A stretch of 64,000 nt of DNA from Candidatus Zixiibacteriota bacterium (lineage in GTDB: Bacteria > RBG-13-66-14 > B26-G2 > WVWN01): the NCBI GenBank assembly GCA_030613505.1, contig JAUWLW010000003.1, forward strand, positions 42,066 to 106,065, read 5' to 3'. Position numbers and translations under genes: made by a program. The notes under the pieces were generated by a model, which ran no database searches, had not been told where the DNA came from, and worked only from the letters and a program-made list of their open reading frames with translations. Below are positions 1 through 64,000 of the stretch, in pieces (positions within the stretch are counted from its first letter, which is position 1; each line of letters begins with the position of its first letter).

Positions 1-949
1 CGGCCGGCACGTCGATCCCCGCCATCGCCGCGACGCGCGCCGCGGGTTGGCCCACGACGGCGTTATTGAGTTTACCGTTGTCGTCGAGCAACGCGGCGAC
101 GGCGCTTTTCTGTTCGTCGTTTAGGAAGACGCAGCCGGCGCGTTCGAATTCCTGGATCGCGGCTGAGCGAACCGGCGCGTCGCATACCACCGCCTGCTCC
201 GACGAGCAGAACACGCCGTTGTCGAAGGTCTTCGACTCGACTATGCACGATACGGCGTGGGCGACGTCGGCGCTGCGGTCGACGTACGCCGGTACGTTAC
301 CCGGGCCGACGCCGTAGGCAGGCTTCCCGGAAGAATAGGCCGCCCGCACCATCGCCATCCCGCCGGTCGCGAGTATCAAATCTACGTCGGGATGGCTCAT
401 TATCTCGCGCGCCGCTTCCGCCGTAGGTTGCGTTAAACAACCTACGACCCCCTCCGGGGCGCCGGCCGAAACCGCGGCCTGGGCCATCAGGCGCGCCGCC
501 TCCAAGGAGCAGTTGAGCGCCCCCGGGTGCGGCGAGAAGACAACGGCGTTGCGCGCCTTCAGCGAGATGAGGGCTTTATAGATAACGGTCGAGGTCGGGT
601 TCGTGACGGGCGCCACGCCGGCTATGACGCCTACCGGAACGGCGATTTGGACGATGCCTCGAGCTGGGTCTTCGGCAATAACGTCGCAAGTCTTTAAATC
701 TTTTATATATAGGTAAACGTCGCGCGCGGCGAAGAGGTTCTTCTGCACCTTATGCTCGACGACGCCGAAGCCGGTTTCCTCCGCCGCCATACGCGCAAGG
801 TTCTCGGCGGCGCCCTCCGCGGCGCAGGCCATAGCCGCGACGACGCGGTCGACCGCGGCCTGGTCGAACGTGGCGAACGCCGCCGCCGCCCGCCTGCCGG
901 CCTTAATCTTGTCGCGCGCCTCCTGAACCGATTCCAAGTCCCGGTCCAC
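1..949 (-). CDS. Acylating acetaldehyde dehydrogenase (AdhE N-terminal/EutE-like), partial
   Basis: Expected to interconvert an aldehyde, CoA and NAD+ with acyl-CoA and NADH. The 316 codons seen read VAPVTNPTSTVIYKALISLK, then ILATGGMAMVRAAYSSGKPA, GVGPGNVPAYVD and KTFDNGVFCSSEQ. This is the order found in the dehydrogenase half of AdhE, and the Cys of FCSSEQ is the predicted thioester nucleophile. The start is a GTG directly abutting the TAA of the PpiC gene (TAAGTG), so it is the last visible gene of the gcv transcript. The C-terminus runs off the window, so a fused iron alcohol dehydrogenase domain cannot be excluded. The specific aldehyde is unknown. Confidence 0.88.
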   Translation of the reverse strand, partial: MDRDLESVQEARDKIKAGRRAAAAFATFDQAAVDRVVAAMACAAEGAAENLARMAAEETGFGVVEHKVQKNLFAARDVYLYIKDLKTCDVIAEDPARGIVQIAVPVGVIAGVAPVTNPTSTVIYKALISLKARNAVVFSPHPGALNCSLEAARLMAQAAVSAGAPEGVVGCLTQPTAEAAREIMSHPDVDLILATGGMAMVRAAYSSGKPAYGVGPGNVPAYVDRSADVAHAVSCIVESKTFDNGVFCSSEQAVVCDAPVRSAAIQEFERAGCVFLNDEQKSAVAALLDDNGKLNNAVVGQPAARVAAMAGIDVPA

Positions 950-1864
950 TTATTTCGCCCCGGCTCTCCCGCCTTTGGAGCCTTCTTCGCCCAAGGCCAT
1001 ATCTACCGCTTCTTCGCGTATGCGTTCCGGGTGGCGCTCGATGTCGGCGGCCGCCTCGAGGTCCGTACCGATACTATTCGCCGTCTCCCGCCACAGCACG
1101 ACCTTCGCCCGGTCGCGCAACACCTCCATGCCGATGCCTTCGGGCTTAAGGTAATCGCCGGCCTCGACGCGGTCTTCCAATTTGATTATAACGTAGAAAT
1201 CGGCGAGTTTGAAAGGCCCTGCGATTCCTCCCACTTTCGTCTTCGCTACGACGGCGCGGTACGCCGGGCTCACGTCCTCCAGGCGCCGGTAACCCAGGCT
1301 CCCCGCCTCCAACTTCTCCGGCGTGACCGATTTGCTGCTCGCGACGCCGACGAAGTCTTCGCCGCCCTCAAGGCGCCGCATCACCTCGTCGACGCTCTCT
1401 TTAGAATTTAATAGTATGCGCCGCAGCCAGACGCCGGTGGTCCTGGCACGGTACTTTTCGTCCTTGTTCTCTTCGTACCACTTAAGCGCTTCCTCGTCGC
1501 TCACGTCGGCGTACTTTTCGTAGACTTCCAGCTCCCAAAAGCGCTGTATAACTATACCCTTGCCGCTATTGTGCAGACGCCACGCGCACTCTTTTTCCTT
1601 GTCGACCTCTTCCTCGAGAGCCTGTTGGTATAGCACTTCGCTCCGTATCCATTCCTCCATCAGCTCTTCCTTCGTAAGGTACTGGGGCATCTTAACCTTA
1701 CGTTGGTCGACGTCGAGGCGGTCGAGGTCGTCGGCCGTGAGGACGGCGTCCCCCACGCGAGCGACCACTTCCGATTCGTCGGCCGGGGGTCCCCCCGTGC
1801 ACGCGAGGAGAATGCCTAACGAAAACGCCAAGGCTACCGAAACTACGATAACTTCTTTTCTCAT
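950..1864 (-). CDS. PpiC/parvulin-type peptidyl-prolyl isomerase lipoprotein
   Basis: A 304-residue exported protein likely to help fold envelope proteins. Starting at ATG 1864 gives a short basic N-terminus (MRK), a hydrophobic stretch and a lipobox ending LLAC, a clean lipoprotein signal; the longer frame to 1927 would bury it. Residues about 25-120 form a SurA-like N-terminal helical region (VVARVGDAVLTADDL and a KEELMEEWIRSEVLYQQA helix). A parvulin-like domain follows (RRILLNSKESVDEVMRRLEGGEDF ... LGYRRLEDVSPAY). The tail is charged. The start lies one base after the stop of the lipoate-ligase gene (TAATATG), indicating translational coupling. The parvulin core is divergent, so catalytic activity is not certain. 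Confidence 0.75.
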   Translation of the reverse strand: MRKEVIVVSVALAFSLGILLACTGGPPADESEVVARVGDAVLTADDLDRLDVDQRKVKMPQYLTKEELMEEWIRSEVLYQQALEEEVDKEKECAWRLHNSGKGIVIQRFWELEVYEKYADVSDEEALKWYEENKDEKYRARTTGVWLRRILLNSKESVDEVMRRLEGGEDFVGVASSKSVTPEKLEAGSLGYRRLEDVSPAYRAVVAKTKVGGIAGPFKLADFYVIIKLEDRVEAGDYLKPEGIGMEVLRDRAKVVLWRETANSIGTDLEAAADIERHPERIREEAVDMALGEEGSKGGRAGAK

Positions 1865-1865
1865 A

Positions 1866-2564
1866 TTATTCCTTAATGCAACGAACGTTAGCTTCTTCGC
1901 GCGTGCGGCCGAGGCCAACGCCCGCACAAACCGGTTTCATACCTGTCGCGGCGGCCAGCGCCCGGGCGAACTCCGCCAAGGCGACCGGCCGTCCCAAAAG
2001 CTCCGCCAACGTCGCCGTCCGTTCATCGTCCCAAAGGCCCAGCGTGCGTAATATTTCCGGGGGCGGCGCCGCGGCGACCGAGCCGTGGTGAAGGACCACG
2101 TCTTTGAAACGCCGTTGGGCACAACCGACGACCTTCCGGCCGCGGAAGTGTATGTCGTACGGCGCAAGAGAAGCGAAACACCGATCGGCCCGCCCGGTAG
2201 GCCCGCCCCGCCATACCGCACCCGCTACGCCCAGCTCCCCAAGCGCCGCCGCAACCGCGGCGACGATGTCTTCGTAGTTATCGAAGCCCCGTCGCCGCTC
2301 GCGCACTACGCAATACGTAAAATCGGCGCCGTGCGGTACTAGGCCGCCGCCGCTGACCCGCGGAACGACCGCCACGCCGTCCCACCGCGGCGCCCTCTGG
2401 CCGCGGCCGTACGTCACCGCCGCCTCGCGCCATTCATACAGCCGCCACGTGGGAGGCGCCTCACCCGCGCGGTACGCCGCCAGCAGCGCTTCGTCGCGGG
2501 CCATATTCTCGCGGGCCCCGCCCGGGCCCTCCACCAACAACTCGTAACCGCGCCAATCGGTCAC
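1866..2564 (-). CDS. Lipoate-protein ligase / octanoyltransferase family (LplA/LipM-like)
   Basis: Transfers lipoate or octanoate to a lysine of an acceptor protein, here most likely GcvH encoded 3.5 kb upstream in the same cluster. The 232 residues contain the family's RVSGGGLVPHG loop and CFASLAPYDIHFRGRKVVG followed by CAQRR. These match the ligand-binding glycine loop and the G-R-K-x-x-G-x-A-Q segment. The Cys of CFAS sits where LipM octanoyltransferases carry their nucleophile and the Lys of GRKVVG where LplA binds lipoyl-AMP, so ligase and transferase cannot be separated by eye. The start is GTG 2564 behind a G-rich stretch, 7 bases after gcvPB. The C-terminal LplA accessory domain is absent. 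Confidence 0.82.
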   Translation of the reverse strand: MTDWRGYELLVEGPGGARENMARDEALLAAYRAGEAPPTWRLYEWREAAVTYGRGQRAPRWDGVAVVPRVSGGGLVPHGADFTYCVVRERRRGFDNYEDIVAAVAAALGELGVAGAVWRGGPTGRADRCFASLAPYDIHFRGRKVVGCAQRRFKDVVLHHGSVAAAPPPEILRTLGLWDDERTATLAELLGRPVALAEFARALAAATGMKPVCAGVGLGRTREEANVRCIKE

Positions 2565-2571
2565 CGGCGTT

Positions 2572-4032
2572 TTACGTCCCCCCCTCCTCGGCCATCATTT
2601 GGGTCAGTATCGGGTTACGGGCCGCGGCCGCTTCGTCGAGGCGTCGCACCGGCGCATTCAAGGGCGCGTCGGCGTACGCATGCCCGTCGGCCGTCAAGTC
2701 GGTTACAATTCTCTCGAGCGCCGCGGCGAACTCATCCAACGTCTCCTTGGTTTCCGTCTCCGTCGGCTCTATCATCAGCGCCTCCGGAACAACCAACGGA
2801 AAATACGTCGTCGGCGGGTGGAAACCAACGTCGATTAACCCCTTGTCTATGTCGCCGGCCGAGCCGCGGCCGAACTTAGCCGAGGAGGCCACGAACTCGT
2901 GCATGCACGGCGCCGTTCCGGCCACCTCGATAAACCTCGCTACCTTCGCGCGGAGGTAGTTCGCGTTCAGGACCGCAGCTCCGGAAACGTCGCGTAGGCC
3001 GGCGGCGCCGAGGTGACGTATATACGCGTACGCCCTCACAAGAACGCCGAAGTTTCCCGTGAAAGAACGGATTTGGCCTATGGAGTCCGGCGCGCCGTAA
3101 TCGAGCTCGTACTTACGTCGTTTTTTAACGACCCGCGGCACCGGTAGGAAATCCACAAGCTTATCGCAAACGCCAACCGGGCCCGCGCCCGGGCCGCCGC
3201 CGCCGTGAGGGGTCGAGAAGGTCTTGTGAAGGTTGACGTGGCACACGTCGAACCCCATATCGCCGGGCCGCGCGCGACCTACGACGGCGTTGAGGTTGGC
3301 GCCGTCGTAGTACAGCAGGCCGCCGACACCGTGCACGGCGTCCGCTACCTTCAAGATGTCCGGTTCGAACAACCCCAGCGTATTGGGGTTGGTTATCATC
3401 ATGCCGACGACGCTTTCGTCCAGCTTAGTTCTGAGATCGTCGAGGTCTATTACGCCGTCCGCGCTCGACGCTACCGCTACGACGTCGAAGCCCGCCATCC
3501 TGGCCGAAGCCGGGTTCGTGCCGTGCGCGGAGTCCGGTATCAGCATAACGTTGCGCCCGTCGTCGCCCCGTTTGCGGTGGTACGCACGCGTCAGCAACAT
3601 CCCCACCAATTCGCCGTGGGCGCCCGCCGCCGGCGCGAGCGTGAACGCGCTCATCCCGCATATCTCGACGAGGTAGCGCTCGAGTTCGTCGATAAGTTGC
3701 AGCGCGCCTTGCACGTCCCGAGCCGGCGCGTACGGGTGAAGCGCGGCGAACCCGGGGAGCGCCGCGGCATCCTCGTTTACCTTCGGGTTGTACTTCATCG
3801 TACACGAGCCGAGCGGATAGAAGCCGGTGTCGACGCCGAAGTTCATCGCGGCCAGCCGCGTATAGTGGCGCACGACTTCCGGCGTGGCTACGTCGCGCAT
3901 CGGCCCGAAGTCGTCTCGCACGAATTCTTCGGCGTAGAACGCCGCGAGGTCAACCTCGGGGGTATCCGCGGCGCCGGCTTCGAAACCCCGACCGGGCGGT
4001 ATTTCGAATATGTTTCGGTATTCGTAGTTCAT
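2572..4032 (-). CDS. gcvPB: Glycine dehydrogenase (decarboxylating) subunit 2, P-protein beta
   Basis: Half of the two-subunit P-protein that decarboxylates glycine on PLP and passes the aminomethyl group to lipoyl-GcvH. Diagnostic segments are FYPLGSCTMKYNPK near residue 80, DSAHGTNPASA near 170, and CHVNLHKTFSTPHGGGGPG, whose Lys (about residue 270) forms the PLP aldimine. The glycine-rich loop after it is complete. ATG 4032 is preferred over GTG 4044 because GGAG lies 6 bases before it. About 486 residues, normal for bacterial GcvPB. Separated from gcvPA by a decayed membrane-protein gene, unusual since the two subunits are normally adjacent. Confidence 0.96.
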   Translation of the reverse strand: MNYEYRNIFEIPPGRGFEAGAADTPEVDLAAFYAEEFVRDDFGPMRDVATPEVVRHYTRLAAMNFGVDTGFYPLGSCTMKYNPKVNEDAAALPGFAALHPYAPARDVQGALQLIDELERYLVEICGMSAFTLAPAAGAHGELVGMLLTRAYHRKRGDDGRNVMLIPDSAHGTNPASARMAGFDVVAVASSADGVIDLDDLRTKLDESVVGMMITNPNTLGLFEPDILKVADAVHGVGGLLYYDGANLNAVVGRARPGDMGFDVCHVNLHKTFSTPHGGGGPGAGPVGVCDKLVDFLPVPRVVKKRRKYELDYGAPDSIGQIRSFTGNFGVLVRAYAYIRHLGAAGLRDVSGAAVLNANYLRAKVARFIEVAGTAPCMHEFVASSAKFGRGSAGDIDKGLIDVGFHPPTTYFPLVVPEALMIEPTETETKETLDEFAAALERIVTDLTADGHAYADAPLNAPVRRLDEAAAARNPILTQMMAEEGGT

Positions 4033-4077
4033 GAACTGCTCCACAAAGAACGGTTAGAGCCAACGGCCGAATACCGC

Positions 4078-4284
4078 CTACGCGAACAGGCCGGCAAGCG
4101 GCGGTACTATTAACGTCGAGAGGCACCGCGCGATGGCGAAAGCGATAACCAAGAGCGCCAGCGTACTAAGAAAGGTCTTGCCGCCGAAGGTAAGCCCCTT
4201 CTGTAGCGACCCGCCGCCCTGTCATATCGCGACTGTTATGAGCGCCGCGAGGATTACCGCCATCGCTATGGTCGCGTTTCTCAC
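4078..4284 (-). pseudogene. Permease-like remnant with in-frame TGA
   Basis: Between gcvPA and gcvPB, one frame reads GTG, 20 codons of hydrophobic sequence (VRNATIAMAVILAALITVAI), a TGA at 4224..4222, then 47 more codons to TAG. The second part reads QGGGSLQKGLTFGGKTFLST and continues into a second hydrophobic segment, LALLVIAFAIARCLSTLIVP. The pattern resembles the N-terminus of DUF318-type permeases (two helices joined by a GG-G-KT loop), where a Trp codon may have become TGA. With the stop, and lacking the rest of such a permease, it is probably a decayed fragment. It may also be two micro-ORFs or plain spacer. RF2 is encoded in this window, which argues against routine TGA recoding. Confidence 0.45.
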
Positions 4285-4318
4285 TTTTTAAATACGATCT
4301 CCGCGCCGGTTACGTTTA

Positions 4319-5671
4319 TTAAGCCAACGCGAGCACGTCGCACAACCGATCGACATCCGCCTTCGTCTTCGTCTCCGTAACCGTTACGAGCAGGCAATCG
4401 TCGTACTCCGGGTAGAAGCGGCCGAGCGGTAGCCCCGGGTCGACGCCTTTCTTCAAACAGGCCGCGCGGATTTCCTCGGCGGCCTTCGGGCACCGGAGCA
4501 CGAACTCGTTAAAGGTCGGCTCGTCGAAGACCATTTCGTAACCGTCCAACCCGGTGGCGCGGTATTGAGCGTATGCCGCGTTCTGGACGTTCTGGCGCGC
4601 GAGCGCGGCGAGGCCGGAACGTCCAACGAGCGAGAGGTAGATCGTAAATATCGTCGCCGCCAACGCGTGGTTGGTGCAAATATTCGACGTCGCTTTTTCG
4701 CGGCGTATGTGCTGTTCGCGGGTTTGTAGCGTCAGGACGTACCCGGGCTTGCCCTCCACATCCGCCGTCTTGCCGACAAGGCGCCCGGGCATCTGGCGCA
4801 AGAATTCCCGGCGGGTAGTGAAGAAGCCGACGCCCGGGCCGCCGAAAGAGGGCGCCAAGCCGAAGCTCTGCCCCTCGCCCACGACGACGTCGGCGCCGAA
4901 CTTGCCGGGCGGCGAAAGCGCCGCCAACGCCATCGGCTCCGCCACGGCCACGACGAGGAGTGCCCCCTCGCGGTGGCAAACGTCGCCTATTTCCGCCAGC
5001 TTCGTTTCCACCAATCCGAAGAAGTTCGGATACTGCATTACGAAGCAAGCGCTGTCGCCGAGCGACCCGGTCAGCCGGTTGAGGTCCACCGTGCCTCCGG
5101 GTTCGTAAGGCGCACAACACGGTAACGTCGCCGCCTCGACGCCGGGGATATTGGCCATATACGTTTCGACTACGCGCCGGTACTCCGGGTGCAAGTTGGG
5201 GGCTAAGACTACGCGCGAGCGTCCTTTCCTCAGTCGCAAGCACATAAGCGCCGCTTCCGCGGCCGCGGTCGCACCGTCGTACATCGACGCGTTGGCGACT
5301 TCCATCCCGGCGAGGGCCGCGACGTACGTCTGAAATTCGAAAATGACCGCCAGCGTACCCTGGCTGACCTCTGGCTGGTACGGCGTGTAGGCGGTGTAGA
5401 ATTGACTCTGACCGGCGAGGTGCCGCACCGCCGCCGGGACGAAGTGATCGTAGCAACCGGCGCCGAGGAACGAGAGTCGGTCGGTGCGGTTCACGTCGGC
5501 GAGCGCCGCCATATGGCGGACGAGCGCCGGCTCAGCCAAAGGCTGCGGCAAGTCGAAGTCGGCCTGCAGAAGCTCGTCGGGCAACGGCCCGAAAAGCTCG
5601 TCAACGGCGCCGACGCCGATTTCTTCGAGCATCCCCTTTACGGTCTCGTCGTCGTGGGGAACGTACGGCAT
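4319..5671 (-). CDS. gcvPA: Glycine dehydrogenase (decarboxylating) subunit 1, P-protein alpha
   Basis: Partner of GcvPB in the glycine cleavage P-protein. The sequence begins MPYVPHDDETVKGMLEEIG, the typical subunit 1 opening. It continues with FLGAGCYDHFVPAAVRHLA, TAYTPYQPEVSQGTLAVIFE and NASMYDGATAAAEAALM, then GPGVGFFTTRREFLRQMPGR and the REQHIRREKATSNICTNHAL segment near the end. Length 450 is standard. ATG 5671 is preceded by GGAGGA at good spacing. A hairpin with a T-tract sits between this gene and gcvH upstream, so transcription into it may be attenuated or restarted. Confidence 0.96.
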   Translation of the reverse strand: MPYVPHDDETVKGMLEEIGVGAVDELFGPLPDELLQADFDLPQPLAEPALVRHMAALADVNRTDRLSFLGAGCYDHFVPAAVRHLAGQSQFYTAYTPYQPEVSQGTLAVIFEFQTYVAALAGMEVANASMYDGATAAAEAALMCLRLRKGRSRVVLAPNLHPEYRRVVETYMANIPGVEAATLPCCAPYEPGGTVDLNRLTGSLGDSACFVMQYPNFFGLVETKLAEIGDVCHREGALLVVAVAEPMALAALSPPGKFGADVVVGEGQSFGLAPSFGGPGVGFFTTRREFLRQMPGRLVGKTADVEGKPGYVLTLQTREQHIRREKATSNICTNHALAATIFTIYLSLVGRSGLAALARQNVQNAAYAQYRATGLDGYEMVFDEPTFNEFVLRCPKAAEEIRAACLKKGVDPGLPLGRFYPEYDDCLLVTVTETKTKADVDRLCDVLALA

Positions 5672-5708
5672 TAACGTCCTCCTCCAACGGGTTCCTCCAT
5701 CCGGCCGT

Positions 5709-5737
5709 TAAATAAAACGAGGGGCCGCAACCCCTCG
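5709..5737 (-). terminator. Rho-independent terminator between gcvH and gcvPA
   Basis: On the minus strand CGAGGGG, a 6-base loop and CCCCTCG form a 7-bp GC stem followed by TTTTATTT. It lies downstream of gcvH and upstream of gcvPA, so it could end or attenuate the gcvT-gcvH message and lower P-protein expression relative to GcvH/GcvT. The hairpin is seen; its regulatory role is inference. Confidence 0.72.
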
Positions 5738-5792
5738 CCGGCGAGGAAGCGCGACCAGCCTACGGCCGGCCGGCGCGGCGCGCCACAAATCA

Positions 5793-6170
5793 TTATGCTC
5801 CGATGAATTCTTTATATTCCGCCGCGGTTTTGAGGTTTTCAACTTCCGAGGGGTCTTTTAACTCGACCTTTACGAGCCAACCTTCGCCATAACAATCGCG
5901 GTTGACCAGGGCGGGGTCCTGGGTCGCGGCGTCGTTTACTGCGACGACCTTCCCGGAAAGGGGAGCGTAAAGGTCCGACGCCGCCTTCACGGATTCCACG
6001 ACGCCGAATTCACTACCGGCCGTTACCTCGGCGCCGACTCCCGGTAATTCCAAATACACGATGTCGCCCAGTTCCGACTGGGCGTGGTCCGTAAGGCCCA
6101 GCGTAGCGACTTTGCCGTCGATCTTTATCCACTCATGCGTCTCGCTGTAATTCAGTTCCTCCGGGTTCAC
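5793..6170 (-). CDS. gcvH: Glycine cleavage system H protein
   Basis: Lipoyl carrier that shuttles the aminomethyl group between P-, T- and L-proteins. The 125 residues show NYSETHEWIKIDGKVATLGL, then the GVVESVKAASDLYAPLSG lipoylation hairpin with Lys62 as the modified residue, then NRDCYGEGWLVKVEL. The start is a GTG with AAAGGAG 7 bases upstream; no ATG is available before the HEW motif. It lies 26 bases after gcvT. The nearby lipoate ligase-family gene is the likely source of its cofactor. No L-protein (dihydrolipoyl dehydrogenase) is visible in the window. Confidence 0.97.
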   Translation of the reverse strand: MNPEELNYSETHEWIKIDGKVATLGLTDHAQSELGDIVYLELPGVGAEVTAGSEFGVVESVKAASDLYAPLSGKVVAVNDAATQDPALVNRDCYGEGWLVKVELKDPSEVENLKTAAEYKEFIGA

Positions 6171-6196
6171 CCACGGCTCCTTTCCGGCAGCGGTTT

Positions 6197-7306
6197 TTAC
6201 CTCCCGCCGATTAGCTTCAAAAAAGGCGTTTCTACGACGCGCGCCAAGCGCGGCTTTTTACGGACGTCGACGAGTATCTCGGTACCGACGTCGTCGTAGG
6301 GCAAGTCTAGGTACCCCAAACCGATGTTCTCGCGCAGGCTGGGGGAATACGACCCGGACGTAACGCGGCCGATGCTTTTTTCATCCGCGTCTATGATGGC
6401 GTAATCGTGGCGCGGAATGCCCGCGTCCACCATAACGAAACCGGCCAGCTTCCGCTTGACGCCGTCTTTTTTCTGTTCGCCCAGGGCGTCCTTGCCTATG
6501 AAATCGCCCTTATCGAACTTGACGGTCCAGCCTATACCCGCTTCGAGCGGCGACGTTCCCTCGTCGATGTCGTTGCCGTAAAGGCAGTACTTCATCTCGA
6601 GCCGGAGGGTATCGCGCGCGCCCAGGCCGACCGGAACGCCCCCAATCCCGGCGGTGAGGTCGAAGAGCGCGTCCCACACTGCGCCGGCGCTCGCCGCGTC
6701 CACGTACACTTCGAAGCCGTCCTCGCCGGTGTAACCCGTCCGAGAGACGCGGACCGGTATATCGTCGATGACGGAATATTCAAACTGGTAGTAACGGAGT
6801 TCGCTTAAATCCTCGGCCACAGCTTCCGCCATTATCGCTTCCGACTGCGGCCCCTGTATCGCTATCAGCGCCGTTTGGAGCGATTTATCTTCGACCTTCA
6901 AGCTCTTGGGGAGGTGGCTTACGACCCAGCCGTAATCCTTTTCGACGTTAGAGGCGTTCACGACCAGCATGAACGTCTCGTCCTCGTCGCGGTATACCAG
7001 GATATCGTCTACTATGCCGCCCTGGGGAGTGCAGATGGGGGTATATAACGCCTTTCCGATGCCCAATTTCCCGACGTTGTTCGAGACGAGTTTGTCTAAC
7101 GCCGAGGGTACGCCCTTGCCGGAGACGTAGAACTCACCCATGTGACTCAGGTCGAAGATGCCGGCGTTTTCGCGTACCGTAACGTGCTCGTCGATAATGC
7201 CCGAGTATTGCACCGGCATAACGAACCCGGCGAACTCGACCATTTTGGCGCCGAGCGACACGTGTCTGTCGTAAAGGGGGGGCTTGATCGCCTTCGCCAT
7301 AGACAT
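6197..7306 (-). CDS. gcvT: Aminomethyltransferase, glycine cleavage T protein
   Basis: Releases ammonia from aminomethyl-GcvH and forms methylene-tetrahydrofolate. Recognised from KPPLYDRHVSLGAKMVEFAG, GIFDLSHMGEF, the YTPICTPQGGIVDDILVYR stretch, YTGEDGFEVY and GLGARDTLRLEMKYCLYGND. The C-terminal barrel ends in VDVRKKPRLARVVETPFLK. Of the possible starts, ATG 7306 has AAGGGG 4-5 bases upstream and gives 369 residues, the family length; the longer frame overlaps the aminotransferase. It begins 8 bases after the aminotransferase stop, so the two are co-transcribed. Confidence 0.96.
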   Translation of the reverse strand: MSMAKAIKPPLYDRHVSLGAKMVEFAGFVMPVQYSGIIDEHVTVRENAGIFDLSHMGEFYVSGKGVPSALDKLVSNNVGKLGIGKALYTPICTPQGGIVDDILVYRDEDETFMLVVNASNVEKDYGWVVSHLPKSLKVEDKSLQTALIAIQGPQSEAIMAEAVAEDLSELRYYQFEYSVIDDIPVRVSRTGYTGEDGFEVYVDAASAGAVWDALFDLTAGIGGVPVGLGARDTLRLEMKYCLYGNDIDEGTSPLEAGIGWTVKFDKGDFIGKDALGEQKKDGVKRKLAGFVMVDAGIPRHDYAIIDADEKSIGRVTSGSYSPSLRENIGLGYLDLPYDDVGTEILVDVRKKPRLARVVETPFLKLIGGR

Positions 7307-7314
7307 ACCGCCCC

Positions 7315-8478
7315 TTACAACGACTTTAGCGCTTCGGCCATGCGTCCTATCGCCTTCTCGATATTTTCCACGGAGTTGGCGTACGAGAACCTGATATAAC
7401 CTTTGCCGTACTCGCCAAAGGAAGTGCCCGCCAGACACGCTACGCCGGCCTCATTGAGGAAGTAATCCGCGAGCCACTTCTCGTCCTTGCCGGTTCCCGT
7501 AATATTGGGGAATACGTAGAACGCGCCCTTGGGCTTCAAGCACGTAATGCCCGGGAGTGAGTTAAGGCCGTTGACGATGACGTCGCGCCGCTCGCGGAAG
7601 GCCTCGACCATTTTCGCGGCCTCCTCTTGGGGGCCGGTTAAAGCCTCCATTCCCGCGACTTGCGAGAACGAACACGTGCAGGAGTTCGAATTGGTCATGA
7701 GGCGCGTAATGTGCGGCGCGAGGTCGGCCGGCATCGCTCCCCAGCCGAGACGCCACCCCGTCATGGCGTACGTCTTGGAGTAGCCGTCGATGATGACCGT
7801 TCGTTCCTTCATCCCGGGGAAGCTGGCTACCGAACGGTGATCGCCCTCGTAGAGGGTGCGGCCGTATACCTCGTCGGAGAGAACTATCAGGTCGTGCTTC
7901 ACGGCGAGTTCTACGATAGCCCCTAGGTCTTCCTTCGTCAACACGCCGCCGGTAGGGTTTTGCGGCGAGTTGACGACGATCATCCGCGTCTTATCGGTGA
8001 TGAGCGACGCCAGCTCGTTCACGTCGAGGCGGAAGTCGAGCTCCTCGCGCAAACGTACCGGCACCGCTTTGGCGCCAATATAATTAATCATGGATTCGTA
8101 GATGGGGAACCCGGGGTTGGGGTATATTACCTCGTCGCCTTCCTCGACGCAGGCCAAGATCGTAAAGAACATTATCGGTTTGGCGCCTGGCACTACGACT
8201 ATTTCGTCCGGCGAGTAGTCGAGGTCCCAATATTGCTTCATATACTTGGAGATGGTCTCGCGGTGCTCGGGCAAACCGGAGCTGGGGCCGTAATGGGTCC
8301 AACCCTGGTCAAGGGCTTTCTTCGCCTCCTCCCGGATGTTTACCGGCGTGTCGAAGTCCGGTTCGCCGATCTCAAGATGGACGATGTCGCGCCCATCGCA
8401 CTCGAGCTTTTTCGCTTTGGCCAAAACTTCGAAAGCCGTCTCGGTACCGAGCCGGCCCATGCGTTTAGCGATGTACAT
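7315..8478 (-). CDS. Class I PLP-dependent aminotransferase
   Basis: Fold type I aminotransferase of the aspartate/alanine group. Visible are VHLEIGEPDFDTP, THYGPSSGLPEHRETISKYM, NSPQNPTGGVLTKEDL, DEVYGRTLYEG and the PLP-lysine motif GYSKTYAMTGWRLGWG. The C-terminus has GKGYIRFSYANSVENIEKAI with the Arg that binds substrate carboxylate. ATG 8478 has AGGAG 6 bases upstream, better than the GTG at 8481. It is the first gene of the gcv transcript, so it may make or use glycine (for example with glyoxylate or alanine), but the substrate cannot be read from the sequence. Confidence 0.92.
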   Translation of the reverse strand: MYIAKRMGRLGTETAFEVLAKAKKLECDGRDIVHLEIGEPDFDTPVNIREEAKKALDQGWTHYGPSSGLPEHRETISKYMKQYWDLDYSPDEIVVVPGAKPIMFFTILACVEEGDEVIYPNPGFPIYESMINYIGAKAVPVRLREELDFRLDVNELASLITDKTRMIVVNSPQNPTGGVLTKEDLGAIVELAVKHDLIVLSDEVYGRTLYEGDHRSVASFPGMKERTVIIDGYSKTYAMTGWRLGWGAMPADLAPHITRLMTNSNSCTCSFSQVAGMEALTGPQEEAAKMVEAFRERRDVIVNGLNSLPGITCLKPKGAFYVFPNITGTGKDEKWLADYFLNEAGVACLAGTSFGEYGKGYIRFSYANSVENIEKAIGRMAEALKSL

Positions 8479-8551
8479 CACGCTCTCCTATCGGCTAATG
8501 AACGTAAAACGTAATGAACCCAAGGGTAAATTGCGCTTCGGCTTGAGGTCG

Positions 8552-8580
8552 AAGCTATCACACCGCACCTAGAAAGTCAA
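8552..8580 (-). promoter_or_regulatory. Sigma-70 promoter for the aminotransferase-gcv operon
   Basis: On the minus strand TTGACT (8580-8575) and TAGCTT (8557-8552) are separated by 17 bases. It leaves a leader of about 65 bases before ATG 8478. No glycine-riboswitch fold is obvious in the leader. Confidence 0.6.
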
Positions 8581-8634
8581 GATTGATTTTGGAAACAGGC
8601 CGCGTAGTGCCCAAAAGAACCGCCCCAACCCCGC

Positions 8635-9291
8635 TTAACCGACGGCTAAGAAGGGGTTATGGCTCCGCTCTTCACCCACCGTCGTCGCCGGCCCGTGGCC
8701 GGGTAACACTTCCGTCTTCGCCGGCAACGTAAGGATCTTAGTTTTGACTGAGGATATCAAGGTCCGTTCGTCGCCCCCGCACAGGTCCGTCCGGCCTATC
8801 GAGCCGGCGAAGAGCGCGTCGCCGCTGAATATGAAGCCGCGGCCTACGAGGGAGATACTCCCGGCCGTATGACCCGGCGTGTCTACGACCGTCAAGCCGG
8901 CTTCCGCAACTTCGTCCCCCTCGCGCAACAGGACGTCCGCCGCCGGCGACACGGTGTAATGTTCTTGGAATAGCGCTACGGCCTCCGGGCCTATGATGAG
9001 CGCGTCTTGGCGGTGAAGGGATTCGGCACCCGGGCCGAGGTAGGGCGCGTCCCCTTCACCTATGTATATAGGTACGTCCAACAGCGCCTTGAGACCTTCG
9101 TTGGCACCGGTATGGTCGAGGTGGCCATGGGTATTTATTATTGCCACAGGCTCGAGCTCGAGCGCGCGGAGGTGGCCGGCGATTTCCTCGGCTTCCGCCG
9201 CCGGGTCTATCACGACCGCACGTTTGCCGTCCGACGAGTAAATATAACAATTGGTAGCGACCGGTCCAAGTTGGAGGGTCTCGATAAGCAT
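8635..9291 (-). CDS. MBL-fold metallo-hydrolase (glyoxalase II-like)
   Basis: A 218-residue binuclear-metal hydrolase. Metal ligands are visible: NTHGHLDHTGANEGL (HxHxDH), DTPGHTAGSISLVG, FSGDALFAGSIGRTDLCGG and VLPGHGPATTVGEE. The layout matches the GloB-like subgroup that hydrolyses thioesters such as hydroxyacylglutathione, but the long C-terminal substrate domain of true glyoxalase II is missing. The substrate is therefore open. It is monocistronic. The promoter places the predicted transcription start on or next to the ATG, so the mRNA is probably leaderless. Confidence 0.88.
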   Translation of the reverse strand: MLIETLQLGPVATNCYIYSSDGKRAVVIDPAAEAEEIAGHLRALELEPVAIINTHGHLDHTGANEGLKALLDVPIYIGEGDAPYLGPGAESLHRQDALIIGPEAVALFQEHYTVSPAADVLLREGDEVAEAGLTVVDTPGHTAGSISLVGRGFIFSGDALFAGSIGRTDLCGGDERTLISSVKTKILTLPAKTEVLPGHGPATTVGEERSHNPFLAVG

Positions 9292-9297
9292 GGTCGG

Positions 9298-9326
9298 ATA
9301 TTAATACTGTCGAACATAGTTGTCAA
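9298..9326 (-). promoter_or_regulatory. Promoter giving a probable leaderless mRNA (MBL hydrolase)
   Basis: Minus strand TTGACA (9326-9321), 17-base spacer, TAATAT (9303-9298), then only 6 bases to ATG 9291. The expected initiation distance of about 7 bases puts +1 on the A of the start codon. Confidence 0.7.
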
Positions 9327-9375
9327 GGCAAGCGGTATCGCCGGGCTCCGCATTAGTCCGTTAGTTGACGCCAGC

Positions 9376-9411
9376 GGAAAACTAAAGAGAGAGGCGCGCC
9401 GCCGGCGCGCC
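9376..9411 (-). terminator. Possible terminator hairpin after the O-methyltransferase operon
   Basis: Two copies of GGCGCGCC (9393-9400, 9404-9411) flank a 3-base loop. On the minus strand the stem is followed by a T-rich TCTCTCTTTAGTTTTCC. Each arm is itself palindromic, so alternative folds exist. It lies 40 bases beyond the methyltransferase stop. Confidence 0.5.
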
Positions 9412-9451
9412 ATCGTAGCGTAAGAGACCGATTCCCCTATCCCGTTGGCAG

Positions 9452-10054
9452 CTACCCCATAACCCCCTTGACCGTCCACGAAAGGCCGTTGCCGATTTCG
9501 AGCACCGTCGTCGCCGCGTCGGCGCGCGAGTGAAGCCAATCCAAGAAGGGCGCCGCCTCGTCGGCGTGGGAGAGGACGTTGTCGGCCACCAGCGACGCGC
9601 CGGCCGCGAGCCGGGGCCAGAGGAGCTCGCCGTACGCCGCGTACTCGTCCTTCTCGCCGTCGACGAAGGCGAGGTCGAACGGCCCGTCGAGCGTGGTTAA
9701 CGTCTCTCGCGCGTCCCCCACCTTTATATTGACGAGGTCCGCTACCCCCGCCGACTTTAAATGGTCGGCCGCTACGTCAACTATAACGGGATTCCTCTCC
9801 ACCGTCACGAGGGAGCCACCCGTCGACGCGCACGCCCGCGCCAACCACAACGCCGAATAACCCGCGCTGGTACCTATTTCCACTATGCGTTGCGCGCGCG
9901 TCGCAAGCGCCAGCAGGAAAATAAATTCGGCGGAAGCGGGGTGGAGCGCGCGGAAGCGCTGCTCGGGCGGTAGCCCCGCACGCCGCTGGCGCCCGTCCTC
10001 GAGGCGGATCGCGGCCTCGACTAAACGCCACGCGTCCAGGTCGAAGTTCGGCAT
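9452..10054 (-). CDS. Class I SAM-dependent O-methyltransferase
   Basis: Resembles the caffeoyl-CoA/catechol O-methyltransferase family. Motif I is RIVEIGTSAGYSALWLAR, motif II LVTVERNPVIVDVA, and the metal-binding region reads LAFVDGEKDEYAAYGELLWP followed by VADNVLSHAD. The two Asp and the Asn in these segments correspond to the divalent-metal ligands of the family. At 200 residues it is the normal compact size. It starts 2 bases after the stop of the TonB-like gene. The substrate is unknown; no phenylpropanoid or flavonoid context is present. Confidence 0.85.
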   Translation of the reverse strand: MPNFDLDAWRLVEAAIRLEDGRQRRAGLPPEQRFRALHPASAEFIFLLALATRAQRIVEIGTSAGYSALWLARACASTGGSLVTVERNPVIVDVAADHLKSAGVADLVNIKVGDARETLTTLDGPFDLAFVDGEKDEYAAYGELLWPRLAAGASLVADNVLSHADEAAPFLDWLHSRADAATTVLEIGNGLSWTVKGVMG

Positions 10055-10056
10055 GG

Positions 10057-10467
10057 CTACTTCTCTATCTCGGCATCAACGCCGTAAAGGTCCCGCGCCG
10101 GATCAAACTCGAGGTCGAAGCCAAGCTCCATACTCCACGTCGAGCCAGGCATTTCCCACGTAAGGATCTCTTTGCGTATCGCCTCGGCGAAAGCAGCGTC
10201 GCCTATGGTATCGCTTTCGATCTCGACCGCGGTCACCGCACCGTCCGCGGCTATCGTCAGGTTAGGATGGAGCGTCCCGGCCGGGCCGTCCGCGCCGAAG
10301 TGCGATAGGTATATCTGCTTCAGCCGCGGTTGCTTCTGCGCCAGGAGGACCGCGAGCTCCACCGTCCATGAAAGCGCCCCGGTCAAAGCGTCCAACAGGC
10401 CGGCCGCGGCGGGGGCGACGACCGCCGCGATTAATAACGCCGTTAAAAGCATTCTCGCTTTAGCCAT
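10057..10467 (-). CDS. Exported AgmX/TonB-C-terminal-like domain protein
   Basis: A 136-residue protein with a signal peptide (MAKARMLLTALLIAAVVAPAA). It continues into one globular domain, IYLSHFGADGPAGTLHPNLTI through AEAIRKEILTWEMP. That segment has the strand-helix-strand pattern of AgmX/PglI and TonB C-terminal domains, including an 'x-G-x-V-x-x-V-E-I' strand. ATG 10467 is chosen because it begins a signal peptide and has AAAGG upstream; it overlaps the preceding methyltransferase by 8 bases. It lacks a TonB transmembrane helix plus Pro-rich spacer, so it is not a canonical TonB. Confidence 0.6.
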   Translation of the reverse strand: MAKARMLLTALLIAAVVAPAAAGLLDALTGALSWTVELAVLLAQKQPRLKQIYLSHFGADGPAGTLHPNLTIAADGAVTAVEIESDTIGDAAFAEAIRKEILTWEMPGSTWSMELGFDLEFDPARDLYGVDAEIEK

Positions 10468-11119
10468 AAGTAGCCTTTCTCCCGCGCAGCGCGAAATGCG
10501 GATGCGGGTAACCACGGGTTAAATCGAACGTCTCCACGGCCAGGCCGGCTCCCTCCATCGCGACGCGGTAGTCGCCGCCGGAGCGCAGGAAGATACCGGC
10601 GCCTTTCGTCAGGCCGAAGACGCGCACCGCGAGCCACTCCTGAAGGTAACACCAACGCCGCTTCCAAACCGGTCGGTCCGTCATCTCTTTGATTATTAGA
10701 CACCCGCCCGGGCGCAGCCTGCTTGCCGCGAGGCGGATAAGCTCGTCCTGACGACTCGCGGGGAGAAGGTACAACATGTCCACGACGGCGACGGCGTCGA
10801 AGGGGCCGCGGTTCTCCGCGTACGCCTGCGCGTCGTCGAGCACGAATATTATGCCGGCCCGCCCGCGAACCGTTTTAAGGGCCGCCGTGATTTTATTGTC
10901 GTCGGCGTCGACGCCCACGACATCCAGCTCCGGCCGGCGCGCCTTCAGGACGTTGGCGAAGACGCCGGCCGAACAGCCGAGCTCGACGACGCTCGCGACG
11001 TCCTGCGGCACAAGCGCGGCGACCTTCTCGAGCGGCGCCGCAGCATACCGCACCCGCGCGTAAAGGCGGTCGCGCAAGGAAAGGTCGGCGTAGAGAGATG
11101 CGATATCCGCGTACGGCAT
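10460..11119 (-). CDS. Class I SAM-dependent methyltransferase
   Basis: Motif I is VASVVELGCSAGVFANVLKA, followed by LDVVGVDADDNKI, DAVAVVDMLYLLP and RLRPGGCLIIKEMTDRP, a Rossmann methyltransferase of the UbiE/methyltransf_11 type. The C-terminal third contains a hydrophobic surface helix region (WLAVRVFGLTKGAGIFLRSG), suggesting membrane association or a lipid substrate. 219 residues. Downstream genes overlap or abut it. The family reveals the cofactor but not the acceptor; the adjacent glycosyltransferases are compatible with a lipid or polysaccharide role. Confidence 0.83.
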   Translation of the reverse strand: MPYADIASLYADLSLRDRLYARVRYAAAPLEKVAALVPQDVASVVELGCSAGVFANVLKARRPELDVVGVDADDNKITAALKTVRGRAGIIFVLDDAQAYAENRGPFDAVAVVDMLYLLPASRQDELIRLAASRLRPGGCLIIKEMTDRPVWKRRWCYLQEWLAVRVFGLTKGAGIFLRSGGDYRVAMEGAGLAVETFDLTRGYPHPHFALRGRKATYG

Positions 11120-11148
11120 CGTCGGCCGGGCCTTCCCGACCGCCCTCC

Positions 11149-11177
11149 CGATAACATACCGGCGGCCCGGGTGTCAA
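11149..11177 (-). promoter_or_regulatory. Possible promoter for the methyltransferase operon
   Basis: Minus strand TTGACA (11177-11172) with a 17-base spacer to TTATCG (11154-11149). The -35 is perfect, the -10 is poor. It directly follows a terminator for the upstream glycosyltransferase genes. Confidence 0.4.
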
Positions 11178-11178
11178 T

Positions 11179-11205
11179 AAATTAAAAGGGCCGGCGAACC
11201 GGCCC
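11179..11205 (-). terminator. Rho-independent terminator after the GT2 pair
   Basis: Minus strand GGGCCGG, TTCG tetraloop, CCGGCCC, then TTTTAATTT. It sits about 60 bases past the stop of the glycosyltransferase gene at 11264. Confidence 0.82.
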
Positions 11206-11263
11206 CCGTAGAAAACGTATATTAATGGTAAGCGGCGCGGGACCGGGCGCGAGTATCCTAAAA

Positions 11264-12016
11264 CTACTCCGGGATACGAGGTTCCGGCTTCTCGTCGGCG
11301 ATGGGCAGCCCGACGCGCCACGCCCCGAACAGTTTTTTAAACCGCCGGGCGAACAAGAAAAGGAAGTTCCTCGAGCCGTCCCGCCACAGCGATAGTTTGG
11401 ATTCGCCCCGCCGCTTGACGTAGTGGAAATGAACCGGGACCTCGCGGACGCGGAGGCGACGGCGTTTCTCGAAGACCTCGAGCTTCAGCTCCTCCGAGAA
11501 AGCCATACCGTCGGACGTCACGTTCACCTGCCCGAGCAAGTCGCGCTTAAAACACCACATCCCGGATTGCGAGTCCCGGATTCGGAACCAATACAAAAGG
11601 ACGATGGTTAGGTTAAAGATGCGGTTGCCGAGGTACCGCAGAATATAATCGAAGTTCTCCTGCCAGTCGGCGGCGATGCGCCAGGCGCTGATGAAATCCA
11701 ACTCGTCGGCGACGAGTACGTCTACAAGATAAGGGATAACGTTGACGGGGTACGTCGCGTCGCCGTCCAACGTGCAAATTACGTCCCCCGTCGCCTGCGA
11801 CAGACCGGACTTGTACGCACGGCCGTAACCCGGGCGCACCTCGAATACCACCTTGGCGCCCCCCTCCCGCGCCACCGCGCCGGTCCGGTCGCTCGAGTTG
11901 TTATCCACCACGATGACCTCGTCGACGAAGGACGGCATCTGTCGCAAACATTCGGCGACGCCCTCTTCCTCGTTGTAGCAGGGCATTACTACCGTAATTT
12001 TTAAGCCGTGGCGCAT
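11264..12016 (-). CDS. GT2 glycosyltransferase, dolichyl/polyprenyl-phosphate mannosyltransferase-like
   Basis: A cytoplasmic-face GT-A transferase using a nucleotide sugar. The start reads ITVVMPCYNEEEGVAECL, then VDEVIVVDNNSSDRTGAVA and GYGRAYKSGLSQATGDVICT ending in the LDGDATYP metal site (DxD as DGD). GMAFSEELKLEVF gives the acid region. The ending HFHYVKRRGESKLSLWRDGSRN is typical of the DPM1-like branch that charges polyprenyl phosphate. A hydrophobic segment, LGNRIFNLTIVLLYWF, lies mid-protein. 250 residues; it starts 18 bases after the second GT2 gene. Donor and acceptor are inferred only at family level. Confidence 0.88.
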   Translation of the reverse strand: MRHGLKITVVMPCYNEEEGVAECLRQMPSFVDEVIVVDNNSSDRTGAVAREGGAKVVFEVRPGYGRAYKSGLSQATGDVICTLDGDATYPVNVIPYLVDVLVADELDFISAWRIAADWQENFDYILRYLGNRIFNLTIVLLYWFRIRDSQSGMWCFKRDLLGQVNVTSDGMAFSEELKLEVFEKRRRLRVREVPVHFHYVKRRGESKLSLWRDGSRNFLFLFARRFKKLFGAWRVGLPIADEKPEPRIPE

Positions 12017-12034
12017 AACAGAGCGAACCTTAAC

Positions 12035-13036
12035 TCAATATCGTCTTTGGAGCAAGAAATAACTCGCCGTTCCCCACGCGCCGCCGGCGAAGCTAAAGGC
12101 GAGCTCGAGCGGAAGGAACGCCAACGCGCCCAGCGCCATAACGGCGCCGCGCCGCGCCAGGAAAGCCAGCCACCGGAAGTTCAAAGCGTAGACGGCGACG
12201 AGCGTCGCCGCCGCGCCCAGCGCGGCCCACTCCCAAACGAACGGCGCCAGCGCCGCCCATAAAAGAAATAGCCCCGGCGCCGGCAACGACAATATAAACG
12301 ACGTCGGCACCGACGTCCGGTTGCCCCCCGCGCCGCGACGCCTCCCCATCCGCAATATGCACCGCGCGAGGGCCGCGCCCCGCCGGACCGCGGTCGTCAA
12401 CGCGCCCACCGTGCTATATAACTTCCGGTGTTCAACTTCGATATCCTTGTCCAGGAAAACCCGGACACCGCGCGCGGCCAGCGTTCGCCCGAAAGCGGTA
12501 TCTTCCACCGACGGTTTTTTGTAACCTTCGTCCATACCCTCGGCCACCAGGAATACGTCTCTCTTAATTGACGCGCAACTTGTATAGAACAAGTCCACCC
12601 GCGCCGGCAATTGTAGATACGTGAAGCGCATCCAAAGGTTTTTATATTTACTGGCGAAATCAGGCAACGTCGGCAGCTCGGCCTCCACGCCCACGACGGC
12701 GTCGACGCCGTCGCCGTATGCGGCCGCGAGCTTTTCGAATATGTCGGCGGGGACGAAGACGTCGGCGTCGACGAATAGAAGGACGTCGTTACGAGCGGCA
12801 CGCGCGCCGGCGTTGCGCGCCGCCGCGGGGCCCGGGCCGCCGTCGTTAGGTACGACGCGAAGCCTATCGCTCTCCGGCAAGGCCGCTAACAAGCCGTCGG
12901 TAACGCGGTCGTCGACGACGACAACCTCGCCCGGCGGGGGCTTTGCCGCGAGAGCGGTCCGTGCGGCCGCCGCGGCCAGCGCGGCGCCGTTCCCTACCGG
13001 CATAACGACGGATATATCGGAAGGGTCGTACGTCAT
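12035..13036 (-). CDS. GT2 glycosyltransferase with C-terminal membrane helices
   Basis: The N-terminal GT-A domain shows ISVVMPVGNGAALAAAA, GEVVVVDDRVTDGLL, GPAAARNAGARAARNDVLLF and the DxD motif FVDADVF, then KKPSVEDTAFGRTLAARG carrying the catalytic acid. After residue 240 three to four hydrophobic helices follow (FILSLPAPGLFLLWAALAPF, LGAAATLVAVYALNF, AVMALGALAFLPLELAFSF), anchoring it in the inner membrane. The opening is compressed relative to typical GT2 (MPVGNG rather than P-x-Y-N). First gene of the pair, so both probably act on the same glycan or glycolipid. Confidence 0.83.
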   Translation of the reverse strand: MTYDPSDISVVMPVGNGAALAAAAARTALAAKPPPGEVVVVDDRVTDGLLAALPESDRLRVVPNDGGPGPAAARNAGARAARNDVLLFVDADVFVPADIFEKLAAAYGDGVDAVVGVEAELPTLPDFASKYKNLWMRFTYLQLPARVDLFYTSCASIKRDVFLVAEGMDEGYKKPSVEDTAFGRTLAARGVRVFLDKDIEVEHRKLYSTVGALTTAVRRGAALARCILRMGRRRGAGGNRTSVPTSFILSLPAPGLFLLWAALAPFVWEWAALGAAATLVAVYALNFRWLAFLARRGAVMALGALAFLPLELAFSFAGGAWGTASYFLLQRRY

Positions 13037-13107
13037 TCGTGATAACGCCCGCAGCCGGGCGGTTCCTCGGTGGCCCTCTCCCCACTATCGCGACGTTCGC
13101 AGGATAC

Positions 13108-13136
13108 TTCAGCTTACGTCGATTTCGTGCTAAACT
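13108..13136 (+). promoter_or_regulatory. Possible promoter for the AroE-like gene
   Basis: TTCAGC (13108-13113), 17 bases, TAAACT (13131-13136), 21 bases before ATG 13158. No ribosome-binding sequence lies between. Confidence 0.42.
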
Positions 13137-13157
13137 AGCGCGGCCTTCTCGCCTACT

Positions 13158-13985
13158 ATGTTCGAAGCCCCCAAAATATACGCGCTCTTCGGCGGCGCCG
13201 CCAACAACTCGCTCTATCCCGCGACGCTTAATGCGGCTTTCGCCGCCGCTGGGTTGAAATGGCCGTACGTGCCGTTCCGGGCCGACGGCGAAACGCTGGC
13301 CGGGTTGTTCGCGCGGTTGGAAGCCGACGGGTTGGCCGGCGCCAACTTCATATACCCGTGCGAGGAGGCCGCCGTCGCCCTATGCACCGAACTTTCGGTC
13401 GAGGCGGCCGCGCTGGCCGCGGTCGACACCGTCCGTTGCACGCCGGGCGTCGTAGAAGGTTTCAAACTAGACGTCTACGCCTTCGCGCGTTCGCTGGACG
13501 AATTGAAGGCCGAAGTCGCCGGCAAGCCGGTATTAGTCTTGGGCGCCGGGCCCGCAGGCCGCGCTTGCGGCCTCGCGCTCGAGCGGGCGGGCGCCGCCGT
13601 CGCGTACGCCGTCCCGGACGTAACGCGGCCGCGGCCGGGAGTCTCGACCCAGGCCACGGTTATCAGGATGGAAGACGCGTCGGCCTTTATGGCCAATAAA
13701 AAGCCGGTTGCCCTTATTAATACCGCCCCTCCGGCGTCGGCTTCTGACGCACCTTCCCTTAGCTACGCCGCGATACCAAGCAATTGCTTCGTATACGACC
13801 TATCGTGCTTCGCGCGGACGCCCTTGCTCGACGCCGCGGCCGCGCGCGGTTTGCGCCACGCCGACGGCCTATTAATGCTCCTCCATAAAAGCGGCCGCGC
13901 CTTTGAACTATGGACGGGAGGCGAGGCCCGGTTCGACGTTATGCGCCGCGCCGCCGCGGCAGAAATCGCCAAGCGCGACACTTAG
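13158..13985 (+). CDS. Shikimate dehydrogenase family protein lacking the catalytic lysine
   Basis: 275 residues with overall AroE organisation: an N-terminal substrate domain (YALFGGAANNSLYPATLNAA), a Rossmann domain (GKPVLVLGAGPAGRACGLAL) and the C-terminal HADGLLMLLHKSGRAFELWTG signature. Key positions differ. The usual N-V-T-x-P-x-K is NFIYPCEE, replacing the catalytic Lys by Glu. The usual N-T-D is KLD, keeping the Asp. The S-L-S-P substrate loop reads NSLYP. Either it acts on another substrate or it is a degenerate or regulatory homologue. It faces aroK convergently with an 8-base gap, so a shikimate-pathway link is plausible. ATG 13158 has no Shine-Dalgarno. Confidence 0.72.
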   Translation: MFEAPKIYALFGGAANNSLYPATLNAAFAAAGLKWPYVPFRADGETLAGLFARLEADGLAGANFIYPCEEAAVALCTELSVEAAALAAVDTVRCTPGVVEGFKLDVYAFARSLDELKAEVAGKPVLVLGAGPAGRACGLALERAGAAVAYAVPDVTRPRPGVSTQATVIRMEDASAFMANKKPVALINTAPPASASDAPSLSYAAIPSNCFVYDLSCFARTPLLDAAAARGLRHADGLLMLLHKSGRAFELWTGGEARFDVMRRAAAAEIAKRDT

Positions 13986-13993
13986 AGCGACAA

Positions 13994-14518
13994 CTATTCG
14001 CTCGTCACGCCCACCGATTTAATAATACGATCAACGACTTCCGCCGGCATAAGTTCGTCGGTTTTTATTTGGAGCGGTACTTTGTCGTATACGGGCCGGC
14101 GCTCCGCCTTAAGCTCCCTGATGCGGCGAAGCGGGTCCGCGCTCTGGAGCAGCGCCCGCGGCTCCTCGCCCTCGAGCCGTTTTTGAATGGTTTCGGGATT
14201 AGCGCGCAAAGCCACCACCGCGCGGGATTCCTCGAACAAGCGACAATTTTTATCGTCGAGGATGGCGCCGCCGCCGGCGGCGACGACTAGACCCTGCTGC
14301 GACGTTAACTCGGCTACGAGCAGGTTCTCTTCGTCGCGGTATCGGCCTTCGCCGTAGCGGGCGAAGATGCCGGGGATGGATTCCCCCAGCCGTTCGGCGA
14401 TGACGGCATCCATATCGACGAAGCGCCGCCTGAGCCGCCCCGCCAGTAACTTGCCGACGGCCGTCTTTCCGGTCCCGGAGAAACCCACCAGGTAGACATT
14501 ATCTTCGGGAGTTATCAT
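13994..14518 (-). CDS. aroK: Shikimate kinase
   Basis: Phosphorylates shikimate at O3 in the chorismate pathway. P-loop NVYLVGFSGTGKTAVGKLLA, then RRFVDMDAVIAERLGESIP (shikimate-binding DxD), ARYGEGRYRDEENLL, and VVAAGGGAILDDKNCRLF with the GGG shikimate loop. The lid reads RLEGEEPRALLQ, followed by RRPVYDKV, all as expected. ATG 14518 has GGAG 8 bases upstream and gives 174 residues, the family size; the frame extends to 14551 but without an SD. Confidence 0.95.
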   Translation of the reverse strand: MITPEDNVYLVGFSGTGKTAVGKLLAGRLRRRFVDMDAVIAERLGESIPGIFARYGEGRYRDEENLLVAELTSQQGLVVAAGGGAILDDKNCRLFEESRAVVALRANPETIQKRLEGEEPRALLQSADPLRRIRELKAERRPVYDKVPLQIKTDELMPAEVVDRIIKSVGVTSE

Positions 14519-14623
14519 CCGACGTCTCCAGATACCCGGCGAGGTTACCATACCGCGGCGACGGGTGTCAACTCCGCGACGAAGGCGTACTTTCGCCCGC
14601 GGAGGGCACTCGTCAACGGGCGC

Positions 14624-14652
14624 TTGCCGCGGCGCCGCCGTTGTGGTATTAT
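14624..14652 (+). promoter_or_regulatory. Promoter for prfB
   Basis: TTGCCG (14624-14629), 17-base spacer, TATTAT (14647-14652); ATG 14680 follows with ACGGAG as ribosome-binding site. Confidence 0.55.
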
Positions 14653-14679
14653 TCTTTAAATAACCACGGAGATTCGACG

Positions 14680-15793
14680 ATGGAAGACTTAAGCGAACTC
14701 GAGCAACAGCTGGATAAACTTACCCGCGCGGTGGACGACGTCCGGGACGGCCTTTGACCCGGAAAACACCGCCAACCGTATCGTCGACCTTGAGGAAAAG
14801 GCCGGCGCTCCGGACCTTTGGGGAAACCGCGACCGGGCCCAGGCGTTACTCGCCGAGCTGAGCCGTCTTAAAAAACGGGCCGAAGCGCTTGCCGCGGCCG
14901 AAAAGAAGCTTGAGGATTTGGGCGTCTTCTACCAACTCTGCCTCGAGGAACAAGCCGCATGCGCCGACTTCGCCTGCGAGCTCTCGGCTCTGGATGCAGA
15001 GGTCGAGCGCCTGTCTTTGTTGACCTTCCTGGGAGGGCCGTACGACGCTTCCGACGCCATCGTGGAGGTCAAACCCGGCGCGGGCGGCGTGGACGCCTCC
15101 GATTGGGCCGAGATGCTCTTTAGGATGTACCTCAAGTGGTGCGAGGCACGGGGGTATCAATGCGACGTCCTGGCGGCCGAGGTCGCCGAAGAAGCCGGCG
15201 TACGGCTCACTATGTTCGAAGCCCGCGGCGATTACGCGTACGGCAACCTGAGCTGCGAGGCCGGCGTCCACCGCCTGGTGCGGATATCACCCTTCGACCA
15301 AAAAGGCCGCCGCCATACCTCGTTCGCCAACGTCGCCGTGTGGCCCAAACTCGACGAGAAGGTGCAGGTGGAGATAGACGAGAGCAACCTCAAGGTAGAC
15401 ACGTTCCGCTCGTCGGGGCCCGGCGGCCAGCACGTGAACGTTACGGACTCGGCGGTGCGCATGACCCACCTCCCCACCGGCATCGTCGTATGTTGCCAGG
15501 CCGAACGTTCGCAACACCTTAACCGCCTCCGGGCGCTGGAGGTATTGCGCGCGAAATTACACCAATTAAAAGAGGACGAGCGACGGGCTCGCGTCGAAGA
15601 CCTCAAGGGGCCCAAACGCGACATCGCGTGGGGGAACCAAATACGCTCTTACGTCCTCTTCCCGTACCAGCTGGTCAAAGACTTGCGGACGGGATACGAG
15701 ACGAGCGACGTCGACGGCGTCCTCGACGGCGGCCTTGACGAATTGATCGCCGCGGCGCTAAAGTGGCGCGGCAAGAAGGGGGGCCGGAATTAA
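14680..15793 (+). CDS. prfB: Peptide chain release factor 2 (programmed +1 frameshift)
   Basis: RF2 recognises UAA and UGA. Translation from ATG 14680 reaches CTT TGA at codons 25-26. Skipping the T at 14755 continues as GAC CCG GAA and stays open to 15793, giving about 370 residues, the RF2 length. The codon-recognition loop reads RISPFDQKGRRHTSFAN (SPF tripeptide) and the catalytic loop SSGPGGQHVNVTDSAVRMTH (GGQ). The Shine-Dalgarno-like stimulator before the slip site (CGGGACGG) is weaker than the classical AGGGGG. The stop overlaps the next start (TAATGG). Presence of RF2 with this site shows TGA is a normal stop here. Confidence 0.96.
14749..14758 (+). promoter_or_regulatory. prfB autoregulatory frameshift site (CTT TGA C)
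   Basis: CTTTGAC at 14752-14758. Slow termination at TGA when RF2 is scarce lets the ribosome slip +1 from CTT to TTT and read GAC. A purine-rich CGGGACGG immediately upstream could act as the internal anti-SD pairing site. Confidence 0.9.
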
Positions 15794-16413
15794 TGGTCGA
15801 AAAGTTTCTTAAAGCGGCATTAAGCCGCCCGGTTGGAGCCGTTACTGCTTTATTGGTAATAAGCGCCACGGCCGCCGGTAGCGAAGAACTCGTCGTCCCC
15901 GCGTACCCGGCGGACGTTCGCGACAAACCGTTCGAGGTCAACGTCGTGACGTGCGGCGCCCTCGACGCCGGCAAACTCGCCGTTTGTAAGGTTATATACA
16001 ACGACGGCGCATCCGCCTTCGCAGACGCCGCTTCGGCCGCGTTCGAAAAATGTACCTTCGACGCCGGCCGCGACCGCGCGACTGTTTGGTTCGTCTTCCG
16101 CCTGATGCGGGATACGAAAGCGGTAGACGCCTCGCGCGACCCGGAACGCGAATTCGACGCGGCGCCGGAGTTGGTCGAATACGTAGCACCCACCTTCCCG
16201 CCCGGCGCGCCGTCGCTGACGACGGAAGTAGCGCTGTACCTATTCATCGGCCCCGACGGCGGCGTCTGGTACGCCGAACAAGCCGGCGACGGCGCCGATA
16301 CCCTTTACGTCGAACGCGCCCTCGCCGCGGCGCGTAAGTTTAAATTCGAGCCGGCGGTCGTTGGCGGTGAACCTACGGCGACGTGGTACTCGTTCGTATT
16401 AGAATTCAAATAA
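15793..16413 (+). CDS. Exported TonB-like C-terminal domain protein
   Basis: About 206 residues from ATG 15793, which overlaps the prfB stop by one base. The N-terminal hydrophobic segment (AVTALLVISATAAGSEE) is a signal peptide or single anchor. Two repeats of a strand-helix-strand unit follow. The second, EVALYLFIGPDGGVWYAEQA then ERALAAARKFKFEPAVVGGE, has the TonB-C pattern of a 'x-D-G-x-V' turn and 'A-A-x-x-W/F-x-F-x-P-A'. There is no Pro-rich spacer, so it is not a standard energy transducer. The gene after the next one boundary encodes a related domain, and the two may act together. Confidence 0.6.
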   Translation: MVEKFLKAALSRPVGAVTALLVISATAAGSEELVVPAYPADVRDKPFEVNVVTCGALDAGKLAVCKVIYNDGASAFADAASAAFEKCTFDAGRDRATVWFVFRLMRDTKAVDASRDPEREFDAAPELVEYVAPTFPPGAPSLTTEVALYLFIGPDGGVWYAEQAGDGADTLYVERALAAARKFKFEPAVVGGEPTATWYSFVLEFK

Positions 16414-16460
16414 AACGGCTCAAGGCCGAAGCCGTACAAAGGGCAAAAGGGGTTAGCATA

Positions 16461-16877
16461 ATGCGCGCGTTTATTATCGTAACGACGTTCGCGGTCGCGG
16501 CCGCGGCGGCCCAGGGCGGCTTCGTCCCGGCGCAGCCGATACACGTCGAGCCGCTGGGCGAAATCGAGGTAGAGCCGGGGGTGGTTTTCGCCGACACGGT
16601 GGTACTGAAGCTCGCCGTCGACGCCGAGGGGCAAATCACGGATGCCGAGGTATGGTCCTCCTCCGGCTACAACGTTGTAGACGCGGTGGCTTTGGCGTCG
16701 GCGCGTAAATGCATCTTTATACCGGCCACCCAGGACGGCGAGCCCGTCGAATCTTTCTATCAGATTTATTACCGGCTCTCGGCGTACAGAACGCGGAAGT
16801 ATTTGAGCGCCGAAGAAAAGGCCGGGACGGCCGGGAAAACACCTCCCCCCGAGGAGGACGATGACGGAGGAGACTAA
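16461..16877 (+). CDS. Exported single TonB C-terminal domain protein
   Basis: 138 residues starting at ATG 16461 (AAAGGGG upstream) with signal peptide MRAFIIVTTFAVAAAAAQGG. The domain reads VVLKLAVDAEGQITDAEVWS, then AVALASARKCIFIPATQDGE, the TonB-C fold signature. An acidic, Pro-containing tail (TPPPEEDDDGG) ends the protein and overlaps the lysS start by 17 bases. Likely periplasmic, partnering with an outer-membrane or secreted component; no ExbB/ExbD or TonB-dependent receptor is visible nearby. Confidence 0.62.
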   Translation: MRAFIIVTTFAVAAAAAQGGFVPAQPIHVEPLGEIEVEPGVVFADTVVLKLAVDAEGQITDAEVWSSSGYNVVDAVALASARKCIFIPATQDGEPVESFYQIYYRLSAYRTRKYLSAEEKAGTAGKTPPPEEDDDGGD

Positions 16878-19215
16878 AAGCCTGCGCGATATCCGGTTGG
16901 ACAAGCTCGCCCGCCTTCGCGAGCGAGGGGTCGACCCCTACCCCGTGGCGTCGACGCGAAGCCACGTCATACGCGACGTCACGACGGCCTTCGACGAGCT
17001 CGAGGGCAAAGAGGTAGCCGTCGTGGGCCGCGTCACCGCGCTCCGCCCACACGGCAGGGCCTCCTTCGCCGACGTAACCGACGCCACCGGTAAGATACAG
17101 CTGTACTTCAAATCGGACCTGCTGGGCGAGAGGTACGAGCTCTTCGACCTCCTGGACCTGGGCGACTTCGTGGGCGCCGCGGGTAAAGTTTTTAAGACTA
17201 AAACGGGTGAGATCACGATCGCCGCCGAGGACTTCACGCTCCTGGCCAAAGGGCTCCGCACGCCGCCGGTGGTGAAGACCGAAAAAACGGAAGAGGGCGA
17301 CGTCACCCACGACGAGTTCGCCGACCCGGAGAAGCGGTACCGGAAGCGCTACCTCGACGTGATGGTCAACCCGCAGGCGCGGGCCTGCGTCCTCACCCAC
17401 GCCGAAGTGCTCCGGGCGGCGCGGCGGTTCATGGCGGAACAGGGCTACGCCGAGATCGAGACCCCCATCCTCCAGCCGCTGTACGGCGGCGCCAACGCCT
17501 CCCCGTTCACCACCCGACACCGCGACCTGGAGATGGACCTCTACCTTCGCATCGCCGACGAGCTCTACCTCAAACGCCTTCTCGTCGCCGGCCTCGAGAA
17601 GGTTTACGAAATCGGCAAAGACTTCCGCAACGAATCCATCGACCGGACCCACTACCCGGAATTCACCATGCTCGAGGCGTACGAGGCCTTCGGCGACTAC
17701 CGGACGATGATGGCGCTGACCCGGGGCCTTATAATCGCCGCCGCGGAAGAGATACGTGGCACGTTGAAGCTGACGTACCAGGGCCGGGAAGTAACCCTCG
17801 AGCCACCGTGGGCCCGGGTCTCGCTGGTCGCGACGTTGAACGAACGGCTGGACGTGGACGTTCTGAATGAAGAGACGCAAACGCTCTCCGACCTTTACGT
17901 CCTACATTACCTGAAACGTTACGACGAACCACAGCGGGGAAATACTGAAACCAATGAGAAAAAAGCGAGAGAAGCTATGTACGGTGCTTCGCGCGCCAAG
18001 GTAATCGACGCGCTTTTTGACTTATTAGTGGCTTGCGATATTTGGAACCCGACGTTCGTGGTGGACTACCCGGCGGAACTTTCGCCCCTCGCCAAAAGGC
18101 AACCCGACAACCCGGCGCTCGCAGAGCGCTTCGAGCTATACCTTTGTAATATGGAAATAGCCAACGCCTTTAGCGAGCAAAACGACCCGGCCGAGCAGCG
18201 CAAGGCGCTGGAGGCGCAGGCGGAGGCCGGGGCCGCCGGCGACGAGGAAGCGCAACAGATGGACGAGGACTTCCTGGAGGCGCTCGAGTACGGCATGCCG
18301 CCCGCCGGCGGCTTGGGCGTCGGCATCGACCGCCTCGCGATGATCCTCTCCGATGCCCCCAGCATCCGCGAGGTCATCGCTTTTCCGTGTATAAAAACGG
18401 ACATTGAACGAGCGGTAACGAAAGAGGTAGCGCTATCCGAACTGAGGCGACTATATATAGAAATTGTAGGTGAAAGTATCGATAAAGACCCGAATAAAAA
18501 ATACTTAGAATACAAATATGTACCTATGTTAATGGGGATAGTCGTGGGGGTTAAGCGCTCCACAGCGAAAGGAATCGTAGAATACGATTTGCGTTCTGGG
18601 ATGGTTAACGACCCGCGTTTCGCGACGAGGAAGTTTAACGAATACCAAAACAAAATAAGAGCATATTTCGGCGACGAATTCCCTAAAGATAAGTTAGATC
18701 ACTATTTCCAAGAATTTTATATTAAGGGAGCCGAAGACGCTGCTATTAAGAATTCGTTATTCGAAATGCACGCGGAGTTAATCGATATCTTAGTATGCGA
18801 AGAAAAGATTAGACTTATAGAAAGGATAACCGTCATAGGAAAACCTATAAGGGCGAAGACTGGTCCCGTATTCGGATTTGGAGTAAAAGGTGCATGGGAT
18901 ATTAAAGTGGGTAAAGTTTACTTCGCAGTAACGACCCAGGGAAGGAACGAAACTTCGTTCAGGATATTCCCGGATTTGAAATACTTTGATTCCACAATAA
19001 AGTCAGGGACACTTTCTGGGCTGATAGATTTTACTAAAAAAAGTGAAAAGCTCAAAATAGGTTTACCGATCGAACGAAGTGAACTAGAAGATAAAATTAT
19101 AGAACTATCCTTAATTTACGAACCTATACCTTTCCCGGAAGTCCCGGGACCGCACTCGCTTAGAAAAAAGATAGATAGTATAGATATTACCGAAGACATA
19201 CTTGCATTATTATAA
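16861..19215 (+). CDS. lysS: Lysyl-tRNA synthetase with an in-frame foreign C-terminal extension
   Basis: Residues 1-509 are a normal class II LysRS: OB-fold anticodon domain (VAVVGRVTALRPHGRASFAD), motif 2 (GKDFRNESIDRTHYPEFTML) and motif 3 ([19 protein letters not shown]), ending at [10 protein letters not shown] standard LysRS would stop a few residues later. Here the frame continues 275 more codons in AT-rich DNA (CIKTDIERAVTKEV onward, to DILALL) with no recognisable domain. Two further copies of the LysRS tail lie downstream, the last with the expected QLRVKK ending, so the native end has been displaced by an insertion. The synthetase core should be active. Whether the extension is stable or functional, or starts separately at an internal ATG near 18527, is open. 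Confidence 0.85.
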   Translation: MTEETKSLRDIRLDKLARLRERGVDPYPVASTRSHVIRDVTTAFDELEGKEVAVVGRVTALRPHGRASFADVTDATGKIQLYFKSDLLGERYELFDLLDLGDFVGAAGKVFKTKTGEITIAAEDFTLLAKGLRTPPVVKTEKTEEGDVTHDEFADPEKRYRKRYLDVMVNPQARACVLTHAEVLRAARRFMAEQGYAEIETPILQPLYGGANASPFTTRHRDLEMDLYLRIADELYLKRLLVAGLEKVYEIGKDFRNESIDRTHYPEFTMLEAYEAFGDYRTMMALTRGLIIAAAEEIRGTLKLTYQGREVTLEPPWARVSLVATLNERLDVDVLNEETQTLSDLYVLHYLKRYDEPQRGNTETNEKKAREAMYGASRAKVIDALFDLLVACDIWNPTFVVDYPAELSPLAKRQPDNPALAERFELYLCNMEIANAFSEQNDPAEQRKALEAQAEAGAAGDEEAQQMDEDFLEALEYGMPPAGGLGVGIDRLAMILSDAPSIREVIAFPCIKTDIERAVTKEVALSELRRLYIEIVGESIDKDPNKKYLEYKYVPMLMGIVVGVKRSTAKGIVEYDLRSGMVNDPRFATRKFNEYQNKIRAYFGDEFPKDKLDHYFQEFYIKGAEDAAIKNSLFEMHAELIDILVCEEKIRLIERITVIGKPIRAKTGPVFGFGVKGAWDIKVGKVYFAVTTQGRNETSFRIFPDLKYFDSTIKSGTLSGLIDFTKKSEKLKIGLPIERSELEDKIIELSLIYEPIPFPEVPGPHSLRKKIDSIDITEDILALL
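18293..18387 (+). repeat. lysS 3'-end repeat, copy 1 (in lysS)
   Basis: Encodes [13 protein letters not shown] through IREVIAFP. It matches 20081-20175 at about 90% over 95 bases, with exact runs at the start (GCATGCCGCCCGCCGGCGG) and near the end (ATCCGCGAGGTCATCGC). A GCGA-N5-TCGC dyad lies in the latter. A shorter, diverged copy is at 19221-19271. Confidence 0.88.
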
Positions 19216-19220
19216 TACTA

Positions 19221-19289
19221 GCGATCTTCCTAGCCTATGCTCCTAACATCCGAGAGGTAATAGCCTTCGCGTAACTGCGGGTTAAATAA
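19221..19289 (+). pseudogene. lysS tail remnant, copy 2 (diverged)
   Basis: Reads [17 protein letters not shown], stop, LRVK, stop, against [22 protein letters not shown] in copy 3. About 71% nucleotide identity, with most differences inside NIREVIAF at synonymous third positions and shifted toward A/T. That pattern suggests it was once a functional lysS end in an AT-richer genome or evolved under coding constraint before capture. It marks the boundary between the two insertion units. Confidence 0.75.
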
Positions 19290-19304
19290 TATTAACGGTA
19301 AAAT

Positions 19305-19961
19305 ATGGTTTGGAATATAGATAAAATATGGCCTTGGGCCGTTGGATATATATGCATTATTGGTTGCGTAATAATATTCCGTCTTATATCTAATCGGAGA
19401 AAACTTAGGACGGGCGCCGGTAAAAAACCAACGTCGGAAGTTGAACGGAAAATATTCAATTTCCAAGAATTCCTTCTATCATTAGCGATATTCGGATTAA
19501 TCCTCAATTTTTACAGCCTCGAACTTAATAGGATTAATACCGAGAAAAATTTGGAAAACTATGAGGTAACTAATAGACCATATATCTTTATTAGGAAAAT
19601 TAACGGCAAATTAGATAAAACTACGAATGTTTTAAACTGTAGAGTCGCGATAATTAACACAGGTTCTGTACCGAGTTTGAATACTAAAATCACTGGCAAG
19701 GTTTTTTTTGGTGATGAATCCTACGAAAGCAAAGATAAACCAGGTTATTCAGCGATTTATCCGGAATCCTTAGTCTGGACCAGGTTCGGTTTTCCCGTTG
19801 ATCCAGTAAAACCCGTTAAAATCGTTAATAAAGTGACTTATTCCGATTACCGCGGGTATTTATACGAATACGAAGTCCATATTAGATATAATCGCGAGTT
19901 CCATAGTTTCACGTTCGAGAAATCTGACGAGACTATTACTAAACCTCAATTACCTAATTAA
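19305..19961 (+). CDS. Unrecognised two-helix membrane protein in the lysS insertion
   Basis: 218 residues, AT-rich, no family recognised. Two hydrophobic helices lie near the start (IWPWAVGYICIIGCVIIFRL, residues 8-27, and FLLSLAIFGLILNFYSLEL, about 55-73), separated by a basic loop (RRKLRTGAGKK). After them comes a roughly 140-residue soluble domain rich in beta-strands (RPYIFIRKINGKLD, VAIINTGSVPSLNTKITGKV, YEYEVHIRYN). The shape recalls small membrane-anchored accessory or immunity-type proteins, but that is only analogy. ATG 19305 has a weak GGT upstream. It is the sole cargo of unit B. Confidence 0.65.
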   Translation: MVWNIDKIWPWAVGYICIIGCVIIFRLISNRRKLRTGAGKKPTSEVERKIFNFQEFLLSLAIFGLILNFYSLELNRINTEKNLENYEVTNRPYIFIRKINGKLDKTTNVLNCRVAIINTGSVPSLNTKITGKVFFGDESYESKDKPGYSAIYPESLVWTRFGFPVDPVKPVKIVNKVTYSDYRGYLYEYEVHIRYNREFHSFTFEKSDETITKPQLPN

Positions 19962-20082
19962 AAAGCCCGCGTATTATTTCGGGAGTAAGACGTAGGGAAT
20001 TAAAGGGTAAGATCGCCGGCAGTAAGAAAGGTTAATGGGCTTCGTAAAGGTACTCATTTGGCCTGCTATAATATTCTCCAGC

Positions 20083-20196
20083 ATGCCGCCCGCCGGCGGC
20101 CTGGGCGTCGGCGTCGACCGCGTCGCGATGATCCTGGCCGACGCGTCCAACATCCGCGAGGTCATCGCGTTCCCGCAGCTTAGGGTAAAAAAGTGA
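20083..20196 (+). pseudogene. Displaced native lysS 3' end, copy 3
   Basis: Encodes [21 protein letters not shown] then [16 protein letters not shown] and a TGA stop, that is, motif 3 to the natural C-terminus of LysRS in host-like GC-rich codons. It begins abruptly at GCATGCCG with AT-rich DNA before it, including TATAAT at 20067-20072, and has no upstream LysRS body. Differences from copy 1 are about 10%. It is the far boundary of the insertion. Confidence 0.85.
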
Positions 20197-20220
20197 CGGC
20201 TATCTTCTCGCAATAGGCTA

Positions 20221-20934
20221 ATGTTTTCGTATACCGCCGCCATGGAAGGAATAGAAATCCCCACCCGCGAGCTCGTCTTAGGGCTCGTCGGCGTATACAA
20301 CCGGGCGCACTGGCCCGCGGCGGCCTTCGGCGCCGTCGTCGCGTTGGCCGCGGCCGCGTTCGTATTGGCCAGGCCCGGCGCCTTCAGCGACTTAATAGTT
20401 AAAATTCTGCTCAACGTGTTGTGGCTCTGGACCGCCATTATCTTCTTTTGGGGCCGCTTCGCGCCCGATTTCCACGTCGCCTATCTCTTCGCCTTCGCCT
20501 TCATACTACAGGGCACTTTTTTCTTTATGGACGCCTTCTTCGGAACGTTGGAATTCCGACCTTTTAAAAGTCCCGCCACGCTATTAATAGGGTGTTCGTT
20601 GATCGGCGTGGCCGGAATCTTACACCCTATTATTTCGACCTGGCTCGGCCGCGGTTGGCCCGAGCTGAGGCTCGTAGGCACCGCGCCGGGGCCCACCGCG
20701 GCATTTACGTTGGCCCTACTCACTTTCACGCTCCATAAGCCGAGGCCGCTATTTTTCGTGGTCCCCGCGGCCTGGGCGCTAATCGCCGGCCTTTGCGTCG
20801 CCGAGGCCTGGCACTTTTACGAGGAATTAATCCTGGCCGGCGTCGCGGCCGCGGTTATACTTTATTTCGTAGCCGCCTTATGGCGAACGCTGCCCGTACG
20901 CGAATCTAAACCCGCCGGAGGAGCTACCCCATGA
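20221..20934 (+). CDS. DUF6064 family membrane protein (first of pair)
   Basis: About 237 residues with seven hydrophobic segments. Family-like features are VYNRAHWPAAAFGAVVALAA at the N-terminus, FAPDFHVAYLFAFAFILQGT in the middle and the GWPELRLVGTAPGPTAAFTL loop with a conserved Gly-x-Pro before the C-terminal helices. DUF6064 proteins are integral membrane proteins of unknown function. ATG 20221 is used; ATG 20245 (MEGIEIPTREL) is an equally good start and neither has a clear SD. The ATGA overlap with the next gene shows the two are co-translated. Confidence 0.78.
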   Translation: MFSYTAAMEGIEIPTRELVLGLVGVYNRAHWPAAAFGAVVALAAAAFVLARPGAFSDLIVKILLNVLWLWTAIIFFWGRFAPDFHVAYLFAFAFILQGTFFFMDAFFGTLEFRPFKSPATLLIGCSLIGVAGILHPIISTWLGRGWPELRLVGTAPGPTAAFTLALLTFTLHKPRPLFFVVPAAWALIAGLCVAEAWHFYEELILAGVAAAVILYFVAALWRTLPVRESKPAGGATP

Positions 20935-21578
20935 CAAGCGCAGAGGCATTTACATCCTTCCTCGCGGAATTCAACCGCGCCGTCTTTCCGGCGCATATCC
21001 TCTTCTACCTGCTGGCGATAGGCGCGGCGTTCCTCGTCTTCGCGCGCCCCGGCAAGTGGTCCGACGTCGCCGCGAAAGGCGTCCTGGCGGTCCTTTGGGC
21101 CTGGCTCGGCATCTTCTACATGATAACGTTTTACACGCGGATAAATTCCGCCGGCTACGCCTGGGGCGCGCTATTCCTCCTGCAGGCGGCATTTTTCGCC
21201 GTCGAAATCTTTTGGCCCAAGATCGAATTCCGGCCGTACTTTCACCCGAAGCTCGGCCACATCGGCGCGACCGTCGCCGGGTGGTCGCTGGTGGGGTACC
21301 CCATAACGGCGCTGATATTCAAACACGGGTGGCCCGAGCTCGCGCTCTTCGGCTGCGCGGCGCCGGTAGCGATATTCACGTGCGGGATGCTGCTCTTCAC
21401 CTTCGACCGCAAACCGCGCTGGCGCTTCACGTTCATACCGTTCCTGTGGTCCGTCGTGGGCGGCCTCGGACCCGCGGTGCAGTGGCGCTACTTCGAAGAT
21501 TACGCCCTCTTCGCCGCCGGCCTTATATTGCTCGCCGCGTGGATATGGGCTTCTTACAAATACAAGAAAAAGAAATAG
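20931..21578 (+). CDS. DUF6064 family membrane protein (second of pair)
   Basis: 215 residues, paralogue of the preceding gene. Shared elements are EFNRAVFPAHILFYLLAIGA, LVFARPGKWSD, an LGIFYMITFYTRINSAGYAW segment and HGWPELALFGCAAPVAIFTC. Seven membrane helices are predicted by eye and the protein ends in a basic tail (YKYKKKK). GGAGGAG lies just before the ATG. The overlap and similarity suggest a duplicated pair that may form a hetero-oligomer. Function unknown. Confidence 0.78.
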   Translation: MTSAEAFTSFLAEFNRAVFPAHILFYLLAIGAAFLVFARPGKWSDVAAKGVLAVLWAWLGIFYMITFYTRINSAGYAWGALFLLQAAFFAVEIFWPKIEFRPYFHPKLGHIGATVAGWSLVGYPITALIFKHGWPELALFGCAAPVAIFTCGMLLFTFDRKPRWRFTFIPFLWSVVGGLGPAVQWRYFEDYALFAAGLILLAAWIWASYKYKKKK

Positions 21579-21647
21579 GACCTTGCGCGAATTCGAAAAA
21601 GGAAACGTAACCCAAAACGAAACGTACGCGGGGACGCCGACCGACCT

Positions 21648-22616
21648 ATGAACCACCTCCCTATAATTACAGCCACGCTGGCGGCCGCCCTCGCGGCAAC
21701 GTCCGCGGCGACGTACGTATACGAAGGGCAATGGGGCCGGTTGGGTACGGGCCACGGCGCGTTCACGGAGGTCTCCGGCGTCGCCGTGGCGCCGAACGGA
21801 AACGTCTACGTCTCCGACCAGGGTAACAATTGCATCCAATACTTTACGGCCGGCGGCAGCTTCCTCGGCAAGTGGGGGACGGCCGGTACGGAGCCGGGGC
21901 AATTCAACAGGCCGTTCGGCGTGGCGGTCGCGCCAAAAGGAAGGGTATACGTCGCCGATACGCGTAACGACCGCATACAATACTTCACCGCGACCGGCAG
22001 CTACCTCGGCCGATGGGGCCGGCCTGGGTCGGGGGCGGGAGAGTTCGATAGACCCCGGGGCATCGCGGTTGCACGTAGCGGGAACGTCTTCGTCGCCGAC
22101 GCCGAGAACGACCGCGTACAACGGTTCACCGCCAACGGCGGTTACTTGGGGAAGTGGGGTCACAGCGGTAAACGCGACGGCCAGTTCGACTTCCCCGCCG
22201 ACGTCGCGCTCGCGCCCGACGGCCGGGCGTACGTGGCGGACGCCGGGAACGCGCGGGTCCAATATTTTACGGCGTTCGGGACGTTTCTGGGTAAATGGGG
22301 CTCGTGGGGCTACGGCAAAGGCCAATTCTTCTTCCCGAAAAATATAACCGTTTCGGCCGACGAACGGGTATTCGTGACGGAGGATTTCAACCACCGCGCC
22401 CAGTATTTTACGACGAGCGGCAGTTTTCTTGGAATGTGGGGCTCGCTCGGAAAGGGCGAAGGAGAATTCAACGAGCCGCGGGGCGTCGCGACGTTTAATA
22501 ACGGCAAACGCGTCTACACCGCGGACAGGTGGAACGACCGCGTCCAGTATTTCCGGCGCGTGGAATACGACATCGAGCCGTGCTCGCTCGGGCGCGTCAA
22601 AGCGCTCTTCGAATAA
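21648..22616 (+). CDS. Secreted NHL-repeat beta-propeller with SLGRVKALF tail (1)
   Basis: Signal peptide (LPIITATLAAALAATSAAT), then six NHL units of about 47 residues, each of the form G-x-F-x-x-P-x-G-V-A-V-A-x-x-G-N/R-V-Y-V-A-D-x-x-N-x-R-(I/V)-Q-Y-F. The units should close a six-bladed propeller. The last 14 residues (DIEPCSLGRVKALFE) recur on three other proteins of the window. No catalytic residues are evident, so a surface or secreted binding role is most likely. ATG 21648 has no SD. First of three tandem paralogues; units near 22330-22400 are the most diverged. Confidence 0.85.
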   Translation: MNHLPIITATLAAALAATSAATYVYEGQWGRLGTGHGAFTEVSGVAVAPNGNVYVSDQGNNCIQYFTAGGSFLGKWGTAGTEPGQFNRPFGVAVAPKGRVYVADTRNDRIQYFTATGSYLGRWGRPGSGAGEFDRPRGIAVARSGNVFVADAENDRVQRFTANGGYLGKWGHSGKRDGQFDFPADVALAPDGRAYVADAGNARVQYFTAFGTFLGKWGSWGYGKGQFFFPKNITVSADERVFVTEDFNHRAQYFTTSGSFLGMWGSLGKGEGEFNEPRGVATFNNGKRVYTADRWNDRVQYFRRVEYDIEPCSLGRVKALFE

Positions 22617-22712
22617 CGGACATCATCACCTCTTCCGTTAGGAACAAACGGCGAGTACGATTATTAACGGGACCGTACGACGGTCTCACCGCTTACCCGG
22701 GGAGGTTCGAAT

Positions 22713-23690
22713 ATGAGAATAGGAATTGCGACGGCGGCCGTATTACTAGCCACGACAGCGGCGTTCGCCGACTTCGCGTACGAAGGGAAGTGGGGCGCGC
22801 AAGGGACCGGCGAAGGGCAGTTCGACCACCCGTGGGACGTCGCCGTTGCGCCCGGCGGCCGGGTTTTCGTCGTCGACCGCCACAACCACCGCGTCCAGTA
22901 CTTCACGCCTACCGGGAGTTACCGCGGGAAGTGGGGCTCGTACGGCACCGGCGCCGGCAAGTTCCGCTTTCCCTCCGGGATCGCCGCCTCGGCGACCCGC
23001 GTGTACGCGGGCGATTCGCTGAACCACCGGATACAATACTTCACAAGCGCGGGGAGTTTCCTGGCATCTTGGGGCGCCGCCGGGACGGGCGAGGGACAAT
23101 TCAATAAGCCGCTGGGGGTAGCCCTGGCGCCGAACGGCAACGTATACGTCGTGGACGCCGGCAATTACCGCGTCCAGTACTTTTCGCCGGCGGGGAGCTT
23201 CCTGGGCAGTTGGGGCGCGCGGGGCAGCGGCCAGGGCCAATTCGACGACCCACAAGGGATAGCGGTAGGCGAAAACGGCAACGTTTACGTCGCGGACGCC
23301 GGCAATCACCACGTCCAGCGGTTTACTTCGGGCGGGAGCTACGTGCGGTCGTGGGGCACGCGTGGAACCGGCGACGGCCAATTCAATACGCCGTGCGGCG
23401 TCGCGGTCGGCCCGGAAGGCAACATATACGTCGTCGATTGCTACAACCACCGCATCCAGTACTTTACGCCGACGGGTAGTTTCCTCGGCAAGTGGGGCTC
23501 CTTCGGCACCGGCGACGGCCAACTCAATTACGCGTGGGGCGTCGCCGCGACGCGGTGGAGCCGCGGTGATACGTCGACGGTACGAGTATACGTCGCGGAT
23601 ACCAACAACAACCGCGTGCAATATTTTAAGGACGGCCTGCCCGCGGTCGAGCCGACGTCGTTGGGGCGCGTAAAAGGGCTTTTCAAATAA
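22713..23690 (+). CDS. Secreted NHL-repeat beta-propeller with SLGRVKGLF tail (2)
   Basis: 325 residues; signal peptide MRIGIATAAVLLATTAAFAD, and GGGGAGG precedes ATG 22713. Six NHL blades, including NHRVQYFTPTGSYRGKWGS and GNVYVVDAGNYRVQYFSPAG. The final blade carries a short insert (ATRWSRGDTSTVRVYVAD). It ends VEPTSLGRVKGLFK. Blade sequences are closest to each other at the Y-F-T-x-x-G-S-F-L-G-x-W-G hinge, consistent with duplication of the neighbours. Confidence 0.87.
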   Translation: MRIGIATAAVLLATTAAFADFAYEGKWGAQGTGEGQFDHPWDVAVAPGGRVFVVDRHNHRVQYFTPTGSYRGKWGSYGTGAGKFRFPSGIAASATRVYAGDSLNHRIQYFTSAGSFLASWGAAGTGEGQFNKPLGVALAPNGNVYVVDAGNYRVQYFSPAGSFLGSWGARGSGQGQFDDPQGIAVGENGNVYVADAGNHHVQRFTSGGSYVRSWGTRGTGDGQFNTPCGVAVGPEGNIYVVDCYNHRIQYFTPTGSFLGKWGSFGTGDGQLNYAWGVAATRWSRGDTSTVRVYVADTNNNRVQYFKDGLPAVEPTSLGRVKGLFK

Positions 23691-23787
23691 ATCGCGTAAC
23701 GGACCTGACGGCAACTTCCTAACACGGCTCCGGTTCGGGACGGCGTTCGCGCCGAGCCGGTAATCACATCTGAACAAAGGACGGAAA

Positions 23788-24753
23788 ATGAAACGAGTAT
23801 CGATACTAGCCGCTCTCTCAATTTGTATCGCCGCGGCCGCCTCCGCCGATTTTAAATACGCCGGCCAGTGGGGCTCGCCCGGTACCGCCGCGGGCGAATT
23901 CAACGCGCCGACGGGGATAGCGGTCGCGCCCAACGGCAACGTCTACGTCGCCGACGAGTTCAACCATCGCATCCAATACTTCACCGCCGCCGGCAGCTTC
24001 CTCGGCCGGTGGGGTTCGCGCGGCTCCGGTAAGGGTGAGTTTATCTACCCCGCCGACGTGGCGGTGGCGCCCAACGGCAACGTCTACGTCGCCGACTTCG
24101 ACAACAATCGGATCCAGTACTTCAAACCGAACGGCACGTTCGTGGGCAAGTGGGGCGAGTACGGCATCTTGCCGCGGTTCTTCAATAAGCCGCACGGCGT
24201 CGCCGTAGCGCGCAACGGCAACGTCTACGTGGCGGATACCTATAACAATCGCGCGCAGTACTTCACTCGAGCCGGCAGCTTCCTGGGCTCCTGGGGCACT
24301 AAAGGCGCCGCCGACGGCCAATTCGACCAACCCATTAGCATCGCCGTCGCGCCCCACGGCAACGTCTACGTCGCGGACCGGCTCAACAACCGGGTGCAGT
24401 ACTTCGACGCCAAGGGCGCCTTCCTCGGTAAATGGGGCACGAAGGGCTTCGGCTGGGGACAATTCGAGTACCCCTCGGCTATAGCGGCCAGCCCCGACTA
24501 CCGCATCTACGTCACCGATTACTCCTGGCACCACGTCCAGTATTTTACGGCGTCCGGCAGCTTCCTCGGCAAATGGGGAGGCCAAGGGACGCTCAACGGC
24601 GAATTCAACTTCCCCGACGGCATCGCCATTTCGCCGGCGGGTACGAAGGCGTACGTGGCCGACTCCGGCAATAACCGCATTCAGTACTTCAAGCGCGTCG
24701 AGCCCGCCGTCGCGCCTACGTCGCTTGGGCGCGTGAAGGCGCTGTTTAAATAA
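23788..24753 (+). CDS. Secreted NHL-repeat beta-propeller with SLGRVKALF tail (3)
   Basis: 321 residues; signal peptide ILAALSICIAAAASADFKYA, AAAGGAC before ATG 23788. Six blades such as GNVYVADEFNHRIQYFTAAG and GNVYVADFDNNRIQYFKPNG, ending VAPTSLGRVKALFK. The spacer before it (23691-23787) contains a CGGCTC/GAGCCG stem enclosing a GGCG-TTCG-CGCC hairpin, possibly limiting read-through from paralogue 2. Ligand unknown. Confidence 0.87.
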   Translation: MKRVSILAALSICIAAAASADFKYAGQWGSPGTAAGEFNAPTGIAVAPNGNVYVADEFNHRIQYFTAAGSFLGRWGSRGSGKGEFIYPADVAVAPNGNVYVADFDNNRIQYFKPNGTFVGKWGEYGILPRFFNKPHGVAVARNGNVYVADTYNNRAQYFTRAGSFLGSWGTKGAADGQFDQPISIAVAPHGNVYVADRLNNRVQYFDAKGAFLGKWGTKGFGWGQFEYPSAIAASPDYRIYVTDYSWHHVQYFTASGSFLGKWGGQGTLNGEFNFPDGIAISPAGTKAYVADSGNNRIQYFKRVEPAVAPTSLGRVKALFK

Positions 24754-24769
24754 TAATTAAACTAACGCT

Positions 24770-25549
24770 TTGGGAAAAACGGTCAATTTATTGACCGGTA
24801 TTGTTGCCGGCCTAAACGTCATCTTACCATCCGTCGTCGCCGGCGGAACCGCCGTCGAAGGACTTACGGCGGAAAAAGCGGGAATACCCGAGCGAGATTT
24901 CATATCTCCCGAAACCGCAAAAAAATTAGCAGCCCCGCTTCGGGACCCTTTGGCGGGTGATTACGTCGTTGAGAACACGATAGTATTCCCTTGGTTAATA
25001 GAAGATTGGAACGTCTACGAGCCCGATATAAAAATGGGTTTTTACGAGATAACCGTCTACAGCGGTAAAACTCGATACTCCACGCACGCTGCCTTAAACG
25101 CCAAGGTAGAAGAATATCTTCGTTCGGTTAAGCCGCTCATTTACATCCGCAGCGGCGAGTGGTACGTGGAACCTCGGGAGTTACTATCTAGAGAAGCGTT
25201 AACCCGTGAATTATTCGGATACTCCGACGTAATTACTTACTGGATCCCGGTTAATAAAAAATACGGCCGAAAAAGGTCGTCGTGGTCTGATAGCGCTATC
25301 GGTTGGAATACGCTGATGTTACATATATGTAGTACCGTAGCCTCGAAGGTCGCCCCTAGTCATAACCCGGTTTATGAAAAGACGATTAAATTTTCCGGTT
25401 TAAACGAATTCACGATTTTTAGAATTAATAGTGAGGAGATTTTCATACAGACCGGGGATATACACAACCGGCACCGTATATTTACCAGTAAAGCGGATTT
25501 CGACGAATATTTACTGGCGAACGTCGAAACGATCAAGGTTAAAGAATGA
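24770..25549 (+). CDS. Unrecognised AT-rich exported protein
   Basis: 259 residues from TTG 24770, no family recognised and no clear SD. The first 25 residues (KTVNLLTGIVAGLNVILPSV) resemble a signal peptide. The rest looks globular with mixed alpha/beta (VVENTIVFPWLIEDWNVYEP, MGFYEITVYSGKTRYSTHAA, FSGLNEFTIFRINSEEIFIQ) and acidic/basic balance. Its base composition is clearly more AT-rich than the NHL genes and LolCE beside it, resembling the cargo of the lysS insertion. No mobility gene adjoins. An alternative start further downstream cannot be excluded. Confidence 0.6.
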   Translation: MGKTVNLLTGIVAGLNVILPSVVAGGTAVEGLTAEKAGIPERDFISPETAKKLAAPLRDPLAGDYVVENTIVFPWLIEDWNVYEPDIKMGFYEITVYSGKTRYSTHAALNAKVEEYLRSVKPLIYIRSGEWYVEPRELLSREALTRELFGYSDVITYWIPVNKKYGRKRSSWSDSAIGWNTLMLHICSTVASKVAPSHNPVYEKTIKFSGLNEFTIFRINSEEIFIQTGDIHNRHRIFTSKADFDEYLLANVETIKVKE

Positions 25550-25573
25550 ACCCACAAAGGCCAAATATATAAG

Positions 25574-26845
25574 ATGAAAAAATCGTTCGAGCTCTTCGTC
25601 GCGCGCCGATACCTCACCGCCAAGGGGAAGGACACCTTCCTCTCCGTCATCACGCTAATCTCCATAGGCGGCGTTGTCGTGGGCGTGATGGCGCTCGTCG
25701 TCGTCATCAGCGTGATGAACGGCTTCGAGATCGACCTCCGCGAGAAGATCCTCGGGACCACCGCCCATATCACGGTTCTCCACGTGGGCCGCGAGGGCGT
25801 TACGGACTACCCCGCGTTGGAAGCCGAAATCGACCGAGTGGAGGGCGTCGAGGCCGTAGCGCCCTTCGTCTTCGTCGAGGGCATCCTCTCGTCGAAGCGC
25901 GACTCCATCGGCGCCGTCATCCGCGGCGTCGACATGGCGAGCCACCGCGAAATCTCCACCATCGAGGACAAAATCGTCGAGGGAACGATGGACTTCGACG
26001 TCGCCAAGAAGTCGCCTCTCGAGGCCAAGCTGGGCGGCTACGTCCCTCCCGAAGACGGCATCGTCCTCGGCGTCGAGCTCGCGCGCAACCTGGGCGTGGA
26101 CCTCAACGATACCGTCACGCTCATCTCGCCCCAGGTCATCTGGAACCCGCTCGCGCCGGTCCCGCCCAAGATGAAGAACTTCCGCGTCGTCGGCATCTTC
26201 GACGTCGGCATGTACGAGTTCGATTCGTCGCTGGCATATATCGACCTCGAGACCGCCCAAGAATTCCTCGCCATACCGCACAAGGTTAACGGCCTGGAGG
26301 TCCGCGTCGCGGACGTCTTCGACGCCCCCGCGGTCTCGGCCCGCATAAACGACGCCGTCGGCCTTCCCTACTTCGCTCGCGACTGGACCGTTACCCACGA
26401 GCAGCTGTGGACCATGTTGGCGCTGGAAAAGCACACCATGTTCGTCATCCTAACGCTCATCATTTTGGTAGCCGCGTTCAACATCCTCTCCACGCTCATC
26501 ATGATCGTCATCGAGAAGACGGGCGAGATCGGCATATTGAAAGCGATGGGCGCCACTAACGGCGCCATCGTGCGCATCTTCTTACTAAACGGCCTCATTA
26601 TCGGAACGGTGGGGACGGCGCTCGGCCTGGTCGCGGGCCTGGGCCTTTGCCGCGTACTTCAAAAGTACCAATTCGTCGAGTTGCCGGCGGAAGTATACGC
26701 GCTGCGGACGCTACCCGTTGTCGTTCAACCGCTGGACATACTAATTATCTGCGTCTTCGCGCTCGTCATCAGCGTGGCCGCGACGATATACCCGGCCTGG
26801 CGCGCGGCGCGCCTGGAGCCGGTAGAAGCGATCCAACATGAATAA
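25574..26845 (+). CDS. Lipoprotein-releasing ABC transporter permease (LolC/LolE family)
   Basis: 423 residues with the Lol/FtsX layout. An N-terminal helix after MKKSFELFVARRYL carries SVITLISIGGVVVGVMALVV. A large periplasmic domain spans about residues 50-270. Three C-terminal helices follow (HTMFVILTLIILVAAFNILS, GLIIGTVGTALGLVAGLGL, PLDILIICVFALVISVAATI). It ends with IYPAWRAARLEPVEAIQHE, the coupling-helix signature. A single permease here suggests a LolF-like homodimer. With LolD it extracts outer-membrane lipoproteins from the inner membrane. Confidence 0.92.
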   Translation: MKKSFELFVARRYLTAKGKDTFLSVITLISIGGVVVGVMALVVVISVMNGFEIDLREKILGTTAHITVLHVGREGVTDYPALEAEIDRVEGVEAVAPFVFVEGILSSKRDSIGAVIRGVDMASHREISTIEDKIVEGTMDFDVAKKSPLEAKLGGYVPPEDGIVLGVELARNLGVDLNDTVTLISPQVIWNPLAPVPPKMKNFRVVGIFDVGMYEFDSSLAYIDLETAQEFLAIPHKVNGLEVRVADVFDAPAVSARINDAVGLPYFARDWTVTHEQLWTMLALEKHTMFVILTLIILVAAFNILSTLIMIVIEKTGEIGILKAMGATNGAIVRIFLLNGLIIGTVGTALGLVAGLGLCRVLQKYQFVELPAEVYALRTLPVVVQPLDILIICVFALVISVAATIYPAWRAARLEPVEAIQHE

Positions 26846-27524
26846 CGTCGTCGAAGCCCGAGGTCTCCATAAATATTACCGGAGCGGCGACCAGACGCTC
26901 AACATCCTCGTCGGCCTGGACCTCGACGTCGCCCCCGGCGAAGCGGTGGCCGTCGTCGGCGAATCGGGCGCCGGCAAGACGACGCTGCTCAACCTGCTGG
27001 GCGGTTTGGACAAGCCTACCGACGGCCGCATCCTCGTGGACGGGACCGACATCTTCGGCCTAAAAGACGCGAGGCGGGCCCGCTTCCGCAACCGCCGCGT
27101 GGGTTACGTCTTCCAATTCCACCACTTATTGCCCGAATTCACCGCGCTCGAAAACGTAATGATGCCGCTCTTGATAGCGCGGGTGGACGCCGCGGAGGCC
27201 GAGCAGCGTGCCCAAAAGTACCTGGAGGCTGTAGGCATCCGCGAGCGCGAAACGCACCGCCCAGCCAAACTCTCGGGCGGCGAACGGCAACGGGTAGCCG
27301 TCGCCCGGGCGCTCACAGCGGAACCGGCCGTGGTACTAGCCGACGAACCGTCCGGCAACCTGGACGAGCGGACCGCGGAGAGCTTGCATGACCTCCTCTT
27401 CGATTTAAACGCACGGCTGGGGCAAACTTTCGTAATCGTTACGCACAACCGCGCGTTGGCCCGCCGGTGCGCCCGCACGTTATTATTGGAAGGCGGCGTC
27501 CTACACGATACCGAAACTCCTTAA
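26838..27524 (+). CDS. lolD: Lipoprotein-releasing ABC transporter ATP-binding protein
   Basis: 228 residues. Walker A GESGAGKTTLLNLLGGLDKP, Q-loop region RRVGYVFQFHHLLPEFTALE, signature [20 protein letters not shown], Walker B VVLADEPSGNLDE and switch His VIVTHNRALA. Belongs to the LolD/MacB/FtsE branch. It overlaps the permease gene by 8 bases (ATGAATAA), showing coupled translation, which identifies it as the Lol ATPase rather than a generic one. Confidence 0.93.
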   Translation: MNNVVEARGLHKYYRSGDQTLNILVGLDLDVAPGEAVAVVGESGAGKTTLLNLLGGLDKPTDGRILVDGTDIFGLKDARRARFRNRRVGYVFQFHHLLPEFTALENVMMPLLIARVDAAEAEQRAQKYLEAVGIRERETHRPAKLSGGERQRVAVARALTAEPAVVLADEPSGNLDERTAESLHDLLFDLNARLGQTFVIVTHNRALARRCARTLLLEGGVLHDTETP

Positions 27525-27527
27525 AAC

Positions 27528-27556
27528 TTGCGGCGGTTTTCGAAAAATGGTATAAT
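27528..27556 (+). promoter_or_regulatory. Promoter for clpC
   Basis: TTGCGG (27528-27533), 17-base spacer, perfect TATAAT (27551-27556), leader of about 54 bases to ATG 27617. No CIRCE or CtsR-like repeat was seen in the leader. Confidence 0.65.
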
Positions 27557-27616
27557 TACGCCGTAAAAGGAAAAACGAATAACGAACTATTTCTTACGCT
27601 TTGACGCGATAAAATT

Positions 27617-30067
27617 ATGCTGGATAAATTTACGGCTCGGGCCCGAAAGGTAATCCTCATTGCGCGCGAGGAAGCGACGCGCCTCCATCACGACGCCGTC
27701 GGCACCGAGCACGTACTCCTGGGCCTTATTCGCGAAGGCGACGGCGGCGCCGCGACGGTGTTGCGTAAGTTCGGCCTTTCGCTCGAGATGGTCCGGCGCC
27801 AGGTAGAGAAGCTCGTGCCGCCCGGCGGCGGGATGCGGACCGTGGGCGACATCCCCTTCACCGCCCGCGCCAAGTCCGTCATAGGTCACGCTGTCGAGGA
27901 ATCGGGTCTGCTCAGCCACAACTACGTAGGGACCGAACACCTCTTGTTGGGAATAATCCGCGAAGCGGAGAGCGTCGCGGTCAAAGTCCTCACCCACCTC
28001 AACGTCGACCCCGACGACCTTCGCCTCGAGGTCATCTCGAGCCTGGGGACCGGCGAGAAGGCGACGCGGACTCGACGCCGCAAGTCAAAGACGCCCGTAC
28101 TGGACGAGTTCGGCCGCAACCTCACCACGTTGGCGCGTGACGGCGAGCTCGACCCCGTGATCGGGCGCGAAGACGAAATCGAGCGCGTGGTGCAGATACT
28201 CAGCCGTCGCAAAAAGAACAACCCGGTCCTCATCGGCGAACCGGGCGTCGGCAAAACGGCCATCGTTGAAGGTCTCGCCCAGCGCATCGTCGAGAACAAC
28301 GTACCGGAGGCGTTGACCGGGAAGCGCTTGCTGACCCTCGACTTGGCGGCGGTCGTAGCGGGGACCAAATACCGCGGCCAGTTCGAGGAACGGTTGCGGA
28401 TGATCGTCGAGGAGATACGTAAAGACGAGAACATCATCACCTTCATCGACGAACTCCACACCATCGTCGGCGCCGGCGCCGCGGAGGGGGCCATCGACGC
28501 GTCGAACATGCTCAAGCCGGCGTTGGCGCGCGGCGAGCTCCAGTGCATCGGCGCCACTACCCTCTCCGAATACCGCAAGCACGTCGAAAAAGACGGCGCG
28601 CTGGAGCGGCGGTTCCAAACCATAATGGTGGACGCCCCCTCGGTCGAGGAGACCATTGAGATAATCCAAGGCCTTCGGGACCGGTACGAGGAACACCACC
28701 ACGTCAAAATCAACGACGACGCCGTCGTCGCCGCGGCCCGGCTGGCCGATAGGTACATCTCGGATCGCTACCTCCCCGACAAGGCTATAGATGTCATCGA
28801 CGAGGGCTGCGCGATGGTGCGGCTGCGCCATTCGACGTTGCCCCCCGACATCCGCGACCTGGAGGGCAAGACGGCCGAAATGCGGACCGAAAAAGAAGCG
28901 GCCATCGAGCGCCAGGAGTTCGAAACCGCCGCCCGCTACCGCGACCGAGAACGCGAGTACCGCCTCAAGGTCGAGGAGGCCAAGGAACGTTGGCGCGCCC
29001 TCACGGAACAGGAAGAGAACGTCCTCACGGTAGACGACGTCGCCTACATCGTATCCAAAACCACCGGCATACCGGTCGACCGGCTCGAGCGGGAGGAGTT
29101 CGAAAAACTGCTGCGGATGGAGGACGACCTCCACAAACGAGTCGTGGGCCAGGACGAGGCCATCGGCGTCGTGACGCGCGCCATAAGGCGCAGCCGCCTC
29201 GGCGTCAAAGACCTGAAAAGGCCCATAGGTTCATTCATCTACCTCGGGCCGACGGGCGTCGGCAAGACCGAGCTCGCCAAAGCGCTGGCCGAATTCCTAT
29301 TCGAGGACGAGGACGCGATCATTCGCGTCGACATGTCCGAATACATGGAGAAGCATAACGTCTCGCGGCTCGTGGGCGCGCCGCCCGGCTACGTCGGCTA
29401 CGAGGAGGGCGGCCAGTTGACCGAGCGCGTCCGCCGTAAACCATATTCCGTCATATTGCTCGACGAAATCGAGAAGGCTCATCCCGACGTATTCCACATA
29501 CTTTTGCAAGTAATGGAGGACGGCCGGCTGACCGACAACATAGGCCGCACCGTCGATTTCCGCAATACGGTCCTCATCATGACGTCGAACATCGGCGCGC
29601 GCCAGATCAAGGACGGCGGCGGCATAGGCTTCGGCGCCGCCCCCGGCGAGGCGACGTACGGGGAAATCAAAAAGACCGTAATGACCGAAGTCAAGAAGCT
29701 CTTCAACCCGGAATTCCTGAACCGCGTCGACGAGGTCATCGTCTTCCACCCCCTCGAAAAACGGCACCTCCGCACTATCGTTACGCTCATGATAAACGAG
29801 CTAAAGCAACGACTCGAGGAACACCTGCTCGAGCTCTACTTCACCGAAGACGCCAACGAGTTCTTAATGGAGAAAGGGTACGACCCGACTTTCGGCGCCC
29901 GGCCCCTCCGCCGAACGATTCAGAAATACGTGGAAGACCCGCTGGTCGAAAAGCTGCTCCGCGAGGACGTTAGCCCGGGTGACACCGTCGCCATAGACGT
30001 CAGCGCCGATAGCGACCAACTCTCCTTCGAAATCGTAAAAAGCCTTACGGGCGCCGAGCAAAGCTAG
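27617..30067 (+). CDS. clpC: ATP-dependent Clp protease ATP-binding subunit ClpC
   Basis: Hsp100 unfoldase, 816 residues. Two N-terminal Clp-N repeats (RARKVILIAREEATRLHHDA and AKSVIGHAVEESGLLSHNYV). D1 has Walker A GEPGVGKTAIVEG and Walker B IITFIDELHTIVGAG. The UVR-type middle segment (KEAAIERQEFETAARYRDRE) marks ClpC rather than ClpB. D2 has GPTGVGKTELAKALAEFLF and ILLDEIEKAHPDVFHILLQ. Presumably feeds substrates to ClpP (not in window). The UVR segment normally binds adaptors such as McsB or MecA. Own promoter upstream. Confidence 0.96.
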   Translation: MLDKFTARARKVILIAREEATRLHHDAVGTEHVLLGLIREGDGGAATVLRKFGLSLEMVRRQVEKLVPPGGGMRTVGDIPFTARAKSVIGHAVEESGLLSHNYVGTEHLLLGIIREAESVAVKVLTHLNVDPDDLRLEVISSLGTGEKATRTRRRKSKTPVLDEFGRNLTTLARDGELDPVIGREDEIERVVQILSRRKKNNPVLIGEPGVGKTAIVEGLAQRIVENNVPEALTGKRLLTLDLAAVVAGTKYRGQFEERLRMIVEEIRKDENIITFIDELHTIVGAGAAEGAIDASNMLKPALARGELQCIGATTLSEYRKHVEKDGALERRFQTIMVDAPSVEETIEIIQGLRDRYEEHHHVKINDDAVVAAARLADRYISDRYLPDKAIDVIDEGCAMVRLRHSTLPPDIRDLEGKTAEMRTEKEAAIERQEFETAARYRDREREYRLKVEEAKERWRALTEQEENVLTVDDVAYIVSKTTGIPVDRLEREEFEKLLRMEDDLHKRVVGQDEAIGVVTRAIRRSRLGVKDLKRPIGSFIYLGPTGVGKTELAKALAEFLFEDEDAIIRVDMSEYMEKHNVSRLVGAPPGYVGYEEGGQLTERVRRKPYSVILLDEIEKAHPDVFHILLQVMEDGRLTDNIGRTVDFRNTVLIMTSNIGARQIKDGGGIGFGAAPGEATYGEIKKTVMTEVKKLFNPEFLNRVDEVIVFHPLEKRHLRTIVTLMINELKQRLEEHLLELYFTEDANEFLMEKGYDPTFGARPLRRTIQKYVEDPLVEKLLREDVSPGDTVAIDVSADSDQLSFEIVKSLTGAEQS

Positions 30068-30198
30068 CAGCGCGCCGAGGTTTCGACCCGCGCCCCCCTC
30101 AAAACCGCGCCACGTCCGGATATCCCCCGCAGCATATCCGAAATATAATCCGGGGTATCCTCGGCTCGAGCCGTTATACCGTACCTATCGGAGGAATT

Positions 30199-30519
30199 AT
30201 GGCCGACGAGAAGAAGAAGAAACCGGAACCGGAAAGACCTTTGGTGGAACCCGAAATGCCCGACGAGGTGGCGGACGGCGCGTACGCCAACGTCGCGCAG
30301 ATAGTTTTTTCGCCGGCCGAATTCGTCTTCGACTTCGGCCGCGCCGTACCGGGCCGGAAGGGCTTTAAAATCATAAGCCGCATAATCACGACGCCGTTGC
30401 ACGCCAAACAATTTCTCCTGACGCTATCCGAGAACGTCTCGCGCTTCGAGGACCAGTTCGGCGAAATCAAGATACCTCAGCGGCCCGAGCCGGCGGGGCC
30501 CGAAGGTTTCAGACAATAA
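30199..30519 (+). CDS. DUF3467 family protein
   Basis: 106 residues, cytoplasmic. After a charged Lys/Glu/Pro-rich start, the core YANVAQIVFSPAEFVFDFGR followed by SRIITTPLHAKQFLLTLSEN and VSRFEDQFGEI is the DUF3467 pattern. These proteins have an R-I-I-x-x-P-x-H-A-K motif that resembles a nucleotide- or peptide-binding helix, but function is unknown. ATG 30199 has GGAGG 5 bases upstream. The HIT gene begins two bases after its stop. Confidence 0.85.
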   Translation: MADEKKKKPEPERPLVEPEMPDEVADGAYANVAQIVFSPAEFVFDFGRAVPGRKGFKIISRIITTPLHAKQFLLTLSENVSRFEDQFGEIKIPQRPEPAGPEGFRQ

Positions 30520-30521
30520 CG

Positions 30522-31038
30522 ATGGAGAAACGGCCCAACCTGTTCGTTCCCGGCAAAACGGAATACGTAAAAAAAAGGGCCGGCCTCCCCCCCCGGCCGG
30601 TGTATCCTATGCGACGTCGCGCGCGGCAAAGGCGACGTCGCAAACTTGGAGCTCGCGCGCGACAACGATTTCATAATCACGCTCAACCTCTACCCCTATA
30701 ACCCGGGCCACGTAATGATTTTCCCGGCCCGGCACGTCGAGGACCCGCGGGAGCTCGACGCCGACGAGCACGCCCACCTCGCGCGGCTGCAAAACTTGTC
30801 CCTCGACGTTCTCTCGGCCGAATATAATCCCGGCGGTTTCAACGTCGGCTGCAACGTCGGCGCGGCCGCCGGCGCTTCCATCGCCCACCTCCACCTCCAC
30901 GTCGTCCCGCGCTACCCGCGCGAACTGGGCGTCGTGGACGTCCTATCGGGCGCGAAAATCGTGATCGAAGACCCGGTAGAAACGCAACGGCGCCTGCGCG
31001 CCGCGTTCGACGACGCCCTCGAAAAAAGCCGCGGCTGA
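30522..31038 (+). CDS. HIT-family nucleotide hydrolase/transferase with apparent frameshift
   Basis: HIT proteins act on dinucleoside polyphosphates or nucleoside phosphoramidates. The main frame encodes CILCDVARGKGDVANLE, FIITLNLYPYNPGHVMIFPA, and SIAHLHLHVVPRYPRELGVV with the H-x-H-x-H catalytic triad, to 31038. In that frame a TAA at 30568 blocks any start before the CxxC, and the first start-like codon is TTG 30646, which would cut it off. A plausible start ATG 30522 (EKRPNLFVPGKTEYVKK) is one base out of frame. The shift maps to runs of eight A (30569-30576) and eight C (30587-30594). It may be a sequencing indel, phase variation or ribosomal slippage. Confidence 0.75.
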
Positions 31039-31048
31039 GCCGCGGCTT
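31022..31048 (-). terminator. Terminator for the TPR glycosyltransferase, inside the HIT gene end
   Basis: AAGCCGCGGC (31026-31035), 3-base loop holding the HIT stop codon TGA, GCCGCGGCTT (31039-31048): a 10-bp perfect stem. On the minus strand it is followed by six T, giving a strong terminator 20 bases past the convergent gene. Confidence 0.8.
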
Positions 31049-31068
31049 AACGTTAACGTCGTCGGCGC

Positions 31069-33192
31069 CTATTCCGAAGATATGCCGGCGTCGCGTTCGA
31101 AGGCCGGGTCGCGGGCGCCGCCCAGCGACAAATAATCCCGGTACGCGGCGCGGCCTCGCTCAACCTCCCCCAATTTCCCGTACGACGCCGCCAAAAAGCC
31201 GAAGAGTTCGGATGACGTTGGCTGAAGTCCAGCCTCTCGTTCGAAATATTTTAGCGCGGCTAAGTAGTCGTCGTTACGATAATAAACCCTCCCGATGATA
31301 AAGCCCGGGCCCGGCAGGTTGGGATTCGCTTCCACCGCCGCTTGCGCGTACGTCAACGCCTCCGCGACCCTCCCCATCTGTAATTGCAGCTCCGCATACC
31401 TATATAAGACAGACCCGTCGCCCGGCGACAACTCCACGACGCGACGATACGCCAATTCGGCCCGCCGATAATCGCCCAGGCCGATATATACCTCGGCCAG
31501 CTGCATCCACGCCGCCGCGTAACTCGGCTCGAGTTCCACCGCCCGATAGAGCGACGGCAACGCCTGGCCAAGGTTGCCGCCGCGAACCAACGCAATCGCC
31601 AAATTATAATGCATCTCCGCCTTGTCGGGAGCGACGATCGTCCCGCGCCAAAAAATCTCCAAGGCCGTGTCGAGCTGCCCCAAGTTCTCGTAGGCCATAC
31701 CCAGCATAGTAAACCCCTGGTACATTTCCGGCGTAAGCTCGGTGGCCTTCTTAAGGTACGACACGGTTTCCTCATATTCGCCCTGGTCGAAATAAAATTT
31801 ACCGTAACGGTAGTAGCTCTGGCCGAAAGCGCCGTCCCGGCGAATCCCGGGCGGAGGCCACATTACGCAAGCCCCCAAAACAACGGCGGCCGCCGTCAAC
31901 GCCGCGGCCGAGCGCCACCGCCAACGTCGCCAAAGATCGTACCACAATACCAGCCCCGCGCCCGCGAAAGCTATGAGTATCGGAACCATCGGCAGCCGGT
32001 AGCGCGCCGAAACGAAGAAGACCAAAACCGACAGCGCGTACATGACTACGAAGAGCACGCCCGCCGTCCGCGCGAAGGGCGATTTGCGCCACCCGGCCGC
32101 CAAACCTATTACGGCGAACGGGAACACGAACCCGAACCAGGGAATCTGCACCCGGTGGAACGGGGATATGAATTTTATAAAATAGAAATCTACGTTCAGG
32201 CTCACCTCGTAATCGTTGAAGAAGTACCGCATCTTCCGCCAGTACAATCCCGCCGCGTCCCCCGGGTGGTCCCGGAGCCACGCCAAGCCGTTCGACATCC
32301 ACCACCGCGAAACCTCGGACGGCTTCATGTCGCGGCCCTCAAACTCCCGGGCGATTAGGGTCGCGAGGTTCTTGTTCAATTCCGCGGGCCTTCCCTGGTA
32401 CACTTCGCCCAGGTTCCAGTAGACGCCGGTGGCGTTGGGCGAGTTGCCGAGGTAGAAGTTGAGCCCTCCCTGCGACGAGACCAAAGCGAAATCGCCGCCC
32501 ACCACGCCGTTGCGCAGCGTCACCGCCAACACTATGACCGCTATCGGCGCGAAGTAGCTGACGACGCGACGCCACCCCAACCGTTTGACGTAAACTAAAA
32601 ACAACGGTACCGCCGCCGCGACGAAGACCAGCAGGTTAGTACGGTCCAGCACCGCCAAACCCAACAGCGCCCCAGCGCCCGCGAAATTCCACCACCGACC
32701 CTCCACACCACGCGCTAACAGGTAAAACGAACCCGTTATCAAAAATATGTCCAGCGACACCGGAAGTACGAACGAGCTAAAAAATATCGCCGGCAGGTAC
32801 AGCACCCATATAATACCGGCCACCTTGGCCGCCCTCTCCCCTACTGCCCGCCGCGCGAACCCGTATATGAAAAGCGCCGACCCTATCTCCAGCGCGATAT
32901 GTATGACCCGCACCACCGTCAACTGCGGCCCGATGAGTCGGTAGATTATCCCCAAAAAGTACGCGTACAACGGCCCGATGAAGAAAACCTCGTCCCCACC
33001 CCACCAATCCCCCGACGCTATACCCTGCGCCCAGTTGTTGAAGAAAAACGCGTCCGGAATGTGACGGAGGTAGTCGAAGAACGGGTCGTGTACGACGCTG
33101 GCGAGGTACACGGCCCGCGTCGCCAACGTCGCCACGGCCAGCGCCAGCGGCCAACGGTTATCCATCATCCAATCCTTAAACCTTGAACTCAC
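31069..33192 (-). CDS. Membrane glycosyltransferase (GT39/ArnT-like) with C-terminal TPR domain
   Basis: About 707 residues. The N-terminal 420 hold 10 or more hydrophobic helices. A catalytic-type loop is near the start (ASVVHDPFFDYLRHIPDAFF, GIASGDWWGGDEVFFIGPLY), where GT39/GT83 enzymes carry an acidic residue and use polyprenyl-phosphate sugars. From about residue 450 there are some six TPR units (YYRYGKFYFDQGEYEETVSY, AWMQLAEVYIGLGDYRRAEL) exposed on the outer face. Likely transfers sugar to lipid or protein. GTG 33192 follows GGGAG; ATG 33168 is possible. It lies directly behind tRNA-Glu. Confidence 0.8.
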   Translation of the reverse strand: MSSRFKDWMMDNRWPLALAVATLATRAVYLASVVHDPFFDYLRHIPDAFFFNNWAQGIASGDWWGGDEVFFIGPLYAYFLGIIYRLIGPQLTVVRVIHIALEIGSALFIYGFARRAVGERAAKVAGIIWVLYLPAIFFSSFVLPVSLDIFLITGSFYLLARGVEGRWWNFAGAGALLGLAVLDRTNLLVFVAAAVPLFLVYVKRLGWRRVVSYFAPIAVIVLAVTLRNGVVGGDFALVSSQGGLNFYLGNSPNATGVYWNLGEVYQGRPAELNKNLATLIAREFEGRDMKPSEVSRWWMSNGLAWLRDHPGDAAGLYWRKMRYFFNDYEVSLNVDFYFIKFISPFHRVQIPWFGFVFPFAVIGLAAGWRKSPFARTAGVLFVVMYALSVLVFFVSARYRLPMVPILIAFAGAGLVLWYDLWRRWRWRSAAALTAAAVVLGACVMWPPPGIRRDGAFGQSYYRYGKFYFDQGEYEETVSYLKKATELTPEMYQGFTMLGMAYENLGQLDTALEIFWRGTIVAPDKAEMHYNLAIALVRGGNLGQALPSLYRAVELEPSYAAAWMQLAEVYIGLGDYRRAELAYRRVVELSPGDGSVLYRYAELQLQMGRVAEALTYAQAAVEANPNLPGPGFIIGRVYYRNDDYLAALKYFEREAGLQPTSSELFGFLAASYGKLGEVERGRAAYRDYLSLGGARDPAFERDAGISSE

Positions 33193-33214
33193 GCGCAATC
33201 TCCCGCAACGTTAA

Positions 33215-33232
33215 GCCCCCTCGGGCGGGGGC
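33215..33232 (-). other. GC hairpin between tRNA-Glu and the glycosyltransferase
   Basis: GCCCCC and GGGGGC arms around a 6-base loop, 4 bases past the tRNA 3' end. No T-tract follows on the minus strand, so it may be a processing hairpin or weak attenuator rather than a terminator. Confidence 0.4.
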
Positions 33233-33235
33233 GGT

Positions 33236-33307
33236 TAGCGCTACGGGGATTCGAACCCCGGTCTGATGGCTGAGAACCACCTATCCTAACCCCTAGACGA
33301 TAGCGCC
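33236..33307 (-). tRNA. tRNA-Glu (CTC anticodon)
   Basis: Minus strand starts GGCGCTA and ends TAGCGCT plus discriminator A. The D-arm has CGTCTAGGGGTTAGGA typical of glutamate tRNA. Anticodon stem GGTGG/CCATC surrounds loop TTCTCAG, so the anticodon is CTC. T-arm CGGGG-TTCGAAT-CCCCG. CCA is not encoded. The first acceptor pair appears to be G-U. GatC and GatA in this window could amidate Glu-tRNA(Gln), but this CTC isoacceptor reads GAG, not glutamine codons. Confidence 0.95.
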
Positions 33308-33316
33308 ACGATTACG

Positions 33317-33345
33317 TATATAACTCAAACTAGGCCACGTGTCAA
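33317..33345 (-). promoter_or_regulatory. Promoter for tRNA-Glu
   Basis: Minus strand TTGACA (33345-33340), 17-base spacer, TATATA (33322-33317), 9 bases before the tRNA 5' end. It may also transcribe the downstream glycosyltransferase. Confidence 0.78.
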
Positions 33346-33384
33346 GAGGGGATTAGGCTGGCACATAGAGAGCAATAACTAAGG

Positions 33385-33413
33385 TTTACGGGTAAGCTTT
33401 TTTCTGGTATAAA
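33385..33413 (+). promoter_or_regulatory. Promoter for lnt
   Basis: TTTACG (33385-33390), 17 bases, TATAAA (33408-33413), giving a leader of about 20 bases before GTG 33441. Confidence 0.6.
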
Positions 33414-33440
33414 TTATGTATAGACAAAGACCGGCCAGCC

Positions 33441-34991
33441 GTGACCCAACAAAAACGAAAACTCTCGAGCCGCGACTTCATGTTGGCGATCTTCGCCGCC
33501 GCGGTGCTTACGCTCGCGTTTCCGCGCTTCGACGTCGAGGCGTTGGCGTTCGTCGCGTTCGTACCGCTGCTCGTAGCTTTCGAAGGTTTGAACGCCCGCC
33601 AGGGAGCCTGGCTCGGCTACGTCTTCGGCCTGCACTGGAACATATTTCTCTTGTACTGGCTGTCGCCGGCGACGACGCCCGGGTTCATATGCGCCGTCAT
33701 CTATCTCGCCCTGTACGGGGCGCTCTTCGGCTTCCTGTACGTCGCGGCCCGGCGTTACGGCCGGTTGCCGGCGTTGCTTTGCGCGCCGGTCTTATGGGTC
33801 GGCGTCGAATGGCTGCGCTCGGTGGGATATCTCGCCTTCCCCTGGGGCCTGCTGGCCCATACGCAACATAAATGGAACCTGTTGATACAAGTCGCCGACG
33901 TAGCCGGCACATGGCCCGTATCGTTGGTAATCGTCGCCGTAAACGTCCTCGCGTATTACGTCCTTAAAAACCGCCGCCACGTAGCGACGTGGCTGCGCGC
34001 CGGCGGCGCCGCAGCGGCGCTGTTGGGCGCACTTTGCCTTTACGGCGCGCTCGCCCGCGTCACACCCGACGAGGGGCACCCCATCCGCGTCTCGGTCCTC
34101 CAGCCCAATATCGACCAGGACGTCAAGTGGGACCCGGCGTATCGGGACCAGACGATACGCGTGATGGTGGACCTGAGCTACGAGGCGAAGCGCGAAGGGG
34201 CAGCGTTGATAATCTGGCCCGAAACGGCGACGCCGTTCTACCTCTTCGAGGACCCCTTCTACCGGGAAGTAGTCTACGACGTCGCCGCGGACTTATCGGT
34301 TGACCTACTTACCGGAACGGTCGAGCGGAGGCCAAGGCCGGACGTCGTCCGCGGTCGCGACCATTACCGCTACAACGCCGCCGCGCTCATCACGCCCGCT
34401 CGAGCCGTCGCAGGCCGCTACGCCAAAGTCCGCCTGGTGCCGTTCGGCGAACATATCCCCTGGGAAGCAGACGTGCCGGCGATAACAGATACGCTCTTCG
34501 CCAACTCCGGCGACTTCACGCCCGGCCCGGGCTGGGAAGTCATCAGCCCTTCGCGCTACGACCTGGGGTGCCTTATCTGCTACGAAGCGGTCTTCCCGGA
34601 CATATCCCGTGCGTACGCCCGGCGCGGCGCGGACTTCCTCGTCAACATCACAAACGAAGCATGGTTCGGCCGGACCAACGCGCCATATCAAACGTTGGCC
34701 TCCGCCGTCTTCCGCGCCGTCGAAAACCGCAGCTGGTTCGTCCGCTCCGCAAACACGGGGGTAACCTGCTTCATAGACCCCAACGGCCGCGTCGTCCGCA
34801 AGTCCAAGATCTACATCCGCAACCAGCTTACGGACGACGTTTACCGCCGCCGCTACCTCACTTTTTACGCTCGCTGCGGCGACTGGTTCGCTCACGTCGT
34901 CGCGGCGGCCGCAGCGCTCATCTGCGGCTGGACGTTGTTCAGCGTTGCCAGACAATATCGGCTGTCACGGCGGCGGCGCGCGGACCACTAA
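33441..34991 (+). CDS. lnt: Apolipoprotein N-acyltransferase
   Basis: Adds the third acyl chain to lipoproteins in the inner membrane. Six hydrophobic helices occupy residues 10-200. Then comes the nitrilase-like periplasmic domain with the catalytic triad in context: Glu in LIIWPETATPFYLFE, Lys in AKVRLVPFGEHIPWE, Cys in LGCLICYEAVFPDIS. NITNEAWFGRTNAPYQTLAS and RSANTGVTCFIDPNGRVV follow, and one final helix ends the protein. 516 residues, normal. GTG 33441 is the first start in frame; no strong SD. Its substrates include the many lipobox proteins in this window. Confidence 0.95.
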   Translation: MTQQKRKLSSRDFMLAIFAAAVLTLAFPRFDVEALAFVAFVPLLVAFEGLNARQGAWLGYVFGLHWNIFLLYWLSPATTPGFICAVIYLALYGALFGFLYVAARRYGRLPALLCAPVLWVGVEWLRSVGYLAFPWGLLAHTQHKWNLLIQVADVAGTWPVSLVIVAVNVLAYYVLKNRRHVATWLRAGGAAAALLGALCLYGALARVTPDEGHPIRVSVLQPNIDQDVKWDPAYRDQTIRVMVDLSYEAKREGAALIIWPETATPFYLFEDPFYREVVYDVAADLSVDLLTGTVERRPRPDVVRGRDHYRYNAAALITPARAVAGRYAKVRLVPFGEHIPWEADVPAITDTLFANSGDFTPGPGWEVISPSRYDLGCLICYEAVFPDISRAYARRGADFLVNITNEAWFGRTNAPYQTLASAVFRAVENRSWFVRSANTGVTCFIDPNGRVVRKSKIYIRNQLTDDVYRRRYLTFYARCGDWFAHVVAAAAALICGWTLFSVARQYRLSRRRRADH

Positions 34992-35029
34992 TATCGGAAA
35001 TAATAATAGGCCGTAAGGAGGTCATCCCG

Positions 35030-36277
35030 ATGACCGCACTCAGGACCATAGCGATAATATTCATCTTCTTCTGTTCCGTAGTAGCGTGGGTCGTCCTCGG
35101 CGGTACCCTCGTACACCGGACGGACGAAGCGAAGGAATTCGGCGCCGACGCCGTCGGCCAACTCTGGGGTACGGAACAACGCCAACGCGCCCCCCGCTTC
35201 TACTACTTGGTAGCGCGCGAAATCGAAGTCGAAACCGGCGAAGGCGAAAAACCGGCCAAGGCCGAGAAGAAAGTAGTCGAGGAGCCGGTTTTCGTCGAGC
35301 CGACCGGGACCGAAGTCGACGTCGATTTGAAATTGGAGCATCGGAAGAAGGGCCTTTTGTGGTTTAGCACGTACGTCGTCGACTACCGCTCGCGATACAG
35401 CGTTAAGAACGATACGCCCCAACCCCGTAAGGTTTTCATCGAGTTCTCTTTCCCGGCGACGAACGCCCTCTACGACGACTTCACTTTCCACATTAAAAAC
35501 GAAGAGGTCGAATTTCCGCCCAACGCCGCCGACAGCATCGTGGCCTCCGCCGAGCTCGCCGCGGGCGAGACGGCGGACGTGGTAATCGGTTATAAATCGC
35601 CCGGCCTCGACCGCTGGATTTATTCCTTCGCCGACGGCGTCGCGCGCGTCCAGAACTTTACCCTCAACGCGGCCACCGATTTCGACGACGTAGACTTCCC
35701 GGAAGGCTGCGTATCGCCCACCGCCAAGGAGAAGACGGCCGACGGCTGGCGCTTGACGTGGCACTATAAGGACCTCGTTACCGGGTACCAGCTCGGCGTC
35801 GAAATGCCCAAGAAACTTAACCCCGGCCCCATCGCCAGCCGCATGTCGTTCTTCGCGCCGGTATCGCTGCTGTTCTTCTTCGCGGTCCTGTTCATAGTGT
35901 CCGCCGTCAAAGCTGGTAAAATTCCGCCTCTCCACCCGATGAACTACTTTTTCCTGGCGGCGGCGTTCTTCGCTTTCCACCTCCTCTTCGCTTACCTCGC
36001 CGACCACGTCGACATCCATTTAACGTTCCTGGCGTCGAGTCTCGTCTCGTGCGCGTTGGTCTTTATTTACGTCGCTTTGGCGCGCGGCACGAGGTACGCC
36101 GTAGCGTACGCGACGTTCCCGCAACTCATGTTCCTGGTGCTGTTCTCGTACGCCTTCTTCTACCCGGGATACGCGGGCCTCGTCATAACGGTCGGCGCTA
36201 TCGTTACGTTGGCGGTACTCATGTTAGCCACGGCTCGCGTCGATTGGGCGGCCAGATTCGGCGTTAAACGGAGCTGA
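35030..36277 (+). CDS. CreD-like inner membrane protein
   Basis: 415 residues beginning at ATG 35030, preceded by a near-perfect TAAGGAGGT. One N-terminal helix (TIAIIFIFFCSVVAWVVLGG), a large beta-rich periplasmic domain (SRYSVKNDTPQPRKVFIEFS, DVVIGYKSPGLDRWIY), then six helices. The C-terminal half (IPPLHPMNYFFLAAAFFAFH, LLFAYLADHVDIHLTFLAS, LATARVDWAARFG) matches CreD, the membrane protein of the CreBC regulon. CreD function is unclear (envelope stress, beta-lactam tolerance). A histidine kinase gene follows but after a terminator. Confidence 0.75.
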   Translation: MTALRTIAIIFIFFCSVVAWVVLGGTLVHRTDEAKEFGADAVGQLWGTEQRQRAPRFYYLVAREIEVETGEGEKPAKAEKKVVEEPVFVEPTGTEVDVDLKLEHRKKGLLWFSTYVVDYRSRYSVKNDTPQPRKVFIEFSFPATNALYDDFTFHIKNEEVEFPPNAADSIVASAELAAGETADVVIGYKSPGLDRWIYSFADGVARVQNFTLNAATDFDDVDFPEGCVSPTAKEKTADGWRLTWHYKDLVTGYQLGVEMPKKLNPGPIASRMSFFAPVSLLFFFAVLFIVSAVKAGKIPPLHPMNYFFLAAAFFAFHLLFAYLADHVDIHLTFLASSLVSCALVFIYVALARGTRYAVAYATFPQLMFLVLFSYAFFYPGYAGLVITVGAIVTLAVLMLATARVDWAARFGVKRS

Positions 36278-36316
36278 AAAAAAAGGGCGCCGCGTTTGGC
36301 GCGGCGCCTTTTTTTT
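36277..36316. terminator. Bidirectional terminator after the CreD-like gene
   Basis: Eight A, then GGCGCCGCG, a 5-base loop, CGCGGCGCC and eight T: a 9-bp stem usable from either strand. A TATAAT (36319-36324) begins two bases after the T-tract and probably is the -10 of the following kinase gene. Confidence 0.92.
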
Positions 36317-36364
36317 GCTATAATATCACCAACTAAAAAGTTTGAATATCCGAGAAACGCGGTT

Positions 36365-37186
36365 ATGTTCGAAAAGCCCAAAGATAACGCGACGGAAATA
36401 GCTGGCGACCCGGGAACTACGGGGACGGTACCCGTAGAGGCCGCGCCCGCCCAAGACGAGCGGCGCCACGACTACCTGCTCACGCTGGTACACGAATTCC
36501 GCAACCCGCTGGCGGCCCTGGCCGGCGCCGTCGACATCCTCGAATACGAGCTCCGGCCTTACCTCGACCCCAAGAAGCGCGAGTTCTTCGACATAGTAGA
36601 AGTCAGCCTCGCCCGTTTAAACCAGATGCTCGACGAAATGCTCGAGCTCACCGCCCTCGAGGGGCGCGAGATAAAATTAAACTACGAAGTGGCGGACGTC
36701 GCCGCGTTGTGCCGCGACGTACGCGCCGAGCACGAGCCGCGCGCCGAAGTCTTCAAAGTTACGTTAAACCGTATAAAAGCAGAGGGCGACCTACCGAAAG
36801 TCGAATGCGACCCCGAATTGATAACGAGAGTTATCGCGAATTTAGTGTCCAACGCCGTGAAATACAATAAAACGGGCGGCGAAGTCACCGTATCGTTATC
36901 GGCTCGAGACGGGAATCTCCACGTCGCCGTCGCCGATACCGGGACCGGCATCCCGGAGGCGGACTTCGCGAAAGTGTTTAAGCGTTTCTATCGCGCCCCG
37001 GAGGTTCGGCAGCGGAAAATCGCCGGCACCGGCCTGGGGCTCGTCATAGCTAAAAACATCGTCGAACTCCACGGCGGCGAAATGTCGGTCGCCTCGCGCG
37101 CCGACCGCGGTTCGACCTTCCGGTTTACGATACCGCTTAAACGGCCGGAAAAAGCGGAAGCGAAAAATGACGAGTGCGGCTCGTAA
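36365..37186 (+). CDS. Soluble sensor histidine kinase
   Basis: 273 residues, no membrane helix. H-box LLTLVHEFRNPLAALAGAVD with the phospho-acceptor His in HEFRNP, N-box VIANLVSNAVKYNKTGG, G1 VAVADTGTGIPEADF, F-box KVFKRFYRAPEVR and G2 GTGLGLVIAKNIVELHGGEM. The region before the H-box is only about 40 disordered residues (Pro/Ala/Glu-rich), so it lacks its own sensor domain and must receive signals from a partner. No response regulator adjoins. ATG 36365 is the start just before the disordered leader; longer starts run into the terminator. Confidence 0.9.
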   Translation: MFEKPKDNATEIAGDPGTTGTVPVEAAPAQDERRHDYLLTLVHEFRNPLAALAGAVDILEYELRPYLDPKKREFFDIVEVSLARLNQMLDEMLELTALEGREIKLNYEVADVAALCRDVRAEHEPRAEVFKVTLNRIKAEGDLPKVECDPELITRVIANLVSNAVKYNKTGGEVTVSLSARDGNLHVAVADTGTGIPEADFAKVFKRFYRAPEVRQRKIAGTGLGLVIAKNIVELHGGEMSVASRADRGSTFRFTIPLKRPEKAEAKNDECGS

Positions 37187-37325
37187 AAATGAGGTGAGCA
37201 GGCGTTCTTTCCTGGGGTTGCTCGCGGCCGCGGCGGCTTTCCTGCTCGCCCGGCTGCCGTGGCGGCGGGATGAGGGCGGACCGAAGAAAGCCCTTTTCTG
37301 GCGTCGGCTAGCGGGCGGTAAATAA
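37167..37325 (+). CDS. Small Tat-signal protein
   Basis: 52 residues: MTSAARKNEVSRRSFLGLLA, an alanine-rich hydrophobic core (AAAAFLLARLPW), then a basic tail ending KKALFWRRLAGGK. The SRRSFLG sequence is a twin-arginine signal. Similar tiny Tat proteins ending in an 'A-L-F-[WY]-[RK]-[RK]-L' tail occur beside redox complexes, but no such complex is here. It overlaps the kinase gene by 20 bases and is followed by a terminator, so it is the end of that transcript. Short length leaves some doubt that it is real. Confidence 0.6.
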   Translation: MTSAARKNEVSRRSFLGLLAAAAAFLLARLPWRRDEGGPKKALFWRRLAGGK

Positions 37326-37351
37326 TGGCGTATTACAGGGTGTACGTTAAA

Positions 37352-37377
37352 AAGGGCCCGGTGCGGGCCCGATTTTA
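37352..37377. terminator. Bidirectional terminator between Tat protein and sugar transferase
   Basis: GGGCCCG, GTG loop, CGGGCCC (37354-37370), preceded by AAAAA and followed by ATTTTA. It serves the plus-strand kinase/Tat genes and overlaps the stop codon of the minus-strand sugar transferase. Confidence 0.82.
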
Positions 37378-38082
37378 CTTCGCCCGCTTTCCGGGCGGGC
37401 CTGCCCGGTACAACGGGAAAAGCTTAGCCGCCCTGCCGAAGACCTTGTACAAAAGGGCGACCGGCGTATACAAAATCAGTAATAAATCCTCGGCCAAAGA
37501 CCAATTGGAGACGTACGACAAGTCCGACGCGAGCTTATCGGCGAGAATATTGTCGACGTAGTTCTCGTCGATATTGACCGGCGATAACAACTCCTCCTCG
37601 GCGACGTATCGGATTTGCGTGGGGCCGGTTATCCCGGGACGGAACGTCAATATTTTTCTTTGCTCGAGCGTAAGGGCCGACATAAAACGGGGTAAGTCAG
37701 GCCGCGGTCCCACCAGGCTCATCTCACCGCGTACGACGTTTACCAGGTTCGGAAGCTCGTCGAGCTTAGTAACGCGCAGGAAATTGCCCACCCGCGTTAT
37801 GCGCGGGTCGCCGGCGCCGGTAAGGTCCGGGCCGAGTTGCGGCGCGTCTTTTACCATGGTGCGGAACTTGAGGATGAAGAACGGTTTACCGTTCTCGCCC
37901 GTCCGCTCCTGGCGGAAGAAGACGGGCCCGGGGCTCGTAAGTTTTATTAAAAACGCGATAAGGGCGAAGGCCGGTGAGAGTACGATAAGCGCGGCGGTGG
38001 CCCCGACGAGGTCGAAGGCGCGCTTCACGTACTTCCGGCCGACGGAGGCGTCGTCCTTCTGATCGGGCGGCTCCGTACCCAC
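37375..38082 (-). CDS. Sugar-phosphate transferase (polyprenyl-phosphate glycosyl-1-phosphate transferase)
   Basis: Monotopic PGT of the PglC/WbaP family: initiates glycan assembly by moving sugar-1-phosphate to undecaprenyl phosphate. Re-entrant helix region RAFDLVGATAALIVLSPAFA, then SPGPVFFRQERTGENGKPFF, ILKFRTM and KLDELPNLVNVVRGEMSLVG followed by PRPDLP, where the Asp-Glu pair of the DE motif is catalytic. GTG 38082 is preferred: a perfect sigma-70 promoter lies over the upstream part of the frame, which would place +1 on this GTG. The TTG at 38118 would lie within the -35 box. About 235 residues. Confidence 0.88.
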   Translation of the reverse strand: MGTEPPDQKDDASVGRKYVKRAFDLVGATAALIVLSPAFALIAFLIKLTSPGPVFFRQERTGENGKPFFILKFRTMVKDAPQLGPDLTGAGDPRITRVGNFLRVTKLDELPNLVNVVRGEMSLVGPRPDLPRFMSALTLEQRKILTFRPGITGPTQIRYVAEEELLSPVNIDENYVDNILADKLASDLSYVSNWSLAEDLLLILYTPVALLYKVFGRAAKLFPLYRAGPPGKRAK

Positions 38083-38089
38083 GGCCTCG

Positions 38090-38118
38090 ATTATAAAGGC
38101 CTCCGCTCTAGATGTCAA
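38090..38118 (-). promoter_or_regulatory. Perfect-consensus sigma-70 promoter, probable leaderless transcript
   Basis: Minus strand TTGACA (38118-38113), exactly 17 bases, TATAAT (38095-38090), with 7 bases to GTG 38082. Identical to the consensus in all 12 positions, unusual for a chromosomal gene. Expected +1 falls on the start codon. Confidence 0.82.
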
Positions 38119-38152
38119 TTTATTAGGCCCGAGGTCCGACGCCCCTTTCCCG

Positions 38153-38182
38153 TTGACTTGAATTCGCCAACTTTGCTAAAAT
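38153..38182 (+). promoter_or_regulatory. Promoter for thrS (divergent)
   Basis: TTGACT (38153-38158), 18-base spacer, TAAAAT (38177-38182). It is divergent from the sugar transferase promoter with about 34 bases between. No T-box leader: only 22 bases separate it from TTG 38205. Confidence 0.68.
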
Positions 38183-38204
38183 AACCTGAAAGGATTGTAT
38201 CCTC

Positions 38205-40148
38205 TTGGAGATAGAACTGAACGTCGACGGCTTCGGGCCGGTAAAAGTGGAACGGGGAGCGACCCTGCTAGACGTGGCGAAGGCCGCCGCCGTCGAGGAT
38301 GCGCTCGTCGCCCGCCGGGCGGACTCTTTGGTGGACCTCGCCGCCGGCGCCGAACCGGGCGAGACGGTGGCGTTCCTGAGTTACGAAGACGAAGCGGCGC
38401 GGGAGGTCTTCCGCCATACGGCGTCGCATATCCTCGCCCACGCGCTGACGGACCTCTACCCCGGCGTAAAGCTGGCCATAGGGCCCGCGACGGCCGACGG
38501 GTTCTACTATGATTTCGACGCGTCGGCAACCATAAGCGACGACGACCTTCCTAAGATAGAGGAGCGTATGCGGGAGATCGCCGCGGCCGACATTCCGATC
38601 GAACGAGAGGAAATAACCAAAGCCAAAGCCCGCAAATTATTCGCCGATAACCCATATAAACTCGAGCTCGTGGAGGAGATCCCGGATAAAAAAGTAATAA
38701 TATACCGGCAAGGCGACTTCGCCGACCTCTGCCTGGGTCCCCATCTTCCCTCCACCGGTTACGTCAAGACGCTGAAAATCACCGCGTTGGCGGGGGCGTA
38801 TTGGCGCGGCGACGAACGCAACGACATGCTCACCCGCGTATACGGAACCGCCTACCGCAAACCGGAGGAGCTCGAGCTTCACCTGGCGCGCGTCGAGGAG
38901 GCGAAACGGCGCGACCACCGGACGCTGGGCCGCGACCTCAACATGTTCTCCATCGCCGAGGAACGCGGCGCCGGCCTGGTCTATTGGCACCCCGACGGCG
39001 CCTTCGTACGCGACCGCATAGAGACCTTCTGGAAAGAGGAACACCAAAAAAGGGGTTACCAACTCGTCATGACCCCCCACATCGCCCGCGCCCACCTGTT
39101 CGAGATATCGGGCCACTTCCGGTACTTTCTCGAGAACATGTACACCTTCGAGGTCGACGGCGTACCGTACGTCCTCAAGCCGATGAATTGCCCTATGCAC
39201 ATCGCCATTTACAAATCGCGCGGCCACTCCTACCGGGAACTACCGATTAGGTATGCCGAATTGGGTACCGTTTACCGCAAAGAGCGCTCGGGAACCCTCC
39301 ACGGCCTCTTGCGCGTACGCGGTTTCACCCAGGACGACGGCCACATATTCTGTACCCCCGACCAACTGGTGGACGAACTGTGCGGGTGCGTGGACTTGGC
39401 CATATTCCTGCTGCACACCTTCGGCTTTACGTCATACGACGTAGAGCTCTCGGCACACGACCCCGGCCGGCCGGAAGACTACGCCGGCACCGCGGAGGAA
39501 TGGGCCCGGGCGGAGGATGCCCTCGCCGAGACGCTCAAGCGGCTCGAGCTGCCCTATACCCGCATGGAGGGCGAGGCCATCTTCTACGGCCCGAAAATCG
39601 ATTTCCAGATCTACGACGCGTTGGGAAGGAAATGGCAGGGCCCCACGATACAATTCGACTTCAACCTGCCGCCCCGCTACGGCGTCAAGTATATGGGCCC
39701 GGACGGCGCCGAACACCAGTGTTATATGATACACCGCGCTATGCTGGGGTCTTTCGAACGCTTCTTTGGGACATTGCTCGAACACTACGCCGGCGTCTTC
39801 CCGCCCTGGCTCGCGCCGGTCCAGGTACGTATCATACCGGTGAACCCGGACTTCGTATCGCACGCCGCCGAACTGGCCGCGAAAATGGAAGCCGTGGGCC
39901 TGCGCGCCCAAGTGGATAAATCGGACGGCAAACTGAACGCTAAAATCCGTAACGGCGAATTGGCCAAAGTACCCTACCTGGCCATCGTCGGCAAGAGAGA
40001 ACGCGAAGCGGGAACGGTAGCGTTACGACGCCACGGCGGCGAGGACCTCGGCCCGGTCGACGTGGGACGCCTTATCGAGGTTTTACAGGCAGCGACCGCC
40101 GGTAAAACCGCCGCGCTCGAGCTGGTAGGAGGCGACGTTAATAACTAG
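38205..40148 (+). CDS. thrS: Threonyl-tRNA synthetase
   Basis: 647 residues. TGS domain at 1-60 (VKVERGATLLDVAKAAAVED), editing domain with FRHTASHILAHALTDLYPGV (HxxxH) and an SxxxC-like ADLCLGPHLPSTGYVK. Class II core YVLKPMNCPMHIAIYKSRGH, RYAELGTVYRKERSGTLHGL and motif 3 MIHRAMLGSFERFFGTLLEH. Anticodon domain near the C-terminus (PVQVRIIPVNPDFVSHAAEL). TTG 38205 is used since AAAGGAT precedes it and homologues begin at this strand. Followed after 3 bases by the regulator gene at 40152. Confidence 0.96.
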   Translation: MEIELNVDGFGPVKVERGATLLDVAKAAAVEDALVARRADSLVDLAAGAEPGETVAFLSYEDEAAREVFRHTASHILAHALTDLYPGVKLAIGPATADGFYYDFDASATISDDDLPKIEERMREIAAADIPIEREEITKAKARKLFADNPYKLELVEEIPDKKVIIYRQGDFADLCLGPHLPSTGYVKTLKITALAGAYWRGDERNDMLTRVYGTAYRKPEELELHLARVEEAKRRDHRTLGRDLNMFSIAEERGAGLVYWHPDGAFVRDRIETFWKEEHQKRGYQLVMTPHIARAHLFEISGHFRYFLENMYTFEVDGVPYVLKPMNCPMHIAIYKSRGHSYRELPIRYAELGTVYRKERSGTLHGLLRVRGFTQDDGHIFCTPDQLVDELCGCVDLAIFLLHTFGFTSYDVELSAHDPGRPEDYAGTAEEWARAEDALAETLKRLELPYTRMEGEAIFYGPKIDFQIYDALGRKWQGPTIQFDFNLPPRYGVKYMGPDGAEHQCYMIHRAMLGSFERFFGTLLEHYAGVFPPWLAPVQVRIIPVNPDFVSHAAELAAKMEAVGLRAQVDKSDGKLNAKIRNGELAKVPYLAIVGKREREAGTVALRRHGGEDLGPVDVGRLIEVLQAATAGKTAALELVGGDVNN

Positions 40149-40151
40149 TAC

Positions 40152-43100
40152 ATGTCGGCTATATGCCCCAATTGCGGCCGGGCCCTCGCGCCGACCGCGG
40201 CTTTTTGCCCCAACTGCGGCGTTAAAATTGGCGAAGCAGGAGAAGAAGCCGCCGCCGTGTCGGCCGAGCTCGCGGGGCTCGACCTACTAAGCCCTTCCCT
40301 CTCGCCCGACCTACTGGGTGAATTGACCGAAAAATTCCTCGCCGCCGCGGACGAACTTGCCGCGGAGCGCGGCGGCGTAGTCACCCGCGAAAGCTCTTCC
40401 GCCGTTACCGTCAAATTTCCCCGCAACCTCGAGTCGCCGGCAGCCACGGCGGCGTCCTGCGCCCTAATCCTCCGGGACGCCACCCGCGGCCTCTTGGCAA
40501 CGTCGCCGGAAGATTTAAGTGCGAGCGCGTACCTAACGGCCGGCGTGGACGCGACGCCGAAGGAAATCGATGTCGCCGGCGAATCTCAGGCTCCCGGTGC
40601 AAAGGCGAAAAGGCTCCGAAGAAAAGCGGGCAAGTGGGTTATTCTCGCAGGCGAAAACGTCTATACCCTAACCACCGGGGATTTCAAATACGTTCCGGTG
40701 GGTTTCTATCAAGCACGAGGGGATAAACGGGCCGTAAAAATTTACGAATTGAAGGAGGACCGGCGGTACCCCGCGTCGGCCCCGCCGGTCCAAACATCCC
40801 CGTTCGTCCCCGCTGCCGGCTTCGAGGAAGCGATCGAGAACTTCTTCGCGGCCGTCCTTTCCAAAAAACGAAAGCGAATGCTTTTCGTTACGGGTGCATC
40901 CGGGACGGGAAAAACCACCTGGTTGTCGGTTGCGTGCCGCATGGCGCGGAAAAAAGGTTTTACGGTATACGCGTCGTCTTGTACGAAACGCCGCCGGTAC
41001 ACGCCTTTCGGCCTCTGGGCGCCGATTTGGCGTACGGCGTTTGCCGACATGGCCCCCGAAGTACGGCCGGCGAAAGCCCCCGCTCGAGCCCTTCAAAGAA
41101 TCGGCGAGGGACTAGATATATGGGCGCCGTTAATGGCGCAAATCGTCGGCTTCCGAGCCGATTTGGACCCACACGTCGTAGACGTTTCCCCCGAGTACCG
41201 GCACCGGCAAATCCTCGAAATCGCGAAGGGTTTAATTACGTGGGCCGCCGCTGAAAGGCCGACGGCCGTAGTGCTCGACGATATCCACTTAGCGGACGCG
41301 TCGTCCCGGGCGTTACTCGGCTCGCTGCTCGCGGTCCCGGCGGAAACGCCGCTCGCGCTCGTATTGGCCAGCGAAACCTCCGACGAGACTTTTAAGCGGG
41401 CCGCCGACGGTATTCTATCGACAAGACCTTTCACAGAAGAAGAAATCGTCGCTTTGGCCGAGGATTTCGCCGAAACGGACGCGGAAGACGTCGCGCCGTT
41501 ACTCTACGAGGCCAGCAAAGGGCGGCCAGATATCCTCGAGCAAATCTGGCTCGCGGCGCGCGAAAATACGGACCTAAACATAAAGTCGTTGGCGGCTGAC
41601 GGCGCGCCGGATGGACCAACGCTCGTCGCGCGCCGCTTACGCGATTTCGACTTACGTTGGCAGCGGGCGACTGCGGTCCTAGCGACGCTGGGCGTTCCGG
41701 TCGGTGACGAAGACGTACGCGCCCTCGCCGTGGAAATTTTCGGTACGGACGGTACCGCGGGCGAAGCTTGGCGATATAAATTATATAAACTCCATTTGCT
41801 ACGACCTTCCTTGGGCGACGGGGAATCCCTTTGCATACCGCCGCAGCTCGCTTCGGCCGTACTCGCCGCCACGGCGCCGACGCCGGAAAGCCGAACGGCC
41901 GCAGCGCAAACGGCGGCCGGTTTCCTGGCGGAACGTTACCCCCGAGAGCTATCGGCCCGCGTGACCTTGGAGTTAGAGGCCGGGAAGCTACCGGCGGCGT
42001 GCGACCTAGCGCAGGAAAACGTGAAACAAACACGTTGGCTGGGCTCACCCCACGACGCGGTGGCTCAACTGACGGCGGTTATCCACGAGCTAGAGAGGGT
42101 AACGCCCCTAGATAAAGCGGATTCGGAGCTTTTGCCCCGTCTATTGTATACTCGGGCGGAGGCTTTTTACGAAGCGGGATTGGCCGCCGCCGCCCTTAAC
42201 GACCTCGAAAAAATCGGAGCCGAAGAAGGTGAATTGGCGGCGCGGCGTTTTTACACGCAGGGCCAGGTATATTTACGTCGCCGCTACTTCCCGGAAGCCG
42301 AAAGCGCATTTATCAAAGCTCTACAACTCGCCGCCCGTTCAAACGATTACGACTTAGTCGCCGACGTAGAGCTGGCGCTCGCCCACCTGTTTCGCCAACA
42401 AGGAGACGTCGCCAAAGCGACGTACGAGCTCGAGAAATCGTTGAAGGCCGACCGCGCTCCGTCGGCCCGCGCGTACGAATTACTCGCCGAGCTCAAGTAC
42501 CGGGCCGGCCACGTTGCCGACGCCGTACGAGCCGCGCAAAAAAGTTTATCTTCGATCAACGCCGCGCGAAAGCCGATAACCGCCGCGGATACTGCTCTTT
42601 TGTTAGCACTCTTATTCTTCGATTACGGCCGGATACCCAACGCCCGCAGCCTAGTCGCAAAAGCGCACGACGCGTTCGCCGTCGTGGGCGATAAACGGCG
42701 GGAATGTGATGCGTACCTGCTCGAGGGTAAGATCGACTTGGCGATCGAGGACCTGACCACGACCGAAACTACCTTCGACGAAGCGTTGCGCTTGGCCGAA
42801 GAGGGAGGCTACGGTTTACGCGCCGTCGAAGCCGCCCTCGGTCTTAGCTTCGTACGGCTTCTCCAAAACGACTTGGCGGGGCACCGTCGTCTTTTAGTCA
42901 AAGCCAAGGAGACGGCCACGGCGGAACCGCACGCGCCCAAAGCGGGTATCTACCTGGTAGAAGCAGCGGCGAACTTCGCGGGGGAGGATTATGACAAAGC
43001 GTATCGGATGGCCAGCGACGCCGCCGCCGAATACCGGCGGACGGGTGATGCGTTTACGTACGGCGTCGCCGCCATCCTCGCCGCCCAGGCAGCACTAGCG

Positions 43101-43445
43101 GCGGGCAAACGGGATAAGTGCCGTGAGATCCTGGGTCAACCGGACATCGACCGTCGCGCCCGGGAATCTAAAGTATCTTTCGCACATTACAATCTAACTG
43201 CGGGTAAGCTTATCAACGCCGAAGGCGACCTCGAGCGTGCGCGAAAACGCTTTGTGGCCGCTGCCGCCGCGGCGCGCGAGTCGGGCCTTTGGCTCGTCCG
43301 GGGTGAATGTTACTTGGAACTGGCCAGCATCGCCGAGTACGAAAACGAGCGTGAGAAGTATCGTCGGCGGGCGTTGTGGTTGCTCGAGAGCAAAGGCGCA
43401 ACGCTCTTGGCCGGCAAGGCGAAAAAGAAAGCCGGCTTATTGTAA
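40152..43445 (+). CDS. Zinc-ribbon / cyclase-like / AAA ATPase / TPR regulator
   Basis: 1097 residues. Residues 4-25 are a zinc ribbon (CPNCGRALAPTAAFCPNCG). About 30-200 resembles a class III nucleotidyl cyclase homology domain (AYLTAGVDATPKEID, then GKWVILAGENVYTLTTGDF), but the metal-binding Asp residues are not visible, so it is likely non-catalytic. About 215-500 is a STAND-type AAA module: Walker A FVTGASGTGKTTWLS and Walker B PTAVVLDDIHLADASSRALL. The last 550 residues are TPR-like helices (LLYTRAEAFYEAGLAAAALN, GQVYLRRRYFPEAESAFIKA). Probably an intracellular signal sensor or scaffold; no output DNA-binding domain was found. Starts 3 bases after thrS. Confidence 0.8.
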   Translation: MSAICPNCGRALAPTAAFCPNCGVKIGEAGEEAAAVSAELAGLDLLSPSLSPDLLGELTEKFLAAADELAAERGGVVTRESSSAVTVKFPRNLESPAATAASCALILRDATRGLLATSPEDLSASAYLTAGVDATPKEIDVAGESQAPGAKAKRLRRKAGKWVILAGENVYTLTTGDFKYVPVGFYQARGDKRAVKIYELKEDRRYPASAPPVQTSPFVPAAGFEEAIENFFAAVLSKKRKRMLFVTGASGTGKTTWLSVACRMARKKGFTVYASSCTKRRRYTPFGLWAPIWRTAFADMAPEVRPAKAPARALQRIGEGLDIWAPLMAQIVGFRADLDPHVVDVSPEYRHRQILEIAKGLITWAAAERPTAVVLDDIHLADASSRALLGSLLAVPAETPLALVLASETSDETFKRAADGILSTRPFTEEEIVALAEDFAETDAEDVAPLLYEASKGRPDILEQIWLAARENTDLNIKSLAADGAPDGPTLVARRLRDFDLRWQRATAVLATLGVPVGDEDVRALAVEIFGTDGTAGEAWRYKLYKLHLLRPSLGDGESLCIPPQLASAVLAATAPTPESRTAAAQTAAGFLAERYPRELSARVTLELEAGKLPAACDLAQENVKQTRWLGSPHDAVAQLTAVIHELERVTPLDKADSELLPRLLYTRAEAFYEAGLAAAALNDLEKIGAEEGELAARRFYTQGQVYLRRRYFPEAESAFIKALQLAARSNDYDLVADVELALAHLFRQQGDVAKATYELEKSLKADRAPSARAYELLAELKYRAGHVADAVRAAQKSLSSINAARKPITAADTALLLALLFFDYGRIPNARSLVAKAHDAFAVVGDKRRECDAYLLEGKIDLAIEDLTTTETTFDEALRLAEEGGYGLRAVEAALGLSFVRLLQNDLAGHRRLLVKAKETATAEPHAPKAGIYLVEAAANFAGEDYDKAYRMASDAAAEYRRTGDAFTYGVAAILAAQAALAAGKRDKCREILGQPDIDRRARESKVSFAHYNLTAGKLINAEGDLERARKRFVAAAAAARESGLWLVRGECYLELASIAEYENEREKYRRRALWLLESKGATLLAGKAKKKAGLL

Positions 43446-43539
43446 ACCGGGGACGCGATGAGAAGGTCGAGCAAAGGGGCGGCCCATATCGACCCGGGGA
43501 GGGATACGCCGAGATTGTAACCTGGATGGCAAAAAAACC

Positions 43540-43568
43540 TTGACTTGTAAGTGATTTTATATTTTAAT
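43540..43568 (+). promoter_or_regulatory. Promoter for the MglB/MglA-like operon
   Basis: TTGACT (43540-43545), 17 bases, TTTAAT (43563-43568). The rest of the 43446-43671 gap is AT-rich and holds no gene or clear hairpin. Confidence 0.55.
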
Positions 43569-43671
43569 CGAAAAAGTAAAGAAGTACCTTTTAAACTTAG
43601 GCCAGACCATCTTTTATATATAAACCCACGCGCCGGCGCCGCGCTAGGTTGTCGTACGCGAGGTGAGGTTG

Positions 43672-44172
43672 ATGCCTGGGATGGAACTCGTCCTTTTTGA
43701 AGAAGACTATACCAACATCAACGAAATATTGGCGACGCTCGTCCGCGAAACCAATTCCAAGTTCGCGTTACTAGTGGACCGCTCGGGGCAGCTCATCTCG
43801 AGCCAAGGGGATACCGAGAATATGGACTCGTTATCCTTCGCTTCGCTCTCGGCAGGCAACTACGCCGCGACCAGCGAACTCGCGAAAATCCTCGGCCAAG
43901 AGGAGTTCTCGGTACTCTTTCACCAAGGCATCAGCGAATCGATACATCTTTCCATAGTCGCCAAACGCGTTATTCTGGTCGTAGTCTTCGACAACAAGAC
44001 TACGTTGGGTTTAGTTCGGCTCAGAGTTAAAAAAGCGGTAGAAGAACTCTCGGGTATATTTAACCGCATCTTCCAAAAGGTCGCAGAGCGCGGCGCCGAA
44101 GCGTTTTCGCCGCTGGGTGATACCTTCACGAGCGTCGCCGAAAGCGAAATAGACAACCTTTTCAAAGATTAA
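43672..44172 (+). CDS. Roadblock/LC7 domain protein (MglB-like)
   Basis: About 166 residues. The roadblock fold is seen in INEILATLVRETNSKFALLV, then DRSGQLISSQGD, SFASLSAGNYAATSELAKIL and LHLSIVAKRVILVVVFDN-like strands ending in a helix (KKAVEELSGIFNRIFQKV). MglB-type proteins act as GAPs for the small GTPase MglA, encoded next. It differs from Myxococcus MglB by a C-terminal acidic extension (AEAFSPLGDTFTSVAESEID). ATG 43672 is used, with GAGGTGAGG as ribosome-binding site; GTG 43663 lies inside that sequence. Confidence 0.85.
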   Translation: MPGMELVLFEEDYTNINEILATLVRETNSKFALLVDRSGQLISSQGDTENMDSLSFASLSAGNYAATSELAKILGQEEFSVLFHQGISESIHLSIVAKRVILVVVFDNKTTLGLVRLRVKKAVEELSGIFNRIFQKVAERGAEAFSPLGDTFTSVAESEIDNLFKD

Positions 44173-44204
44173 AAAAGCCCTTGCCCTCGGCCGGGGGTTC
44201 GGTT

Positions 44205-44798
44205 ATGTCGCTAATTAACTATTCATCCCGCGAAATTAACTGCAAGATCGTTTATTACGGTTGCGGTCTTTGCGGTAAGACTACTAACCTCCTGTACATC
44301 CACGAGAAGCTTCCCCACGACATCAAGGGGAAAATGGTCTCGCTGGCCACCGATACTGACCGGACCCTCTTCTTCGATTTCCTACCGCTCGAGCTGGGAA
44401 CGGTGAACGGCTTCAAAACACGCTTCCACCTCTATACCGTACCCGGCCAGGTCCACTACGACGCCTCGCGGAAGCTAATCCTGAAGGGCGTAGACGGCAT
44501 CGTCTTCGTCGTGGACTCCCAGCGCAACCGCTTCGACGAAAACATAGAATCCTTCGAAAATATGATAAAGAACCTCCAGCTCCAGGGATACCGGCTCGAA
44601 AACATCTCGTATATATTCCAATACAACAAGCGCGATTTACCTAACTGTTCGCCGGTGGAACAACTCGAAGCCGCGCTCAACAAGGAACAGGTACCGTGCT
44701 TCGAATCGATCGCGACTACCGGTATCGGCGTATTCGACTCCTTGCGTGCGATCTCGAAGCTCGTTATTGCGCATCTTTCCCGCCAAACGGCCCGTTAA
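44205..44798 (+). CDS. MglA-like Ras-family small GTPase
   Basis: 197 residues from ATG 44205, preceded by GGGGG. P-loop CKIVYYGCGLCGKTTNLLYI, switch region ATDTDRTLFFDFLPLELGTV, G3 variant YTVPGQVHYDASRKLILKGV and G4 YIFQYNKRDLP (NKRD). The T-V-P-G-Q form rather than D-x-x-G is the MglA signature. These GTPases set cell polarity and control pili or gliding machinery. MglB partner upstream, DUF4388 protein downstream. Confidence 0.92.
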   Translation: MSLINYSSREINCKIVYYGCGLCGKTTNLLYIHEKLPHDIKGKMVSLATDTDRTLFFDFLPLELGTVNGFKTRFHLYTVPGQVHYDASRKLILKGVDGIVFVVDSQRNRFDENIESFENMIKNLQLQGYRLENISYIFQYNKRDLPNCSPVEQLEAALNKEQVPCFESIATTGIGVFDSLRAISKLVIAHLSRQTAR

Positions 44799-44877
44799 TC
44801 AGAAACTCGCTCTAGTCCCGGCGGCGGGCGGCGGTGCCCGGGTACTGTCGCGAGCCGCCGTTTTTCAAGTCCAAACC

Positions 44878-45924
44878 ATGGGCTTAGACGGCAACTTAGA
44901 GGACTTCCCCCTCCCCGACGTTCTGCAGCTCATAAACATGGGCTCGCGGACCGGCCTCCTCATCATTACCAAAAACGATTCCCCCGCGCGCATATGGTTC
45001 GAACGGGGGCAGGCCGTACACGCCGAAGTCGGCGATTTGGACGGCGAAAAGGCCGTCTACGAAACCTTCAATTGGCGGGAGGGGCGTTTTACCTTTGAAA
45101 CCGACGCGAAGACGGACCTGAGGACTATCGATCTCGACTGCCAGAACCTTATTATGGAGGCCGTCCGCCGGCTCGACGAATGGACCAAACTACGAAAGGT
45201 AATCCCCACCTCGGCCTACGTCGTCGCTTTCGCCGCCGGGCCCGGCGACAAAGCCGGCAATATTACGCTCCAAGCCCACGAGTGGAAAGTATTATCCTTG
45301 GTCGACGGCGAACTCACCGTTTCTATGCTTGCCGAGAAGACGGGATTCTCGGAACTTAAGACGACGCAAATTATCCACTCTCTCATAGACTCCGGCCTGC
45401 TCGAAGTAAACGCTCCAGACAGCAAACCCGCTCCCCCCTCCGAAGCAAGAGAGCGCGTCACAAGCCTGCGCGAATTCCTCAAAGGCGTCGAACAACCCGA
45501 CGTCAGAAGCCCCGCCGCCAAAACCAACGTCGGCGTATTAGCATTATTCATAAACTCGTTGCTAGATAACTTCGATAAGCCCAACGGCCTTTACAACGCC
45601 GTAAAACAAGACAAACCGTTACCCGAGCGAATAACCGAGCAAGCCGAGCGTTACCCCCAAGTTGAAATCATCGAATTCACCAACGACCGCGTCGACGTCA
45701 AACGGCTGGACGACGACATCGAATCCCTCGACGATCTGGGCAAGAAAAACCTCATCGTTGCGCTCGCCGACGTCAAAGAACAGATATTGACGACCGCCGA
45801 GAAACAAACCAACAAGATAGCCGCGGCGCGGCGCCACAACAAAGTATTGGAGCAGGTCTTCGGCCCCGACGGTACGCCCCAAAACATCGGCCTGGGTAGC
45901 ATCCTCGAAAAGAAAACGCCTTAG
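44878..45924 (+). CDS. DUF4388 domain protein
   Basis: 348 residues. The N-terminal 110 are DUF4388 (MGLDGNLEDFPLPDVLQLIN, GLLIITKNDSPARIWFERGQ, GEKAVYETFNWREGRFTFET), a PATAN-like module common in polarity and chemosensory proteins. Residues about 150-225 form a winged-helix-like segment (WKVLSLVDGELTVSMLAEKT, ELKTTQIIHSLIDSGLLEV). A coiled-coil-rich C-terminus follows. ATG 44878 is preferred since the frame's earlier start overlaps mglA and would add a low-complexity leader. Likely part of the same polarity circuit. Confidence 0.8.
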   Translation: MGLDGNLEDFPLPDVLQLINMGSRTGLLIITKNDSPARIWFERGQAVHAEVGDLDGEKAVYETFNWREGRFTFETDAKTDLRTIDLDCQNLIMEAVRRLDEWTKLRKVIPTSAYVVAFAAGPGDKAGNITLQAHEWKVLSLVDGELTVSMLAEKTGFSELKTTQIIHSLIDSGLLEVNAPDSKPAPPSEARERVTSLREFLKGVEQPDVRSPAAKTNVGVLALFINSLLDNFDKPNGLYNAVKQDKPLPERITEQAERYPQVEIIEFTNDRVDVKRLDDDIESLDDLGKKNLIVALADVKEQILTTAEKQTNKIAAARRHNKVLEQVFGPDGTPQNIGLGSILEKKTP

Positions 45925-45994
45925 CCGAACGAGCGCTGTTGCACCCCGACGCGCAGCGCCCGCTAGGGCGATTTTTAATGCCGGAAGAACGACC

Positions 45995-47968
45995 TTGGCC
46001 AAAACCGACTTAAACCCTTCCCAAGAACGCGTCGTCACCGCGGCCCCCGGGCCTATGGTCGTCGTCGCCGGCGCCGGTTCCGGCAAAACCCGCGTCATAA
46101 CGGAACGCATTATACACCTCATCTCGGAGCGTGCCGCGCCGCCGGCCAACACCCTGGCCGTCACGTTCACCAATAAAGCCGCCCAGGAAATGCGGCGGCG
46201 CGTCGAAGCCGTCTTGGGATACCGGCCCGCCGTAACGGTCGGTACTTTCCACGCTACCGGGGCACGCATACTCCGCGCCGAAGCCCGCTACACCGCCGGC
46301 CGCGCCGACCGGAATTTCGTCATCTTCGACAATGCGGACACCGAGGCCGCGATAAAGAAAATCGCCGACAAGTGGGCGCTGCCCGCCGAGCAATTCCACT
46401 ACAAACGCCTCGCCGCAGCGGTCGAAACCGCCAAACGCGAACTAACACCGGCCGAGGACTACCCTCGCCACGACGGCTACCGCGAGACCGTGGCCGACGT
46501 CTACGCCGCCTATCAGAATATCCTCCGCGAGAACAACGCCTACGACTTCGGCGACCTCTTGATGGAGCTGGTGTTTCTCTTCCGCCGCGAACGCGACGTC
46601 CTGACCCGGTGGCGAGAGCGTTTCCAACACATCCTCGTCGACGAGTATCAGGACACGAACTACGCCCAATACGAACTGCTTCGGCTCCTGGGCGAGAAAT
46701 ACCGCCAGATCTGCGTCGTCGGCGACCCGGACCAGTCGATATACCGATGGCGTGGCGCCGACATAACCAACTTCCAACGGTTCGCCCGCGACTTCCCCGA
46801 CGCGCGCTTCTACACCCTCGAGCGGAACTACCGCTCCCACCAGGGCGTCCTCGACGCGGCCAACGCCCTCATAAAGTTCAACGCGCAAAGCCGTTACGCC
46901 AAAGAACTGTGGAGCGACCGACCGGCGGAAGCGACGCCGGCCCTCATCCAATGCTACGACGAGCGACACGAGGCGCTCCGCGTCGCCCACGCCGTCGAAG
47001 AGGCGCGCGCCAACTACGGCCTGGACTACCGCGACTGCGCCGTGCTCTACCGCGTGAACGCCCAATCCCGTGTCTTCGAGGAAGTGTTGGCCAAAACCGG
47101 CGTACCCTTTCAAATCATAGGCGGCACCCGCTTTTACGAACGGCGCGAAGTTAAAAACGCGCTCGCTTACCTGCGATTGGTCCACAACGCCCGCGACGCC
47201 GTCGCCTTCGCTCGGGTCGCCAACTTGCCGCCGCGCGGCGTGGGCGCCGCGTCGTCCAAGATAATCGAGGAAAACCGACGCGGAAGGCCCCCGCTCGAGG
47301 CCGTCGCCGACGAGACGCTATTGGCGCAACTCCCGGCCCGCGCCGCCTCCGGCTTACGCCGCTTCGGGGAACTAATACGCGAGCTGGCCGCCGCGGCCGA
47401 CGCTAAATCTCCCAGCGAGATCCTCTCGGCCGTCGTCGAAAGGAGCGGCTATTTAACCTGGCTCGCCGAGCAGGAAGACGTAAAGGGGGAAGCGCGCGCC
47501 GAGAACGTGAGGGAATTGATTAACGCCGCCGCCGAATTCGAAAGCGAGCACCCGGGGGCGACGTTGGCCGAGTTCCTGGAAGCCGCCGCCCTCGTAAGCG
47601 ACATCGACAGCTACGACGCCGACGCCGACCGCGTGTCGCTGATGACGCTGCATACCGCCAAGGGTTTGGAATTCGGCGCCGTCTTCGTCGTCGGCCTGGA
47701 AGAACGCCTCCTTCCTCACGCCAACTCGCTCGCCGACGCCGCGGAGCTCGAAGAAGAACGTCGCCTCTGCTACGTCGGCGTTACGCGCGCCAAGGACCTC
47801 TTGTACTTGTCGTTCGCCGGGACGCGGAACGTAGCGGGCGTACCGGAACCGCGCGAGCGGTCGCGCTTTCTCCGCGAAATCGGCGACGGCCGCTTAGCCG
47901 AGCTGGACCCGCTGGACGTCGACGACGTCATCCAATACGAGCCGTGGGGCCGCCGCGGCCGCCCCTAA
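45995..47968 (+). CDS. UvrD/PcrA-type DNA helicase
   Basis: SF1A 3'-5' helicase, 657 residues. Q-motif LNPSQERVV, motif I VVVAGAGSGKTRVITERI, Ia TFTNKAAQEMRRRV, II HILVDEYQDTNYAQYELL, III VGDPDQSIYRWRGADITNFQ, IV LERNYRSHQGVLDAANALI, V SLMTLHTAKGLEFGAVFVVG, VI YVGVTRAKDLLYLSF. The family acts in excision and mismatch repair and in clearing stalled transcription. TTG 45995 has GGAAGA upstream; an overlapping ATG at 45979 is out of frame. Slightly shorter C-terminus than typical PcrA. Confidence 0.93.
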   Translation: MAKTDLNPSQERVVTAAPGPMVVVAGAGSGKTRVITERIIHLISERAAPPANTLAVTFTNKAAQEMRRRVEAVLGYRPAVTVGTFHATGARILRAEARYTAGRADRNFVIFDNADTEAAIKKIADKWALPAEQFHYKRLAAAVETAKRELTPAEDYPRHDGYRETVADVYAAYQNILRENNAYDFGDLLMELVFLFRRERDVLTRWRERFQHILVDEYQDTNYAQYELLRLLGEKYRQICVVGDPDQSIYRWRGADITNFQRFARDFPDARFYTLERNYRSHQGVLDAANALIKFNAQSRYAKELWSDRPAEATPALIQCYDERHEALRVAHAVEEARANYGLDYRDCAVLYRVNAQSRVFEEVLAKTGVPFQIIGGTRFYERREVKNALAYLRLVHNARDAVAFARVANLPPRGVGAASSKIIEENRRGRPPLEAVADETLLAQLPARAASGLRRFGELIRELAAAADAKSPSEILSAVVERSGYLTWLAEQEDVKGEARAENVRELINAAAEFESEHPGATLAEFLEAAALVSDIDSYDADADRVSLMTLHTAKGLEFGAVFVVGLEERLLPHANSLADAAELEEERRLCYVGVTRAKDLLYLSFAGTRNVAGVPEPRERSRFLREIGDGRLAELDPLDVDDVIQYEPWGRRGRP

Positions 47969-47986
47969 AACGTCGGAGTAAGCTAT

Positions 47987-48301
47987 ATGGACGCGGAAGA
48001 AGAGAGAATCAAAACCATCCGGCGTATGATCCGGGAAGCGTACCTGGCACTCCCGGGCGAAGAAGAGGAACAATTGGCCCGCGAGGTCACCGGCCTGCTG
48101 GAAAATGTGGAGATATTGGCCGCGTTGGACGTCGAGGAAGGGCCGCCGCCCCCGGCCTTAGAGCCGTCGGAATTGCGGGCCGACGAGGTGCAACCGTCGC
48201 TCCCCGTCGACGACGCGCTGGCGAACGCGCCCGAGAGCCACGACGACTTCGTAGCGGTACCCAAAGTGCTGGCGCCGGAAGAAAAAGGTGACTCAGAATG
48301 A
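47987..48301 (+). CDS. gatC: Aspartyl/glutamyl-tRNA amidotransferase subunit C
   Basis: 104 residues. IREAYLALPGEEEEQLAREV opens the clamp helix, ENVEILAALDVEEGPPPPAL follows, and ELRADEVQPSLPVDDALANA then PESHDDFVAVPKVL gives the diagnostic GatC ending. GatC wraps GatA and links it to GatB in the enzyme that amidates misacylated Glu-tRNA(Gln) or Asp-tRNA(Asn). GatA is encoded 1.1 kb downstream, with a Kelch lipoprotein gene between; gatB is not in the window. The next gene overlaps its stop by 4 bases. Confidence 0.9.
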   Translation: MDAEEERIKTIRRMIREAYLALPGEEEEQLAREVTGLLENVEILAALDVEEGPPPPALEPSELRADEVQPSLPVDDALANAPESHDDFVAVPKVLAPEEKGDSE

Positions 48302-49419
48302 AAACTCGGCGCATCGTCGCGGTATCGTTACTCGCCACCGTGTCCGCTTGCACCGCACCCGAGAAAGGCGAGCCGACGGCGGAGACGGCGGCCGAACCGG
48401 AAAAGGCTCCCGTCATTGAGACGCTTAAAGCCCCGACCGCCGCCGCCGACATAAAATGGGAGGAGTGGGCGACCGTAGGAGCCGCCGACGCCGAACTGGA
48501 TTGGCCGGCGGGGGTCGCCAAAACGCGGGGCGCGCTGTTTCTGGTCGGAACTCGCGCGTTGAAAAGAACCGCCGGCCCGGGGCCACGAGCCGAAATCGTT
48601 TTCATTAAAGTAAAACCCGCCGGCCTCGAGGAAGTCGCGGCTTACCCGAGTCATTTCGGCGAACGCGCCGGCGCAGCCGTAGCCGCGGGCCCCGGCGGCC
48701 GATTATGGTTCGTCGGCGGCATGTACACGCCGCCGCCCATAAAGCTGGCTCCTGGAGGGCGGTTGGATTTCGCCGAATTGAGTACGCCCGTCGGCGAGGT
48801 GTACACCTGGAACCCGGTAACGAAAGAATTCAGGCTGGAGACGTTTTTACCCGTACCGCGCGGCGACGCCGCGGCTTTCTTCGCCGACGGCGAGTTATAC
48901 GTCGTGGGCGGCAGATACAACCCGGCGGAACCGGCCGACGTTAACAACCGCCAAGTGCATCGCTATAACCCGCGCGACGGCCTATGGACGAAACAACACG
49001 ACCTCCGGGCGCCGCTCGCTCGAGCCGCGGCGGCCGTGGCCCGGCGAGGTCTGTACGTGATCGGCGGCATGCAACTCAAACCGGCGCACGTTACCAACGC
49101 CGTACGTCGATACGACCTCGTCGTGTACAAATGGCAAACGTTGCCGCAACTCCCGCGCCCGCGCGCCGGCGCCGCCGCGTTCGTCGTAGGCGATTATATA
49201 TACGTCGTCGGCGGCTTTGAAGCCGAAGCTCTCGGCTCACCCCCGCGGATGGCTCTAAAAACGTTCCGCTACGATTTGAACGAAAAGGGGTGGGAGGAAC
49301 TCCCCTCCCCCCTCCCCGAAGGGTGTTCGTTGGTGGCTTTCGACGGCTCGCACTTCTACCTGGTGGCGGCTCATAAGACTTACCGCGGCCGCATCGTACG
49401 CGCTAAAGCCCAGAGTTAA
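48298..49419 (+). CDS. Kelch-repeat lipoprotein
   Basis: 373 residues. Signal MKTRRIVAVSLLATVSAC with lipobox Cys18, then an Ala/Glu/Pro linker. About five Kelch blades follow: GGRLWFVGGMYTPPP, DGELYVVGGRYNPAEPADVN, RRGLYVIGGMQLKPAHVTNA, GDYIYVVGGFEAEALGS, each with the G-G pair. Expected to be a beta-propeller anchored to a membrane face, probably the outer membrane. ATG 48298 overlaps the gatC stop (ATGA), so it is translated together with gatC and gatA, an odd company for an envelope protein. Function unknown. Confidence 0.85.
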   Translation: MKTRRIVAVSLLATVSACTAPEKGEPTAETAAEPEKAPVIETLKAPTAAADIKWEEWATVGAADAELDWPAGVAKTRGALFLVGTRALKRTAGPGPRAEIVFIKVKPAGLEEVAAYPSHFGERAGAAVAAGPGGRLWFVGGMYTPPPIKLAPGGRLDFAELSTPVGEVYTWNPVTKEFRLETFLPVPRGDAAAFFADGELYVVGGRYNPAEPADVNNRQVHRYNPRDGLWTKQHDLRAPLARAAAAVARRGLYVIGGMQLKPAHVTNAVRRYDLVVYKWQTLPQLPRPRAGAAAFVVGDYIYVVGGFEAEALGSPPRMALKTFRYDLNEKGWEELPSPLPEGCSLVAFDGSHFYLVAAHKTYRGRIVRAKAQS

Positions 49420-49426
49420 ATTATTT

Positions 49427-50857
49427 ATGGACCTGATAAACCTTACGGCGGCCGAAATCGCGGCCAAGGTGCGCGCGGGCGAACTCGCCCCGGGCGAAGC
49501 GGCCGACGCTTTCCGCCGTCGCGTCGACGCGCACGACGCCGCCGTCGGCGCGTTCCTTTGCTTGAACGACCGCGACGCCCCCGCAACCCCGGACGGCCCT
49601 CTGGCAGGAGTCCCCGTCGCCGTCAAAGACAACATATGTACGGACTGGATGACCACCACCGCGGCTTCTCGCATCATAGAAAACTACCGACCTCCGTACA
49701 ACGCCACCGTCGTCGATAGATTATTAAAGGCCGGCGCCCACGTCATTGGCAAAACGAACCTCGACGAATTCGGGATGGGGTCCTCCACCGAATACTCCGC
49801 GTTCTTCCCCACTAAAAACCCCCGCGACCTAACCCGCGCTCCGGGGGGTTCGAGCGGCGGCTCCGCGGCAGCGGTCTGCGCCGGCTTCGCGCCCCTCGCC
49901 CTGGGGTCGGATACCGGCGGTTCCATCCGCCAACCGGCGGCGATGTGCGGCGTCGTCGGCCTTAAACCTACCTACGGCCGCGTACCGCGCTACGGCCTCA
50001 TAGCTTTCGCGCCGTCCTTCGACCAAATAGGCCCGCTGACCCGCAACGCTAAGGATGCCGCGCTGTTATTGCAAGTCATCGCCGGCTTCGACCCTCGCGA
50101 GGCGACGTCCAGCCGCCGCGACGTACCCGACTACGTCGCCGCCCTCGAGCGCGACTACGGTACTTTTAAGGTGGGCCTGATACGGGAATTCTTCGGCGAC
50201 GACGTTGCCCCGGGCGTAAAGGCGGGGATAGAGAACGCCCTCCGCAAACTGGAATCAATAGGGCACGCGGTGGAACGGGCCGCGATTCCGAGCGCCTCCT
50301 GGGCGCTCCCCACTTACTACGTAACCGCCTGCGCGGAAACCTACTCCAACCTCGCTCGCTACCAGGGTGTGTTATTCGGGCCGCGGGCCGACGGTTACGA
50401 CGGCCCGGCCGATATGGTGGCTAAGTCCCGCGCCCGCGGCTTCGGCGGGGAGGTGCGGCGACGGCTGGCTGCCGGCGCGTACGCGTTGTCCATCGGTTAC
50501 CGCGACCGCTATTACGCCAAGGCGCAGACGATCCGCCAACACATGCGGGTTCAGTTCGCCGCGGCGTTCGAACAATTCGACTTCCTCGTGTACCCGGTGT
50601 CGCCGTTTACGGCTTTCAAGCTGAATACGCGCAACCTCGACCCCCAGCTAATGTACCTGGCCGATATCTTCACGGGCCTGGCGAACCTGGTCGGCCTCCC
50701 CGCCCTCTCTTTGCCCTGCGGCTTCGACGAGGAAGGGCTGCCGGTAGCGATACACGTCATGTCGCGGCCTTGGGACGAGGAGAGGCTACTGGCGCTGGGC
50801 CACCGCCTGGAGCTCGAGCTGGCGCTGCCCCGAGACGCCGTAACGCCCCAGGTATAA
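49427..50857 (+). CDS. gatA: Aspartyl/glutamyl-tRNA amidotransferase subunit A
   Basis: 476 residues, amidase-signature enzyme. The Ser-cisSer-Lys triad is seen in GVPVAVKDNICTDWMTT (Lys), APGGSSGGSAAAVCAGFAPL (cis-Ser) and GSDTGGSIRQPAAMCGVVGL (nucleophile Ser). TYGRVPRYGLIAFAPSFDQI is the GatA marker segment, and YPVSPFTAFKLNTRN then VGLPALSLPCGFDEEGLPVA lie near the C-terminus. Generates ammonia from glutamine for transamidation by GatB. ATG 49427 follows the Kelch gene by 7 bases. Confidence 0.95.
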   Translation: MDLINLTAAEIAAKVRAGELAPGEAADAFRRRVDAHDAAVGAFLCLNDRDAPATPDGPLAGVPVAVKDNICTDWMTTTAASRIIENYRPPYNATVVDRLLKAGAHVIGKTNLDEFGMGSSTEYSAFFPTKNPRDLTRAPGGSSGGSAAAVCAGFAPLALGSDTGGSIRQPAAMCGVVGLKPTYGRVPRYGLIAFAPSFDQIGPLTRNAKDAALLLQVIAGFDPREATSSRRDVPDYVAALERDYGTFKVGLIREFFGDDVAPGVKAGIENALRKLESIGHAVERAAIPSASWALPTYYVTACAETYSNLARYQGVLFGPRADGYDGPADMVAKSRARGFGGEVRRRLAAGAYALSIGYRDRYYAKAQTIRQHMRVQFAAAFEQFDFLVYPVSPFTAFKLNTRNLDPQLMYLADIFTGLANLVGLPALSLPCGFDEEGLPVAIHVMSRPWDEERLLALGHRLELELALPRDAVTPQV

Positions 50858-50924
50858 TTAAACACGGCCCAGAAATCCGTAACGGGACCGGCAGCGGCGT
50901 CACTAATACGGCGGTGATAGAATA

Positions 50925-51530
50925 ATGAAAACGAAAAAGGAGTTATTAGCGCGCGTTCTCCTACCGACGCTCTTTTTGGGGGTTTTAGGTGCGGCCGGTT
51001 GCGGCGACGAGGAATTAACGCCGACCGAACGCGGGCCGTACGACGCGACCGAGCCCAAGTACGTCCTCGCCAACGTCGAGCTCGCCTTCAACCGCGGCGA
51101 CGTTAATTTTTTAACCAACTGCCTCGCCGGCGACTTCGCGTTCTACTTCGACGTCAACGACATAGGCAAAAAAGTCGACGGCTACACTATCCCGACGTCG
51201 TGGACGCGGGATGAATTCCTAACGGCGGCCGGCAACTTGTTTGCCGAAACTCACGACATCTCGTTAACCAACCACTGGCGCGGGATAAGAACGCCGGGGC
51301 GGGGCGAAACCTCGCATTTCGCCGGCAACGTCGCCTTGGAGATCGTAGTCATGCTTGACGCGATCAACGGATACACGCTGGAAAACGGCATGTGCGACTA
51401 CGAGTCTACCAGGACGCCGGCGCAGAAGTGGTATCTCTACAAGTGGCGGGACCGCACCCTCGAATGCAGTGGCGGCGGTTGTATCGCCGGCATGACTCTC
51501 GGACAAATCCTTGCCCGCTATCATCCGTGA
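50925..51530 (+). CDS. Putative lipoprotein of unknown function
   Basis: 201 residues: basic start MKTKKELLARV, hydrophobic core, lipobox LGAAGC at residue 26. The mature part reads EPKYVLANVELAFNRGDVNF, LTNCLAGDFAFYFDVND, ARDEFLTAAGNLFAETH-like helix and a beta-sheet ending EKWYLYKWRDRTLE-like. This order (helices, then curved sheet with a W-x-L-Y-K-W strand) resembles NTF2-like SnoaL folds used by lipoproteins of candidate-phylum genomes. Four cysteines in the mature chain may pair. ATG 50925 is the only start before the signal. Confidence 0.65.
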   Translation: MKTKKELLARVLLPTLFLGVLGAAGCGDEELTPTERGPYDATEPKYVLANVELAFNRGDVNFLTNCLAGDFAFYFDVNDIGKKVDGYTIPTSWTRDEFLTAAGNLFAETHDISLTNHWRGIRTPGRGETSHFAGNVALEIVVMLDAINGYTLENGMCDYESTRTPAQKWYLYKWRDRTLECSGGGCIAGMTLGQILARYHP

Positions 51531-51558
51531 CCCCGCAGCGCCCCCAAGGACAATATAC

Positions 51559-51588
51559 TTGACATCACTCTCCGCGTAAGTCTATAAT
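51559..51588 (+). promoter_or_regulatory. Promoter upstream of the deleted transsulfuration gene
   Basis: TTGACA (51559-51564), 18-base spacer, TATAAT (51583-51588). Both boxes are consensus; leader of about 40 bases. It also probably serves the lipoprotein gene at 51941. Confidence 0.75.
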
Positions 51589-51635
51589 CCCACCGTACAT
51601 ATTTCCAACGCCGACGGCGAGCAATTCCATTACTA

Positions 51636-51920
51636 ATGAAGCGGCCAAAGTTCTATACCCGCGCTGCGCGGGGTACGGCCCCCGTAGACGACGGTACGGG
51701 CGCGCTATCGGTCCCCATCTATCAAACGGCGTCATTCGCCGTCAGCTTCGGCGACGCGCTCACGTTGGTACAGCATCCTCCGGGCGTAACCCACGGCGCC
51801 TTCGAAGCGGAGCGAGCCGCCGGCGCCGGCATGACACCCGGCTTTTTAAGGATATCGGCGGGATTGGAAGACACGGAAGACATTACCGCCGATTTGGCCC
51901 AAGCCTTGGGGAAAGCGTAA
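51636..51920 (+). pseudogene. Internally deleted cystathionine gamma-synthase/O-acetylhomoserine sulfhydrylase relic
   Basis: 94 residues that join the two ends of a PLP transsulfuration enzyme. Residues 1-30 (TRAARGTAPVDDGTGALSVP, IYQTASF) match the N-terminus. From about residue 31, AVSFGDALTLVQHPPGVTHG then AGAGMTPGFLRISAGLEDTE and DITADLAQAL match the C-terminus. Roughly 300 central residues, including the PLP lysine and substrate site, are missing, and the reading frame is kept across the join. A normal enzyme is about 390-430 residues. Since it cannot bind PLP conventionally it is most likely a relic, though a strong promoter remains upstream. Confidence 0.8.
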
Positions 51921-51940
51921 TTCTGAGAAGCGAGGTTATC

Positions 51941-52579
51941 ATGCGTCGTCTCATAACGGCCGCAACGCTATGCGGCGTACTAATCTTCGTCACAGGGTGC
52001 ATATCGTACAAGCAGCACACCGCCTTCGAAAGCGACGGCTCCGGCCGCATAGTGGTAGACACGTGGGTCGACTACTTCAACGGCGACGAAGAAGGGGGCC
52101 AGGACGCGGAGGAAAACGCTCAACCCGAGATCAGCGAAGAATTGGGGCCGGCTTTCGCCGACTTGGAGGGCGTTACGGTCGAGGAAAACTGGACCGAGCT
52201 CGAGGGTGAGGGAGAAGAACGCCGCGAACACACCCACCTCGTCCTCTCGTTCGACAAGGTCGAAAGGCTCAACGGTCACGGCGTCTTCAAGAATCAGGAA
52301 TTGACGTTCCAAAAGAAAGGCGACGAGTTCTCATTCACGCAGGTTATCCACAACGAAAGCAAGGAAGAACAAGAGGAATCTCCGGAGGAAAGCGAGGAGC
52401 TCGCGCGCACCCTTTTCGAGGGTTACACGTTCACGTACGCGGTGGTCATGCCGGGCCGGGTCGTCGACACCAGTGGGACCGTAGGCGACGACGGACGGAC
52501 GGTAACGTGGGAATGGCCGCTCTTCGACTTAGCTAACGAAGAGGAAATAATAATGACGGCCACGTCGAAAAAGGAGTGA
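51941..52579 (+). CDS. LppM-like lipoprotein (first paralogue)
   Basis: 212 residues. Signal with lipobox FVTGC (Cys20), then ISYKQHTAFESDGSGRIVVD, the C-x-x-Y-x-x-x-x-x-x-D-G-S-G opening of the LppM-like/DUF3153-type domain. The second half has GRVVDTSGTVGDDGRTVTWE, WPLFDLANEEEIIMTA. An acidic insert (ESKEEQEESPEESEEL) lies between. Paralogue of the gene at 52733. Surface lipoprotein of unknown function. It starts 20 bases after the transsulfuration relic. Confidence 0.72.
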   Translation: MRRLITAATLCGVLIFVTGCISYKQHTAFESDGSGRIVVDTWVDYFNGDEEGGQDAEENAQPEISEELGPAFADLEGVTVEENWTELEGEGEERREHTHLVLSFDKVERLNGHGVFKNQELTFQKKGDEFSFTQVIHNESKEEQEESPEESEELARTLFEGYTFTYAVVMPGRVVDTSGTVGDDGRTVTWEWPLFDLANEEEIIMTATSKKE

Positions 52580-52604
52580 TGCCCGGCACGGACGTAAATT
52601 GCGG

Positions 52605-52633
52605 TTGACAGGGGAGACGTCCGTTGTTAGAAT
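52605..52633 (+). promoter_or_regulatory. Promoter for the second LppM-like gene
   Basis: TTGACA (52605-52610), 17-base spacer, TAGAAT (52628-52633); leader about 90 bases ending in AGGAGGAG before ATG 52733. Confidence 0.72.
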
Positions 52634-52732
52634 GCCGGCAATCGGAAAGCGCCACGGCTAGATAGCGGGCCGAAGGCGTATTTGCGGTATACTACCGCCC
52701 CAACACGTTTTCATAATTAGGAGGAGAACTTT

Positions 52733-53521
52733 ATGCGCTCAAAAATGCTGGGCCTCGCGGCCTTCGCCGTCGCCCTGGTCGTAGTAGCCGGTTGCATTAA
52801 TTACGACCAGGAACTCACGCTGAACGCCGACGGCTCGGGGACGGTAAAGGTAAGGTACGACCGGACGGGCGGAAGCACCGGAGAAGAAGAGGAAGAAGGC
52901 AGCCTCGATATGAGCGCCGCGCCCAAGCTCTCGTTTACCGAGGAAGAGATTACGGCGGAATACGAGGGCTCGGCCGTCACGGTCCGTGACATCGTTATAG
53001 GCGAAACGGACGCGGGCGTCCCTGAGGCTACCTACTACATCGACTTCGAAAACGTTACGGACCTCAACGGCTACGGCATTTTCGCCCTCGAGGGCGACAA
53101 ACTAAAACAAACGTTCTCTCTCGACTCGGCCGGCGACACGCAGGTCTTCAAGCAACTCGTCCAACTCAAGATGGACGTTGAAGACCCGTCGCAGCTTTCC
53201 GACTACAAATTCACGTACCTTCTGAACGCGCCCGGCGAAGTAGTCGAGACTAACGGTACGGTTACCGAAAATACCGTTAAATGGGAATACTCCCTCGACA
53301 AACTCATCAATGCCGACACCGAAATGACGGCGACCTACAAAGGGGCCGCGCCTGCCGCCGGCGGCAATATCGCAGTTATCATAGGTATCATCCTCTGCGT
53401 CATAATAGTAATCGTAATCATCATCGTAATCATCGTCCTGCTGATGAAAAAGAAGAAGAAACCCGCGGGGCCGGTGCCGACGCCGACGCCGCCTTCCGAA
53501 CCCGGGCAACCCGCCGCTTAA
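52733..53521 (+). CDS. LppM-like lipoprotein with C-terminal membrane helix (second paralogue)
   Basis: 262 residues; AGGAGGAG precedes ATG 52733. Lipobox VVAGC (Cys21) then INYDQELTLNADGSGTVKVR, and APGEVVETNGTVTENTVKWE near 185, as in the first paralogue. It adds a very hydrophobic Ile/Val helix (NIAVIIGIILCVIIVIVIII and beyond), five Lys and a Pro-rich tail. If both ends work, the protein would be tethered by lipid at the N-terminus and by a helix at the C-terminus, with the Lys/Pro tail in the cytoplasm. A terminator follows. Confidence 0.75.
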   Translation: MRSKMLGLAAFAVALVVVAGCINYDQELTLNADGSGTVKVRYDRTGGSTGEEEEEGSLDMSAAPKLSFTEEEITAEYEGSAVTVRDIVIGETDAGVPEATYYIDFENVTDLNGYGIFALEGDKLKQTFSLDSAGDTQVFKQLVQLKMDVEDPSQLSDYKFTYLLNAPGEVVETNGTVTENTVKWEYSLDKLINADTEMTATYKGAAPAAGGNIAVIIGIILCVIIVIVIIIVIIVLLMKKKKKPAGPVPTPTPPSEPGQPAA

Positions 53522-53551
53522 CGCCAATTTACGCGGGGAAACGAGAAATAA

Positions 53552-53577
53552 GGGCGGCCGCAAGGCCGCCCTTTACT
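53552..53577 (+). terminator. Terminator after the second LppM-like gene
   Basis: GGGCGGCC, GCAA loop, GGCCGCCC (53552-53571) then TTTACTT. A TATACT at 53590-53595 shortly after is a possible -10 for recR. Confidence 0.75.
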
Positions 53578-53636
53578 TATAGTTTACGCTATACTAATAT
53601 GGTCCACGGCGGCAACCTGGAACGCGAGTGGTTTTC

Positions 53637-54242
53637 ATGGCGTGGCAGAGCAAATTAATCGGTAGACTCGTTAACGAGCTAACCAAGATGCCGGGCGTCG
53701 GGCGTAAAACCGCCCAACGGCTGACTTATTTCCTCTTAAAAGCCCCCGAGGGGTACGTCGAGAACCTGGCGCGACTACTCAACGAAGTAAAACAACACGT
53801 AAGCCCGTGCCGGGAATGCGGTAATCTGACCGAAGGGGAGCAGTGCGGCGTATGCGCCGACGATACGCGCAACCGCCGCCTTATCTGCGTCGTGGAGGAA
53901 CCAGCCGACCTTACCCTCGTCGAGCGCACCGGCGAATTCAACGGCGTCTATCACGTCCTTATGGGCGTCATATCGCCGCTGGAAGGTATCGGCCCCGACC
54001 AACTGCGTATGGCGGAACTCGTGAACCGAGTGCAAACCCACCAAGCCGTCGAGGTAATAGTCGCGACCGACCCCGACGTCGAGGGCGATACTACCGCGTA
54101 TTACATTGCCAAGCTACTATCCCCGCTGGGGGTTAAAGTTACGCGCATCGCGCGAGGCTTGCCCGTCGGCGGCGACCTCGACTTCGCGGACGAAGTCACG
54201 CTGGCGCAGGCTATCGCCGGGCGGCAAGAAATCGGGAAATGA
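53637..54242 (+). CDS. recR: Recombination protein RecR
   Basis: 201 residues. Helix-hairpin-helix LTKMPGVGRKTAQRLTYFLL, Cys4 zinc finger CRECGNLTEGEQCGVCAD, Toprim domain LICVVEEPADLTLVERTGEF and VIVATDPDVEGDTTAYYIAK, and the C-terminal IARGLPVGGDLDFADEVTLA. Acts with RecO/RecF to load RecA at gaps. ATG 53637 is preferred; GTG 53628 adds three residues and neither has a strong SD. Monocistronic between two terminators. Confidence 0.96.
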   Translation: MAWQSKLIGRLVNELTKMPGVGRKTAQRLTYFLLKAPEGYVENLARLLNEVKQHVSPCRECGNLTEGEQCGVCADDTRNRRLICVVEEPADLTLVERTGEFNGVYHVLMGVISPLEGIGPDQLRMAELVNRVQTHQAVEVIVATDPDVEGDTTAYYIAKLLSPLGVKVTRIARGLPVGGDLDFADEVTLAQAIAGRQEIGK

Positions 54243-54263
54243 GAGGCTCGAGTCACACCGACG

Positions 54264-54298
54264 CAAAAAAAGAGCCGGGCATCGCCGCCCGGCTTTAT
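54264..54298. terminator. Convergent terminator between recR and the tailed secreted protein
   Basis: AGCCGGGC, 6-base loop, GCCCGGCT (54273-54294). Seven A precede on the plus strand, giving a T-tract for the minus-strand gene; TTATCG follows for recR. Confidence 0.82.
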
Positions 54299-54313
54299 CG
54301 TTTCGGCCGTCGG

Positions 54314-55081
54314 TTATCGGAACAACGTCTTGATGCGGCCTAACGACTGGGGTTCGACGCCGACGCCTCGGATATCGACTTTCCACAGACGACCGTTATC
54401 AGGCAAGGTGCTGAGCCACAAGTACCGGCCGTCGTACGTCGCCCCCCAAGGCTCGTCGGCCGGCGCCGGGAACGTCCCGACTACCGTACCCTTTACCGGC
54501 TCGAAGCCGACGATGCGATAGGTTTTCGAAACGTCGTCGTACTCGCCCGTCCAAAGATTTGATCCGTCATGGGCGAGGTCAAAGATTTCGTAGAAAGACG
54601 TGTACGACTTTATTACGCGGCCGTCGACGCGCATTTGGTAGTACCCGTGCGACCACTTCGTGCCGATTTCGGTTCCCCATAGATGGAAGCCGGACCACGC
54701 GAGGCCCTGGCCGAAGTTCCAGTTGACCTTAAACGAGGAGGCCACGCGGCCGCCCCACTCAAAACGGTAAATATAGTTGGTGGCGGTGTTGCCGGCCCAG
54801 AAGTATTTACCGTCGTGAGCCAGGCCGGCGGTATCGGCGCCGGTCTTCGCGAACCTGAAAGACCCGAGGACCGTGCCGCTACGCGGGCCTACCTTCCAAA
54901 TGAGGTATGGCGACGTTTGGCAAAAACAATAAACGTTTCCGTCCGCCCACGTAAGCGCGATCGGTTTCGGCGCGGGAGAGGCGAAGGACGCTACTATCTC
55001 GCCGACGCGCGCCGAAGCGGATACGCCGGTTAACGCCAACGACACCGCGGCCACCAATAATATACGTACAGCTAATTTCAT
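54314..55081 (-). CDS. Secreted beta-propeller-like protein with SLGRIKTLF tail
   Basis: 255 residues. Signal peptide ILLVAAVSLALTGVSASARV; GAGGTGTTGAT before ATG 55081. The body has repeated strand pairs such as AGLAHDGKYFWAGNTATNYI, DLAHDGSNLWTGEYDDVSKT and GATYDGRYLWLSTLPDNGRL, about 45 residues apart, a propeller-like pattern distinct from NHL. It ends GVEPQSLGRIKTLFR, the same tail carried by the three NHL proteins 30 kb away. Own promoter and terminator. Confidence 0.82.
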   Translation of the reverse strand: MKLAVRILLVAAVSLALTGVSASARVGEIVASFASPAPKPIALTWADGNVYCFCQTSPYLIWKVGPRSGTVLGSFRFAKTGADTAGLAHDGKYFWAGNTATNYIYRFEWGGRVASSFKVNWNFGQGLAWSGFHLWGTEIGTKWSHGYYQMRVDGRVIKSYTSFYEIFDLAHDGSNLWTGEYDDVSKTYRIVGFEPVKGTVVGTFPAPADEPWGATYDGRYLWLSTLPDNGRLWKVDIRGVGVEPQSLGRIKTLFR

Positions 55082-55111
55082 ATCAACACCTCGTCTATTC
55101 GTAACGGCCCT

Positions 55112-55140
55112 AATATAAGCGTTTCACCGTAAATAATCAA
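55112..55140 (-). promoter_or_regulatory. Promoter for the tailed secreted protein
   Basis: Minus strand TTGATT (55140-55135), 17 bases, TATATT (55117-55112), leader of about 25 bases to ATG 55081. Confidence 0.65.
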
Positions 55141-55208
55141 GTAAAAAGGCGGTTCGCGCCGTAACGCCGCCGGTTCGCTGATTTCCGGCGAACCGCAGTA
55201 AAAACATT

Positions 55209-55237
55209 TTCCACCTAAACCGACTTTATGTTATAAT
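55209..55237 (+). promoter_or_regulatory. Promoter and long leader of the por operon
   Basis: TTCCAC (55209-55214), 17 bases, TATAAT (55232-55237). The following 190 bases before TTG 55431 contain no gene. They hold a CCGAGCGG/CCGCTC-rich segment (55353-55385) that may fold. No known riboswitch was recognised. This accounts for the 349-base gap 55082-55430. Confidence 0.5.
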
Positions 55238-55430
55238 TTTCTAAGAGTGAACGAGGCCGGACTAAGTTAATTTGTTAGATAGCGGTATAAACTACCCCCC
55301 AAACTAAACTTTTTACGGTTACTCAAGTCTATCGGCGGCGTTGTCGGAAGGCCGAGCGGATGTACCGGTCGCCTCCGCTCCCTCTCAGGCGCGCCGAATA
55401 CGAGGCGTAAACTTAGCGAGGTGATAAGAA

Positions 55431-56009
55431 TTGCCGGTTAAAATCCTCGAAATCCGGTGGCACGGCCGCGGCGGCCAGGGCGTTAAAACCGCGGCAATGT
55501 TGTTCGCCGAGGCGGCAATCGAGGGCGGAAAACACGTCCAAGGTTTTTCCGATTACGGCCCCGAACGCTCGGGCGCACCGATACAGGGCTTCACTCGCCT
55601 CAGCGATAACCCCATCCACCTCCACAACTTCATTACGGACCCGGACGTAGTAGTAGTATTGGACCCCACGCTCCTGGGGACCGTTGGCGTAACGGAGGGT
55701 TTGAAAAAAGGCGGCAAAGTCTTGGTAAATTCTTCCCACGACCCGGCCGAGCTCGCCGCTAAATTGGGCGTAGACAAAGGGCAAGTGTTCGTCGTGGACG
55801 CCAAGAAGATCTCGCTCGAGACGATGGGTCGCGACATGCCCAACTCGCCGATGATGGGCGCCTTGGTAAAAGTCGTCGGCCTGGTCGAATTGCCCTGGAT
55901 CAACCAAACCTTCGAGAAGAAGTTCAGCGCGAAATCCGAGAAGGTCGTAGCCGATAACGTCGCCGCGGTGAAGAGGGCGTACGACGAGGTGCACGGCGCC
56001 GCCAGTTAA
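55431..56009 (+). CDS. porG: 2-oxoacid (pyruvate):ferredoxin oxidoreductase, gamma subunit
   Basis: 192 residues. EIRWHGRGGQGVKTAAMLFA is the gamma-subunit CoA-binding loop, followed by GPERSGAPIQGFTRLSDNPI and VVVLDPTLLGTVGVTEGL. KVLVNSSHDPAELAAKLGV comes next. Start TTG 55431 with GAGGTGATAAG upstream. First gene of porGDAB, whose enzyme interconverts pyruvate and acetyl-CoA using ferredoxin. Substrate pyruvate is inferred; related enzymes use 2-oxoglutarate or branched-chain oxoacids. Confidence 0.93.
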   Translation: MPVKILEIRWHGRGGQGVKTAAMLFAEAAIEGGKHVQGFSDYGPERSGAPIQGFTRLSDNPIHLHNFITDPDVVVVLDPTLLGTVGVTEGLKKGGKVLVNSSHDPAELAAKLGVDKGQVFVVDAKKISLETMGRDMPNSPMMGALVKVVGLVELPWINQTFEKKFSAKSEKVVADNVAAVKRAYDEVHGAAS

Positions 56010-56028
56010 AAACGGAGGCAACGTAAAA

Positions 56029-56316
56029 ATGGAAAAAAAGAAAGGCTGGAAAGATGTCCCGCTGGGCGGGTTGATAATGGAGGCCGGCAACGCCGACGAG
56101 TACGAAACCGGTTCGTGGCGAACGTTTAAACCGGTCTTGGATCAAGAAGCGTGCAACAATTGCCTTATTTGTTGGATTTTCTGCCCGGACACGTCGGTCC
56201 TTATCGAGGACGAAAAAATAGTCGGCTTCGATTACGTTCACTGTAAAGGGTGCGGCATTTGCGCCGCCGAGTGTCCGAAAAAAGCCATCGAGATGGTATT
56301 AGACGAAGAGAAATAG
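56029..56316 (+). CDS. porD: 2-oxoacid:ferredoxin oxidoreductase, delta (2[4Fe-4S]) subunit
   Basis: 95 residues. Two ferredoxin motifs, CNNCLICWIFCPDTSV and CKGCGICAAECPKKAI, bind two [4Fe-4S] clusters. The N-terminal part (GSWRTFKPVLDQEA) is the usual docking strand. GGAGG lies 10 bases before ATG 56029. It carries electrons from the TPP/cluster site of PorB to external ferredoxin. Confidence 0.94.
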   Translation: MEKKKGWKDVPLGGLIMEAGNADEYETGSWRTFKPVLDQEACNNCLICWIFCPDTSVLIEDEKIVGFDYVHCKGCGICAAECPKKAIEMVLDEEK

Positions 56317-56325
56317 GAGACCGCC

Positions 56326-57522
56326 ATGGCTAAAACATCCGTCCCACAAATAAAAATGCCGCTCACCGGCAACGACGCCGGCGCGTACGCCATGAAACAG
56401 GTCAACCCGGACGTCGTGGCCGCGTACCCCATCACGCCCCAAACCGAGCTGATGCAAGAGTTCGCCCAGTACGTACACGACGGCGACGTGGATACGGCGT
56501 TCATAACGGTCGAGAGCGAACACTCCGCCATGAGCGCTTGTATCGGCGCCGCGGCCGCAGGTGCCCGTACGATGACGGCCACTTCCGCCAACGGCTTCGC
56601 GTTGATGTGGGAAGTGCTCTACATCGCCGCTTCCCTCCGCCTGCCCATTACCATGGCCGTAGTCAACCGCGCCCTCTCCGGTCCCATAAACATCCACTGC
56701 GACCACTCCGACTCCATGGGCGCCCGGGACGCGGGGTGGATCCAGATGTACGCCGAAAACCCGCAAGAGGCATACGACCTTTGGCTTATCGGCATAAAAG
56801 CCGCGGAGAACCACGACGTCCTCTTGCCGGCAATGATTATGTACGACGGCTTTATCATCAGCCATACCATGGAAGTCGTAGAGACCCTCCCCGACGACGC
56901 CGTCAAGGACTACGTCGGGCCGTATAAACCGGCGTACGCCATGCTTCTGGACGAAAAACCCTTCACCGTGGGGCCGCTGGATTTCCACGATTATTACTTC
57001 GAGCACAAGCGCCAGGAAATCGAGGGTATGGAACGCGCGCCCGCAGCGCTCGCCGCCGCCGCGGCCGAGTACGAAAAGCTCTCCGGCCGTCACTACGGCC
57101 CGGTCGAAACTTACCGCGCCGACGACGCGGACGTCATAATGGTGGCGCTCGGGTCCACCGCCGGGACGGCGCGCTACGTCGTGGACGTCCTGCGGGACCA
57201 GGGTAAATCCGTCGGCCTTATGAAGCTGAGGACTTTCCGCCCCTTCCCCCACGGCGAGGTCACCGACGCCCTCGGCAAGACGAAGTGCGTCGTGGTGTGC
57301 GACCGCGTCGCGTCGTTCGGCGCGTTCGGCTCGCCCACTTTCATGGAGTTGCGGAGCGCGCTCTACGAGGTCGCCGAGAGGCCGCTGGTCATAAATTACA
57401 TATACGGCCTCGGCGGCCGCGACACCGGCCCCGACCTCCTCGAGCAGGCATTCGAAGAGGGCCTACGCGTAGCGCGGACCGGCGAAATCGAACAGCATGT
57501 TAGCTACCTCGGCGTACGTTAA
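56326..57522 (+). CDS. porA: 2-oxoacid:ferredoxin oxidoreductase, alpha subunit
   Basis: 398 residues. MKQVNPDVVAAYPITPQTEL contains the conserved Thr that contacts substrate; FITVESEHSAMSACIGAAAA, RTMTATSANGFALMWEVLYI and HCDHSDSMGARDAGWIQMYA follow. C-terminal VALGSTAGTARYVVDVLRDQ begins the domain II. Length and gene order (G-D-A-B) match archaeal-type four-subunit POR. GGAG precedes ATG 56326, 9 bases after porD. Confidence 0.95.
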   Translation: MAKTSVPQIKMPLTGNDAGAYAMKQVNPDVVAAYPITPQTELMQEFAQYVHDGDVDTAFITVESEHSAMSACIGAAAAGARTMTATSANGFALMWEVLYIAASLRLPITMAVVNRALSGPINIHCDHSDSMGARDAGWIQMYAENPQEAYDLWLIGIKAAENHDVLLPAMIMYDGFIISHTMEVVETLPDDAVKDYVGPYKPAYAMLLDEKPFTVGPLDFHDYYFEHKRQEIEGMERAPAALAAAAAEYEKLSGRHYGPVETYRADDADVIMVALGSTAGTARYVVDVLRDQGKSVGLMKLRTFRPFPHGEVTDALGKTKCVVVCDRVASFGAFGSPTFMELRSALYEVAERPLVINYIYGLGGRDTGPDLLEQAFEEGLRVARTGEIEQHVSYLGVR

Positions 57523-57556
57523 GGGACTTTAACCGGGACCTTTAAGGAGTAGATAG

Positions 57557-58519
57557 ATGACGACGCTTAAAGAATTATCTCGCCGCGAAGAACGCTTTAC
57601 CGGCGGCCACCGTCTGTGCTCGGGTTGCGGCGCCGCCATCGTCGCCCGACAAGTATTGCTCGCCGCCGACGGGCCGGTGGTTATAGGCAACGCTACCGGC
57701 TGCCTGGAAGTAGGGACGACCATTTACCCCTACACCTCGTGGAAAGTCCCCTGGATCCACAACGCGTTTGAAAACGTCGCCGCCACGATCTCCGGCGTCG
57801 AGACAGCCTACCGCGTCTTCAAAGAGCAAGGTAAGCTGGATAAGGATTTCCACTTCATCGCTTTCGGCGGCGACGGCGGCACGTACGACATCGGCCTACA
57901 GGCATTATCGGGCGTGCTCGAGCGCGGCCACAAGATGCTCTACGTCTGCTACGACAACCAGGCCTATATGAACACGGGCATCCAACGTTCGGGCGCTACG
58001 CCCAAGGGCGCCTCCACTACCACCGCCCCGCACGGCAAACTGATTCCGGGCAAAATTCGCCGTCGCAAAGACCTCACCGCCATCGTCGCCGCGCACCACA
58101 TTCCGTACGCGGCGCAGGCCGCGCCCCACGCCTTTATGGACCTTGTGCGCAAGGTCGAGAAAGCCCTCGCGGCGGACGGCCCCTCCTTCATCAACATCCT
58201 CGCGCCCTGCCACCGCGGTTGGCGCCACGGCCCCGAGGAAACGCTCGAGGTGAGCCGCATCGCCACCAATACCTGTTTCTGGCCCCTTTATGAGATCGTC
58301 GACGACAGGTGGAAGCTCACCTATAAACCCCGGAACAAATTGCCCGCCGAGGAGTGGATGAAGTTCCAAGGCCGCTTCGCACACCTCTTCGACGGCGACG
58401 GCCACCCCGAGCTCGTCGCCGAGATCCAAGCCGACGTCGACCGCGAATGGGAGGACCTGCTGATACGCTGCGGCGAGCTGCCGCCGCGCGAGTGCGGAGA
58501 CGAAGAGGAGAAGAAATAA
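57557..58519 (+). CDS. porB: 2-oxoacid:ferredoxin oxidoreductase, beta subunit (TPP)
   Basis: 320 residues. GGHRLCSGCGAAIVARQVLL supplies cluster cysteines, GNATGCLEVGTTIYPYTSWK the conserved third. AFGGDGGTYDIGLQALSGVL (GDGGTxDI) and YDNQAYMNTGIQRSGATPKG form the TPP-Mg site. INILAPCHRGWRHGPEETLE carries the fourth Cys. AAGGAG precedes ATG 57557. With PorA it forms the catalytic core. Confidence 0.95.
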   Translation: MTTLKELSRREERFTGGHRLCSGCGAAIVARQVLLAADGPVVIGNATGCLEVGTTIYPYTSWKVPWIHNAFENVAATISGVETAYRVFKEQGKLDKDFHFIAFGGDGGTYDIGLQALSGVLERGHKMLYVCYDNQAYMNTGIQRSGATPKGASTTTAPHGKLIPGKIRRRKDLTAIVAAHHIPYAAQAAPHAFMDLVRKVEKALAADGPSFINILAPCHRGWRHGPEETLEVSRIATNTCFWPLYEIVDDRWKLTYKPRNKLPAEEWMKFQGRFAHLFDGDGHPELVAEIQADVDREWEDLLIRCGELPPRECGDEEEKK

Positions 58520-58540
58520 ATAATCCACTCAAAACATATA

Positions 58541-58567
58541 AAAGCCGCCTTGGGAGGCGGCTTTACT
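58541..58567. terminator. Terminator of the por operon
   Basis: GCCGCCT, TGGG loop, AGGCGGC (58544-58561) flanked by AAA and TTTA. Confidence 0.72.
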
Positions 58568-58632
58568 ACTTCCGTCGATATGCGAAAGGAAAATGCGAAA
58601 TCCGCTTACTAGGCACGGCGCGCCGGTTTACC

Positions 58633-58661
58633 TTGCCGGGTGAAACTATTTTTGTTAAAAT
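58633..58661 (+). promoter_or_regulatory. Promoter of the efflux-type operon
   Basis: TTGCCG (58633-58638), 17 bases, TAAAAT (58656-58661), 34 bases before ATG 58696. Confidence 0.6.
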
Positions 58662-58695
58662 ACCGTAATTTATTTACAAGCACGTTATACGAAAA

Positions 58696-59991
58696 ATGAA
58701 GTCTCTTAAGACAATTGGCGCGATTCTAGCGATAGGGTCGAACGCGGTTGCGGCTGAACTGACGCTCGAAGAAGCCATCGACTTCGCGCTCGCACGCAGC
58801 CCGGCGGCCGTGGCCGCGGAGGCCACGTACCTGTACGGCCGAGCCGACCTCTACCAGGGATGGGGCGGCGTCCTCCCCACGGCCAACCTTTCCTACTCCG
58901 CCTCGCGTTACTACGACCGCGAGGTACTCCGCTACGGTGGCTACGAATTACCGGGGTATTCGCCGATACATTACTACTACGCGCAAGGGCGCCTGGACCA
59001 GCCGTTGTTCGCCGGCGGGAGGTTGATATGGGGCGTCATGTCGGGGCGGGCGTCGGCTCGGGCCGGCGCCGCAAGCCGCGACGAGCAGCGCCAATTGTTG
59101 GTCGTCGACGTCGCGCGCGTTTACTTGGGCGTATTAAAAGCTCAGGGTTTGAAAAACGTCGCCGCCACCTCGCTGGAGGCGAGCCGTAATAACGAGGAAC
59201 TCGCGCTGGCCCAATACGAGACCGAGGCTATCTCGCGGGCGGAATACCTCAAAGCCGTTGTCCAGCTGGGCTCCGACGAAATAGCGTCGATCGCCGCGGA
59301 GGCGGCCGTGGAAACGGCGCGCTTGGCGTTCTTCAACGCCGCCGGTATGGAACCGGACGAAAACCTCGCCTTCGCCGAAGTCGAGGGGGTCGAACCGCGG
59401 GAATTACTTTCCCCGGCCGACTTAACCGAGCAAGCGATGGCCCGTCGCCCCGACGTAACCAGAACGAGCGCCGATAAGCGCGTCGCCGACCTCGCCGTAC
59501 GTTCCGCCCGAGCCGGGTGGTTCCCATCGCTGGCCGCGTCCGTTACATACGATTGGAACGACGTCAACTCCCCCTCCCGCGAAACATGGAACGACTTCGA
59601 CGAATGGGCCGTGGGCGCGACCGCCTCATGGGACCTCTTCGACAGCTTCCAAACCAAAGCCAACCTCGACCGGGCCCGGGCCGCGGCGGCAAACACGCGC
59701 GTGGCGTACGACCGGCTGCGCGACGCGGTGGCGCTGGACGTTACGAAAGCTTATTACGAATACAAGAAGCAAGCCGAGACGGTCACTGTAGCGGATAAGA
59801 CCGCGGCCGCCGCCGAAGAGGAATTCACCATCGTCCAAGAACTTTACGCGCTCGGCGGCGCCTCGACGCTCGAGCTAACCGACGCCCAAGCCCGCTTCGT
59901 CGAAGCCCAAAACTCTTTCGTCGAAGCGAAATACGACTTCCTCATCGCCGACTTCGACTTGAAGCGCGCGCTAGGCGGGCTGGAATATTAA
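58696..59991 (+). CDS. TolC-family outer-membrane efflux protein
   Basis: 431 residues. Signal ends SNAVAAELTLEEAIDFALAR. Two TolC repeats follow, each with long helices: VFLGVLKAQGLKNV-like VARVYLGVLKAQGLKNVAAT, NEELALAQYETEAISRAEYL and, in the second, DVTKAYYEYKKQAETVTVAD, FTIVQELYALGGASTLELTD. An AxxRPD-like linker (QAMARRPDVTRTSADKRVAD) joins them. Forms a trimeric outer-membrane channel with the adaptor encoded next. Substrate unknown. Confidence 0.9.
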   Translation: MKSLKTIGAILAIGSNAVAAELTLEEAIDFALARSPAAVAAEATYLYGRADLYQGWGGVLPTANLSYSASRYYDREVLRYGGYELPGYSPIHYYYAQGRLDQPLFAGGRLIWGVMSGRASARAGAASRDEQRQLLVVDVARVYLGVLKAQGLKNVAATSLEASRNNEELALAQYETEAISRAEYLKAVVQLGSDEIASIAAEAAVETARLAFFNAAGMEPDENLAFAEVEGVEPRELLSPADLTEQAMARRPDVTRTSADKRVADLAVRSARAGWFPSLAASVTYDWNDVNSPSRETWNDFDEWAVGATASWDLFDSFQTKANLDRARAAAANTRVAYDRLRDAVALDVTKAYYEYKKQAETVTVADKTAAAAEEEFTIVQELYALGGASTLELTDAQARFVEAQNSFVEAKYDFLIADFDLKRALGGLEY

Positions 59992-60138
59992 CACCCAGTT
60001 CGGACCTAACGTAGTTACGTAAGGCCATCCCTCGAGCCGGGGCCCCGATCCTTTTAACGCGATTCCTTGGGCCCGGCCGCGGGTCTTAACCCGGGGCGTC
60101 GAGCGCCTTTTAAATTTGCGCCCGAAGAGGAATTAGAG

Positions 60139-61470
60139 ATGAGACGCCAAATCCGTATGACCAAAGTGCGGTGGGCTTTAGTCGTTATAATATGGCTCAT
60201 ATTGATCTCGTGCCCGCTGCTGGTAACCAACTCCAAGCGGCAGCAAATCCCCCCCGTACGGGTAGACACCGTCACGAGCGCGGATATCACGTCTTACGTA
60301 TCCGGCCCGGCTACGGTCGACCCCCGCGTGAGCGTCGACATCTCGGCCAACATCATGGGCAAGGTGACGAAGATTTTCGTCGAAGAAGGAGACCGAGTAG
60401 CCAAAGGCGATATCCTGCTGGAGCTCGAGCAAACCCAATATCGCGCCAGCCGCGACGAGGCGGGCGCGGCCTACCGAAGCGCGCTCCGCAGCTTGGAATT
60501 GACCGAAATGAAATGGAAAACAGCCGAAGAGGTTTTCGCCCGCAAGCAGGAATTATACGACAAGCATCTCATATCGCGCGAACAGTACGACCTGGCCAAA
60601 ACGCAATTCGAAGCTGAGCGGACCGAATACGAGCTGGCTGGCGACAACGTCGTCCGGGCGCGGGCCCTGCTGGTGCAGGCCAAGGATTCGCTCGATAAAA
60701 CGGTATACACTTCTCCCCTCGACGGCGTCGTAACCGCGCTCAACGTCGAGGAGGGCGAATTCACCGTCGTGGGTACGCTCAATACACCCGGCACGGTGAT
60801 GGTGACGGTTGCCGACCTGGCCGCCATGCAAGTCGTCGCCGACGTCGACGAAACCGACGTCGTCAACGTCGAGTTGGGGCAGCCGTCCTCGGTAACGATA
60901 GACGCCTTTCCGGATAAAATATACCGAGGGGAAGTTATCGAGATCGCCTCCAGCGCCAAGGAATCGCCATTCGCCACTACCGACGAAAAGACCTCCGCCG
61001 ATTTCGAAGTCAAGGTTCTCCTCGGCGGCGACACGTCGGCGCTCCGCCCGGGGATGACCGCTACCGCTGACGTCGTTACGGCCGAGGCCAAAGGCGTAAC
61101 CGCTATTCCCATCCAGGCGCTCGTAACGCGTACTCGCGAGACGGTGGTGGCGTGGGAGGAAGCCCGCGCCGGCAAAAGCCGCGGCCCCGAGAAGGCCGAG
61201 GAGAAAACCGAAAAACCCCAATCGGACTTGTTCCGCACCGACTACGTGAAAGGCGTATTCGTCCTGGACGACGAGAAGCCGTTCGTAAAGCGGGCCCGCT
61301 TCGTCCGAGTAGAAGCGGGCATCATGGGCGACCGGTACGTAGAAATTAAAAAGGGCCTGAAGGGCGGCGAAACCATTATCGCCGGACCGTACAAAACGCT
61401 GCGTCACTTGAACGACGGCGACTTGGTCCGACTGGAGAAAAAGAAACCGACGGAAGAAGAGTCAGCTTGA
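60139..61470 (+). CDS. HlyD/MacA-family periplasmic adaptor
   Basis: 443 residues from ATG 60139 (GAGGA upstream). N-terminal helix [18 protein letters not shown] anchors it. A lipoyl half ([20 protein letters not shown]) follows, then a coiled coil of about 90 residues ([20 protein letters not shown]). The second lipoyl half ([20 protein letters not shown]) and a beta-barrel ([20 protein letters not shown]) come next. A charged insert near 360-380 ([20 protein letters not shown]) is atypical. MacA-like. It overlaps the ATPase gene by 4 bases. Confidence 0.9.
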
Positions 61471-62195
61471 CGACCGAACCTTTCATAAAGCTCCGCGACA
61501 TATTTAAAATCTACCAAATGGGCGGCGAAGACGTCGTCGCGCTCAAGGACATCAACCTCGACCTCCGGCGAGGCGAATACGCCGCTATTATGGGCCCTTC
61601 GGGCTCCGGCAAATCGACCTTGATGAACATCATCGGCTGCCTCGACGTCCCGACCAGCGGCTCCTACCACTTGAACGGCCAAGAGGTCGCCGCGGCCACC
61701 GAAGACGAACTGGCCGCTATACGCAATCGCGAGATAGGCTTCGTCTTCCAGACTTTCAACCTCCTCCCCCGCGCTACGGCTGCCAAAAACGTCGAACTTC
61801 CCCTCATATACGCCGGCCTCCCTCCCGAGGAACGCCGCCAACGCGCCGCGGAGGTCCTGGAGGCGGTGGGGCTCGCCAAACGCGGCCACCATAAACCTAA
61901 CGAAATGTCGGGGGGAGAACGGCAGCGCGTCGCCATCGCCCGGGCACTCGTCAACCGCCCCTCGGTCGTGCTGGCGGACGAGCCGACGGGAAACCTCGAT
62001 ACCAAAATCGGCGACGAAATATTAGCGGTATTTCAACATATAAACGACGAAGGCAAAACCGTCATCGTCGTAACGCACGACCCCGACGTCGCAGCCAAGG
62101 CGCGGCGCACCATCGTACTGCGCGACGGCCAGATGGTCGACCGGGCGGGGAAAAAAATAAAAAACCGCCGCGGCGTAGCGGCGGTTAAGCGATAA
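61467..62195 (+). CDS. MacB-type ABC transporter ATP-binding protein without adjacent permease
   Basis: 242 residues. Walker [22 protein letters not shown]-loop [20 protein letters not shown], signature [20 protein letters not shown], Walker [14 protein letters not shown], His [20 protein letters not shown]. The MacB/LolD branch normally pairs with an FtsX-fold permease, but the next gene is convergent and unrelated. The C-terminal [14 protein letters not shown] is encoded by the terminator of that gene. TTG 61467 overlaps the adaptor stop. It may pair with a distant permease. Confidence 0.9.
62150..62186 (-). terminator. Radical SAM gene terminator embedded in the ABC ATPase coding end
   Basis: AACCGCCGC (62163-62171) and GCGGCGGTT (62178-62186) form a 9-bp perfect stem with a 6-base loop. 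On the minus strand it runs into TTTTTTATTTTTTT. It encodes the last Lys/Arg-rich residues of the ATPase on the plus strand. Confidence 0.82.
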
Positions 62196-62205
62196 CCAAC
62201 CGGGC

Positions 62206-62970
62206 TTAATATATGTCGGCCGGGACGCCGGCCTCTTCGCACACGCGGCGGGCGATAGCCGCAAGCCGCTCGCGAGGAACCATCTGGACGCCGGACCGCG
62301 CTACGGGCCGGTCCGTCGTGTAGATCTGAACGGCCGACGGTTTCACCGCGGCTACCGCGCCCACGTAATCGGCCACCGCGGCGTCGTCGGCGTTTCCCGC
62401 GTTCCCCGCGACAAAACACGATTGGACCGTAAAATCATCCAACGCGGCGAGCCCTTCCAAAATATCGTCGAACGACACGCCGGGCGCGAGTACGTTAATC
62501 GCGGCGAAGAGCTGCGGCGAGCCGGCGTCCAATTTCATAATGGCCGCGTCCAACGAGGCGAGCGCGGCCCGTATTTCCGGGCGATCGACGGTACTCGAGT
62601 TCGAGAGGACGGCCAACTTCGCCGCGGGGCAAATTTCGTCTCGGACGCCCCGCACGGCCTCGACCATCGCCGGGAATTCAGGGTGCAACGTAGGCTCGCC
62701 GTTCCCGGAGAACGTAATATAATCGGGCGGCGGAACCGACCCGAGCGCGTCGCGGAGCGCCTGGGCAACGTCCGCCGTGGACGGCAGCATATGGTCAAAT
62801 CCCCTACTCGAGGCGACGTGGTACGTCGTCGGGCCGTATTGGCAATATATGCAATCAAACGAGCAGATATTCGCGACCGTCGATGAGACGTTTATGCCCA
62901 ACGAAGGGCCTAACCGTCGTGACGCGATGGGGCCGTAGATGATCGTTTTTTGTAGCTCGAGGAAAGACAT
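62206..62970 (-). CDS. Radical SAM protein (COG0731-like)
   Basis: 254 residues. IIYGPIASRRLGPSLGINVS then ICSFDCIYCQYGPTTY supplies the CxxxCxxC cluster that binds SAM. DYITFSGNGEPTLHPEFPAM is the GGEP-like SAM motif (GNGEP), and LAVLSNSSTVDRP, IMKLDAGSPQLF follow. Ends with VQIYTTDRPVARSGVQMVPR. The family is related to wyosine-type and activase radical SAM enzymes, but the substrate is not known. Its promoter puts +1 at or next to the ATG. Confidence 0.9.
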   Translation of the reverse strand: MSFLELQKTIIYGPIASRRLGPSLGINVSSTVANICSFDCIYCQYGPTTYHVASSRGFDHMLPSTADVAQALRDALGSVPPPDYITFSGNGEPTLHPEFPAMVEAVRGVRDEICPAAKLAVLSNSSTVDRPEIRAALASLDAAIMKLDAGSPQLFAAINVLAPGVSFDDILEGLAALDDFTVQSCFVAGNAGNADDAAVADYVGAVAAVKPSAVQIYTTDRPVARSGVQMVPRERLAAIARRVCEEAGVPADIY

Positions 62971-62976
62971 CGCGCA

Positions 62977-63005
62977 ATCATAAAATAAATACTACCTTTA
63001 GACAA
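62977..63005 (-). promoter_or_regulatory. Promoter giving a probable leaderless mRNA (radical SAM gene)
   Basis: Minus strand TTGTCT (63005-63000), 17 bases, TATGAT (62982-62977), then 6 bases to ATG 62970, the same spacing as at 9291. Confidence 0.62.
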
Positions 63006-63033
63006 CTATAAATAATCAGAGGTGTCGAAAGCG

Positions 63034-63231
63034 ATGGCGGAGTGCAAGCTCGACGATAACTTGAGTTCGTGCAATTGCACGTACGAGCCGTGTAGCAGGA
63101 AAGGCCGTTGCTGCGAATGCATTTCGTACCACCTCTCGTTGGGGGAACTGCCGGCGTGCTACTTCGACGCCGCCGACGAGAAAACGTACGATCGTTCCGT
63201 CGCCTTCTTCGTCCGGTGTCAAACCCGCTAG
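63034..63231 (+). CDS. DUF6485 family cysteine-rich protein
   Basis: 65 residues: [20 protein letters not shown], then [20 protein letters not shown] and [20 protein letters not shown]. Eight Cys in a C-x-C-x(5)-C-x(5)-CC-x-C pattern with an A-C-Y-F ending match DUF6485, a small zinc- or cluster-binding protein of unknown role. ATG 63034 is chosen because GAGGTG lies 9 bases upstream; the GTG at 63022 is inside that ribosome-binding sequence. Confidence 0.85.
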
Positions 63232-63242
63232 CGAAATAGGCG

Positions 63243-63271
63243 TTGACGCCCCGCCCGGCATAGTTTATATT
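63243..63271 (+). promoter_or_regulatory. Promoter for the terminal GT2 gene
   Basis: TTGACG (63243-63248), 17 bases, TATATT (63266-63271). A TAGGAGG at 63278-63284 is too far from ATG 63321 to serve it. Confidence 0.62.
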
Positions 63272-63320
63272 CAATCGTAGGAGGTTGCGCGCTTTTCGCG
63301 CCCGCCGACGGCACAACGTT

Positions 63321-64000
63321 ATGAAGCTATCCATCATTATCCCGGTTTTCGACGAAGAAGCCACGGTCAAAGAAATAATCGACCGCTGCCGCGCGCTACC
63401 GCTAAACAAAGAGATCGTAGTCGTGGACGACGGCTCGAGCGACGGCACGCGCGACGTCTTGGCGAAAGAGGACGGCGTCGACGGCGTAACGGTGCGCTAC
63501 CACGAGAAGAACCGCGGCAAAGGCGCCGCTATACGAACCGGCGTCGAGGAGTGCACCGGCGACGTAGTCGTTATCCAAGACGCCGACCTCGAGTACCTGC
63601 CGGAAGAATTCCCGGCGCTGATCCAACCCATCGTCGACGGGTACGCCGACGTCGTTTACGGCTCGCGCTTCCTGGGGACCCACCGGGTTTTCAAAGTCGT
63701 CCATTACTTCGGCAACAAGTTCCTGACGCTCGTCACGAACGTTCTCTACGACACCATGCTCACGGACATGGAGACGTGTTATAAAGCATTCCGCGCCGAC
63801 GTCATCAAGAACGTCACTATTAAATCGGATCGCTTCAACTTCGAGCCCGAGATAACGGCGAAAGTTTTCAAACAGAAAAAACTCCGCGTTTACGAGATGC
63901 CTATCTCGTACCACGGCCGCGACTACGACGAGGGTAAAAAGATAACCTGGTTCGACGGCATACCGGCGCTCTGGGCCCTCATCAAATACCGCTTCACCGA
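63321..64000 (+). CDS. GT2 glycosyltransferase, DPM1-like (partial)
   Basis: At least 226 codons; the 3' end lies outside the window. MKLSIIIPVFDEEATVKEII, KEIVVVDDGSSDGTRDVLAK, NRGKGAAIRTGVEECTGDVV and the metal site VIQDADLEYLPEEFPALIQP are a dolichyl-phosphate mannosyltransferase-like GT-A domain. YGSRFLGTHRVFKVVHYFGN, TDMETCYKAFRADVIKN and YHGRDYDEGKKITWFDGIPA follow as in bacterial polyprenyl-phosphate glucose/mannose synthases. C-terminal helices, if any, are not seen. No SD at ATG 63321. Confidence 0.9.
   Translation, partial: MKLSIIIPVFDEEATVKEIIDRCRALPLNKEIVVVDDGSSDGTRDVLAKEDGVDGVTVRYHEKNRGKGAAIRTGVEECTGDVVVIQDADLEYLPEEFPALIQPIVDGYADVVYGSRFLGTHRVFKVVHYFGNKFLTLVTNVLYDTMLTDMETCYKAFRADVIKNVTIKSDRFNFEPEITAKVFKQKKLRVYEMPISYHGRDYDEGKKITWFDGIPALWALIKYRFT

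Follow-up and report, generated by a model that had tools for sequence, protein, structure and literature searches.

Long target duplications around inserted genes have been recognised from genome comparison since 2000 and linked mainly to restriction-modification genes. A comparison of two Helicobacter genomes led to their description, and the duplications around restriction-modification systems are long and variable, of the order of 100 bp; citations in PMC1643837, PMC3874152 and PMC3031569 credit the type to Nobusato et al. 2000 and Furuta et al. 2010. No established mechanism for the duplication was found in these papers. Restriction-modification cargo is how the type was described and not a mechanistic requirement. 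A different kind of element is known from the 3' end of lysS, where streptococcal ICEs integrate and are flanked by repeats of 13-17 bp (PMC4701971, PMC7168690), and the statement of the sequence-only reading that no lysS cassette system had been described is to be corrected in this respect.

In an uncultured member of Candidatus Coatesbacteria two foreign genes are joined to the end of lysS, and the tail of the gene is duplicated. Within the window, i.e. the whole stretch of 64,000 nt that was analysed, lysS (16861..18387, forward strand) encodes a class II lysyl-tRNA synthetase (LysRS) up to the residues VIAFP, with motif 3 intact, and its product matches the NCBIfam model TIGR00499 with 499.6 bits (cut-off 427.6). 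The frame does not end there: the ORF 16861-19215 is a single frame of 784 codons that runs from VIAFP (18387) into 275 further AT-rich codons, referred to here as cargo A (18388..19215, forward strand). This frame is kept open by coding and not by chance, since it was open in 0 of 2000 shuffles and each of the other frames is broken by 5-30 stops. A second gene, cargo B (19305..19961, forward strand), is an ORF of 218 aa. Third-position GC (GC3) is 0.39 in cargo A and 0.35 in cargo B, against 0.71-0.86 in host genes. The fused lysS is the only full-length LysRS match and the sole class II LysRS detected in its own genome, the assembly of which is 93% complete and contains no class I LysRS above cut-off. 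LysRS activity is plausible because motif 3 lies intact within the proximal tail copy, and the fused LysRS may well work as an enzyme.

The tail of lysS is present in three copies. The proximal or left target copy, which serves as the LysRS end (18293..18387, forward strand), forms a 95-nt repeat with positions 20081-20175; the two are 88% identical, differ at 11 sites and have a longest common exact word of 20 nt. The displaced distal copy (20081..20199, forward strand) is host-like and carries the normal lysS end, QLRVKK and a stop codon. Between them lies a diverged, AT-rich middle copy (19218..19289, forward strand) with an alignment score of 60, the maximum among shuffles being 30. No further lysS tail was found elsewhere in the genome's own assembly. 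Altogether, the ORF and repeat comparisons confirm what the sequence-only reading had seen, namely 275 foreign codons in frame and real tail copies downstream, and its unit lengths of 884 and 904 bp are correct when counted to the same codon. Its claim that both units are joined after the same codon does not hold, as the middle copy continues the match to the lysS end for 18 bases further (..taaCTGCGGGTTAAAtaa, to 19289) and the left edges of the displaced copies differ (about 19218 in the middle copy, 20081 in the distal one). Nor did its view of the copies as att-like repeats find support: they are unlike in extent and sequence, with no short conserved att core at lysS. The GCGA-N5-TCGC dyad that it had pointed out occurs at chance frequency (8 occurrences in the window against 5.4 expected) and was rejected as a recombination site for that reason; the middle copy has lost it.

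Three congeners were compared, namely G001, G002 (Candidatus Coatesbacteria bin961) and G003 (an A-C077 assembly labelled Zixiibacteriota). In all three lysS ends 6-7 residues past VIAFP and the site is empty, the alignment flanks meeting with an overlap of 94-95 bp that corresponds to the target copy. In G001 a DUF6064-like gene follows immediately 3' of lysS, and two DUF6064 genes are the native downstream neighbours in the window (20221..21578, forward strand). The alignment of relatives' lysS loci, which had been proposed as a check together with the claim of a foreign insertion at the lysS 3' end, thus supports this claim, as does the foreign composition of the insert. An ancient, vertically inherited C-terminal LysRS domain was rejected, because the extension is absent in the three congeners and cargo A is without a homologue in 60 relatives.

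An assembly error at lysS appears unlikely, since the two 95-nt copies have no exact word longer than 20 nt in common and differ at 11 sites. That a chimera of assembly or binning created the arrangement is barely credible to us: the genome is a draft of 100 contigs, presumably derived from a metagenome, but besides the shortness of the common word the contig is syntenic with G001 on both sides, and the same anatomy is seen again on another contig.

The tail copies also differ in their apparent origin. Between the middle and the distal copy, differences at codon positions 1, 2 and 3 number 7, 0 and 13, respectively, with 23 positions each (Fisher p=0.0006), and the middle copy uses AT-rich codons. 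Because the differences fall mainly on third and never on second positions, neutral decay would not account for them, and the middle copy would come from a functional, different, AT-rich lysS. By this codon pattern it appears not to be a recent copying of the host tail, and its history would be that of the end of a working lysS in an AT-rich background. The distal copy is 94% and the proximal copy 85% identical to G001 across the last 96 nt. The two 95-nt copies have four states in common against G001; relative to it private changes number 10 in the proximal and 1 in the displaced copy (p=0.012), and the middle copy is foreign-like. It is thus the functional copy that has moved away more from G001, whereas plain decay of a dead copy would have given the opposite. 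Inside lysS there is, in addition, a compositionally odd patch with an insertion of about 10 residues (17848..18048, forward strand). It is about 47% identical in nucleotides to the congener, flanking lysS being 80-90% identical, and its GC3 is 0.54 compared with 0.84-0.86; the patch is of foreign composition. The segment between patch and cargo (18106-18375) is GC-rich and 82-88% identical to G001.

Both cargo proteins were searched against databases, another check that had been suggested from the sequence, and proved to be orphans without a family match. Cargo A gave no match in Pfam, NCBIfam, PHROGs, PADLOC, PDB, phages, plasmids, viral contigs or genome contigs, cargo B none in Pfam, NCBIfam, PHROGs, PADLOC, PDB, plasmids or viral contigs, and neither is present in the 60 relative genomes. 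With no family matched by either protein, the lysS cargo is not a restriction-modification system. Single-sequence models were of poor quality, with a mean pLDDT of 33.8 for cargo A and 54.7 for cargo B; in the low-confidence model of the latter, two predicted helices, probably membrane-embedded, are followed by a beta-rich domain. As stated in the sequence-only reading, the lysS insert contains no recombinase gene. Elsewhere the genome encodes six tyrosine recombinases (PF00589). A serine recombinase (Ccr-like) as the mover was ruled out, as no protein of the resolvase family (PF00239) was found in the assembly.

Like insertions were sought in 746 kb of the same genome, sampled as stretches, by looking for direct repeats 40-200 nt long whose copies are 85% or more identical and separated by 0.4-4 kb. 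Thirteen such repeats were found, and three of them enclose DNA with a GC content of 0.38-0.43 (lysS, C7:252-1472 and C7:33225-35103); 500-bp windows with GC below 0.45 make up just 1.5%. At C7:252-1472 (L220:252-1472) the target is the overlap of the yebC 3' end with the comEC start, duplicated as a 123-nt repeat of 93% identity. The insert has a GC content of 0.38 and two small AT-rich genes, probably encoding two membrane proteins, and the site is empty in G001 and G003. At C7:33225-35103 (L230:13225-15103) a 91-nt repeat of 98% identity duplicates the 5' end of rtcB, a gene recognised by eye from its sequence, and encloses an N6/N4 DNA methylase (PF01555, 1.4e-52) and a BglII-family endonuclease (PF09195, 4e-21). 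This site is empty in G001, whose flanks have an overlap of about 98 bp, and the insert is absent from G002 and G003 as well. Both target copies at rtcB carry the same host-specific states that differ from G001, so that this duplication arose at the site itself. In every tested respect the rtcB case is an insertion with long target duplication.

Two additional loci are probably further cases of this kind, congener confirmation being limited to lysS, yebC/comEC and rtcB. A 57-nt repeat at C11:17274-18151 (L223:17274-18151) has a tRNA as candidate target, the 5' half of which, with a promoter-like box, was left behind by an insert encoding an NYN-domain protein. At C68:31893-34243 (L247:11893-14243) the 5' end of a gene of unknown function is the candidate target, and the 163-nt repeat (94%) encloses a foreign-looking gene of 185 aa and an NHL-like gene. 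Repeats at C10 and two pairs on C68, of 68-78% identity, were left out of account because they are probably tandem paralogues. On C11 we also observed a second tRNA gene with a partial copy nearby, a 3' half preceding AT-rich DNA (L223:18361-18824).

The sequence-only reading had proposed a cassette system dedicated to lysS. Our survey covered 165 lysS loci from Coatesbacteria and diverse phyla, each with 600 bp or more of downstream DNA and together providing about 600 kb of it; the window is included and some loci overlap. Apart from the window a tail copy was present at one locus only (L096, Lachnospiraceae), and long repeats occur at unrelated genes of the host genome. The insertion pattern thus belongs to the genome and not to lysS, and a dedicated system is not supported. 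In L096 (6433-7308) an exact repeat of 28-31 bp of the lysS end, its copies 844 bp apart, surrounds a small ORF and a zeta-toxin-family protein (PF06414, 9.8e-7) that ends in the copied lysS tail, without an integrase. Given that streptococcal ICEs integrate at this gene end, the cassette may be the remnant of an ICE-type element.

That the lysS locus arose by repeated insertion with long target duplication, as a variant of the known type, is in our judgement probable, if by a narrow measure. We place it there because the anatomy is the same, and call it a variant because the cargo is orphan and the copies are three. It has in common with the restriction-modification insertions a short foreign block without a recombinase, long variable target copies and an empty site in relatives, and one case of this genome (rtcB) is itself a restriction-modification pair. 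It is unlike them in its orphan cargo, two nested rounds, diverged copies and an essential target fused to 275 foreign residues. The single-copy empty site in congeners, the foreign composition and the flanking target repeats of variable length (95 nt at lysS, 123 at yebC, 91 at rtcB) are direct observations, and like anatomy recurs at yebC/comEC and rtcB. From the three tail copies and two cargo genes we infer two successive rounds of insertion, in each of which the target duplication would have arisen as the foreign DNA went in, through the host's own recombination or repair or through a trans-acting enzyme. Cargo A, if expressed, would be a C-terminal extension of LysRS or be made via reinitiation; cargo B possesses its own ATG. 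Against such a history stand the middle copy, as simple local duplication gives no copy derived from a functional, different lysS, the stronger divergence of the proximal than of the displaced copy, and the two further inserts of foreign DNA on this contig, which lack a target copy. The class of event at lysS is better supported than the order of events there. A wider claim, possible but doubtful, credits this Coatesbacteria lineage with a general and so far undescribed process of gene capture, carried out in trans by an enzyme or a repair route, through which short AT-rich genes of selfish or orphan kind enter many loci, and lysS twice; besides lysS, the 746 kb sampled contain two confirmed cases and two probable ones, which would correspond to perhaps 10-20 per genome. 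If true, it would make target duplications of 57-163 bp at many loci and would have fused an essential synthetase at lysS.

The codon pattern of the middle copy, the private changes of the proximal copy and the foreign patch leave room for an element-borne lysS end or the import of a lysS allele. Cis-mobilizable elements (CIMEs) have no integrase and can accrete in tandem, and when phage 21 or e14 enters E. coli icd the incoming DNA supplies a diverged gene 3' end and displaces the old one. We hold it unlikely that att-flanked remnants or trans-mobilised mini-elements of an integrase specific for the lysS 3' end acted in this way here, with the element end displacing the host end and two elements accreted in tandem. 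The reading stays a rival because this gene end is the attB of streptococcal ICEs, and the exact repeat around a toxin-antitoxin-like cassette in L096, the diverged proximal and host-like distal copies, as if an element had supplied its own end, and the six tyrosine recombinases fit it too. Streptococcal ICEs use the same gene end and likewise have gene-end direct repeats on both sides, but theirs are 13-17 bp long and accompanied by a tyrosine integrase, whereas here a diverged 95-nt repeat encloses 1.7 kb without a mobility gene. Moreover, no fixed core is present and the left borders of the copies are unequal, the repeats of 57-163 bp lie at unrelated targets (rtcB 5' end, yebC/comEC overlap, tRNA 5' half), and the assembly has no further lysS tail. 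Phage 21 and e14 resemble the locus in the replacement of a gene end, but they carry an integrase and restore the normal stop codon, which the new lysS end does not. Homologous import of part of the lysS of an AT-rich relative with its downstream genes, giving a mosaic gene with the host tail left downstream, would explain both the odd patch and a middle tail from an AT-rich functional lysS. It is nevertheless improbable, as several crossovers would be required around the GC-rich, G001-like segment 18106-18375, the like anatomy at other genes is left unexplained, and the cargo searches of the 60 relatives and of plasmid and viral collections revealed no donor.

Compared with these systems, insertion with long target duplication has new features here: the orphan cargo, the nesting and the fusion of 275 residues to the sole detected LysRS. 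In Rhs/CDI polymorphic toxins orphan C-terminal modules are separated by copies of the core's end; unlike them, LysRS is no toxin delivery protein, and cargo B is out of frame with its tail copy. The lysS case indicates that the end of an essential gene can be overtaken by foreign coding sequence. Cases of different age (copies 98%, 93% and 88% identical), with differing cargo and confirmed empty sites, provide material for studying junctions, target choice and the origin of the copies.

Relative to the congeners this contig carries three foreign inserts, lysS included. One, in the window (24754-25573), is AT-rich with an orphan ORF of 259 aa (24770-25549); its flanks abut in G001, and it separates an NHL-repeat gene from an FtsX-like gene, lying precisely between the stop of the former and the ATG of the latter. 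The other, upstream of the window (C63:37539-39438, L053), comprises 1.9 kb of AT-rich DNA with an ATPase-like gene of 577 aa, is absent from G001 and G003 and lies exactly between two genes of an apparent microcompartment operon. No copy of the joined gene ends was found at either site. Within the window, positions 21725-24566 encode tandem NHL-repeat proteins with a repeat unit of 141 nt and a common C-terminal LGRVKALF motif.
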